Shown here: in pieces, positions 1 through 33,487 of the stretch
Numbering within the stretch: the stretch's first letter is position 1
Layout of the letters: every line of letters begins with the position of its first letter
From: a virus
Reading direction: 5' to 3' (one strand)
IMG/VR virus record: IMGVR_UViG_3300037010_000255
Span: 1 to 33,487 of that record
Length of the DNA stretch: 33,487 nt
Made by a program: the position numbers and the translations under genes
Notes under the pieces: generated by a model
Seen by the model: only the letters and a program-made list of their open reading frames with translations
Database searches by the model: none
What the model was told of the DNA's origin: nothing

Positions 1-117
1 CAAGTTAAATCGGGGGCAACGACTATCTCGAAAGAGAGTACACTCAAGTGAGTGGAAGCGCACGGCACCTAACGGTGATGATATAGTCTGAACTGCAAAG
101 GAATTTGCAGAAGGGTA

Positions 118-146
118 TTGACAGCTACCTCTAGTTATGTTATAAT
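118..146 (+). promoter_or_regulatory. Consensus sigma70 promoter for the intron HNH gene
   Basis: TTGACA at 118-123, a 17-base spacer and TATAAT at 141-146 match the sigma70 consensus exactly. A TG one base before the -10 box (extended -10) adds strength. It sits just after the intron P9 hairpin and 27 bases before the endonuclease start codon, so the gene could be expressed independently of reductase transcription. Confidence 0.8.
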
Positions 147-172
147 AGTATTTTACATAATTGTAGAGTGTC

Positions 173-622
173 ATGGAAAAGAATCGACAAGGGTACTTTG
201 TAAGCGAAACACACAGAGAGTGTACAAGTTGTGGTACAGTCTTTGAAATCACAAGCAAAATGACCTTATGCAAGAAGTGTAACAGTAAGCGAGTTAAGTC
301 TCTCAGACCTGAGTGGAAGATGCACCAAAGAGCTAAACAACGGTGCAAGACTACTGGGAGGGAGTTTGACTTAGAGGTTTCAGATATAGTAATCCCGGAT
401 ATTTGCCCAGTTCTAGGTATTAAGTTAAATATGAACTCAGGAAAATCTGGAGCTTATCGGAACTCTCCCTCATTGGATAGGGTGGATAACAGTAGAGGGT
501 ATACGAGAGATAACATACAGGTGATCTCTCAACTAGCTGATGCTATGAAATGCCACGCTACCAATGAAGAGTTACATAGCTTTGCACAGTGGATTTTAGC
601 CAACATCCCTGCTACAGCCTAA
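173..622 (+). CDS. Intron-encoded HNH homing endonuclease
   Basis: A 149-residue protein encoded between the intron core and the 3' exon. Its N-terminus has a zinc-ribbon-like pair of CxxC motifs (C17/C20 and C33/C36). The C-terminal half has the HNH-type signature of phage homing endonucleases: CPVLG at 78-82, then SLDRVDN (100-106) and a following N114 in a DNIQVIS context. I infer that it cuts the intronless reductase allele and so spreads the intron; the C-terminal region after 118 may help DNA binding. The start is the ATG at 173, with only a weak ribosome site (TAGAGTG), downstream of a perfect sigma70 promoter. The ORF ends 21 bases before the inferred 3' splice site. The HNH fold is clear; homing activity is inferred from position. 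Confidence 0.85.
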   Translation: MEKNRQGYFVSETHRECTSCGTVFEITSKMTLCKKCNSKRVKSLRPEWKMHQRAKQRCKTTGREFDLEVSDIVIPDICPVLGIKLNMNSGKSGAYRNSPSLDRVDNSRGYTRDNIQVISQLADAMKCHATNEELHSFAQWILANIPATA

Positions 623-643
623 CGACCTGTAGTGAACATATTG

Positions 644-1585
644 AATCTTACAGAGGTCGTTGTCAGAGACACAGACAGCTTTGATGACCTCAAGCGTAAA
701 GTTAGACTTGCCTCGATACTTGGGACCATCCAATCTACGCTAACTGATTTTCAGTTTCTTAGCGAAGAGTGGAAGAAGAACACGGAAGAGGAGAGGTTGC
801 TTGGTGTGAGCCTGACAGGCATAATGGATCATGCCGTATTGAATGGCAGTGTACAGGGTTTGTACCATGCATCAGGTTTTGATGATTACTCCACTCTCGA
901 TGATGATGGTCGCCCGTGTTTAGATTTAGAAGGTATACTGCAATCTTTGAGGGGACTTGCAAGGGATGTAAATGAAGAGTGGGCAGATAAGATGGGTGTT
1001 CCGAGGAGTGCAGCTATTACTGCAATCAAGCCCTCAGGAACGGTTAGCCAGTTAGTAGATAGTGCTTCGGGCATCCATGCACGACATAATCCATATTATG
1101 TCCGTCGTATCCGTATGGATAAGAAAGACCCTATCTATGCTTACCTTAAAGAGAAAGGAGTACCTTGTGAAGACGAAGCAAGCCGTCCAGATTCTACTGC
1201 CGTGTTTGCATTCCCTCAAAAGGCACCAGACGGTGCAGTGTGTCGTACCGATAAGTCTGCGATCAGTCAACTAGAGTTATGGCTTACCTACCAACGACAC
1301 TGGTGTGAGCACAAGCCCTCAATTACCGTATCTGTTAAAGAGGAGGAATGGGTTGCAGTTGGTGCATGGGTTTATGGACATTTCGATGAAATGAGTGGAG
1401 TAAGTTTCCTACCCTTCTCAGAGCATACATATGTTCAAGCACCATATACGGATTGTACCAAGGAAGAGTACGAGGCACTACTAAAGGCTATACCAGAGAT
1501 TAATTGGTCTGACTTTAAAGAAGTCGAAGATAATACAGAAGGTGCTCAGCAACTAGCCTGTGTCAGCGGAGTCTGTGAGGTTTAA
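644..1585 (+). CDS. nrdJ: Adenosylcobalamin-dependent (class II) ribonucleotide reductase, 3' exon
   Basis: About 313 residues covering the C-terminal part of a monomeric B12-dependent ribonucleoside-triphosphate reductase like that of Lactobacillus leichmannii, which is about 740 residues long. Visible hallmarks are NLTEV at the exon start, TAIKPSGTVSQLVDSASGIHARHNPYYVRR around residues 130-157, and a C-terminal C-x4-C pair (ACVSGVC) that would carry reducing equivalents to the active site. The frame can be read from a GTG at 632, but I place the exon start at 644 because the first codons belong to the intron. In this family NLTEV follows a redox-active cysteine, so the missing 5' exon should end in TGT. 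The enzyme makes deoxynucleotides for phage replication without oxygen dependence. The gene ends head-to-head with the late operon. Confidence 0.9.
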   Translation, partial: NLTEVVVRDTDSFDDLKRKVRLASILGTIQSTLTDFQFLSEEWKKNTEEERLLGVSLTGIMDHAVLNGSVQGLYHASGFDDYSTLDDDGRPCLDLEGILQSLRGLARDVNEEWADKMGVPRSAAITAIKPSGTVSQLVDSASGIHARHNPYYVRRIRMDKKDPIYAYLKEKGVPCEDEASRPDSTAVFAFPQKAPDGAVCRTDKSAISQLELWLTYQRHWCEHKPSITVSVKEEEWVAVGAWVYGHFDEMSGVSFLPFSEHTYVQAPYTDCTKEEYEALLKAIPEINWSDFKEVEDNTEGAQQLACVSGVCEV

Positions 1586-1647
1586 TCCGGGCCTTGTGGG
1601 AATGTCTGATCTTCCTCATCTTCATAGGGGCGATCAGACTCTGGCAT
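1582..1647 (-). CDS. Possible 21-residue acidic peptide, last ORF of late operon
   Basis: An ATG at 1647 opens a 21-residue, strongly acidic frame (MPESDRPYEDEEDQ...GPD) seven bases after the stop of the preceding gene. Its TAA overlaps the reductase stop codon on the other strand. No good ribosome site precedes it, and it contains a perfect inverted repeat that may instead be a terminator. It is either a tiny terminal gene or chance. Confidence 0.28.
   Translation of the reverse strand: MPESDRPYEDEEDQTFPQGPD
1604..1639. terminator. Candidate bidirectional terminator hairpin between converging genes
   Basis: A perfect 8-bp inverted repeat, GTCTGATC (1604-1611) and GATCAGAC (1632-1639), lies between the converging reductase gene and late operon. 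The loop is 20 bases and there is no clean U-tract on either side, so Rho-independent termination is uncertain. Position is the main support. Confidence 0.4.
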
Positions 1648-1654
1648 ATATACT

Positions 1655-2059
1655 TTAAGCATGTATTTCAACTGTAACATCCCCATTCTTCAAGGCTTCT
1701 TGGAGTTTGGGGAAGAAGGAGGAAAATGCAACCCTACTATTTCCAATGAAGTTAGTACCCGCCCAAGTCTGTCCTACTAACAAACACCCTTCTGTATCTT
1801 CACTGGTATTACCTGAATGAATACGAACTCCGCTGAATCCTGGAACATCTAGGATATGTGGCATTGGTCGCTGGAAGCGGGTACTATCATCAATCACAAC
1901 TTTGTAAGAACCAGGAGGGATAGCGGTCTTCCCTGCTATCTTTAATCCTGGCCATCTTACTTTATCCTCTAAGACGTAACATTCGTATACGTCATCAAGG
2001 TACATTCTCGATACGGTATAACTGGTGCCGTACTCAAACCTCTTTACATCAATCTTCAT
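1655..2059 (-). CDS. DUF5675-like protein, possible lysis or cell-wall protein
   Basis: A 134-residue protein resembling the DUF5675 family of phage and bacterial proteins. Recognisable parts are the N-terminal beta-rich segment (MKIDVKRFEYG), a central AIPPGSYKV, and the signature GVRIHSGNTSEDTEGCLLVG at about 78-97. This histidine followed by a GC pair resembles the H...SxGC active-site pattern of L,D-transpeptidase-like folds, so action on peptidoglycan is conceivable but unproven. It overlaps the holin gene by 11 bases and is near the operon end, where lytic genes usually lie. No standard endolysin is visible in this window, which makes it a candidate for the lytic enzyme or its accessory. 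It has no signal peptide. Confidence 0.6.
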   Translation of the reverse strand: MKIDVKRFEYGTSYTVSRMYLDDVYECYVLEDKVRWPGLKIAGKTAIPPGSYKVVIDDSTRFQRPMPHILDVPGFSGVRIHSGNTSEDTEGCLLVGQTWAGTNFIGNSRVAFSSFFPKLQEALKNGDVTVEIHA

Positions 2060-2384
2060 CTTTTACCCCGATTACTTCAAATTTACTGGTAGCCCATTTC
2101 TCTATCTTATAGATAGTACGACTACCCATATGTCCAGATATACCTACCAACGCCGCTGTAATCAAAGGATTCATTTGTGCAGCTTCGCAAAGCCAGAAGG
2201 TCATGATACCTGCAAAAGCAGAAGTAACCAACTCACCAAGCAACTCTCTGATAGAGAACATATGTGTGCTTCCTTCCTTTACCTTACGGATAAAGGACAC
2301 CAAGCCACCCCACATAGAGAGACCAGCTACCCAAACATAGGTAATAAAGGTATAAGTATTGAATGGGTCTTTTTCGGGTGTCAT
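2049..2384 (-). CDS. LydA-like phage holin
   Basis: A 111-residue membrane protein that I recognise as a LydA-type holin (phage holin 3 superfamily). Hydrophobic segments lie near residues 12-30 (YTFITYVWVAGLSMWGGL) and 50-80 (LVTSAFAGIMTFWLCEAA and LITAALVGISGHMG). Between them is the family-typical SFIRKVKEG loop, and the C-terminal tail is charged. Holins oligomerise in the inner membrane and make the lesions that time lysis. The start ATG overlaps the stop of the 59-residue gene upstream as ATGA, and the end overlaps the DUF5675-like gene, forming a compact lysis block. Confidence 0.8.
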   Translation of the reverse strand: MTPEKDPFNTYTFITYVWVAGLSMWGGLVSFIRKVKEGSTHMFSIRELLGELVTSAFAGIMTFWLCEAAQMNPLITAALVGISGHMGSRTIYKIEKWATSKFEVIGVKDED

Positions 2385-2560
2385 ACAATTTTAGTAATAA
2401 TGCCGTTGGTTACAGTAATAGTTTTAGGAGTAGTATCAGCAGATTTAAAAGTACCGCTGACACCACCAGCTAAGATAGAATACACCTTGGTAAACCATTG
2501 CCTCCAGATGAACACCTCTCCAACCTGTTCAATAGGAATAGTAGGTAGATTATTACTCAT
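2381..2560 (-). CDS. Small 59-residue phage protein
   Basis: A short gene in the space between the PurD-like gene and the holin, linked to both by overlaps. Its ATG lies within ATGAGTAA at the end of the upstream gene (8-base overlap), and its TGA overlaps the holin start as ATGA. The product starts MSNNLPTIPIEQV and ends PKTITVTNGIITKIV. Similar endings (TVTNGIIT-hydrophobic) occur in small phage proteins next to structural or lysis genes. The role is unknown; the tight coupling on both sides is the main evidence that it is real. Confidence 0.7.
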   Translation of the reverse strand: MSNNLPTIPIEQVGEVFIWRQWFTKVYSILAGGVSGTFKSADTTPKTITVTNGIITKIV

Positions 2561-3872
2561 AGCAGATATCCTTACAATAGCCCATTTTAGCTAGTTCTGG
2601 TAGTTGTTCTTCTAAGCGATGGCCGATATCTGTACGATACATAACAGAATTAGGTATCTCTACTTTCTTAAGATTCTTATAGGCGCGATCAGAAGACTCT
2701 TCAACAGTACTGCCAGTACCAGTAACAACCAGAGGATAACGGCCAGCAGTAACAAAGCATTCCTCGTCCATTTTGACAGAACCGTTAACCATTGCGGGTG
2801 CTTTACCTGCCATAGCTTCATATAGATGAAAGTCTCCACAAGCCATTTCTGGGGTGACTCCATAGATCGGGAACCCTGTAGATTTAGTAACATCTTCTTG
2901 CCCATATGGGAAGTCTGGTAGTGCTGTAGCAACTCCAGTGGCAATCTGATCTTTGATTTTAAGCGTATCCCTACCTTCATAGAGGTCAAGCATCCATTCA
3001 GCAGGGTCCCCTTTATGTAGGGCTTGCTGAATGTTAAAGAGAGGCCACCCAGGTCTCATAGTCCATTCTAAGGGCCAAGCATTGCCCCTGTCATCGATAA
3101 TACAGTTCATATCAATATAACCTGTATAATTGATACCATGTAGCTGCCCTTCTATGGGGCGTAGCATCTTATCAATTAGAGGATCATTTTGGGTGTAGTA
3201 GAGCACCGTACCCATCTCTCCAGTATTCGGTCCCTTCTCATTATTCATTAACTTCTTGTGTTCAAAGTTAATGCAGAAGTTCTTAGAGAAGCCTCCTGGA
3301 CCAAACCAACCTCCCACAGCCACTTCAATACCCGGTCTGAATTCCTGTAATACAAATGAATCTTTGATGAGCCCTTGTTTCTTCCAGTAATTCAACATGA
3401 ATATAAGATCAGCAGGAGACTTGGCCACATAACTCATCGCCTTGTTAGCGTCATCGTTAGGTTTAGACACATACCTCTTGTTTGTAGAGAGCACATGCTT
3501 GATGGCTTCATCAACTTTACTAAACTCTTTATCAGGGATAGTAGGTATACCAACCTTCCGTAGTACATCCATACCGTGTTTACGGTCAGTTTCCCAACGA
3601 GTGGCCATAGCGCCAGGACCAATAATAGGGAAACCTTTCTTGATGTACTGTTCAATAGCTGTAGTATAGTAAGTATTATCTGTCATGAAGATAAGATCAG
3701 CCCACTTCATATGGGGCTCCCAGTGGGCTACCTTCTCAAAGAGACCATCACCTACCTTACTTCTACCCCATTTAGTAGGACGAACAAATACCTTTACTTG
3801 GTGTCCATATGCCCTACAACGGATAGCAAAGTCTACAGAGGCATTGTCTTGGTCAATAATAAGAATTTTCAT
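2553..3872 (-). CDS. PurD-like ATP-grasp ligase (phosphoribosylamine-glycine ligase family)
   Basis: A 439-residue protein, close to the length of cellular PurD (about 430). The order of domains fits: N-terminal MKILIIDQDNAS with RAYGHQVKVF, an ATP-grasp core beginning DRKHGMDVLRKVGIPTIP (about 96-113), nucleotide-binding YVSKPNDDANKAM and LQEFRPGIEVAVGGWF, and a C-terminal PurD domain with YPLVVTGTGSTVEESSDRAYKNLKKV and YRTDIGHRLEEQLPEL. Cellular PurD makes glycinamide ribonucleotide in purine synthesis. The metal-binding tract reads IDMNCIIDDRGNAWPLEWTMRPG, less canonical than in true PurD, so the substrate may differ. It is embedded in the late operon between virion and lysis genes, coupled by ATGA overlap to the ejection-protein gene, an odd place for nucleotide biosynthesis. 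Fold confident, reaction not. Confidence 0.75.
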   Translation of the reverse strand: MKILIIDQDNASVDFAIRCRAYGHQVKVFVRPTKWGRSKVGDGLFEKVAHWEPHMKWADLIFMTDNTYYTTAIEQYIKKGFPIIGPGAMATRWETDRKHGMDVLRKVGIPTIPDKEFSKVDEAIKHVLSTNKRYVSKPNDDANKAMSYVAKSPADLIFMLNYWKKQGLIKDSFVLQEFRPGIEVAVGGWFGPGGFSKNFCINFEHKKLMNNEKGPNTGEMGTVLYYTQNDPLIDKMLRPIEGQLHGINYTGYIDMNCIIDDRGNAWPLEWTMRPGWPLFNIQQALHKGDPAEWMLDLYEGRDTLKIKDQIATGVATALPDFPYGQEDVTKSTGFPIYGVTPEMACGDFHLYEAMAGKAPAMVNGSVKMDEECFVTAGRYPLVVTGTGSTVEESSDRAYKNLKKVEIPNSVMYRTDIGHRLEEQLPELAKMGYCKDICYE

Positions 3873-6800
3873 TTATTAGCCATTTCCTTCTGTAGTTTAG
3901 AGAGTTGTGCCCATTCAGCAGGAGAAACCTTCTCGCCTTTTAGTAACCTGCCCTTGAGCACTTTAAGATAGTTGTTATAATTGAAATAGGCTTTCTTAGT
4001 GCTCTTCTCTTTTACGTCAGCAAGTTGGTCAGTAAGTACTTGGCCTATGCTATGGTCTCTAGTAGATGCTTGCTGCATCATCTGTGCAGGTGCAAACCTA
4101 GTGGCCATATACAGTCCAGCATCCTCTACTTGTCTGCCCACTGGATCAGCTTTTTGATGTATTGGTTGTCCTGTGATTATATCCCTATTAAGGAACATAG
4201 AGAGTGCATCTGCAGTAGCAGAAGATGGGGATATCAAGGAACGGATTAGCGACTCTGCATCAATAGAGTTCTCTGTTGCAAGCTTCTGCACAGATTCTAT
4301 CAAAGCAAAACCACCAGCACGCCTAGCAGTAACGGCCCTGTTTAGCAACCAAGACATACCCTTATCCATAGCAGGGTAGAGTTGTGAGTACACTAGACCC
4401 ATTACAGCAAGCTGACCTAACAAGGTGGTAGAGGCTTGTACCAACTCTTTAGCAGATTTACCAATATGCTCTGGACCAAGGACAAGACCTTTACCCAACT
4501 CTCCACTACTCTTTCCAAACTCTACAAAAGATCTAGCAACACCATAGTGGTAGTAACTAAATTGAGTAAGGACAGGGTTCTTCATGATATTAGCAATACC
4601 TCTGCGGCCCAATACACGATTAGGTATACGGTAGCTAGGCATGTGCTTCTCTACCTCTTTGATGGATTGCTGCATCAAAGGTGCTCGTTCCTCTTCTGAC
4701 ATCTTAGACCACTCTGGCTTAGTTTTACCCAAGTGCTCTAGTACAGCTTGAGTATACATCATATCTCTAGCTGTCCACATAACATGGTTACTCATCTTTG
4801 CCCAAGTAGATATAAAATCTACAGGAGTCATGCCAATAGACTTAGCTAGGTTAATAAGGTTAGGGTCAGACGGATTCAGTGCCTTCTTCTGCTCTTCTAG
4901 CCGCCCAGCATAGTACTCCTTGTTCATAATATCAGGCATGAACGTAGTAGCACCATTCCGAAGCATCTCTCTTTGCAAGGCATCTTGTTTCAGTACACTC
5001 TCCCTGGCTCTATTGCCAGTTGTCCATAGGGATAATGTACCTTGAGGGGTCACCCATTCCTTGCCTCGTTCTACAATCCAGTGCATACCTTCATTGTTGA
5101 TGTGGGGGATGGGGTTTAGAAACATAGCCTTTAGTAGGTAGTTCTGGGCAAGCATCAAGGCTTTAGCACCAGTACCATACCTCTTAGGTTCCAAGAAGTC
5201 TTCTAGGGCCTCTGCTACATTGGCATCCATATACTTGCCATTTAGCTCTGGGATAACCTCCCTAACAGCCTCACTGGGCTGTCTCCATCCAGATGCCTTT
5301 AAATCATTAACCTCTGCTTCTGACATCTTACGAGTGTCTTGTATGATATGAGAATATGCAGGATTGGTTGTGATCGCCTTAATCGTCTTAATAGCAGAGA
5401 TAGCTTGATCTAGTTCCTGTTCTTTTCGGATAGTCGCAGATAGCCCATTAGGCAGGTATTTGGTATCAGTGTGGGTCTCTGCTTCTGTTTGGGTAGATAG
5501 GCGAACCTCTCCAACCTCATTAGCACCAACCTTCAACACCATCCCAGGTTTTACCTTAGCAGCTTCAGCAGAAGATACGCGACCTATTACAGAAGGGACA
5601 CCATTGGTCCATTGGATAATTGGGCGAGTCTTCCAACGAGGGTTGGGGTCGCCTATACTTATAATACTCGTAGAGCCGTCAGGGTGGTCTACCGAATGAT
5701 AGCTACGGGCACGAGCGATAGAGGGTGTCCTAGATACTCCTAAAGCTTGAGAGATACCCCTCTCAGATAGTTCAAGCAACCTGTCAATGAAGCCACCTTT
5801 TCCGATAGCGTACCGTGGCACGATGCCCTTATCGTAATCGAAGTCTTTTCCAGCTAAGCTTGCATACTCCTTCATCTTCTGGGCAAGGCGATCAACAGCG
5901 GGTATGAAGAACTTTTTATATAGTGGGAACTCTTCCCTGGTAAGGGGTGTACTCTCTTCAGTAGCAGAGGTAAATTTACGACCCATTTCGTCAGTAACAC
6001 CGGCAGCAGCAGCAGCTTTCTCGCGCTCAATAGCTAGACTCTCTGCTGCAACAGTAGATGTTTGCATACGGTGAAGGGCGTCTGCAATCTCACCTACAGA
6101 AGCTTTTACTTCTTCTGGTGTCCTGAACTTACGAAGAGTGTCTGCAAGGCTTTGTACACCCTCTTTGATAGCTTGTAGATCGATAGCACCAGCTTGTCTG
6201 GCCCCAGGTCCCCTGAATGCTTTAGGGCGGCTCTTAGGGATAGGAGTTTCATCGTATGCGTCTCCTTTAGTCATTCGAGCTTCTTGTTCCGCTTGAGCAG
6301 TCTTATGCTCATTCCAAGCTTGATCTATCTGCTTCTGCTTCGCCTGATAGGCAGCCTCTTCTTCTGCATGTTGCTGCTCGTCAGTTTTAGCAGTATCAAT
6401 CTTCTCCTGATTAAGCTTGGCTGTAACAGCAAGCTTTTCATCCATACTAGACTTTAGTTGTTCATCAATTACATCTTGATTCTTCTGTTCAAAAGTCTTG
6501 TCTTGTTTAGGTGCATTAGTAGCTTTTCTAGCAGCATCTTCTCTAGCAGCTTTTACATAACCATCTACTTCAGGTTGTTCATCGATTACATTTTGATCCT
6601 TCTGTTCAAAAGTCTCGTCTTGTTTAGGCGCATTAGCAGCTTTTCTAGCAGCATCTTCTCTAGCATCTTCTCTAGCAGCTTTTCTAGCAGCAGCTTTTCT
6701 AGCAGCAGCTTCTCTAGCAGCTTTTACATGGCCATCTACTTCAGCAGGAGTAACAGGTTGCGGAGGAGCCTTCTCAACAAAAGTAGTTTCAGGTGCCTCT

Positions 6801-7549
6801 TGTCCTTCGTCAACCTTAACTCTCTTACCTGCCTTGAGAGTCTCTGCACCAGCTTTAGTTGCATCTCGAATGAAAGAAGCGGTAGCAAGAGAGCCTTTAA
6901 TAGTGGGAACAGCAATAGTAGATGCCTGAGTAGCCCATTGACCTTCCTTGACGATCTTTTGATAATCATCAAGAGTCATATCTTTATTGTAGAGGCGTTT
7001 GAACTCAGCAGCTACAGTGCCTACTTCTGCACCGAATACATCAATACCTTGACTAATAAGAGACATAGCCGTATGCAACGACTCAGAGGGGTTTGTAGCC
7101 AGAATATTCTGAGTATACTCATCCACCTTCTTCTGCGACTCAAGGACATTCTCTTGAGTGAACAGTGCGTGAGCACCAGCAGCTAGAGTGTTCATAGCAA
7201 ACTTAATAGGAGATGCAACAAGAGTCTCCATATCTTGCTTATTCTGCTGGATGGTATGTAAGGTATTAGCTACAGCAGCCTGTGCAGGAGATAGTTTTGA
7301 GAAGGCTTTAGCACGATCTGCATCCTCTTGAGTACCATCTGTTACATTCTTCCAAGCTTTCTTGGCAGTAGTCTCGAACTCTTCTGTAGGTTTCTGAAGA
7401 GCAGTAGAGATACGATCAAAGAGGGTAGCTGCTGGCTTTACGGGAGCAGGTGTAGCTATGTTCTCCTGCTTATAGTCGTCCCAAGGACCACTCTCCGTTG
7501 CTGTTTGTTGCGGGTAGTCTTCCCAAGGGCCATTCTCTGCTGCTGCCAT
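3869..7549 (-). CDS. Large internal virion / DNA-ejection protein candidate
   Basis: A 1226-residue protein, the largest in the window. The N-terminus has a twin GPWEDY/GPWDDY motif common in phage ejection-type proteins. Residues about 270-450 are a charged, Ala/Lys/Arg/Glu-rich helical region containing an internal duplication. The following section (LTREEFPLYKKFFIPAVDRL, then GLSATIRKEQELDQ, ALMLAQNYLLKAMFLNPIPHI) resembles large podovirus internal proteins. A hydrophobic stretch near the C-terminus (LVQASTTLLGQLAVMGLVYSQL) could enter membranes. I chose the ATG at 7549: it follows GGGAGAAGG at good spacing and overlaps the upstream stop as TAATG, whereas a longer frame would need a TTG. 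Context with two other candidate ejection proteins supports the assignment; no enzymatic motif was recognised. Confidence 0.6.
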   Translation of the reverse strand: MAAAENGPWEDYPQQTATESGPWDDYKQENIATPAPVKPAATLFDRISTALQKPTEEFETTAKKAWKNVTDGTQEDADRAKAFSKLSPAQAAVANTLHTIQQNKQDMETLVASPIKFAMNTLAAGAHALFTQENVLESQKKVDEYTQNILATNPSESLHTAMSLISQGIDVFGAEVGTVAAEFKRLYNKDMTLDDYQKIVKEGQWATQASTIAVPTIKGSLATASFIRDATKAGAETLKAGKRVKVDEGQEAPETTFVEKAPPQPVTPAEVDGHVKAAREAAARKAAARKAAREDAREDAARKAANAPKQDETFEQKDQNVIDEQPEVDGYVKAAREDAARKATNAPKQDKTFEQKNQDVIDEQLKSSMDEKLAVTAKLNQEKIDTAKTDEQQHAEEEAAYQAKQKQIDQAWNEHKTAQAEQEARMTKGDAYDETPIPKSRPKAFRGPGARQAGAIDLQAIKEGVQSLADTLRKFRTPEEVKASVGEIADALHRMQTSTVAAESLAIEREKAAAAAGVTDEMGRKFTSATEESTPLTREEFPLYKKFFIPAVDRLAQKMKEYASLAGKDFDYDKGIVPRYAIGKGGFIDRLLELSERGISQALGVSRTPSIARARSYHSVDHPDGSTSIISIGDPNPRWKTRPIIQWTNGVPSVIGRVSSAEAAKVKPGMVLKVGANEVGEVRLSTQTEAETHTDTKYLPNGLSATIRKEQELDQAISAIKTIKAITTNPAYSHIIQDTRKMSEAEVNDLKASGWRQPSEAVREVIPELNGKYMDANVAEALEDFLEPKRYGTGAKALMLAQNYLLKAMFLNPIPHINNEGMHWIVERGKEWVTPQGTLSLWTTGNRARESVLKQDALQREMLRNGATTFMPDIMNKEYYAGRLEEQKKALNPSDPNLINLAKSIGMTPVDFISTWAKMSNHVMWTARDMMYTQAVLEHLGKTKPEWSKMSEEERAPLMQQSIKEVEKHMPSYRIPNRVLGRRGIANIMKNPVLTQFSYYHYGVARSFVEFGKSSGELGKGLVLGPEHIGKSAKELVQASTTLLGQLAVMGLVYSQLYPAMDKGMSWLLNRAVTARRAGGFALIESVQKLATENSIDAESLIRSLISPSSATADALSMFLNRDIITGQPIHQKADPVGRQVEDAGLYMATRFAPAQMMQQASTRDHSIGQVLTDQLADVKEKSTKKAYFNYNNYLKVLKGRLLKGEKVSPAEWAQLSKLQKEMANK
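6458..6745 (-). repeat. Imperfect tandem duplication inside the large virion gene
   Basis: Two similar blocks, about 6458-6573 and 6574-6745, encode versions of NAPKQD(E/K)TFEQK(D/N)Q(N/D)VIDEQ preceded by runs of AAR(E/K)A and DARED. The second (protein N-terminal) block has extra copies of the short AAARKA unit. This suggests slipped-strand or recombinational expansion of a helical linker. Confidence 0.75.
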
Positions 7550-8730
7550 TATTGTACCTTCTCCCAACTAGCTTTGTTGTGGGGGTCTCCTCCAAGATAC
7601 CTATATCCTTTTTGTACTGTGCCGACAGAAGGAAGGGTGTTTGGTGTATTGGCGGGAGACTTACTAGGTTTTGTATTAGCTACATTAGATGTACCGTATT
7701 TACCATCAGTAAGTCCACCTAATCCAGCATTAGCCGTATCAATCCTACTCTCTTCAATACGGATATTCTCCATAATAGAAGCTTCCTTAGTCCGCTTATC
7801 TTCTTCAGATAGTGTACCAGACTTCATAGGATTATTGAGGTCTGCCAATTGAGAACGATATTGCCTCATGTTACCAGTAGCAGCAGCCTTATCCTTTTGG
7901 TATGTAGCGATAGCAGCTTTGACAGCAGGATCAGTAGTGTTCTTAGTAGCAACCTTAGCTGCACTGGCCTGTACTTTTTCCCTAGAGATAGCGATACGTT
8001 GAGTGTTGCTCCACTTAACATCTGCTGCTTTCTGCTCTGCTAGTTTCTGTTTCTCTGCAGCAATCTGCTCAGTCATTTTAAGTTTAGCCAACTTATCTAC
8101 TTCAGTCTGAGGCAACATACTATCAGCTTTTTGTTGAATAGCAGAACTGATCTGTCCCCAGTGTTGACCAATATCAGGATGGTTCATCAAAGCAGCGATA
8201 GATGCAAGGGTGGCTTGTTGCATCCGTTCTTGTTCTGGTGCACCTTTCATCTCCTCTTCAGGACGAAGATGCGAGGCAATATACTTCTGCATCTCTTGCG
8301 GAGACTGGGAAGCTTGCCGAAGCTGGTCAGCTTGTAGTTGGTTAGATGACTCATACGTCCTAGTAGTGTCTTCTTGTGCCTTCAGCTTAGAGGTAGCAAT
8401 ATCTGCCAGTTGCTTTTGTAAGGTCTCTGCAATCTTAGGATCATCTGTAGTCTTGAGCTCTTGTTCAAGTACCTTTTGAGCTTTGTCTGCTCCTTGATAC
8501 TCTTTAAGAGACTCTTGAGCACTTTTCTGCAGGCTGAGGATAGCCTGCGTAGACTGCTGCTGCTGCTGCCAAGAGGCTTTCTCTTCCTCGAGCTTTAGTG
8601 CATTGATGTCCTGTGTCGTGGCTCTTCCAGCAGTTTGAGCCTGTATATCTGCTGTCTCTGCATATGTCTTACCGAGATTAGCTACATCCTGCATTCCGGT
8701 AAGTAGGCCGGTGCCGAATCCTAGTGCCAT
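7549..8730 (-). CDS. Coiled-coil internal virion protein candidate
   Basis: A 393-residue protein. The Gly-rich N-terminus (MALGFGTGLLTGMQD) is followed by a long Gln/Ala/Lys/Glu-rich region (about 25-260) predicted to be coiled coil, and a Thr/Ser/Pro-rich linker. It ends in GYRYLGGDPHNKASWEKV, a tail (GGDP...WE-hydrophobic) seen at the C-terminus of several phage internal or tail proteins. It lies between a Gly/Asn-rich protein and the large ejection candidate, the arrangement of multi-gene ejection clusters in podoviruses. A good ribosome site (AAGGA) precedes the ATG. The function is inferred from context. Confidence 0.5.
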   Translation of the reverse strand: MALGFGTGLLTGMQDVANLGKTYAETADIQAQTAGRATTQDINALKLEEEKASWQQQQQSTQAILSLQKSAQESLKEYQGADKAQKVLEQELKTTDDPKIAETLQKQLADIATSKLKAQEDTTRTYESSNQLQADQLRQASQSPQEMQKYIASHLRPEEEMKGAPEQERMQQATLASIAALMNHPDIGQHWGQISSAIQQKADSMLPQTEVDKLAKLKMTEQIAAEKQKLAEQKAADVKWSNTQRIAISREKVQASAAKVATKNTTDPAVKAAIATYQKDKAAATGNMRQYRSQLADLNNPMKSGTLSEEDKRTKEASIMENIRIEESRIDTANAGLGGLTDGKYGTSNVANTKPSKSPANTPNTLPSVGTVQKGYRYLGGDPHNKASWEKVQ

Positions 8731-8741
8731 ATATATAGTCC

Positions 8742-10259
8742 TTAGAAGCCCGCTACAGTATTTAGGTCATTATTGAGCATGTTGCTATAATACCCCGAAT
8801 CCATGCCATAATTATTAGCTAGGTCATTATTGAGCATGTTGCTATAATACCCCGAATTCATGCCATAATTATCAGCTAGATTATTATTGTTGCTTGTGTT
8901 ATTACTACCACCAAATAAGTTAGTCATGGTTCCAAGGAGTCCACCATTATTGCCAGCAGAGTTAATAGCATTAGAGCCAAACAGTGTAGTTAGTATACCT
9001 GTCAGGTCTGTAGCAGATGTCTTATTAGCACCTATCTGGGTTTGATATGCCTGTTGTGCAGCGTTAGTACCGGCAGCAGGATTCTGATTAGTTGCTGAGA
9101 GGCTACTCAGTTGATTGAAGTAATTATTAAAATAACTAGACTGTTGCGAAGAGCCAAGGTTATACAGTGCGGCCTTGTCTGCACCAGACATATTCTTACC
9201 TTGAGCGGCCATAGCAGCTTGTGTAGCGTCCATGCCTTGCCGTAGTTGCGCCTGGTACCCCGGTAGGCTTTGTACAGAAGATGGGTTTGCCATCAGGTTA
9301 TTCAACTGAGCTATATATGTAGCCCTATAGGGACCAAAGGGATCAGACTGCAGTGCAGACTTAAGTGGGTCTTTTACGTCTACATTATATTTGGGGTTAT
9401 CATTAGCATTAGGGGTAGTGTTACCAACGCCACCGCGATCAAGAGGCATACCATAGGTAAGGCTATTTGGGTTATTATCATAACCAGGCCTATCGGTAGG
9501 GGTGCCTCCAGTATTACCTCCAGTATTACCTCCAGTATTACCTCCAGTATTACCTCCAACAGTGCCGCCAGTATTACCAGACCCCCCGGAAGTAGCACCA
9601 ATTAGCGCAGCAACAGGGCCAACTATCTTAGCTAAATCTTTACCAACACCTAGCACATTACCCCAATTGGTCCCCCCACTCATCCCAGAACCTACACCTG
9701 TACCTGCTCCATTATTGAGGGGTTGTAGTGGTGTTCCATTAGTGACTGGCTCGTTAGGACCAAGACCGTGCGTAGTGACCCCGTTACCTGCTCCTGCACC
9801 AGCGAAACTACCACCAGTAGCACTACCTGCACTACCTAGGGCGGTATCGGTGATTGGGAGCCCTGTGATAGCATCTGTAGCAACACCAGCACCGGCACCA
9901 AACATCCCACCTAGGGCATTACCAGCAAGGTGAGTTAGATTATATAAACCATAACCCATGCTAGCTACACCAAGCAGGTCTTTAACAATACCACCCCAAT
10001 CCAACCCTACAGAGGGTGTGTAATTGTTTTGCCCCATAGCGGTATTCATAAGGGCTGACCCATCTGCACCATTGCCATTGTTACCGGTCCTTGCTGCCAT
10101 TGCACTTTGGAGGTATGTGTTGACATCCGCAGGGAGGCCAGAAGCTGCTTGCAAGGGGCCAGATAGGATGCCCTCTGCCTTCAATGCATCGTAGCCCATC
10201 TGGTCAATACGTTGGCCATTGTAGGTCGGTACTCCGTTAACTGTTCCCCATGTTGCCAT
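8742..10259 (-). CDS. Gly/Asn-rich virion protein (internal or ejection-type candidate)
   Basis: A 505-residue low-complexity protein. It begins MATWGTVNGVPTYNGQRIDQMGYDAL, then contains a Gly/Ala-rich hydrophobic region (about 85-150), four GGNT units (about 235-252), a helical region with QSLPGYQAQLRQGMDATQAAMAAQG, and a C-terminal pair of 19-residue repeats rich in Asn and Tyr. The LPGYQ...Q(G)...ARG-like middle is common in phage tail or internal proteins next to ejection genes. Ribosome site TAGGAT lies before the ATG. It probably acts with the two downstream proteins in DNA delivery, but no specific motif proves this. Confidence 0.5.
   Translation of the reverse strand: MATWGTVNGVPTYNGQRIDQMGYDALKAEGILSGPLQAASGLPADVNTYLQSAMAARTGNNGNGADGSALMNTAMGQNNYTPSVGLDWGGIVKDLLGVASMGYGLYNLTHLAGNALGGMFGAGAGVATDAITGLPITDTALGSAGSATGGSFAGAGAGNGVTTHGLGPNEPVTNGTPLQPLNNGAGTGVGSGMSGGTNWGNVLGVGKDLAKIVGPVAALIGATSGGSGNTGGTVGGNTGGNTGGNTGGNTGGTPTDRPGYDNNPNSLTYGMPLDRGGVGNTTPNANDNPKYNVDVKDPLKSALQSDPFGPYRATYIAQLNNLMANPSSVQSLPGYQAQLRQGMDATQAAMAAQGKNMSGADKAALYNLGSSQQSSYFNNYFNQLSSLSATNQNPAAGTNAAQQAYQTQIGANKTSATDLTGILTTLFGSNAINSAGNNGGLLGTMTNLFGGSNNTSNNNNLADNYGMNSGYYSNMLNNDLANNYGMDSGYYSNMLNNDLNTVAGF
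8764..8877 (-). repeat. Two tandem 57-bp repeats at the 3' end of the Gly/Asn-rich gene
   Basis: Two nearly identical 57-bp units (8764-8820 and 8821-8877) encode L-A-(D/N)-N-Y-G-M-(N/D)-S-G-Y-Y-S-N-M-L-N-N-D. Unit length is a multiple of three, so copy number can change without breaking the frame. Confidence 0.9.
9505..9558 (-). repeat. 12-bp tandem repeat encoding GGNT units
   Basis: Four perfect copies of a 12-base unit (CCTCCAGTATTA on the + strand, 9505-9552) plus part of a fifth encode GGNTGGNTGGNT in the virion protein. This is a likely site of length variation. Confidence 0.9.
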
Positions 10260-10267
10260 GTTATATC

Positions 10268-11737
10268 CTAATCAGAAGATTGGGCCTGTTCGCCCAAATT
10301 GAAATTGAATTCTAGTGCTTGTATTCTAAGTGGTACATTATCGGTATGTAGTACCTCCCAAGCACGTCTACGGGCTGAACCTAGCTGGTATAGGATTGGC
10401 CTACTATCTGATAGGTTTACTGTCCTAAATGTAGATGGAGTTGTGTAATCGTCATCATAGTGCCTAATAGATAAGTTAGTATTACTTGTAGCTTTATCTC
10501 CAACTACTTCTACAGAGGTATAAAACTTTCTATTAGTTATACCTGAATCATGTATAGGAGTGACTACTCTAAAGGAGATAGCATTACCATCGTCGGTGTA
10601 TGCATACTGAGATGCCCGATATACGACGCCGGAGTAATCTATAAAGTATACGTTTTCTGTAGTATCTCCAAAAGCCTCTGCAAAATATGCACCAATAGTC
10701 GAGTCTGCCATTAGGAAAAAACTATTACCATTCCATTCAGATGTCCAATGATACCATGCACGTTCTGTAATATCATAAACTAAAGAGACTAATCCATTTG
10801 TTGCTGAGGAGGCCCTGATATTTAAAATATACAGTATATGCCCTGCGATCTTCATACTAAAAGCTGTTAGTGTCGATCCAAGATCAAGGTACTTTTCGAT
10901 ATACCTAGTAGATATGGTTTCAGGGGTAATGCCATTAAACATATATACAGAGCTTCCACCAGATTTACTGGAACCTACCCAAATTGTAGTAGAGTCTACC
11001 CTACATACAGTGTCAGCATTTACACAACCAATCTGTAACAATGCCCCCATGTTCACAGCAAGTGGAGAGCCTGGACTAGTACCAGCATCATATAAGAACT
11101 CTATAGATGTTTTCTTAAAGGCTACAAGATAGTTACTCTGTTTACCTAGCGCAGTTGCAAAATCTGCTTCTTGGTTTGCTATAATAGTATTTAGGGCGTT
11201 CCAAGTAGAAAGATTACCTACATTTGATCCATAGATATTACCAAAAATATCCATAATATATGTAGTTTGATCTAGTGTTATGGGCCCCCCTACAAATTGG
11301 TCATTAGCTGGTAAAATAGGGAAACCATTGGCACCATTAGTCAGCTTCACCATGGTCATTGTATTTGTTGCTATGGTGTATGTAAGTACCCAACCACTGG
11401 TTGCTGTCAGGAGTAGTCCCGTTGTGAGACTGTTGTAATCAAACCCAACTTGGGGATTATCTAGTGTACCTAGGTTTGTTACCACACCAGTATTAGTCTG
11501 TACCCATTTAACAGTAAGACCAACAACAGCTATAATTCCATTGAAATTGTAGATAGATGGTACGTTACTTGGGGAGGTAGAGAGCAACCAATTTGTGTTT
11601 GTATATCCTGGGCGTTTAATCACCCACCTCTCTCCCTCTGGAGAAGTCTCTACCATTCCATTAACAATACGAGAATCTTTAGTATAGTCTGCTATTCTGC
11701 TTTCTATAGGGACGGCTAAAGATAGGCGAGCTTTCAT
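10268..11737 (-). CDS. P22 gp10-like tail hub / packaged DNA stabilisation protein
   Basis: A 489-residue protein close in size to P22 gp10 (472). It has the family's start (SRIADYTKDSRIVNGMVETSPEGERWVIKRPGY), repeated beta-strand blades, and the middle block NQEADFATALGKQSNYLVAFKKTSIEFLYDAG, followed by NMGALLQIGCVNADTVCRVDSTTIWVGSSKSG. In P22 this protein joins the tail channel after gp4 and helps retain packaged DNA. The gene follows the gp4-like gene with an ATGA overlap, the same order of function as in P22-like phages. Confidence 0.8.
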   Translation of the reverse strand: MKARLSLAVPIESRIADYTKDSRIVNGMVETSPEGERWVIKRPGYTNTNWLLSTSPSNVPSIYNFNGIIAVVGLTVKWVQTNTGVVTNLGTLDNPQVGFDYNSLTTGLLLTATSGWVLTYTIATNTMTMVKLTNGANGFPILPANDQFVGGPITLDQTTYIMDIFGNIYGSNVGNLSTWNALNTIIANQEADFATALGKQSNYLVAFKKTSIEFLYDAGTSPGSPLAVNMGALLQIGCVNADTVCRVDSTTIWVGSSKSGGSSVYMFNGITPETISTRYIEKYLDLGSTLTAFSMKIAGHILYILNIRASSATNGLVSLVYDITERAWYHWTSEWNGNSFFLMADSTIGAYFAEAFGDTTENVYFIDYSGVVYRASQYAYTDDGNAISFRVVTPIHDSGITNRKFYTSVEVVGDKATSNTNLSIRHYDDDYTTPSTFRTVNLSDSRPILYQLGSARRRAWEVLHTDNVPLRIQALEFNFNLGEQAQSSD

Positions 11738-12462
11738 ACTGACCTCATCCCAGTAGACCTACTATCCATTTGGAAAAAAGTAGAATTAGGTTCTACGTCC
11801 CAGTCTACCAAATCTCCCTTATACCTCTCTGCCTTTAGGGTAATCTCTTGACGTTGTGAGGTGGGGCAACCATACTCGATTGACAGTTCATCAGCAAGGC
11901 CCCACACCAGTGCCTGCATCCACTCATTAGGGAAATCTGGGATATCCGTAGATAGCAAGATATCGTAGATAGGGCGCTGACCTACAAAATATAGGTCATA
12001 GTTAGTAGCTGTAGCTGTATCGGGTGTAAGGTAGGTGTATAGAGTCCCTGCAGTTAGCTTGGGGTCATAGAATACACTATTAATCATACCTGAACTGAAT
12101 TTACTACTCAGTATATTATATTCCTGTTTGCTGATAACCTGTAGGGGTGTATCAATATTAGGGGTAACGGATACATTCCGCATCCAAGCTTGGATCAGTT
12201 TCAATGGCTTATCAGCAATAATATCTGCACCAGAAGAACCAATAGTATATGAAGTCTTAGCAGCAGTAAGAGGAATGATATACTCTTGCACTGTCCAGAG
12301 CTTGATACCTTGTGTCATCCAAGCCTTAATCATAATATTAAGAGCTTGTGCTGCATTGGTAACTGTAGCAGAATCAGGTGTACTACCTAATTCTATTACT
12401 TGCAACTTACGAAGAGCAGCAATAATAACTTGGTCACGAGTGATAGAATAGGTACTTGTCAT
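11734..12462 (-). CDS. P22 gp4-like head-to-tail adaptor (tail accessory factor)
   Basis: A 242-residue protein with the gp4 signature: SITRDQVIIAALRKLQVIELGSTPDSATVTNAAQALNIMIKAWMTQGIKLWTVQEYIIPL at the N-terminus, and the C-terminal FPNEWMQALVWGLADELSIEYG followed by YKGDLVDWDVE. In P22, gp4 binds the portal ring and begins tail assembly. It is longer than P22 gp4 (166), as in several relatives. ATGA overlaps on both sides link it to the 83-residue gene and the gp10-like gene. Confidence 0.8.
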   Translation of the reverse strand: MTSTYSITRDQVIIAALRKLQVIELGSTPDSATVTNAAQALNIMIKAWMTQGIKLWTVQEYIIPLTAAKTSYTIGSSGADIIADKPLKLIQAWMRNVSVTPNIDTPLQVISKQEYNILSSKFSSGMINSVFYDPKLTAGTLYTYLTPDTATATNYDLYFVGQRPIYDILLSTDIPDFPNEWMQALVWGLADELSIEYGCPTSQRQEITLKAERYKGDLVDWDVEPNSTFFQMDSRSTGMRSV

Positions 12463-12710
12463 TTAGAAATATCCGTATAGTAACTAGGAAGCTGTTCTCT
12501 GTCTAGTTCCGATAGCCACGATTGATAGCAATGATCCTTTTGTAGAAACATAATTGCATCTACAGTTCGATAGGGTAGATCGGAAGTATGACCCTGCAGA
12601 TAGCACCTCCAGCACCTAGCTGACATAGTTTCATCAGCATAACCCCAACCATCTCCTTTAATATAGATCAGAGTATTAATCAATTGATCTACGGCAATAA
12701 GGAACTCCAT
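12459..12710 (-). CDS. Small conserved phage protein of neck/tail region
   Basis: An 83-residue protein containing GDGWGYADETMSARCWRCYLQ and a C-terminal FLQKDHCYQSWLSELDREQLPSYY. Small proteins with this W.YADET.SAR.....KDHC..S...E pattern are common in Proteobacteria phages next to tail genes, but their role is not known to me. The ATG has no clear ribosome site and lies two bases after the upstream stop, so coupling is likely. Its stop overlaps the gp4-like start as ATGA. Confidence 0.6.
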   Translation of the reverse strand: MEFLIAVDQLINTLIYIKGDGWGYADETMSARCWRCYLQGHTSDLPYRTVDAIMFLQKDHCYQSWLSELDREQLPSYYTDISK

Positions 12711-12712
12711 AA

Positions 12713-13090
12713 TTACAAAGTAACGGCTAGTTGAAACAAGTTGTGGAGTCCTGCTGAATCTACACCGATAGCTGCAGCCATAGCGATGATACTGGGGTCA
12801 TCTTCCTTAAATACTGGACTATACTGCCACTTGTCTTTCAAGTCTTGATCTGAGCTAGATAAGACAGCACCATCAACACTTAACCGTAGTTTAGCTTTAT
12901 TGAGTGCGAGTCGAATCTGCGCAGCATTGCAGGACAACGGAGGAACAGTTACTGGGTCAGCCGGATCGGGGGTGTTAGTTTTAGCCCATTCCAGATAGTC
13001 AAGGTAATCTTGATTAAGTCCACTTTTGGCTATCTTAGTGTCCGGTAGCATGATGATGTAACCTTCGTTTGTATCTTTGTAGTTAGGCAT
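12713..13090 (-). CDS. Tail fibre assembly-like protein
   Basis: A 125-residue protein starting MPNYKDTNEGYIIMLPDTK at the ATG at 13090, which follows a strong AGGAGGG site. A longer in-frame extension would overlap the fibre gene and lacks such a site. The part DYLEWAKTNTPDPADP resembles the YxxWxxxGNTPxPAD element of tail-fibre assembly proteins and fibre-linked proteins. The remainder (ALNKAKLRLSVDGAV, DQDLKDKWQYSPVFKEDDPSIIAMAAAIGV) is a helical domain often found after fibre genes. It overlaps the fibre gene by 8 bases, supporting a chaperone-type partner role. Confidence 0.55.
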   Translation of the reverse strand: MPNYKDTNEGYIIMLPDTKIAKSGLNQDYLDYLEWAKTNTPDPADPVTVPPLSCNAAQIRLALNKAKLRLSVDGAVLSSSDQDLKDKWQYSPVFKEDDPSIIAMAAAIGVDSAGLHNLFQLAVTL

Positions 13091-14240
13091 ATTGCCCTCC
13101 TGTTGCAGTTGCACCAGCGGTAGAACCGGGCAAGTAGGATGCACCACCACCATAGGTTTGAATGACTCCGTTCAAACTGGCACTATATTTCTGACCAGTA
13201 GCAGAACCGGAGAAGGTCATAGCCTGTTGGATAATCAAAGAACCCATATCACATGCGGCATAAGTTAGGAAGGCCGGCGTTCCGGTAATGGTCACAGTAA
13301 TGCTAGCTGCACTTATAGCACTCTGTTGGGCCGAATTTAGGTGTACAGAAGCAGAACCAGAGATAGCATAAGAACTACCGAACGTCACACTCGATTTTGT
13401 TAATGCCAAGACATGCTCGGAGACGCAAACACCAAACACCATATTCAGCAAAGTAAGAGAACTGGTTGGGCCCTGTGCCACTATTCCCCTGCCTGTCGTG
13501 GTTGTTTGTAACTTCATTGCTTGTAAAGTCCACGCCCCACAGTTTGTACCAGTAAAACAATTGTTACTGGTAGTGCTGATAATCACATTCGATGGGGTGG
13601 TTGTGTTCCCAACAATCACCATCATCCCGCTACCAACATAACTCTTTAGGGTATTCGCCCCGGTGTAGGTTCCGTCAGCAACATGGATTGTTATTTGAAA
13701 TCCTCTGTTATCAAGAGCCGACGCAACGTCAATCGCTTTCTGAATAGTCAGGAATGGAGAACCGGGAGTGCCCGGATTGCTGTCATTTCCGGTTGTTGCT
13801 ACGTAGTAATCGGCGCTAGCGGACAACGCTGCCCTAGTTAATGCAGTTGTTGCAATGGTAGCCGGGAATGTACAATTCGTCAGGGTTCCGCTAGAAGGTG
13901 TACCAAGAGCACCGCCAGGGGCCACATAATCGGTTCCTGCGGTAGCTGCACTTATAGCGGTGCCATTACCCTTTAACAGTCCTGTGATTGTGGTAGATAT
14001 GGTAATATTAGGAGTAGTCGTAGGGTTAGCTACTGTACCTGCAAACCCATTTGCACTTGCTACAGAAGTAGTAGTTACAGTACCATTACTACTGGCTACC
14101 CAATTACCGAGGTTTCCTACCCCTGTTGATTGCCAGACATAGCCACTTGTACTACCTACACCATATGCTACTTTATTTACATCATTCAGCCAAGCTGATA
14201 TAATGCTAGTTGACCCGTCTGTAAAAGTAGTGTTAGCCAT
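13083..14240 (-). CDS. Tail fibre / spike protein with beta-helix-like region
   Basis: A 385-residue receptor-binding candidate. The N-terminus (MANTTFTDGSTSIISAWLNDVNKVAYG) is typical of virion-attachment ends of fibres. It is followed by Gly/Thr-rich fibre linkers (LLKGNGTAISAATAGTDYVAPGG, LGTPSSGTLTNCTFP), then YYVATTGNDSNPGTPGSPFLTIQKAIDVA, the usual start of a right-handed beta-helix or pectate-lyase-like domain. The C-terminus NGVIQTYGGGASYLPGSTAG is a tip motif found in many phage fibres. No catalytic residues were identified, so binding rather than degradation is favoured. The fibre assembly-like gene follows with overlap. Confidence 0.75.
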   Translation of the reverse strand: MANTTFTDGSTSIISAWLNDVNKVAYGVGSTSGYVWQSTGVGNLGNWVASSNGTVTTTSVASANGFAGTVANPTTTPNITISTTITGLLKGNGTAISAATAGTDYVAPGGALGTPSSGTLTNCTFPATIATTALTRAALSASADYYVATTGNDSNPGTPGSPFLTIQKAIDVASALDNRGFQITIHVADGTYTGANTLKSYVGSGMMVIVGNTTTPSNVIISTTSNNCFTGTNCGAWTLQAMKLQTTTTGRGIVAQGPTSSLTLLNMVFGVCVSEHVLALTKSSVTFGSSYAISGSASVHLNSAQQSAISAASITVTITGTPAFLTYAACDMGSLIIQQAMTFSGSATGQKYSASLNGVIQTYGGGASYLPGSTAGATATGGQYA

Positions 14241-14243
14241 ATG

Positions 14244-14540
14244 TTATGATCCTGCTGTAGCACAACCGGCTATAGCCAGCCCTGCCTTAGATGAAAGAGA
14301 AGAACAGATAAGTCCATTTGGTAGGATAAAGTTATCCTGTGTTTCCGGTCTAGTGAACGGTGGTACTTGGAAGTCAGGCATACCTCTTACAAAATCCTGT
14401 GGGTGTCGTACTTCAAAGTCTTCACTACAGACCCGTACACCATCCCATCTCTGTACTAGTTGAGAGCCTTTAAATAGCCTTCCACAGACATCACAGATAG
14501 CCTTAAAGTCGCCTTTAGAGTATGAAGGCCTATAGCTCAT
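14244..14540 (-). CDS. Zinc-ribbon-like phage structural-region protein
   Basis: A 98-residue protein starting MSYRPSYSKGDFKAICDVCG. A CxxC (C16/C19) and a downstream cysteine in RWDGVRVCSEDFEVRHPQDFVRG form a partial zinc-ribbon pattern; this block is widely conserved in phages. The C-terminus has two Gly/Ala-rich cysteine strands. I chose the ATG at 14540 because related proteins begin at MSYRP and because it overlaps the preceding tiny ORF's stop as ATGA. A longer frame starts at 14564. Function unknown; it is always near receptor-binding genes in what I recall. Confidence 0.6.
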   Translation of the reverse strand: MSYRPSYSKGDFKAICDVCGRLFKGSQLVQRWDGVRVCSEDFEVRHPQDFVRGMPDFQVPPFTRPETQDNFILPNGLICSSLSSKAGLAIAGCATAGS

Positions 14541-14608
14541 TTCTGATGGAACCATCCGGCGCAATGACGCAGTTCATGCCGGTTTAGGATGGTGTGGTCG
14601 TAGCTCAT
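14537..14608 (-). CDS. Possible 23-residue leader-type peptide
   Basis: An ATG at 14608 overlaps the preceding gene's stop as ATGA and opens a 23-residue frame (MSYDHTILNRHELRHCAGWF...). Its TGA overlaps the next gene's ATG, also as ATGA. The two overlaps form an unbroken chain of coupled starts, which suggests the frame is translated. Whether the peptide has a role is unknown. Confidence 0.45.
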   Translation of the reverse strand: MSYDHTILNRHELRHCAGWFHQK

Positions 14609-15387
14609 ACGCTTACCCCTGCGAATATACCGCTGTATCTGTTTACTGTTTTGAGTTGCGAACCGCTGAAGGTGCCCTTGACGGGGAAAAGGTCGTAGAT
14701 GTTTCCGGTCATGAAACTAGCAGGAGTCATACCTGTTGCCCCGATGGAGGCCGCTGTCAGAGTCACGGTGCCAAGTGTAGATACGGACCCAGTGTACTTG
14801 AGGACGTTGTTTTCCCAAACCGTGACCGCAGTTCCCACCTTGCGGACGGCGAACTCAATCGCCGTGCCAAGGTAAGCCGTTGTCGAGGTGTAGGTCACGG
14901 TCACACCTGCATCGTCTTCCCACGTTGCAACCAGATGGCCGGACGCATCGAACGAGACTTTAATCAAGCCGGTGCCACTGGCATGTTGTGAGTAAATAGT
15001 GCCCGCTGCCGTGGGGAGTGTGCTACCCACAATTGCATAATCATCCGTAGCCTGAAACGGCACCGCGCTCAGACTCAGATAGTTGGTCGAGCCGTTGAAC
15101 TGGGCGTAATAGTGACCATTTGCGTATCGCTCAATCGGCTTGTTGCCGGTTACGGTCTGGGTAGTATTAATTGTACCGAAGGGGTCTTTTGCCAGCCCTA
15201 TCGGATTATCAACCGTGGCTGAGGTCACGCCTGCCGAGTCGAGGTAGTTGCCTGCGATGAGGCCGCTGACTACCCCAATACCTGGCACGAATGCGTGGGC
15301 ATTGCTGCCGAAGCTGCGTAGGACGGAGAGGGCTTGTGACTGTAGACTAAGTTGCCCTGTGTATGGTGTTATACCAATACCAATCAT
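14605..15387 (-). CDS. LamG/concanavalin-like virion protein
   Basis: A 260-residue protein. After an N-terminal segment (MIGIGITPYTGQLSLQSQALSVLRSFGSNAHAF) it has a beta-sandwich pattern typical of LamG or concanavalin A-like lectin domains: YYAQFNGSTNYLSLSAVPFQATDDYAIVGSTL, then LIKVSFDASGHLVATWEDD and IEFAVRKVGTAVTVWENNVLKYTG. Such domains often sit on virion appendages and bind glycans. Its DNA is visibly more GC-rich than most neighbours, suggesting module exchange. No signal peptide. The gene is in the receptor-binding block between a small structural gene and the zinc-ribbon-like gene. Confidence 0.55.
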   Translation of the reverse strand: MIGIGITPYTGQLSLQSQALSVLRSFGSNAHAFVPGIGVVSGLIAGNYLDSAGVTSATVDNPIGLAKDPFGTINTTQTVTGNKPIERYANGHYYAQFNGSTNYLSLSAVPFQATDDYAIVGSTLPTAAGTIYSQHASGTGLIKVSFDASGHLVATWEDDAGVTVTYTSTTAYLGTAIEFAVRKVGTAVTVWENNVLKYTGSVSTLGTVTLTAASIGATGMTPASFMTGNIYDLFPVKGTFSGSQLKTVNRYSGIFAGVSV

Positions 15388-15392
15388 GGTTA

Positions 15393-15662
15393 TTACCAGT
15401 CCATCAGAACGAGATTAGTGGCGGTAGTTCCAGTAGCATTGAGGTAGCCGTTGTTAACCGCAACTGGGAGGATGGACCCTTGCGGTACAGCAGTAAAAAC
15501 AACAGGAGAGAAGTTAGGATTAAATGTAATTGCAATATCACCACCAACACCTACATAGATACCCGAGAAGGTGACTTGGGTACTGTCTGATGGTGTGCCT
15601 GCTACATAAGATTGAGCAGATGCAAAGATACGCTGTGAAGTGTGTTGTGCTGTAGATGCCAT
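15393..15662 (-). CDS. Small conserved phage structural protein
   Basis: An 89-residue all-beta protein with GIYVGVGGDIAITFNP and VVFTAVPQGSILPVAVN...GTTATNLVLMDW. This layout (YVGxGGDI, F.xVPxGxxLPV, ATNLV) is common to small phage structural proteins near capsid and tail genes. The start overlaps the upstream stop as TAATG. Exact location in the virion unknown. Confidence 0.6.
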   Translation of the reverse strand: MASTAQHTSQRIFASAQSYVAGTPSDSTQVTFSGIYVGVGGDIAITFNPNFSPVVFTAVPQGSILPVAVNNGYLNATGTTATNLVLMDW

Positions 15663-16015
15663 TATTGATTGCTCCCGACCTTGGTTAGGTCAAACTGTAA
15701 GAAGAAGTGTCCATTGCCCTTTACACTCAGAAAGACTTCTCTTTTATCCACATCAATCAAAGATTCAAAACTATGGAAATCAAAGAAGCCCCTAGCTTCA
15801 AGAGGAAAGATAAACTCATCTCCCCAGTAGATATATAAGAATGTATCCTTTTCGATTGAATACTGAACTCGGTCAATCTTCAAATAATCAGGAATATGTT
15901 CCATAGATGTCTTATCTGTGATCTGATAAAGTTTCTCAGAATCACAGTCAACACCCACTACACGAACAGTTGCATTCTTTGTACCATCACTGGGGAGGGA
16001 GAGTTTAAGGGGCAT
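15662..16015 (-). CDS. Conserved small virion-region protein of unknown function
   Basis: A 117-residue protein, beta-rich, with no signal or membrane segment. It includes NATVRVVGVDCDSEKLYQI and FIFPLEARGFFDFHSFESLIDVDKREVFLSVKGNG. I do not recognise a named family. It sits between two structural genes with 2-base and 1-base junctions, so a virion or assembly role is likely. Confidence 0.5.
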   Translation of the reverse strand: MPLKLSLPSDGTKNATVRVVGVDCDSEKLYQITDKTSMEHIPDYLKIDRVQYSIEKDTFLYIYWGDEFIFPLEARGFFDFHSFESLIDVDKREVFLSVKGNGHFFLQFDLTKVGSNQ

Positions 16016-16017
16016 GA

Positions 16018-16716
16018 TTAACGAACAACCTCATTAGCACACAGAAAGTAATCCATAGACAAAGTGCGAACGACACCAGAACCATTAGTGATACTAAAGA
16101 TAGGGGTGAGCATTGCAGTAGTCAGAGCAGCATTAGCTACACGAGCTACCAACACTTCATTTGCATATACTAGCAAATCCTTACCATCGTAGTACCAACC
16201 AGCAGAGAAGTAAGTAGCATTAGCGGAGGCGCCTACAGAAGCTACAGCAGTGACAGGGGAAGAGCCAGTATTGGTGATAAGGGTTACAGTGGTAGAGCCG
16301 CTAGCCTTAGAGAAATAGACACCATCAGTGATGGACGAACCATTGACCAGACCAATAACAACAGCACAAGTAGTAGCATCACTAAGAGCACCACGGAACA
16401 CTGACCAAGCTTTCTGGCCAGCTACGAAAGCAAAGCTAGTGCCATTCTTTACTGCGATAGCAGAATCAGAAGCACCAATAGTAGTCGTCAGTACTGCAGT
16501 ACCGCCATTGTAAGAACCAAGGGCAAAGGTAGGTGTACCAGTACCTGTCAGAGTATAATCAGTACTAGCAAGAGATCCAAAATCATTGTAGTATGTAGTT
16601 ACACCAAAACCAAGACTACCTGCAGTCTGAAAAGGATCAGGTAGCGGATACATACCAAGAGGGGTCTCACCAGGTACAGTAGTTACACCACGAGTAAAGC
16701 GAGTAGGAGCAGACAT
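16018..16716 (-). CDS. Probable virion protein, beta-sandwich
   Basis: A 232-residue protein beginning MSAPTRFTRGVTTVPGETPLGMYPLPDPF, a start I associate with phage proteins located just after the capsid gene. The rest is Ser/Thr/Ala/Gly-rich with alternating hydrophobic strands (AWSVFRGALSDATTCAVVIGLVNG, AGWYYDGKDLLVYANEVLVARV), consistent with a LamG-like or decoration fold. Ribosome site AAAGGAAA precedes the ATG. It is the first full-size gene downstream of the internal late promoter. Confidence 0.5.
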   Translation of the reverse strand: MSAPTRFTRGVTTVPGETPLGMYPLPDPFQTAGSLGFGVTTYYNDFGSLASTDYTLTGTGTPTFALGSYNGGTAVLTTTIGASDSAIAVKNGTSFAFVAGQKAWSVFRGALSDATTCAVVIGLVNGSSITDGVYFSKASGSTTVTLITNTGSSPVTAVASVGASANATYFSAGWYYDGKDLLVYANEVLVARVANAALTTAMLTPIFSITNGSGVVRTLSMDYFLCANEVVR

Positions 16717-16776
16717 AGTTATTTCCTTTTACGTTATAAATAACGTCCCGTAGGACGTAAAGAGGAAGCGAAAGAA

Positions 16777-16839
16777 TTACTTCTTGATAGGAGGAACAGC
16801 AGGACGTTTGCCCTTCATTTCCTCATTAGGATAGGACAT
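16777..16839 (-). CDS. Possible 20-residue basic peptide after the capsid gene
   Basis: An ATG at 16839, preceded by AAGGAA, opens MSYPNEEMKGKRPAVPPIKK and a TAA. It is the first frame after the internal promoter and its leader hairpin. Tiny MSYPNE-type ORFs after capsid genes occur in other phages as far as I recall, but its short length leaves doubt. Confidence 0.45.
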   Translation of the reverse strand: MSYPNEEMKGKRPAVPPIKK

Positions 16840-16863
16840 ATATGTATTCCTTAGAAAGAGAAA

Positions 16864-16912
16864 GAGAGAGAACAACAGAAGAATCTAATCTTTCTCTGCT
16901 GCTGTCTCTCTC
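16864..16912 (-). promoter_or_regulatory. Leader hairpin downstream of internal late promoter
   Basis: Long imperfect inverted repeat: GAGAGAG (16864-16870) pairs with CTCTCTC (16906-16912), with further pairing of ACA.CAG.AGA segments inward. It begins about 25 bases after the -10 box and would form near the 5' end of the transcript, where it could stabilise the mRNA. It is not followed by a U-tract, so a terminator is less likely. Confidence 0.5.
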
Positions 16913-16935
16913 TTGTTTACTACAGAATAATAAAT

Positions 16936-16964
16936 ATTATAGCATACTTTTTAAGTTTTGTCAA
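16936..16964 (-). promoter_or_regulatory. Perfect sigma70 promoter inside late operon
   Basis: On the minus strand, TTGACA (16964-16959), a 17-base spacer and TATAAT (16941-16936) match consensus, with an extended -10 TG. The spacer ends TAAAAAGTATGC, shared with the promoter at 26333. It lies just after the major capsid gene and would boost transcription of the tail, ejection and lysis genes. Confidence 0.85.
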
Positions 16965-17005
16965 GCATTATTTTTAGTATCTGCTTAACTTGCTACATAT
17001 TTATC

Positions 17006-17920
17006 TTACGGGCCATTAACACCATACACAGCACGAGGATCACTCCAACCAAAACTGTAACGCTCATAACCCTTATACTTCAGGTTCATAGTGTCAAAGT
17101 CATTGTCTTGGTCAAACGTGATTGCATGGCGCTCATAGTACTTCATACCATCAGGGATGTTAGTACGAATAAACCAAGCATGAGGAGCCGTGAAGTAGTG
17201 ATTCAGCATCACACCCTTCGGGAACGCATTCGTTGCTTTCAGCACGTTGATGTCGTTGTTAGCCGTTTCAGGGCGATACACAGACTTCAAAATACGGTGA
17301 GCATTGAAGTGATCGAATCGGCTGATGTGCAAGCTGGTAGGCAGCACATTAATCAACAGACCACGATCATTCTGCAGACCCATAATAGCAGTCACAGCAT
17401 CTTCAAGAGCAGCTTCACTCAGGTCAACACCAACAGTCGGGGTATTAGCCCAAGTGCCACCAGTCGTGTTCGGGTGCGCAGTAGAGCAAAGCTGCACACC
17501 ATCACCGCCCGTGTAAGAGCTATTGAAGGCTCGATTATACACGTTAGCAGCGATATTCTCCTTCGTTTGGCGGAAGGAGAAGGCTAGTGCCTTTGCACGG
17601 CGAGAAGCTACCTTTTCATACAGGTTGTCATCCAACTCTTCCTTCGTAACAATGAAACCCAATGCATACGCAATGTGCGTATAACGGGTAACAAAGCCTT
17701 GGATTTCGGAGTCATAAGTCGTACCTGCGCCCTGAGCTTTGACAGGCACAAGACCGAAATCGGTCATCTGCAGGTCTTCCTCGTAGTTCTGAGCAGAGGT
17801 TTCCTTATCGAAGAGGTCGATAAACTCTTCAGGATGTTCATTATAGGTTTGCCCCCAGATTGCCTTTAGACCAGGCCAAAGCAGTTTGGGTGCATTTGCG
17901 GTGGTGATTACGCCAGCCAT
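17006..17920 (-). CDS. Major capsid protein
   Basis: A 304-residue HK97-fold-type major capsid candidate. Support comes from position (terminase, portal, scaffold, then capsid), size, and family-like segments: MAGVITTANAPKLLWPGLKAIWGQTYNEHPEEFIDLFD at the N-terminus, AYALGFIVTKEELDDNLYEKVASRRAKALAFSFRQTKENIAANVYNRAFNS, and the C-terminal DFDTMNLKYKGYERYSFGWSDPRAVYG. These resemble Mu-type major head subunits in many Proteobacteria phages. AAGGAAAA precedes the ATG. A promoter follows directly after the gene, allowing downstream levels to be set separately. Confidence 0.85.
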   Translation of the reverse strand: MAGVITTANAPKLLWPGLKAIWGQTYNEHPEEFIDLFDKETSAQNYEEDLQMTDFGLVPVKAQGAGTTYDSEIQGFVTRYTHIAYALGFIVTKEELDDNLYEKVASRRAKALAFSFRQTKENIAANVYNRAFNSSYTGGDGVQLCSTAHPNTTGGTWANTPTVGVDLSEAALEDAVTAIMGLQNDRGLLINVLPTSLHISRFDHFNAHRILKSVYRPETANNDINVLKATNAFPKGVMLNHYFTAPHAWFIRTNIPDGMKYYERHAITFDQDNDFDTMNLKYKGYERYSFGWSDPRAVYGVNGP

Positions 17921-17946
17921 TTAATTTTCCTTTTCTTTAATAATTA

Positions 17947-18576
17947 TTAGGAAGCTGTAAAGCCACCATTGAACTCATGCTGGTTCCAGCAACACTTGAC
18001 CTTGCAGTATGCACCACCAACAGTAGTACTAGTAGGTGCATTGTCAACACGCTGTACCAGACCCATCATACGAATAACAAAAGAGTTAGTCGTATTGACA
18101 GTACTACCAGTCAGGACCGTGTTAGAGTACGGAGCAGATTGAGACAGGGCGCTGGTCTGGTCTGCAGTAATAGTCAGGTTCGAGTTCTTATGCAGATTAG
18201 CCAGAGTAATAGCCGTGCTATCCATCTGTGCTTCAAAGATAATATCGGGATCATCCACAACGAAGACATACTGAGTACCTGCATTCTTAGCCAGCCACAG
18301 TTGGTTCAGGTTGAGGTTAGTGCCCTGCAAAGAGGTAGAGCCAGTAGGTGCAGTTTGGAAGCCTACGATAATACCCAGAGGGACATCACCAGAGGTTGCT
18401 TTCACACACAGAGGGATACCATTCACATCCGTACCAGCAGCAGACTTAACTACATCACCGATAGCGTAGGTGTTAGATGCATCCGTAGCGATTGCATAGG
18501 TATTGGCCGTTTGGTTCCAAGGATTACCATTACGGTGTCCAATGGGCCGCAAGCCTTGGGGGTTGTTTGTTGCCAT
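17947..18576 (-). CDS. Capsid cement/decoration protein
   Basis: A 209-residue protein beginning MATNNPQGLRPIGHRNGNPWNQTANTYAIATDASNTYAIGDVVKS, typical of small structural or cement proteins encoded just before the major capsid gene. The body is beta-rich (IPLCVKATSGDVPLGIIVGF, TQYVFVVDDPDIIFEAQMD). Such proteins bind the outer capsid at local symmetry axes. GGAG ribosome site. Function assigned by position and family resemblance. Confidence 0.65.
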   Translation of the reverse strand: MATNNPQGLRPIGHRNGNPWNQTANTYAIATDASNTYAIGDVVKSAAGTDVNGIPLCVKATSGDVPLGIIVGFQTAPTGSTSLQGTNLNLNQLWLAKNAGTQYVFVVDDPDIIFEAQMDSTAITLANLHKNSNLTITADQTSALSQSAPYSNTVLTGSTVNTTNSFVIRMMGLVQRVDNAPTSTTVGGAYCKVKCCWNQHEFNGGFTAS

Positions 18577-18594
18577 TTACAAATCTCCAAAGAG

Positions 18595-19092
18595 TTAGGT
18601 TATTTTGATGCCTGCGTCGTAGAATCCATCATTGGATTGTCCTTCGCCTGCAAACTTACCACGGCGAATAGCTTGATCGGTAAGATCAACACGATCTTGT
18701 ATCGCTTCTTGATCTTCATCAAACCATTCTTGTTTGACCTTCATTAGGTAGCCATATTGTGGTTCGCTACCAGAAGTCCCAACAAGAAACCGTACTTTAT
18801 CTCCAACGTCTGTATTGCGGCTAACCACAGTAGACGAAGTACCACCTACCTCTTCAGGCGTTACGAACTCATAATCGTTTGCCAATGCCCAGTCAATACG
18901 TCCTGGCTCATCATTAAAGATATGCAAATGATATCCTTCAATCTGGTGACGCACGCCAAGTTTCATAGTAGTGCCACCAAAGTTCTCTCGATTCTTTCGA
19001 GAGGGGCGATCACTAGTTGAACGGACTACCTTTGCTTCTTGCTTAGCCAATGCAGCAGCTTTTTTCTCTTCCAACGTAAGGGCTCGTGGCAT
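18595..19092 (-). CDS. Conserved head-region protein of unknown function
   Basis: A 165-residue protein encoded between scaffold and cement genes. The N-terminus is Lys/Arg/Ala-rich (ALTLEEKKAAALAKQEAKVVRS), followed by HQIEGYHLHIFNDEPGRIDWALANDYEFVTPEEVGG and DKVRFLVGTSGSEPQYGYLMKVKQEWFDEDQEA. I know this pattern from phage head gene clusters but not its job. An AAGGAGAT ribosome site supports strong expression, as expected for a virion or assembly protein. Confidence 0.6.
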   Translation of the reverse strand: MPRALTLEEKKAAALAKQEAKVVRSTSDRPSRKNRENFGGTTMKLGVRHQIEGYHLHIFNDEPGRIDWALANDYEFVTPEEVGGTSSTVVSRNTDVGDKVRFLVGTSGSEPQYGYLMKVKQEWFDEDQEAIQDRVDLTDQAIRRGKFAGEGQSNDGFYDAGIKIT

Positions 19093-19104
19093 ACCTATCT
19101 CCTT

Positions 19105-19929
19105 TTAATCCCAAGCGTAATCTGCGACGTATTGTTCTTTCGTCAGCAGACCCATTTTAACATAACGATCACAAGCCTGTTTGGCTTCGCTAGGCAGGTT
19201 ATTATACGTCCGCTTACCCGTAGGTACACTTGAGCGCATTGAACCGCTGCTAGACCCCTCTACGGGGTTCTGACGGGCCTGCTTAGGTGCAAACTCCGCA
19301 TCCTTCTCCAGGTACTCATCAAGCTTCTCAAAGAATGCTTTACCAGTAACACCGGGGAAATCTTCTCGAACATCTTCTGCAATAGCATTAGCTCGACGGG
19401 TCTTCTTACGATCCACACCAAACCAATCATGTTCAGAAATCCACTCTTTGACTACAGGGTCCATTACCTGCTCTGCAGCAGGATTAGGGGCAGGTTCAGG
19501 CTTCTTCTTAAGCTCCTCTCGTTGCTCCTTCAGCTCATCGATTGCATCATCGATTGCGATGACCTGTTCCCCATCACCAGAGTTAATAGCATCTTTCTTG
19601 GCTTGCTTAAGACTGTTAAGTTGAATCTCCATTTCAGCCACTTTTTGTTGAGCGGCTTGTTTCTGGAACTCTCGGAACTCCTGAGCAGCTTTCTTTACCT
19701 CTACGATTTCTGCTTGAGATTGCTCTAGCTTCTTGAGGAGGATTTCATTATTCTTACGAAGGATTGGGTTAATCTCCTTACCCCTGCGGACAAAGGTTTC
19801 AGCATCTACCCACTCATCTTCATTACCCCGGAACTTCTCCAAAGGAACCCAACCATATACAGCAGCTTCTTTCTCTGCATGGTCTGTTTCTTCTTGGGTT
19901 ACTACGACTTCTTCGTTTTCTTCACTCAT
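19105..19929 (-). CDS. Capsid scaffolding protein
   Basis: A 274-residue, strongly charged, helix-rich protein directly upstream of the capsid genes. It has an acidic N-terminus, a coiled-coil section (about 55-145: NNEILLKKLEQSQAEIVEVKKAAQEF, ELKEQREELKKKPEPAPNP), a middle VKEWISEHDWFGVD segment, and a basic C-terminus (NLPSEAKQACDRYVKMGLLTKEQY) that could contact capsid subunits. Scaffolds guide prohead assembly and leave before or during packaging. The gene overlaps the GroES-like gene as ATGA. Confidence 0.75.
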   Translation of the reverse strand: MSEENEEVVVTQEETDHAEKEAAVYGWVPLEKFRGNEDEWVDAETFVRRGKEINPILRKNNEILLKKLEQSQAEIVEVKKAAQEFREFQKQAAQQKVAEMEIQLNSLKQAKKDAINSGDGEQVIAIDDAIDELKEQREELKKKPEPAPNPAAEQVMDPVVKEWISEHDWFGVDRKKTRRANAIAEDVREDFPGVTGKAFFEKLDEYLEKDAEFAPKQARQNPVEGSSSGSMRSSVPTGKRTYNNLPSEAKQACDRYVKMGLLTKEQYVADYAWD

Positions 19930-20243
19930 TTCACTTCCTCACGAAATGCTACAACATCTAGATCATTAAGGATACGGTACTCTTTACCATCATTACCTTT
20001 ATAAAGCAAACCACTATACTTTCCAAAGATAACTTGATCTCCGACACCACACCATGGTTCAGGTTGATCTGAGTAGCAGGTGTTACCCATTGCTACAACA
20101 ATCCCATCAATCTGCGCCATCTCTTCTCGCTTCCTTTCGGAGCCTGTCGAGATAATGATACCACTCTCTGTCTTATGTTCAACTTCAGCAGGGAGAATAA
20201 GAACCCTATGACCTCTCGGAATAATGCCACTTTTGTTTTCCAT
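19926..20243 (-). CDS. GroES-like co-chaperonin
   Basis: A 105-residue Cpn10-type protein. Visible family features are IIPRGHRVLILPAEVE at the N-terminus, the mobile-loop region HKTESGIIISTGSERKR that contacts GroEL, DGIVVAMGN, and the C-terminal GDQVIFGKYSGLLYKGNDGKEYRILNDLDVVA. Phage examples such as T4 gp31 adapt host GroEL to fold the capsid protein, and its position beside scaffold and capsid genes fits that. A GTG three bases earlier is also possible; I chose ATG at 20243, which shares a base with the upstream stop (TGATG). Confidence 0.85.
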   Translation of the reverse strand: MENKSGIIPRGHRVLILPAEVEHKTESGIIISTGSERKREEMAQIDGIVVAMGNTCYSDQPEPWCGVGDQVIFGKYSGLLYKGNDGKEYRILNDLDVVAFREEVK

Positions 20244-20443
20244 CACTCGTATAAGTCCTCATATTGAACTTCAAGTAGGTTCTGTACAACTTTACAGCGT
20301 CCTTGCAGTTCTGGTAAATCTTCTTTATCTACGAAGACCAACATTTCTTTCATTCGGTCTAGGTCCAACTTCATTCGTTTCATAAGAGCAGAAGTTACAT
20401 GGTGCTCTTTCCAATCAGCAAACTCTTCCTTGGTTACTACCAT
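20243..20443 (-). CDS. Small helical head-region protein
   Basis: A 66-residue charged protein (MVVTKEEFADWKEHHVTSALMKRMK...LLEVQYEDLYE), apparently all helical, with no membrane segment. AAAGGAGAG precedes the ATG. Similar tiny genes with a WxxHxVTxxL start occur between portal and scaffold in several phages. Role unknown. Confidence 0.6.
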   Translation of the reverse strand: MVVTKEEFADWKEHHVTSALMKRMKLDLDRMKEMLVFVDKEDLPELQGRCKVVQNLLEVQYEDLYE

Positions 20444-20458
20444 TTACTCTCCTTTGTA

Positions 20459-22564
20459 CTACATGGTTAACTCTAGTCCTTGCGGTTGTGGGTTCATTGA
20501 TTGCCCACCTACATCTGGTACTGCTGGTGTCTTTGCTTCTGGTTGTTCCATAGTCTGTGCGATCTGTTGCATAAGTTCCACAGACTTCAGGATGTGGTCT
20601 TGATGGTTCTTGGTTGCTGCAATCTGTGCATTAATCAGAGCGATCTTATGACCAGATTCAACACCCTGAGCTTCTGCCATCTCCAGTGCAGCCTTGGCAT
20701 TAAGCTCCTCAATCTTAGCTTGATTGAGTTCAGCTTCCTTAAGCAACTTGAGTACACCAAGCTTGAGTTTGATCTGACCATCTTGCATCTTAGCTTGTAC
20801 CTTCATCTGCTCAATCTGTACCTTCGGATTAGGCGGAGGCGGTACTGCATTTGGTCCCTTTGGATCGGGGAAGAGTTGATCGATACCCTGTACCCTTAGT
20901 GATTTAAGATAGAGTTTCTCTACTTCATATCGATTATATCCGGGCACAGACATAGAGGCTTGCTTAACAGCTGTAGCTTGCATCACCCGCTGGTTATCAG
21001 AGATAATGTTAGGATCAGCAGAAGGGTGAATAGCAGAAGATTCATTCTTATAATCACTAGAGAGTATCTTCTTCTTCTCTGGGCCAAAGGTTTTATCTTC
21101 TGCAAGATAGAGTTGGTTCAACCGATATAGCTTACGGAACTCGTCTCGGAGGCTACGGTAGGTACGTTTGAAGATACCTGAGAAAATCTTCATACCCTGT
21201 TCTGCCATTGTACGGCTAGTCTCTGCAGGGGTATTCTGGCCGGGGTTCTGCCCTGTAAGGATATCTACAGAGATACCAATACGCTCACCATAATTAATCA
21301 AGAGATTTAGTAAGGTGTATAGAACTTGGCTAGGTTCACGAACAGGTAAAGGCATGATACCTTTACGAAGATCATCTCCAGTAGACTCTACATGCTTCCA
21401 TTCTAGGGGTGCAAAAGTATAGTTACCACCCCGTAGCTTAACACCCCGACTAAGGAATCCACCAGCAGTGTTTGCCATTGTACCCGCATCTGTAAGCTGA
21501 TTAATAAGTGTATTAATGCTTTCATTTAGAGGACCAAGAAGGACACCAAAACCAAGATCATAGAAACCACCATCAGGACTTGGGATGAACGGGAACTTCG
21601 TGAAGTATTGCTCTGCTTTGATAGAGAGTACTTTTCCTTTTGCATTCTTGGAGATACCCTCATTAAAGAATCGTGCAACTATTCTAAGAACTTGTCGAGT
21701 ATCTCGACGGACATAAACAATGTAAGGCTCTGCATAGCCATCATCATCAAGATCAAGGAAGCAGTGGTGTTCCAGAATCTCATAGGGGGTGCTCTCATCG
21801 TTAGGTTGTGGTTTGGTTAGTCCTTGTACCTTATCTTGTACAAGAGACAGTCTACTTTCCACACTAGAAGCAGGGTGTACCTCTGTCATCTCTAACCAGA
21901 GACCACGAGCAACACGACTGTAGATGTCGTTGTTGCTCATGTACAATACATGCGTCATTCGAGGGGCAGTCTCAAGACTCTTTGCCCAGTAGTTTACTAC
22001 AAAGTCTTTAGCGAGGACGTTCTCAGATACATTATGACCAAGGATAGGATCAAAGTAACTCTTCTTGAAAGCACAGCCAATAATGGGTTGTGTGATAAGC
22101 ACCGTATCCATTTGGCTCTCCCAACTCTCGTCTTCCTCAAAGAGTTGGTAGCACATGTGTTCCTGTACCCGTTCTGCTAGTTTGATATTCTGGCCAGAGG
22201 GGTCATCTCCAGATACGATCATTCGTACAGGAGAGTCATTAATTAGGGTAGGGTAAGCTCTAGCATGGTATTGCAAAGCAGCGATAGTTATCAAAGGGAA
22301 CTTAATATTACTAGCCCCCGGCCAAGGGAAAGACTTCTTCTCAGAGACCTGTAGAGCTAGTTTAAGTGCTTGCTCATTACGAGTTTCCCAATCTTGACGA
22401 GACTGTAGATCAGCTTCAAAGTGCATATACACGCGATGACCGATCTGCTGCAATTCATCTTCAGTCAACTCCTCTGCAATGTTAGTCATTGCTGGAATTT
22501 TCTCAAGATTTAGTTTAGTAGTTAGTTCCAAATCAGTATCCCGTATGTTGGTTACGACCTTCAA
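20459..22564 (-). CDS. P22-type portal protein
   Basis: A 701-residue protein, close to P22 gp1 (725). Diagnostic stretches include LTEDELQQIGHRVYMHFEADLQSRQDWETRNEQALKLAL, KSFPWPGASNIKFPLITIAALQYHARAYPTL, NTLINQLTDAGTMANTAGGFLSRGVKLRGG and a long C-terminal helical barrel region (KVQIEQMKVQAKMQDGQIKLKLG...). The portal forms the dodecameric DNA entry ring and docks terminase and the gp4-like protein. The reading frame starts at a TTG overlapping the terminase end by 32 bases; an ATG at residue 26 (22489) is the other candidate, but related portals have a similar N-terminal extension. Confidence 0.85.
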   Translation of the reverse strand: MKVVTNIRDTDLELTTKLNLEKIPAMTNIAEELTEDELQQIGHRVYMHFEADLQSRQDWETRNEQALKLALQVSEKKSFPWPGASNIKFPLITIAALQYHARAYPTLINDSPVRMIVSGDDPSGQNIKLAERVQEHMCYQLFEEDESWESQMDTVLITQPIIGCAFKKSYFDPILGHNVSENVLAKDFVVNYWAKSLETAPRMTHVLYMSNNDIYSRVARGLWLEMTEVHPASSVESRLSLVQDKVQGLTKPQPNDESTPYEILEHHCFLDLDDDGYAEPYIVYVRRDTRQVLRIVARFFNEGISKNAKGKVLSIKAEQYFTKFPFIPSPDGGFYDLGFGVLLGPLNESINTLINQLTDAGTMANTAGGFLSRGVKLRGGNYTFAPLEWKHVESTGDDLRKGIMPLPVREPSQVLYTLLNLLINYGERIGISVDILTGQNPGQNTPAETSRTMAEQGMKIFSGIFKRTYRSLRDEFRKLYRLNQLYLAEDKTFGPEKKKILSSDYKNESSAIHPSADPNIISDNQRVMQATAVKQASMSVPGYNRYEVEKLYLKSLRVQGIDQLFPDPKGPNAVPPPPNPKVQIEQMKVQAKMQDGQIKLKLGVLKLLKEAELNQAKIEELNAKAALEMAEAQGVESGHKIALINAQIAATKNHQDHILKSVELMQQIAQTMEQPEAKTPAVPDVGGQSMNPQPQGLELTM

Positions 22565-24038
22565 ACTTCATGTCGTTCTCATGTAAAAAAGCCTCGTACT
22601 CATCTTCTTCCAACTCTTCAGGAGTAGGCGCATCCTGCATCTTATCGAGCATAAGACCTAAGTAAGAGAAGCTGTCTACTTGGTCATCATGTCGATCTCT
22701 TGGGAATCGCATTAACTCTTCTTCAAAGGTGGCGTACCATTCTGCGTCTTTATCAAACTTGCAGGCACCGGCCCTCATACGAGCTTGGATGGACCTAGCT
22801 CGGGTAATCTTATCTGCCGAGGGCTTCAACATAACAATCGGCACAAAGATACCTGTGGTCAACATCTCTCTGTTGAGGAATGGTCCTATGGACTTTTGAA
22901 TGACACCTTGCTCAATACCAAATAGTACGGGCTTATAAAGCTTCTGGAGCATCAGGACTGTATCTACAATCTCTTGTGCATCCATTCTCTCTCTGACCAC
23001 ATTAACCAAATGCATAAAGCCTTGGTCATCTACACCAGCAACAGAGAATACAGAATAATCACTACGATCTGCTTTAGATACAGCAAGGTCAGCAGTGATA
23101 TAAAAGTTAAGCATCTTCTTCTTATCTTCCTGAGACCTTGGTAGGAAGTCTCCACGTCTGAAGAAGGTATTAGCCTCATCAAGAGGGATATTCAGGTATT
23201 CCTGACTATATACATCTGAGAGGCCTTGAGAAACGTATCGACTACGTTCCTCGATTAGTTTCTGCTTGCTCCACCTCTCAGGCCAGAGGATGTGAGAGAA
23301 GTCATCTGTATGCGCCCTAAACTTAATACTCTTCCAAGGTGTCCTTGTTGAGGCATATTCACAAAGAGGTTCTTTAACTAGAAACTTACTCTTATATCCG
23401 ATTAGCTGTCTCTCTGGCATTAAGCCTTCAAGAAGACTATCCATATGCAGTATAGTGCCGATGACTCTAACAATACCATTATCAGCACGGCAAGGAAGTA
23501 GGGCACCATTGAACCATCTCTTGAACTTGTCCCTACGTTCCTTACTTTGTACTGCTTCATCCTCTTCGAGGTCATCAACAACAATCAGGTTAGGTCGTTT
23601 AGATTTCCACTTCAGGCCTCGAACCTTCTGTTCTGCACCTTTTGCTTGTACTCGGAACTGGTGCTTATCCTCCATCTCCACGATGAAATCATCTTCAGTA
23701 TCTTTCAAGAAACTACCGATACCAAAGAGATTACGGAGATCATCATTGTCTGTCAGTTCCTTCTTTAGTTCACCAAGGAACTGAATAGACTGTGCTACAG
23801 TAGCAGAGACAACGATTGCATAGTCCCTCTCACGGAACAGTAAACAAGCAAGAGTATATGCAAGAGTAACGGTAGTAGATTTGGCATGGCCACGAGGGGC
23901 AGCGATAGCAACAAAAGAATCAGGAGCACAGCAGTATTCCCAGACAATCCTGTGGAAGTCTGGAGTTTCAGTAGCCCCGTCAAACCCTCGTCTAAGTACC
24001 GCATTACTGAACCCCTCTAATACTGCTGCTGTCAGCAC
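22533..24038 (-). CDS. terL: Terminase large subunit
   Basis: A 501-residue packaging motor. The N-terminal ATPase has a Walker A-like APRGHAKST (47-55), a Walker B LIVVDDLEED (151-160) and coupling motif VIGTILHMDS (about 192-201). The C-terminal RNase H-like nuclease has FYITADLAVSKADRSDYSV (about 312-330) and the late RHDDQVDSFSYLG. It cuts concatemeric DNA and drives it through the portal. The start is a GTG overlapping the stop of the HNH-like gene by one base (TAGTG), suggesting coupled translation. Confidence 0.92.
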   Translation of the reverse strand: MLTAAVLEGFSNAVLRRGFDGATETPDFHRIVWEYCCAPDSFVAIAAPRGHAKSTTVTLAYTLACLLFRERDYAIVVSATVAQSIQFLGELKKELTDNDDLRNLFGIGSFLKDTEDDFIVEMEDKHQFRVQAKGAEQKVRGLKWKSKRPNLIVVDDLEEDEAVQSKERRDKFKRWFNGALLPCRADNGIVRVIGTILHMDSLLEGLMPERQLIGYKSKFLVKEPLCEYASTRTPWKSIKFRAHTDDFSHILWPERWSKQKLIEERSRYVSQGLSDVYSQEYLNIPLDEANTFFRRGDFLPRSQEDKKKMLNFYITADLAVSKADRSDYSVFSVAGVDDQGFMHLVNVVRERMDAQEIVDTVLMLQKLYKPVLFGIEQGVIQKSIGPFLNREMLTTGIFVPIVMLKPSADKITRARSIQARMRAGACKFDKDAEWYATFEEELMRFPRDRHDDQVDSFSYLGLMLDKMQDAPTPEELEEDEYEAFLHENDMKFEGRNQHTGY

Positions 24039-24298
24039 TATTTAACACCACCCTTACTGTTACGAGCATAGCTACGGTTCTTAGAAGCAGAGATCACACG
24101 CGTATTGCTCTTAGCCGTAGAGCCACCCTTACTGAGTGGTTTCTTGTGGTCTACGTCTTTACCTGCAAGGGCTGCCTTGCCGTGAGTAGCTACAGCAGCT
24201 CTACGGGCAGAATTACGAGCTGCTCGGTTCTTTTTCTGCTCTGCCGATGAATGGTACTTCTTATATTCATCAGCATAGTCTCTAACCTTTCTAGGCAT
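24038..24298 (-). CDS. HNH-type nuclease-like protein next to terminase
   Basis: An 86-residue basic protein starting MPRKVRDYADEYKKYHSSAEQKKNRAARNSARR. It ends with a compact HNH pattern: DVDHKKPLSKGGSTAKSNTRVISASKNRSYAR, with D-H as the metal-binding pair and SKSNxRV-type second half. Small HNH proteins next to terminase are known to take part in genome packaging and cutting in several phages. I chose the ATG at 24298, two bases after the upstream stop, rather than a longer frame through that gene. Confidence 0.7.
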   Translation of the reverse strand: MPRKVRDYADEYKKYHSSAEQKKNRAARNSARRAAVATHGKAALAGKDVDHKKPLSKGGSTAKSNTRVISASKNRSYARNSKGGVK

Positions 24299-24300
24299 GA

Positions 24301-24636
24301 CTATGCAGAGGGGGTTTGTACAGCGTTGGCAATAGCCGTTACACCTGCAATAGCCGTAGTCCAACCATTTCCCAGATTATACAAACTGACAATAGCAGAA
24401 ATAACAGAAGCGATTACCGGCCAAGCAGTCAGGAAGTCTTGTTCCACAATACCAGCAACATTAGCTACCGACTTTAATACAGATTGTACAGCAGCTAGTT
24501 TAGCAGCACCCTGTCCAGAGGTAGGCATAGCGACTTCAACAGCTACAACTACATCATGGATCATCGGGCCTACAGCACCATACACATTCTTAACGATACC
24601 TACAGTTTGTGCGATTTGGGTATAATTTACAGACAT
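24301..24636 (-). CDS. Small hydrophobic phage protein (holin-like or membrane associated)
   Basis: A 111-residue Ala/Val-rich protein. It has VGPMIHDVVVAVEVAMPTSGQGAAKLAAVQSVLKS, the VExAMP...GAxKLxAV pattern of small phage proteins often next to holins, and a hydrophobic C-terminal region (AWPVIASVISAIVSLYNLGNGWTTAIAG) that could span the membrane. It is encoded between the lipoprotein and HNH genes, with AAGGAAG before the ATG. Role not known; holin assistance is one option. Confidence 0.5.
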   Translation of the reverse strand: MSVNYTQIAQTVGIVKNVYGAVGPMIHDVVVAVEVAMPTSGQGAAKLAAVQSVLKSVANVAGIVEQDFLTAWPVIASVISAIVSLYNLGNGWTTAIAGVTAIANAVQTPSA

Positions 24637-24645
24637 GCTCTTCCT

Positions 24646-25230
24646 TTAGAAAGTAGAGGGTACAACTACGACAGGGTTAACAATTGTCGGAGTGGGTTGA
24701 GTGACTACTGTAGGTGTAGCAGTATTGTCTACAGTATGATTATCTGCAGTGGTGCTATTATGGCTATCAGTAGTAGTCGTAGTTGGGTTAGCTTGATTCT
24801 GACTATCAGGACCAATCTGGTTATAAGCAGCAGAACCACCAGTGCTAGAACCAGCACCAGAAGCAGTCGTTACTGTACTAGTATTGGTTGTGTTAGTGAC
24901 GTTATGTCCTGCATTCTTGATGGCTGCATTGGCAACAGAACCAATAGCAACAAAAGGAACAGCAGTACCAGCAAGGTCAAAGGTACGATCCACCATGTGA
25001 TTAAATACATCAGCACCATTGGTAGGCATAGCAATGTAATGACGATCCCGAGGATCAGTGTAACTCAAGTTGCCAATAGTACAGCCATTCGGAGGACAGG
25101 TAATAGAGATTGTAGCAATCTTTGAAATCTCTTTATTTGCATCAGCCACATCCTTCACTTGGGCATCTGTTGCACAACCTGCCAAAGTAGCTGTAGCACA
25201 AGCCAACAGAATCATTAGGGATTTTCTCAT
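24646..25230 (-). CDS. Phage lipoprotein
   Basis: A 194-residue protein with a clear lipoprotein signal peptide: MRKSLMILLACATATLAGC with lipobox LAGC and C19. The mature part has a short conserved section (ISITCPPNGCTIGNLSYTDPRDRHYIAMP), a hydrophobic stretch (LAGTAVPFVAIGSVANAAIKNAG) and a long Thr/Asn/Ser-rich tail (about 110-194). It would be anchored to the outer or inner membrane of a Gram-negative host. Possible jobs are superinfection exclusion or an unusual outer-membrane spanin, given the holin-like gene just before it; neither is proven. The Thr-rich tail is unusual and may protrude from the membrane. Confidence 0.7.
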   Translation of the reverse strand: MRKSLMILLACATATLAGCATDAQVKDVADANKEISKIATISITCPPNGCTIGNLSYTDPRDRHYIAMPTNGADVFNHMVDRTFDLAGTAVPFVAIGSVANAAIKNAGHNVTNTTNTSTVTTASGAGSSTGGSAAYNQIGPDSQNQANPTTTTTDSHNSTTADNHTVDNTATPTVVTQPTPTIVNPVVVVPSTF

Positions 25231-25256
25231 TACACTTTTCCTTTATCCAGATTACT

Positions 25257-25595
25257 TCAATCTGCCCTAGGAAGGTTCGGAAAGCCTGCTGTAGCGTTTG
25301 ATTGCTCAACAGTTCCCGATCCTGCTGTGGGGGTAGTTGTATCTCCAGATTTGGCTGGCAGGCCCACTGATTTGCTGCTAATAAGGGTGATGATGATATG
25401 TGCAACAGCAACCACACCAGCAGCGATAGTTGCAGCAGTCGCCTGGTCCATCGGTAGGTTGTATCCAAAGCTGGATACCACAGTAGCACAAGCAACAATA
25501 AAAGCAGCCACGAGAGAGGCATTCTGTACTGCTCCCGGATCAGCTAGAGCAGAACCCTTACGGAAGAGATCAAAGAAGGTTACCAACTTACTCAC
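25257..25595 (-). CDS. Holin-like membrane protein
   Basis: A 112-residue protein with the start SKLVTFFDLFRKGSALADPG and two transmembrane segments (about 27-45, SLVAAFIVACATVVSSFGY, and 55-76, TAATIAAGVVAVAHIIITLISS), then a polar tail. The pattern LFRxGxxxxDP...FGYxLPxDxxTAxxIAxGV...VGLP is seen in small podovirus membrane proteins annotated as holins. It begins at GTG, overlapping the tiny Lys-rich ORF stop (GTGA). With the LydA-like protein it would be a second holin in the same operon, transcribed first. Confidence 0.6.
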   Translation of the reverse strand: MSKLVTFFDLFRKGSALADPGAVQNASLVAAFIVACATVVSSFGYNLPMDQATAATIAAGVVAVAHIIITLISSKSVGLPAKSGDTTTPTAGSGTVEQSNATAGFPNLPRAD

Positions 25596-25675
25596 ATCTT
25601 ACCTTTTGGCTTAGCAAAAGGAGATTTAGGCATCTTAGCCGGTTTAACGCCTTTGGGCTTACTGCTCTTCTTCAT
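25592..25675 (-). CDS. 27-residue Lys-rich peptide
   Basis: A frame starting at the ATG at 25675, one base after the small terminase stop, encodes MKKSSKPKGVKPAKMPKSPFAKPKGKM. It is extremely basic, rich in Lys-Pro, and its TGA overlaps the GTG of the holin-like gene. It could bind nucleic acid or simply couple translation. Tight junctions on both sides favour a real gene. Confidence 0.55.
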   Translation of the reverse strand: MKKSSKPKGVKPAKMPKSPFAKPKGKM

Positions 25676-25676
25676 C

Positions 25677-26222
25677 TTACCCGACTTCTTCAGCATCTTT
25701 AAGTTCCTTTGTGTATGTGGTCTTTAGTGTAGCTTCGATCTGTTTGGCCTTACCAAACTTAACAAACTCTTCAGCAAGCTTAAGCAGACGATCCTCTGTA
25801 CGTTTCTGATCTTCCTCCTGCTTCTCCATGCCTTGGAGCTTCTCGCGCTTATCAATCATTTCCATGCTGATCTTATGCGCATCTCTAGCAGAGACAGGCT
25901 TACGGATCAATTCACCACTACGTTGATCGAATTGGTGATCTCCATGATCTAACCTATCCTCAACTGCAGCAAGACCCTTAGCAACAATCTTAGCAAGCTT
26001 AGCATCAGTCTTGAGCGCATCCTCACTTCGTACATCTTCTACTACCTTCTTCCACCAATCAGTACGCCTCCATCTGTGGATGGTAGTGAGGGGTATACCA
26101 GTAGATACAGAAGTAATTGTAGGGCTTCCACAAGCTAGGTAAGCAACAACACACTCAAGCCTTTGAGTGTGACTCCATTGTTCCTTAGTGCCAATAGCAA
26201 CCTTACGTCTACGTCTAGTCAT
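25677..26222 (-). CDS. terS: Terminase small subunit (HTH DNA-binding)
   Basis: A 181-residue protein starting MTRRRRKVAIGTKEQWSH. It has a helix-turn-helix region (RLECVVAYLACGSPTITSVSTGIPLTTIHRWRRTDWWKKVV) and the typical middle AAVEDRLDHGDHQFDQRSGELIRKPVSARDAHKISMEMIDKREKL known in phage small terminases, then a coiled-coil and oligomerisation tail. It recognises the packaging site and regulates TerL. I start it at 26222: a GAGAGG site precedes this ATG, and a longer reading frame would run back through the promoter. First gene of the late operon. Confidence 0.75.
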   Translation of the reverse strand: MTRRRRKVAIGTKEQWSHTQRLECVVAYLACGSPTITSVSTGIPLTTIHRWRRTDWWKKVVEDVRSEDALKTDAKLAKIVAKGLAAVEDRLDHGDHQFDQRSGELIRKPVSARDAHKISMEMIDKREKLQGMEKQEEDQKRTEDRLLKLAEEFVKFGKAKQIEATLKTTYTKELKDAEEVG

Positions 26223-26255
26223 CTCTAGTATTGCCTCTCTCATTCTATGGTAAAC

Positions 26256-26284
26256 ATTATAACATACTTTTTTAGGTTTGTCAA
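26256..26284 (-). promoter_or_regulatory. Perfect sigma70 promoter of the late operon
   Basis: Minus strand: TTGACA (26284-26279), 17-base spacer, TATAAT (26261-26256), extended -10 TG. The -10 box lies 34 bases before the terS start codon. The spacer (AACCTAAAAAAGTATGT) is close to that of the two other strong promoters in this family. Confidence 0.88.
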
Positions 26285-26332
26285 GCTTTATTTTCACTTT
26301 TTAAGAAATATTTTTATTTTTGTAAAAAAGAC

Positions 26333-26361
26333 TTGACAAAAGATAAAAAGTATGCTATAAT
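26333..26361 (+). promoter_or_regulatory. Perfect sigma70 promoter of the rightward region
   Basis: TTGACA (26333-26338), 17-base spacer AAAGATAAAAAGTATGC, TATAAT (26356-26361), extended -10 TG. It is divergent from the late promoter, with 48 bases between the two -35 boxes, and would start RNA near 26368 that runs through the non-coding leader. Confidence 0.88.
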
Positions 26362-26394
26362 ATTTCTTATAGTTTTAGATATAAGATAAGAATA

Positions 26395-26452
26395 ACAGAT
26401 GATCCATAGAAAGTATCGTAATCGTTATCTTTCTTCTGCTGCTGTTATCTGT
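26395..26452 (+). promoter_or_regulatory. Leader hairpin after the rightward promoter
   Basis: Outer stem ACAGAT (26395-26400) with ATCTGT (26447-26452), inner stem AGAAAG (26408-26413) with CTTTCT (26429-26434). It starts about 27 bases after the -10 box, like the hairpin downstream of the 16936 promoter, and carries a similar CTGCTGCTG tract. A role in mRNA stability or pausing is an inference. Confidence 0.45.
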
Positions 26453-26748
26453 AAGCAAGAGAACATCCAGATTGATCTGACTAACTATATTTATATAAGA
26501 AGAGAGAGGTTCCTCTAACAGAGAGAGCTTCTCAGCAGAGAGTGTAACTCAGCAGAGAGTACGAATCAAAGAGTAGATGTGCTTCAGCTAAGATGCCCCT
26601 TCCTTTCAAAACTATACAGCAATTGTATAAGGGGTATTATAAAAATAATTAACAGTCAAGATATTTCCCCCCTCCCCCCTCTCCCCAACGATAGCCGCAG
26701 CCTATCGATCTCCCTAGGCCATAGTACCTACCCGCTTTCAACCGACAC
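26453..26748 (+). other. Non-coding leader, no gene seen
   Basis: No frame here has a convincing start and ribosome site. It contains a CAGCAGAGAGT direct repeat near 26540-26560 and a pyrimidine-rich stretch (about 26664-26686). It is presumably transcribed from the 26333 promoter. Confidence 0.5.
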
Positions 26749-26902
26749 CTACCAGATAATAGGTAGACTTTTCCTACCTGCTATTCAGTAGGCAGATCCC
26801 TCGTATCTACCAGATAATAGGTAGACTGTCGTACCTACTATTGGGTAAAACTACCCACTTTTTAGTAGTACTAAAGTACTATTTAGTAGTACTAAAGTAC
26901 TA
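26749..26902. repeat. Operator-like palindromic repeats
   Basis: A 21-base sequence CTACCAGATAATAGGTAGACT occurs at 26749-26769 and 26807-26827, each with inner CTACC/GGTAG complementarity. Further right, two exact tandem 21-base units (26861-26881 and 26882-26902) each contain the perfect palindrome TAGTACT-AA-AGTACTA. Such paired short palindromes resemble binding sites for a dimeric regulator or replication initiator; hairpin RNA is the alternative. Confidence 0.7.
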
Positions 26903-26970
26903 TCCAGTAGGAATCACTGACTTACTCTGCATTTCAGAGTAGCACCCCACCCCATAACTTAACACTGCTA

Positions 26971-27061
26971 ACCCCAGTCCCCAGCCCCTAGTCCCCAGTC
27001 CCTAGTCCCTCGATCCCTAGTCCCTCGATCCCCAGTCCCTAGTCCCTCGATCCCCAGCCCC
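26971..27061. repeat. C-rich tract, G-quadruplex-prone on minus strand
   Basis: About 90 bases of C3-C4 runs separated by two to five bases (AGTCCCTAGTCCCTCGATCC type units). The complementary strand carries more than a dozen G-runs of three or four, well above the four needed for an intramolecular quadruplex. The unit CCCTAGTCCCTCGAT recurs with small changes. No coding function is visible. Confidence 0.75.
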
Positions 27062-27087
27062 ATTGGCACACTTCTTGCCTATCTGCC

Positions 27088-27243
27088 GTATATTGTCACT
27101 TTTGTATCGTCACCTTGTGCCGTGCATTGTCACCTAAGCAAGGGCCATGCCAGCGCCCCTCCCTACTCCCATTGTACTAATCCCAATGTACTAGGCACGC
27201 TATATCTAGTGCTATCTACTGTACCCATACCCTATATCTAGTG
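27088..27243. repeat. Short direct repeats in the non-coding region
   Basis: GTATATTGTCAC (27088-27099), GTATCGTCAC (27104-27113) and GTGCATTGTCAC (27122-27133) form one family. CTATATCTAGTG recurs at 27200-27211 and 27232-27243. They could be iteron-like protein sites; spacing is irregular so this is tentative. Confidence 0.45.
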
Positions 27244-27298
27244 TTTGTGGCCTGGCTTGCACTGCCCTTGGCATGGCTTGGCACGGCCTTTGCTCAGT

Positions 27299-27512
27299 GT
27301 GGTATGCTTCACCTGTTCTTTAAAAAGCTGGACCGATCAAGAGTACAATTCACTGTACATTGTTCTTGACTTGGTCTATGCTAGTGGTATGCTTCACCCG
27401 CTCTTTAAAAATCTAGACCATCCATGGGACAATATATATATATATACATTGTCCCTTGACTTGGCCTAGATTCGGGTGTACGATGTAGTTATGCTGTACC
27501 GCTCTTTAAAAA
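27299..27512 (+). promoter_or_regulatory. Array of three rrn-like boxA elements with hairpins and promoter-like boxes
   Basis: The boxA-like sequences are TGTTCTTTAAAAA (27314-27326), GCTCTTTAAAAA (27400-27411) and GCTCTTTAAAAA (27501-27512); the last two differ from the E. coli rrn boxA GCTCTTTAACAA by one base. GTGGTATGCTTCACC precedes the first two, exactly 85 bases apart (27299 and 27384). After boxA1 comes a TCAAGA..ACAAT/ATTGT-TCTTGA hairpin (27337-27369). After boxA2 comes GGGACAAT/ATTGTCCC (27426-27455) inside an outer AATCTAG/CTAGATT stem. Each hairpin's 3' arm runs into TTGACT, a -35-like box, with TATGCT 16 bases or TACGAT 17 bases later. The layout is boxA plus stem-loop, as in nut sites and rRNA leaders. 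Confidence 0.65.
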
Positions 27513-27559
27513 TCTAAACCTCTCATGCACCTCTTATAGGGTGACGTGTGCGCTCTTCC

Positions 27560-27581
27560 GAGTATTGACGAGAAAATACTC
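27560..27581 (+). other. Short hairpin after the boxA array
   Basis: GAGTATT (27560-27566) and AATACTC (27575-27581) form a perfect 7-bp stem with an 8-base loop. No U-tract follows, so it is probably a structural element of the leader RNA rather than a terminator. Confidence 0.4.
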
Positions 27582-27692
27582 TGTTATGCCTTTATTGGTA
27601 TGGCTCATTATTTTCTGAAGAAAGGGTTGTGCACTTGTAGTCGACTGTTACGTGCATTGATGTTTAGACTGTTATTTAACAATTGAGAGCTT

Positions 27693-27814
27693 GAAGTGAG
27701 GGAATACCCGGTGCTAGGGGTATTGTGACAAACTCATTCATATAGCAAAGCAAGACGTGAGGGGATGCCTGTTGCTAGTGGCATTGTGACAAACTCATTA
27801 ATATAGCAAAACAA
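27693..27814 (+). repeat. Two tandem 61-nt hairpin units with compensatory change
   Basis: Units at 27693-27753 and 27754-27814 are exactly head-to-tail. Unit 1 has stem AATACC/GGTATT; unit 2 has GATGCC/GGCATT. One A-U pair becomes G-C by changes on both arms and another A-U becomes G-U, so pairing is kept while sequence drifts. The loop keeps GCTAG, and the 3' single-stranded part TGTGACAAACTCATT..ATATAGCAAA is conserved. A boxA-like GTTATTTAACAATT (27671-27684) lies just upstream. This supports a functional RNA element. Confidence 0.75.
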
Positions 27815-27856
27815 AGAAAGCTGCATATTTGTAGAACATGTAAGAACAAGACCCAG

Positions 27857-27908
27857 AAGGCATTAGCCAACTAGTTAGTGCCTTCGATGGCTTGTACGGG
27901 TTAGCCAT
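27857..27908 (+). promoter_or_regulatory. 5' untranslated hairpins before the first rightward gene
   Basis: AAGGCA (27857-27862) pairs with TGCCTT (27879-27884), and ATGGCT (27887-27892) pairs with AGCCAT (27903-27908). They sit 33 bases before the start codon and leave its GAAGGA ribosome site open. Possible translational or antitermination role. Confidence 0.45.
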
Positions 27909-27940
27909 TAAAACCCTATATCTTACTTGAAGGATTTATC

Positions 27941-28459
27941 ATGACATTCACACTCCGCACCACCAAAGAATTCTCGTCCGACTTGAACACTCTTGCAAAA
28001 CTGCAAGGCAAAAGCGATGAACTGATTCACAACCTGGCGTGCAACGCTGTCTTCCATTCTGTGAAAGATGGCCAAGTTACCCCGGCAAATAACCTCATCA
28101 GCAAAATGGGGCGATCATCACGCCGGAATGACCTAATTAGCTGGATGGTCACCTACGGCAATTTCAAATATAACTCGAAAGAGAAGGTTATTGAATATTG
28201 CCAAAAACATAAACAGTCTGAAGAGGCCGCATATCTTCAAGCGGAAGCCGCTTTCGATTCGCCTTTCTGGGATGAAGTTAAAGAGGCTAAGGTATTACAG
28301 TCAATCGATGTCCTAGCATTGATTAAATCATCGGTGCATAAGGTAAAGACGGAAATGAAAAAGGCCGCTGAAAGTGGGCGCACCCTAGAAGTCAAGCATC
28401 AAAATATGATGGCCGACCTTGAAGCGTTGCTGGCCTCTTGTGGAACAACAGTAAGTTAA
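27941..28459 (+). CDS. Early-type hypothetical protein, 172 residues
   Basis: A soluble, mostly helical protein (MTFTLRTTKEFSSDLNTLAKLQGKSDELIHNLACNAVFHSV...). The C-terminal half is charged and coiled-coil-like (KSSVHKVKTEMKKAAESGRTLEVKHQNMMADLEALLASCG). No family recognised with confidence; phage proteins of this size with a DELIHNLACNAVFHSxxDGxxxPxxxL pattern are found in early regions. GAAGGA precedes the ATG. It is the first gene after the structured leader, so it may be strongly regulated by it. Confidence 0.65.
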   Translation: MTFTLRTTKEFSSDLNTLAKLQGKSDELIHNLACNAVFHSVKDGQVTPANNLISKMGRSSRRNDLISWMVTYGNFKYNSKEKVIEYCQKHKQSEEAAYLQAEAAFDSPFWDEVKEAKVLQSIDVLALIKSSVHKVKTEMKKAAESGRTLEVKHQNMMADLEALLASCGTTVS

Positions 28460-28468
28460 TAAACCGAG

Positions 28469-28492
28469 AGGGCATTCCTTACCGAATGCCTT
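28469..28492 (+). terminator. Intergenic hairpin, possible attenuator
   Basis: AGGGCATTC (28469-28477) pairs with GAATGCCTT (28484-28492), a 9-bp stem with one G-U pair and a 6-base loop, nine bases after the upstream stop. The following sequence is only moderately T-rich (CCAATTTATTAATTTAAT), so partial termination is more likely than full. Confidence 0.45.
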
Positions 28493-28522
28493 CCAATTTA
28501 TTAATTTAATATCGGAGGATTG

Positions 28523-28618
28523 ATGAAAGCTAACCACCTTATGGAATGGGTTTGGGGTTTTGTGTTTGGGGCCATTATCGCTTATGGCTTATTGTATGCA
28601 CTTATTGGAGGATTTTAA
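28523..28618 (+). CDS. 31-residue single-pass membrane peptide
   Basis: An ATG at 28523 after GGAGG opens MKANHLMEWVWGFVFGAIIAYGLLYALIGGF. It has a short polar N-terminus and one hydrophobic segment from about residue 9 to 31, ending at the C-terminus. The next gene's ribosome site (GGAGG) lies inside its last codons, a typical phage arrangement. It could insert into the inner membrane and affect the host early in infection; function unknown. Confidence 0.7.
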   Translation: MKANHLMEWVWGFVFGAIIAYGLLYALIGGF

Positions 28619-28620
28619 CT

Positions 28621-28821
28621 ATGACATTCTATGCCCTTGCACTAAAAGAAACGAGTAATGGCTCAACGATTGTTGAGTCAATCCGAACCTGCGGCTATTC
28701 CAGCAAAGAATCCGCTGCCCGTGCGCTAGACCGTTCGTCTTTTATCGGTTATGTAAAAGAGTATGGAAAAGGTAAGCCGGTTTATTATAAGGCAACAACA
28801 AAGAGTTTAAAAAATGACTAG
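28621..28821 (+). CDS. Small hypothetical protein, 66 residues
   Basis: Starts at the ATG at 28621, nine bases after GGAGG. A longer in-frame extension back to 28546 would overlap the membrane peptide in another frame and lacks a site. The sequence MTFYALALKETSNGSTIVESIRTCGYSSKESAARAL..YVKEYGKGKPVYYKA alternates strands and helix like small one-domain phage proteins. No family recognised. Confidence 0.6.
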   Translation: MTFYALALKETSNGSTIVESIRTCGYSSKESAARALDRSSFIGYVKEYGKGKPVYYKATTKSLKND

Positions 28822-28833
28822 ACCAATCTTTAT

Positions 28834-28852
28834 AAGCTTCAAAAAGAAGCTT
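28834..28852 (+). terminator. Hairpin after the 66-residue gene
   Basis: AAGCTTC (28834-28840) and GAAGCTT (28846-28852) make a perfect 7-bp stem with an A5 loop, 12 bases after the stop codon. No immediate U-tract, so termination is uncertain. Confidence 0.35.
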
Positions 28853-28955
28853 GTACTCCATCGGTTCTTTTTCGCATTACCCTGTGATATGCCTAGAACG
28901 TATTTAAGGCCCTTTTAAGCAGTGTTAAGAAGTTTTGGCTACTGCCCTATAGGCC

Positions 28956-28975
28956 AGAGGCAGATCGTGCCTTCT
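28956..28975 (+). promoter_or_regulatory. Leader hairpin upstream of the first beta-helix gene
   Basis: AGAGGCA (28956-28962) pairs with TGCCTTCT (28968-28975) with one bulge. Nearby GGCC/GGGCCC and TTAAGGCCC/GGGCCCTTAA sequences offer further folding. The open ribosome site AAGGAGAT follows before the ATG at 29013. Confidence 0.35.
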
Positions 28976-29012
28976 AGGGCCATTGTAGGGCCCTTAAACA
29001 AGGAGATCAAGA

Positions 29013-29594
29013 ATGAAGTATGAACTTACCACAGAAGCCATTGAAACAAATGGCAAGGTTTTATATAGAATCAGGGCTCTTAAAGACTTTGGAGATGTTT
29101 GTATTGGAGACCTTGGAGGGTTTATAGAGAAGTATGAAAACCTCTCTCAAGAAGGGGATGCTTGGGTCTATGAGAATGCTCAGGTCTATGAGAATGCTCG
29201 GGTCTCTGGGGGTGCTTGGACCTCTGAGGATGCTCATGTCTTTGGGGATGCTCAGGTCTCTGGGAATGCTGGGGTCTTTGGGAATGCTCGGGTCTCTGAA
29301 TATGCTCGGGTTTCTGAGGATGCTCATGTCTTTGGGGATGCTTGGATCTATGAGAATGCTCAGGTCTCTGGGGATGCTTGGGTCTTTGGAAATGCTCGGG
29401 TCTTTGGGGATGCCCTGGCCTTTGGGAATGTTAAGGTCTATGGGGATGCTTGGGTATCTGGGAATGCTTGGGTCTATGAGAATGCTCAGGTCATTGAGAA
29501 TGCTCATGTCTATGGGGATGCTCATGTCTATGGGGATGCTTGGATCTCTGGGGATGTCCCAAAGACCATAACAACAGATACCAAGATGATTTAG
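29013..29594 (+). CDS. Left-handed beta-helix hexapeptide-repeat protein, copy 1
   Basis: A 193-residue protein. The N-terminal 45 residues (MKYELTTEAIETNGKVLYRIRALKDFGDVCIGDLGGFIEKYENLSQEGD) match the conserved head of YdcK-like phage and prophage proteins. From about residue 47 to 185 it consists of six-residue repeats of the type (N/D)A-x-V-x-G/E-, such as VYENAQ and VSGNAG, expected to stack into a triangular left-handed beta-helix. The role of this family is unknown. The DNA is an 18-base-scale tandem repeat, prone to length change. AAGGAGAT ribosome site. Confidence 0.75.
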   Translation: MKYELTTEAIETNGKVLYRIRALKDFGDVCIGDLGGFIEKYENLSQEGDAWVYENAQVYENARVSGGAWTSEDAHVFGDAQVSGNAGVFGNARVSEYARVSEDAHVFGDAWIYENAQVSGDAWVFGNARVFGDALAFGNVKVYGDAWVSGNAWVYENAQVIENAHVYGDAHVYGDAWISGDVPKTITTDTKMI

Positions 29595-29613
29595 TAGAAC
29601 AAGGAGATCAAGA

Positions 29614-30360
29614 ATGAAGTATGAACTTACCACAGAAGCCATTGAAACAAATGGCAAGGTTTTATATAGAATCAGGGCTCTTAAGAGTTTTGGTAATGTC
29701 CGTATTGGAGACCTTGGAGGGTTTATAGAGAAGTATGAAAACCTCTCTCAAGAAGGGGATGCTTGGGTCTATGAGAATGCTCAGGTCTATGAGAATGCTC
29801 GGGTCTCTGGGGGTGCTCAGGTCTCTGGGAATGTTTGGGTCTCTGGGGATGCTCGGATCTCTGGGAATGCTCTGGTCTTTGGGAATGCTCTGGTCTTTGG
29901 GAATGCTCAGGTCTTTGGGAATGCTTGGGTCTCTGGAGATGCTCGGATCTCTGGGAATGCTCTGGTCTCTGAGGATGCTTGGGTCTATGGGAATGCTCAG
30001 GTCTTTGGGAATGCTTGGGTCTCTGGGGATGCTTGGGTCTCTGGGGATGCTCGGGTCTACAGGAATGCTCAGGTCTCTGAGGATGCTTGGGTCTATGGAA
30101 ATGCTCGGGCCTCTGAGGATGCCCAAGTCTTTGGGGATGCTCAGGTCTCTGGGAATGCTTGGGTCTCTGGGAATGCTTGGGTCTTTGGGAATGCTCAGAT
30201 CTCTGGGAATGCTTGGGTCTTTGGGGCTGCTCGGGTCTCTGAGGATGCTCAGGTCTATGGGAATGCTCGGGTCTCTGGGGATGCTCGGGTCTCTGGGAAT
30301 GCCCAGGTCTACAGGAATGCCCCAAAGACCATAACAACAGATATCAAAGTGAGTGTATAA
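29614..30360 (+). CDS. Left-handed beta-helix hexapeptide-repeat protein, copy 2
   Basis: A 248-residue paralogue of the upstream gene. Its first 68 residues are nearly identical to copy 1, differing mainly at KSFGNVR versus KDFGDVC. The hexapeptide repeat region runs from about 47 to 238 and is longer than in copy 1, consistent with repeat expansion. The leader, including AACAAGGAGATCAAGA, is duplicated too. It ends one base before the ATP-grasp gene start, suggesting the products are made together. Confidence 0.75.
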   Translation: MKYELTTEAIETNGKVLYRIRALKSFGNVRIGDLGGFIEKYENLSQEGDAWVYENAQVYENARVSGGAQVSGNVWVSGDARISGNALVFGNALVFGNAQVFGNAWVSGDARISGNALVSEDAWVYGNAQVFGNAWVSGDAWVSGDARVYRNAQVSEDAWVYGNARASEDAQVFGDAQVSGNAWVSGNAWVFGNAQISGNAWVFGAARVSEDAQVYGNARVSGDARVSGNAQVYRNAPKTITTDIKVSV

Positions 30361-30361
30361 A

Positions 30362-31081
30362 ATGTGGAAAGTAATATCGCCTACCTGCTGTAGGGCCTCA
30401 GCACATGCCCTAGAATCACAACTGAATCAGGACCACCCGATTGAAGGTACTATCATCATCAATTGGGGTAACTCGCAACTTAACAATACGGATACAAATA
30501 CGGTATTCGGCAATAAACTAGAAGCGGTAAAGAGAAGTACAAATAAACGTATTATGTTTTCTTTGCTAAAAAATTTGGGAACTGTTCCAGTCATTACAGA
30601 AGAAAATAAGGATGATTATGATAATTATTATATTCATATTGACCCTAGTGGCCATAATGGCTCTGGGATAATCTATAAGAATAAAGAAGAATATAACTTT
30701 AACCCAAATGATTTAGTAGCCGGAGAGGTCAAAGGAAAAGAATTCCGGGTATATTTTTCATATGGTAGTACATTCTCTGTTTATAAAAAAGAGAAACTAC
30801 ATAATGCAAATGATTCAAATATACATAATAGTCATAATGGATGGGGATATGAAAGTAATCCACAGGAATTACGGAATGTCCCACAACTTGAAGCGATTAT
30901 GCGTGAATATACGCTAAAAGCTGCTAACAGGTTGGAATTGTCCTACGGTGCTGTAGATTTTATATATGGACAGGACGGGTATGTATATATCTTGGAGACT
31001 AATTCAGCACCTACATTAATCGAACCAGGACTGTTATATAGTTTCAGTGAAGCTATTAACTATCAACTTAATTCAGATTAA
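30362..31081 (+). CDS. ATP-grasp ligase of the amidoligase cluster
   Basis: A 239-residue compact ATP-grasp enzyme (RimK or phage COOH-NH2 ligase type). After MWKVISPTCCRASAHALESQL, visible motifs are the glycine-rich loop SGHNGSGI (about 96-103), VKGKEFRVY (about 123-131), and the metal-binding end GAVDFIYGQDGYVYILETNSAPTL (about 196-219), where E212 and N214 would coordinate magnesium. It would activate a carboxylate as acylphosphate and join it to an amine. I start at the ATG at 30362; a GTG nine bases earlier would overlap the upstream gene. The partner amidoligase follows after 26 bases. Confidence 0.8.
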   Translation: MWKVISPTCCRASAHALESQLNQDHPIEGTIIINWGNSQLNNTDTNTVFGNKLEAVKRSTNKRIMFSLLKNLGTVPVITEENKDDYDNYYIHIDPSGHNGSGIIYKNKEEYNFNPNDLVAGEVKGKEFRVYFSYGSTFSVYKKEKLHNANDSNIHNSHNGWGYESNPQELRNVPQLEAIMREYTLKAANRLELSYGAVDFIYGQDGYVYILETNSAPTLIEPGLLYSFSEAINYQLNSD

Positions 31082-31107
31082 CTTTTAACTTAATCAGGAG
31101 ACGGATA

Positions 31108-32496
31108 ATGCAAAACTTCAAATACTTTAACGATACAATGACCAATATTATTCAATGGTGTATTGAGAATAATGCCAGTCATGAAAGGTCGGGCAATTAT
31201 GTTTATATATATGATGGTAATGGTTATTCTAAATGTTGGGTACACACTAACAATACATCCGCTAATGCTGATCTAATACTCTATGGGCTAGGATGGCGTA
31301 GGGAATTAAAGAAAGAGGAAATCGAAACATGGATTAAAGGCCTACACCATACCTATAGAGGCCTGATGTTTACTGATTGGCTAAATGATAAATGGCAAGA
31401 GGAACAGTTCAAGAGTGATTTCCGATTGTTCAGGTCTTATATCAACAAGACTTTTAATACACGAAATCGTATCAGCCTACTAAAAAATGGTAAAGTTGCA
31501 CTTACAAAATATATCATTACATATACTGAATATGTAGATGGGGAGTTTATTGAAAGAGAAGTAACTTCCCCTGTACCGGATAGTCTATCTTATGCTTACA
31601 TGGGCACACAACCAATCTACTATGATTACTCGACTGTCTCTTGTTATTATATTGATAATACTTATCTTCCAATCTTCAAGATAATTGTAGAGGACATCCA
31701 AGAGTGCCCAGACCATCCGGGTGAGCTGTACATGCCTGATGGAGTGTGTCGGTTGTGTGCAGAGAAATACAAGATACACAGCTACAGTACAAACGCACTA
31801 GATTTCTTTGAGTTCCGTAAGCTGGATAAAGAGAAAAACCCTGTTTATCTTGGAGTTGAACTAGAGTTTGATACAGAGCCTAGGCTTCTAAAGAATGCTT
31901 TGGAGAAACACACACACCATATGATTGCAAAGCATGACGGAAGTATCCTTGGGTTTGAGCTGGTTACTGCTCCGGCTACATATGCTATCCACAAACAAGA
32001 ATTTGAAACCTTCCCATTTGAGAAACAGGTTGTTTCATACCGAGATGGTATGCACATACATATCGATAAGAAAGCATTAACAACAATGCAAATTGGTAAG
32101 ATGTTTGAGTTCATGTATACACAGGAGAATATAGAATTGCTTAAGGTAATTGCAGGGCGAGGACTAGGAACCTACTGCTCTACTACATCTGGTGTTAAGT
32201 CTCTGTTATCTACCCTCAAAGAGCATGAAGGTGGCCTAGAGTATCGTGTAGAGGGTAGCCACGGAACGGCATTGAATGTGTCTGGTAAATCTACGATAGA
32301 GGTACGGATTTTCCGTACTCCAGAGACATATGGAGAGTTTATGTCTCGTCTGCAATTTGTCAAAGCACTGATTGAATGGACTGCTCCAGGCGCTGTGGAC
32401 TATGGTGTCAAGGGTTTTAAGGATGCGAATAACTTCCTTAACTTTGTAACAGAAGGCCGGAAGTCTTACCCCAATCTATTCAATTCTATTATCTAA
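31108..32496 (+). CDS. Amidoligase family protein
   Basis: A 462-residue protein. Residues about 246-440 match the amidoligase enzyme family, a glutamine synthetase-like fold: YLGVELEFD (247-255), KHDGSILGFELVTAP (275-289), DGMHIHID (313-320), and VEVRIFRTP-type IEVRIFRTPET. These carry the acidic and histidine residues of the ATP/metal site. In front is a long N-terminal region with a cysteine/histidine cluster (C200, H203, C214, C217), possibly a zinc site. The enzyme would form an amide bond using ATP. AGGAG ribosome site. It sits between the ATP-grasp and glutamine amidotransferase genes. Substrate unknown; peptide tagging of a protein or a cell-wall or small-molecule target are options. 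Confidence 0.8.
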   Translation: MQNFKYFNDTMTNIIQWCIENNASHERSGNYVYIYDGNGYSKCWVHTNNTSANADLILYGLGWRRELKKEEIETWIKGLHHTYRGLMFTDWLNDKWQEEQFKSDFRLFRSYINKTFNTRNRISLLKNGKVALTKYIITYTEYVDGEFIEREVTSPVPDSLSYAYMGTQPIYYDYSTVSCYYIDNTYLPIFKIIVEDIQECPDHPGELYMPDGVCRLCAEKYKIHSYSTNALDFFEFRKLDKEKNPVYLGVELEFDTEPRLLKNALEKHTHHMIAKHDGSILGFELVTAPATYAIHKQEFETFPFEKQVVSYRDGMHIHIDKKALTTMQIGKMFEFMYTQENIELLKVIAGRGLGTYCSTTSGVKSLLSTLKEHEGGLEYRVEGSHGTALNVSGKSTIEVRIFRTPETYGEFMSRLQFVKALIEWTAPGAVDYGVKGFKDANNFLNFVTEGRKSYPNLFNSII

Positions 32497-32512
32497 TAAG
32501 GAAGGAATAATT

Positions 32513-33361
32513 ATGTGTATAATTGCAGCTAAGCCACAAGGTTTCACCATAGACGATTCAACAATCGAAATCATGTGGGAGAATAATTCAGATGGTGGTG
32601 GCTTCATGTACGCTAAAGATGAAACTCTTTTTGTCATTAAGGGCCTAATGACTCTTGAGGAGTTTAAGAAAGCTTACAAGGTAGTCGGTACATTACCCGC
32701 TGTACTCCACTTTCGTATTAAGACGCATGGTAAATTGGATAAGGAAAACACACACCCTTTCCGAGTAAGTGATAAGATTGCTGTAGTTCATAATGGGGTT
32801 ATCAATAACATTACCTGTGAAGATAAAGATAAATCGGATACTTGGCACTTTACCGAGAAAGTACTTAAACCGCTTTGTAGGGCAGATGGTAAGTTTATCC
32901 TACGCCCCTATAATAAAGAATTATTGTCTGGGTATATTAACAGCAGTAAGTTAACCTTCTTGGATAACTTGGGCCATATTAACTTTATCAATGAAGCTAA
33001 AGGTGAATGGAAGGATGGTGTCTGGTTCTCTAATGGCTCTTGGGGGCCTCGGAAGAAGCCCACACCTGCGCCTGTAATGGGTACCGTCAGTGATTGGTAT
33101 GGACGTGGGGATAGAGGAGGGTACTATCATAACCCCAGCGACTCATCTTACCTTTCCATTGGGGACACTGTAGAGGTTATCAAGGTACGGCATGGGCGGT
33201 CTGGGATAACAGTGGGAGAGGTTGGTATGGTAGAATCTCAATTGCAAGGTGGTTGGCTGCGAATCCTATTTCATCAACCAACGGAAGATGGCACGGTTAT
33301 TGAACGATCACTCCCAATGCATGAGGATGATCTAACTTATAAGTACATGTTCAACTATTGA
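32513..33361 (+). CDS. Class II glutamine amidotransferase-like protein with C-terminal SH3-like domain
   Basis: A 282-residue protein beginning MCIIAAKP; C2 would be the N-terminal nucleophile after methionine removal. HFRIKTHGKLDKENTHPF (about 67-84) and AVVHNGVINN (about 89-98) match the Ntn-type glutaminase fold seen in GATase class II enzymes. It would release ammonia from glutamine for amide formation by a partner. The C-terminal part (SYLSIGDTVEVIKVRHGRSGITVGEVGMVESQLQGGWLRILF) looks like an SH3-barrel or KOW-like domain. Strong AAGGAAGGA ribosome site; 16 bases after the amidoligase gene. Confidence 0.78.
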   Translation: MCIIAAKPQGFTIDDSTIEIMWENNSDGGGFMYAKDETLFVIKGLMTLEEFKKAYKVVGTLPAVLHFRIKTHGKLDKENTHPFRVSDKIAVVHNGVINNITCEDKDKSDTWHFTEKVLKPLCRADGKFILRPYNKELLSGYINSSKLTFLDNLGHINFINEAKGEWKDGVWFSNGSWGPRKKPTPAPVMGTVSDWYGRGDRGGYYHNPSDSSYLSIGDTVEVIKVRHGRSGITVGEVGMVESQLQGGWLRILFHQPTEDGTVIERSLPMHEDDLTYKYMFNY

Positions 33362-33487
33362 GTAGAACAAGGAGATCAAGAATGAAGTATGAACTTACCA
33401 CAGAAGCCATTGAAACAAATGGCAAGGTTTTATATAGAATCAGGGCTCTTAAGAGTTTTGGTAATGTCCGTATTGGAGACCTTGGAG
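33361..33487 (+). repeat. 127-bp perfect direct repeat (copy of 29593-29719)
   Basis: Every base from 33361 to the window end equals 29593-29719, covering the stop-proximal leader, ribosome site and gene start. The true repeat probably extends beyond the window. A similar leader and start precede copy 1 from about 28998, with a few differences. Confidence 0.95.
33382..33487 (+). CDS. Left-handed beta-helix protein, copy 3 (cut by window end)
   Basis: The first 35 codons, MKYELTTEAIETNGKVLYRIRALKSFGNVRIGDLG, are identical to copy 2 including its KSFGNVR variant. The gene runs off the window. Its AAGGAGAT ribosome site is part of the duplicated leader. Confidence 0.75.
   Translation, partial: MKYELTTEAIETNGKVLYRIRALKSFGNVRIGDLG

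Follow-up and report, generated by a model that had tools for sequence, protein, structure and literature searches.

A glutaminase, amidoligase and ATP-grasp gene cassette predicted to form amide bonds in an uncultivated tailed phage

Three consecutive genes at one end of a phage contig raise the question of what they make, on which molecule they act and which of their neighbours, if any, belong with them. The window (the whole stretch of DNA analysed here) comes from an uncultivated tailed phage and is, at 33,487 bases, an incomplete contig that stops directly after the trio and the start of a third beta-solenoid gene. A DNA-level search of deposited phages returned none close to the window and none near-identical to it. 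The genes are intact plus strand open reading frames covering positions 30362-33361 and encode, in order, an ATP-grasp ligase, an amidoligase (AML) and a glutaminase (GAT) (Table 1). A preliminary description had presented them as an amide-bond-forming system in an early-type position and named the flanking beta-helix proteins as conceivable substrates.

Genomic setting

The virion genes of the window (terminase, portal, capsid and connector) are on the minus strand. The trio is encoded on the opposite strand downstream of a rightward promoter (Table 1), and the cassettes of relatives adjoin replication genes, lying just before those for primase, helicase and polymerase; the early-type position assigned to the trio is therefore plausible. 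A second, leftward and equally perfect promoter stands back to back with the first, and region 26256-26361 thus holds paired perfect extended -10 sigma-70 consensus promoters where the leftward virion genes switch to rightward genes. Mechanical gene calling placed the start of the ATP-grasp gene at GTG 30353. We place it at ATG 30362, which matches the start of the sister gene in locus L154 (MWKVISP...) and gives a gene of 30362-31081. The AML start codon is preceded by GGAG and that of GAT by AAGGAAGG. At the other end of the window, positions 1-1585 contain the 3' terminus of a group I intron, matched in Rfam at E 1.5e-4 (under the gathering score). Next come an endonuclease VII/HNH-like gene and the C-terminal half of a gene for ribonucleotide reductase, an arrangement suggesting that the intron interrupts the reductase gene.

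Table 1. Features of the cassette, its surroundings in the window and the tail-protein loci of relatives
Feature	Position	Strand	Evidence or remarks
Perfect extended -10 sigma-70 promoter, rightward (early-type) region	26333..26361	+	12/12 matches, TG before -10; consensus only
YdcK-type beta-solenoid gene 1, neighbour outside cassette	29013..29594	+	PF18836, E 3.8e-20
YdcK-type beta-solenoid gene 2, neighbour outside cassette	29614..30360	+	PF18836, E 3.9e-43
ATP-grasp (RimK/ArgX/Ddl-like) carboxylate-amine ligase, 239 aa	30362..31081	+	PHROG, RimK profile, AF2/Foldseek
Amidoligase AML, 462 aa	31108..32496	+	PHROG 2443, invariant residues, model
AML layout			N-terminal region modelled with low confidence; Cys-rich linker; catalytic domain of glutamine-synthetase fold at about 240-462
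Class II (Ntn, Cys2) glutaminase GAT, about 190 aa plus C-terminal VGDxV, SH3-like region	32513..33361	+	Conserved residues, GlmS profile
Start of solenoid gene 3, 35 codons, cut by contig end	33382..33487	+	Inside 127-bp exact repeat of 29593-29719
Tail-protein genes	L057:12686-13696; L154:5389-5643 and 7653-8380		
Further tail loci beside ATP-grasp	L012, L016, L017, L020, L022, L025, L029, L031, L038, L041, L043, L165-L179		

Active sites of the three enzymes

Single-protein Pfam matches to the trio are weak, and alignments were consequently built from relatives. These alignments, profile searches and AlphaFold/Foldseek agree on two ATP-dependent ligases of different folds and an Ntn glutaminase, as had originally been described. 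The ATP-grasp protein matches PHROG 2599 (E 2.5e-28), its profile matches RimK (E 1.6e-6), and its AF2 model (pLDDT 89) has an ATP-grasp fold with ArgX, RimK and Ddl as top structural matches (Foldseek E 3e-10 to ArgX/RimK). The alignment indicates that E130, R132 and the Mg-binding Asp, Glu and Asn (D202, E215 and N217; numbers counted from GTG 30353) are kept. The position of the basic, nucleotide-binding residue before the Gly-rich loop is occupied by Arg in most relatives and by His in the window, L057 and L154, and since these two sister loci share the His at about 50% identity, the substitution reads as a trait of the lineage rather than as decay.

AML matches the amidoligase family PHROG 2443 (E 3e-4), residues E251, E253, D277, E284, H316, H318, R351, E398 and R400 are invariant across 34 homologues, and the metal and substrate motif set of glutamine-synthetase-like ligases (E-x-E, E, H-x-H, R, E-x-R) is present in full. 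Its catalytic domain was modelled confidently and matches YbdK and glutamine synthetase with a Foldseek probability of 1.00, and also PafA/Dop; the N-terminal half (first 200 residues) yielded a low-confidence model only. At the curated cut-off of Pfam Amidoligase_2 (PF12224) there was no match for the window AML, and the AML of L057 scored subthreshold. Residues and model together predict that AML works like an amidoligase, though one outside PF12224 membership. GAT begins MCII..., with M1 and C2 invariant or nearly so among 26 homologues, and its conserved positions (C2, H66, R68, T71, G73, H93-N94-G95 and D109) include the glutamine- and oxyanion-binding residues of class II amidotransferases (R68, N94-G95 and D109). 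The GAT profile matches the GlmS glutaminase (E 1.5e-10).

Active-site degeneracy was looked for on these alignments, and the catalytic residues proved to be kept in all three proteins bar the one Arg-to-His change in ATP-grasp. That change and the weak single-protein Pfam scores are what could be cited for the genes being decaying or catalytically dead remnants, an idea to which we give very little credence given that the reading frames are full-length, all other catalytic residues are invariant and the His is common to sisters only about half identical in sequence.

Obligate and optional parts of the cassette

In loci retrieved with AML alone, GAT was found within 200 bp of AML in 40 of 41 cases, the remaining locus being L057, where one small gene separates the two; with a limit of 2 kb it was found in 30/30 AML-retrieved loci. 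Loci retrieved with ATP-grasp alone contained AML without exception (35/35) and GAT nearly so (33/35), whereas ATP-grasp was present in only 5 of the 20 AML loci with enough flanking sequence. On the basis of this one-sided co-occurrence (35/35 versus 5/20), the simplest reading is that AML and GAT form an obligate core, a glutamine-dependent amide synthetase, and that ATP-grasp is an optional add-on ligase, so that the two steps can now be considered separately. Pairwise distances correlate strongly between AML and GAT (r 0.976) and less so between ATP-grasp and each of them (about 0.8), values that derive in part from shared phage ancestry, many loci belonging to closely related phages. The window, L057 and L154 group together in all three trees.

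We consider it probable, at roughly 0.6, that the trio works as an early-type phage cassette and makes amide bonds by way of the glutaminase, AML and an optional ATP-grasp step. Judging from motif and fold, GAT would free ammonia from glutamine through its Cys2 nucleophile; AML would activate a carboxylate with ATP and join it to that ammonia or to another amine; and the RimK/ArgX-like ATP-grasp enzyme, optional in the wider family, would extend the same molecule by an amino acid or a peptide. No experiment or biochemistry on any cassette member was found in the literature accessible to our search.

Candidate substrates and partners

Beta-helix genes had been described on both sides of the trio. 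Upstream there are indeed two complete solenoid genes; downstream just 35 codons of a third can be read. The window ends in 127 bases (33361-33487) that exactly copy 29593-29719, which we infer to be what an assembler working with 127-base words leaves at a repeat. The third solenoid copy is real sequence whose continuation beyond the contig end is not seen, and a 3,768-bp unit of solenoid, ATP-grasp, AML and GAT genes might be tandemly repeated. Solenoid genes 1 and 2 (29013-30360) are themselves in tandem, with near-identical first 106 bp, a common PKTITTD ending and differing repeat numbers, a pattern suggestive of recent duplication and repeat slippage. That the flanking proteins are the substrates or partners of the trio is hardly credible: their adjacency in one contig, where the ATP-grasp gene starts 2 bp after solenoid gene 2, speaks for it, but the expected co-occurrence failed to appear in either direction. 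No solenoid gene was found in the flanks of loci retrieved with AML or ATP-grasp (0/72) or anywhere in whole records of trio phages (0/28), and no GAT was found in solenoid-carrying viral records (0/17). In named phages the solenoid is moreover scattered over unrelated groups (Streptococcus, Bacillus, Vibrio, Edwardsiella and other phages). Because of this lack of co-occurrence and scattered distribution we reject the solenoids as a general part of the cassette, which rules out the beta-helix neighbours as its general partners.

A more specific lead comes from the relatives. Next to ATP-grasp, L057, L154 and some 25 more loci have genes for between one and four small proteins (80-170 aa). Their bodies diverge and show weak SH3/KOW-like signatures, but their C-termini share a tail of roughly 15 residues (hxxKIxxhYxRFxxR), for example ERKIAVMYKRFENR; tails in L057 include SIERKIAVMYKRFENRKEN, AVERKIAVMYKRFEQRKNHV and AIERKIAVMYKRFENRNAK. 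None of these proteins matches Pfam over the cut-off, and just one matches a PHROG (of unknown function). Of 43 tail matches in a scan of 25,516 ORF C-termini, 40 lie no more than 1.6 kb from ATP-grasp; the 81 loci with AML and GAT but without ATP-grasp had no tail. Across 14 whole phage records, tails were found beside ATP-grasp only, bar one weak match (E 0.02, in a 13-codon frame). Between paralogues within L057 and within L154, the synonymous sites of the tails are nearly saturated and non-synonymous differences few, so the tail peptide itself is under selection. This amino-acid conservation also led us to discard the tail as a mere ribosome-binding or start-codon overlap in L057 and L154; in the L012-type loci the terminal YAF does overlap the start codon that follows. 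Because the final tail residues are not conserved, a reactive C-terminus of the Pup or LysW kind was likewise rejected. A held-out profile of the L012-type tails ranks further ATP-grasp-adjacent genes first. Such held-out searches recover no L012-type tails from the L057/L154 tails, nor the reverse, for which reason there may be two tail families, and a common origin of the two groups is unsupported by these profiles. VGDxV motifs are about 2.5-fold enriched near ATP-grasp by regular expression (31/822 versus 32/2167), a difference that is not decisive. In L154, an ORF at 6374-7660 starting MKIDRIKIVGFKSVAEVTLDQLEPFSVFAGPNGAGKSNLTDALSF, an SMC/OLD-like ATPase by eye and markedly more GC-rich, lies between ATP-grasp and the other tail genes.

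The tail proteins, unannotated in Pfam, are candidate substrates or partners, and to us the most interesting new lead, offering a specific and testable client or adaptor set in the closest relatives of the window. It is possible, if on balance doubtful, that they are recognised by the cassette via the shared tail and aminoacylated or amidated by it. The close and near-exclusive association with ATP-grasp, the selection pattern of the tails and the top Foldseek match of ATP-grasp, to a complex of ArgX with the small carrier protein LysW, are in favour of this. Against it, the final residues vary where Pup and LysW have a reactive C-terminus, the tails possibly fall into two families, many trio loci lack tail genes, and none was found in the sequenced window, as expected if those of this phage lie beyond the contig end, the contig stopping right after the trio. 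The more complete proposal is marginally less probable and we offer it tentatively: the trio would be dedicated to modifying proteins, its clients being small, diversified SH3-like phage proteins with a shared C-terminal docking tail, encoded next to ATP-grasp and, in this phage, beyond the contig end. In keeping with the prediction published for phiEco32/LUZ24 relatives, which is also the wall-precursor alternative of the preliminary description, a peptide containing glutamate, for instance a precursor of the host wall, is the likeliest single substrate class, though we favour it only weakly over a small protein of the phage; the longer versions of the cassette add a COOH-NH2 ligase and a gamma-glutamyl cyclotransferase, enzymes of gamma-glutamyl chemistry. 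Phage DNA bases with amino-acid and amide additions exist, and together with the position of cassettes next to replication genes this would accommodate a role in making a precursor for DNA base hypermodification. Such a role seems improbable, as there are no nucleotide-modifying enzymes among the commonest families of 76 neighbouring proteins (the first 25 of 100 families) and none adjoining the cassette in the named relatives examined.

Comparison with known systems

Cassettes of AML, GATase and ATP-grasp occur widely in phages, and annotations from 2009 onwards describe them as modifiers of the cell wall or of metabolites. The preliminary description was right that such amidoligase neighbourhoods have been predicted in phages and are uncharacterised. 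The phiEco32/LUZ24-type module was predicted by Iyer et al. 2009, as cited in PMC10580990, PMC11945000 and PMC11318856, where it is described as modifying peptidoglycan or the cell wall and as possibly preventing superinfection; UFV-P2 (PMC3890496) is cited among the phages with this module. We found two architectures among the loci. In the phiEco32/LUZ24 type, AML and ATP-grasp are accompanied by a COOH-NH2 ligase, by additional GATases of class I and of a longer class II form, and often by a gamma-glutamyl cyclotransferase. The short type, to which the window belongs, combines an AML extended at its N-terminus with a short GAT and, in a subset of phages, with ATP-grasp; primase/helicase and polymerase genes come next. 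The window cassette is thus a short, rearranged variant of the already predicted module. Within the short type, gene order is ATP-grasp-AML-GAT in the window and AML-GAT-ATP-grasp in the sisters L057 and L154.

Like the window, the phiEco32/LUZ24 module has amidoligase, class II GATase and ATP-grasp genes together or adjacent on the early strand, the module lying near primase/helicase. The module also carries a COOH-NH2 ligase of PF14395, its class II GATase is longer, and a class I GATase-like protein and a gamma-glutamyl cyclotransferase are often present as well; none of these was found in the incomplete window contig, which has the short GATase, the N-terminally extended amidoligase and the order ATP-grasp-AML-GAT. 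There was no match in this contig to PF14395, in a search run without a positive control, or to gamma-glutamyl cyclotransferase, in a search that did match in controls. The closest annotated relatives are the Methylophilales phages MEP401 and MEP402 (PMC10580990; AML 32%, GAT 40%), whose AML-GATase pair resembles that of the window in gene order and short GATase but has no adjoining ATP-grasp. Mycobacterium phage Marvin also carries adjacent AML and GAT homologues (gp105/gp106), at about 25-30% identity to the window and with no ATP-grasp found nearby. The best fold and profile matches of the window ATP-grasp are RimK, ArgX-LysW and D-Ala-D-Ala ligase, from which it differs in being short and in having His for the family Arg, and at 12-17% identity its substrate class is not assignable from the match. 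The catalytic domain of AML shares its fold with YbdK, glutamine synthetase and PafA/Dop at about 10% identity, and AML is set apart from all of these by its extra N-terminal region and its obligate partner glutaminase.
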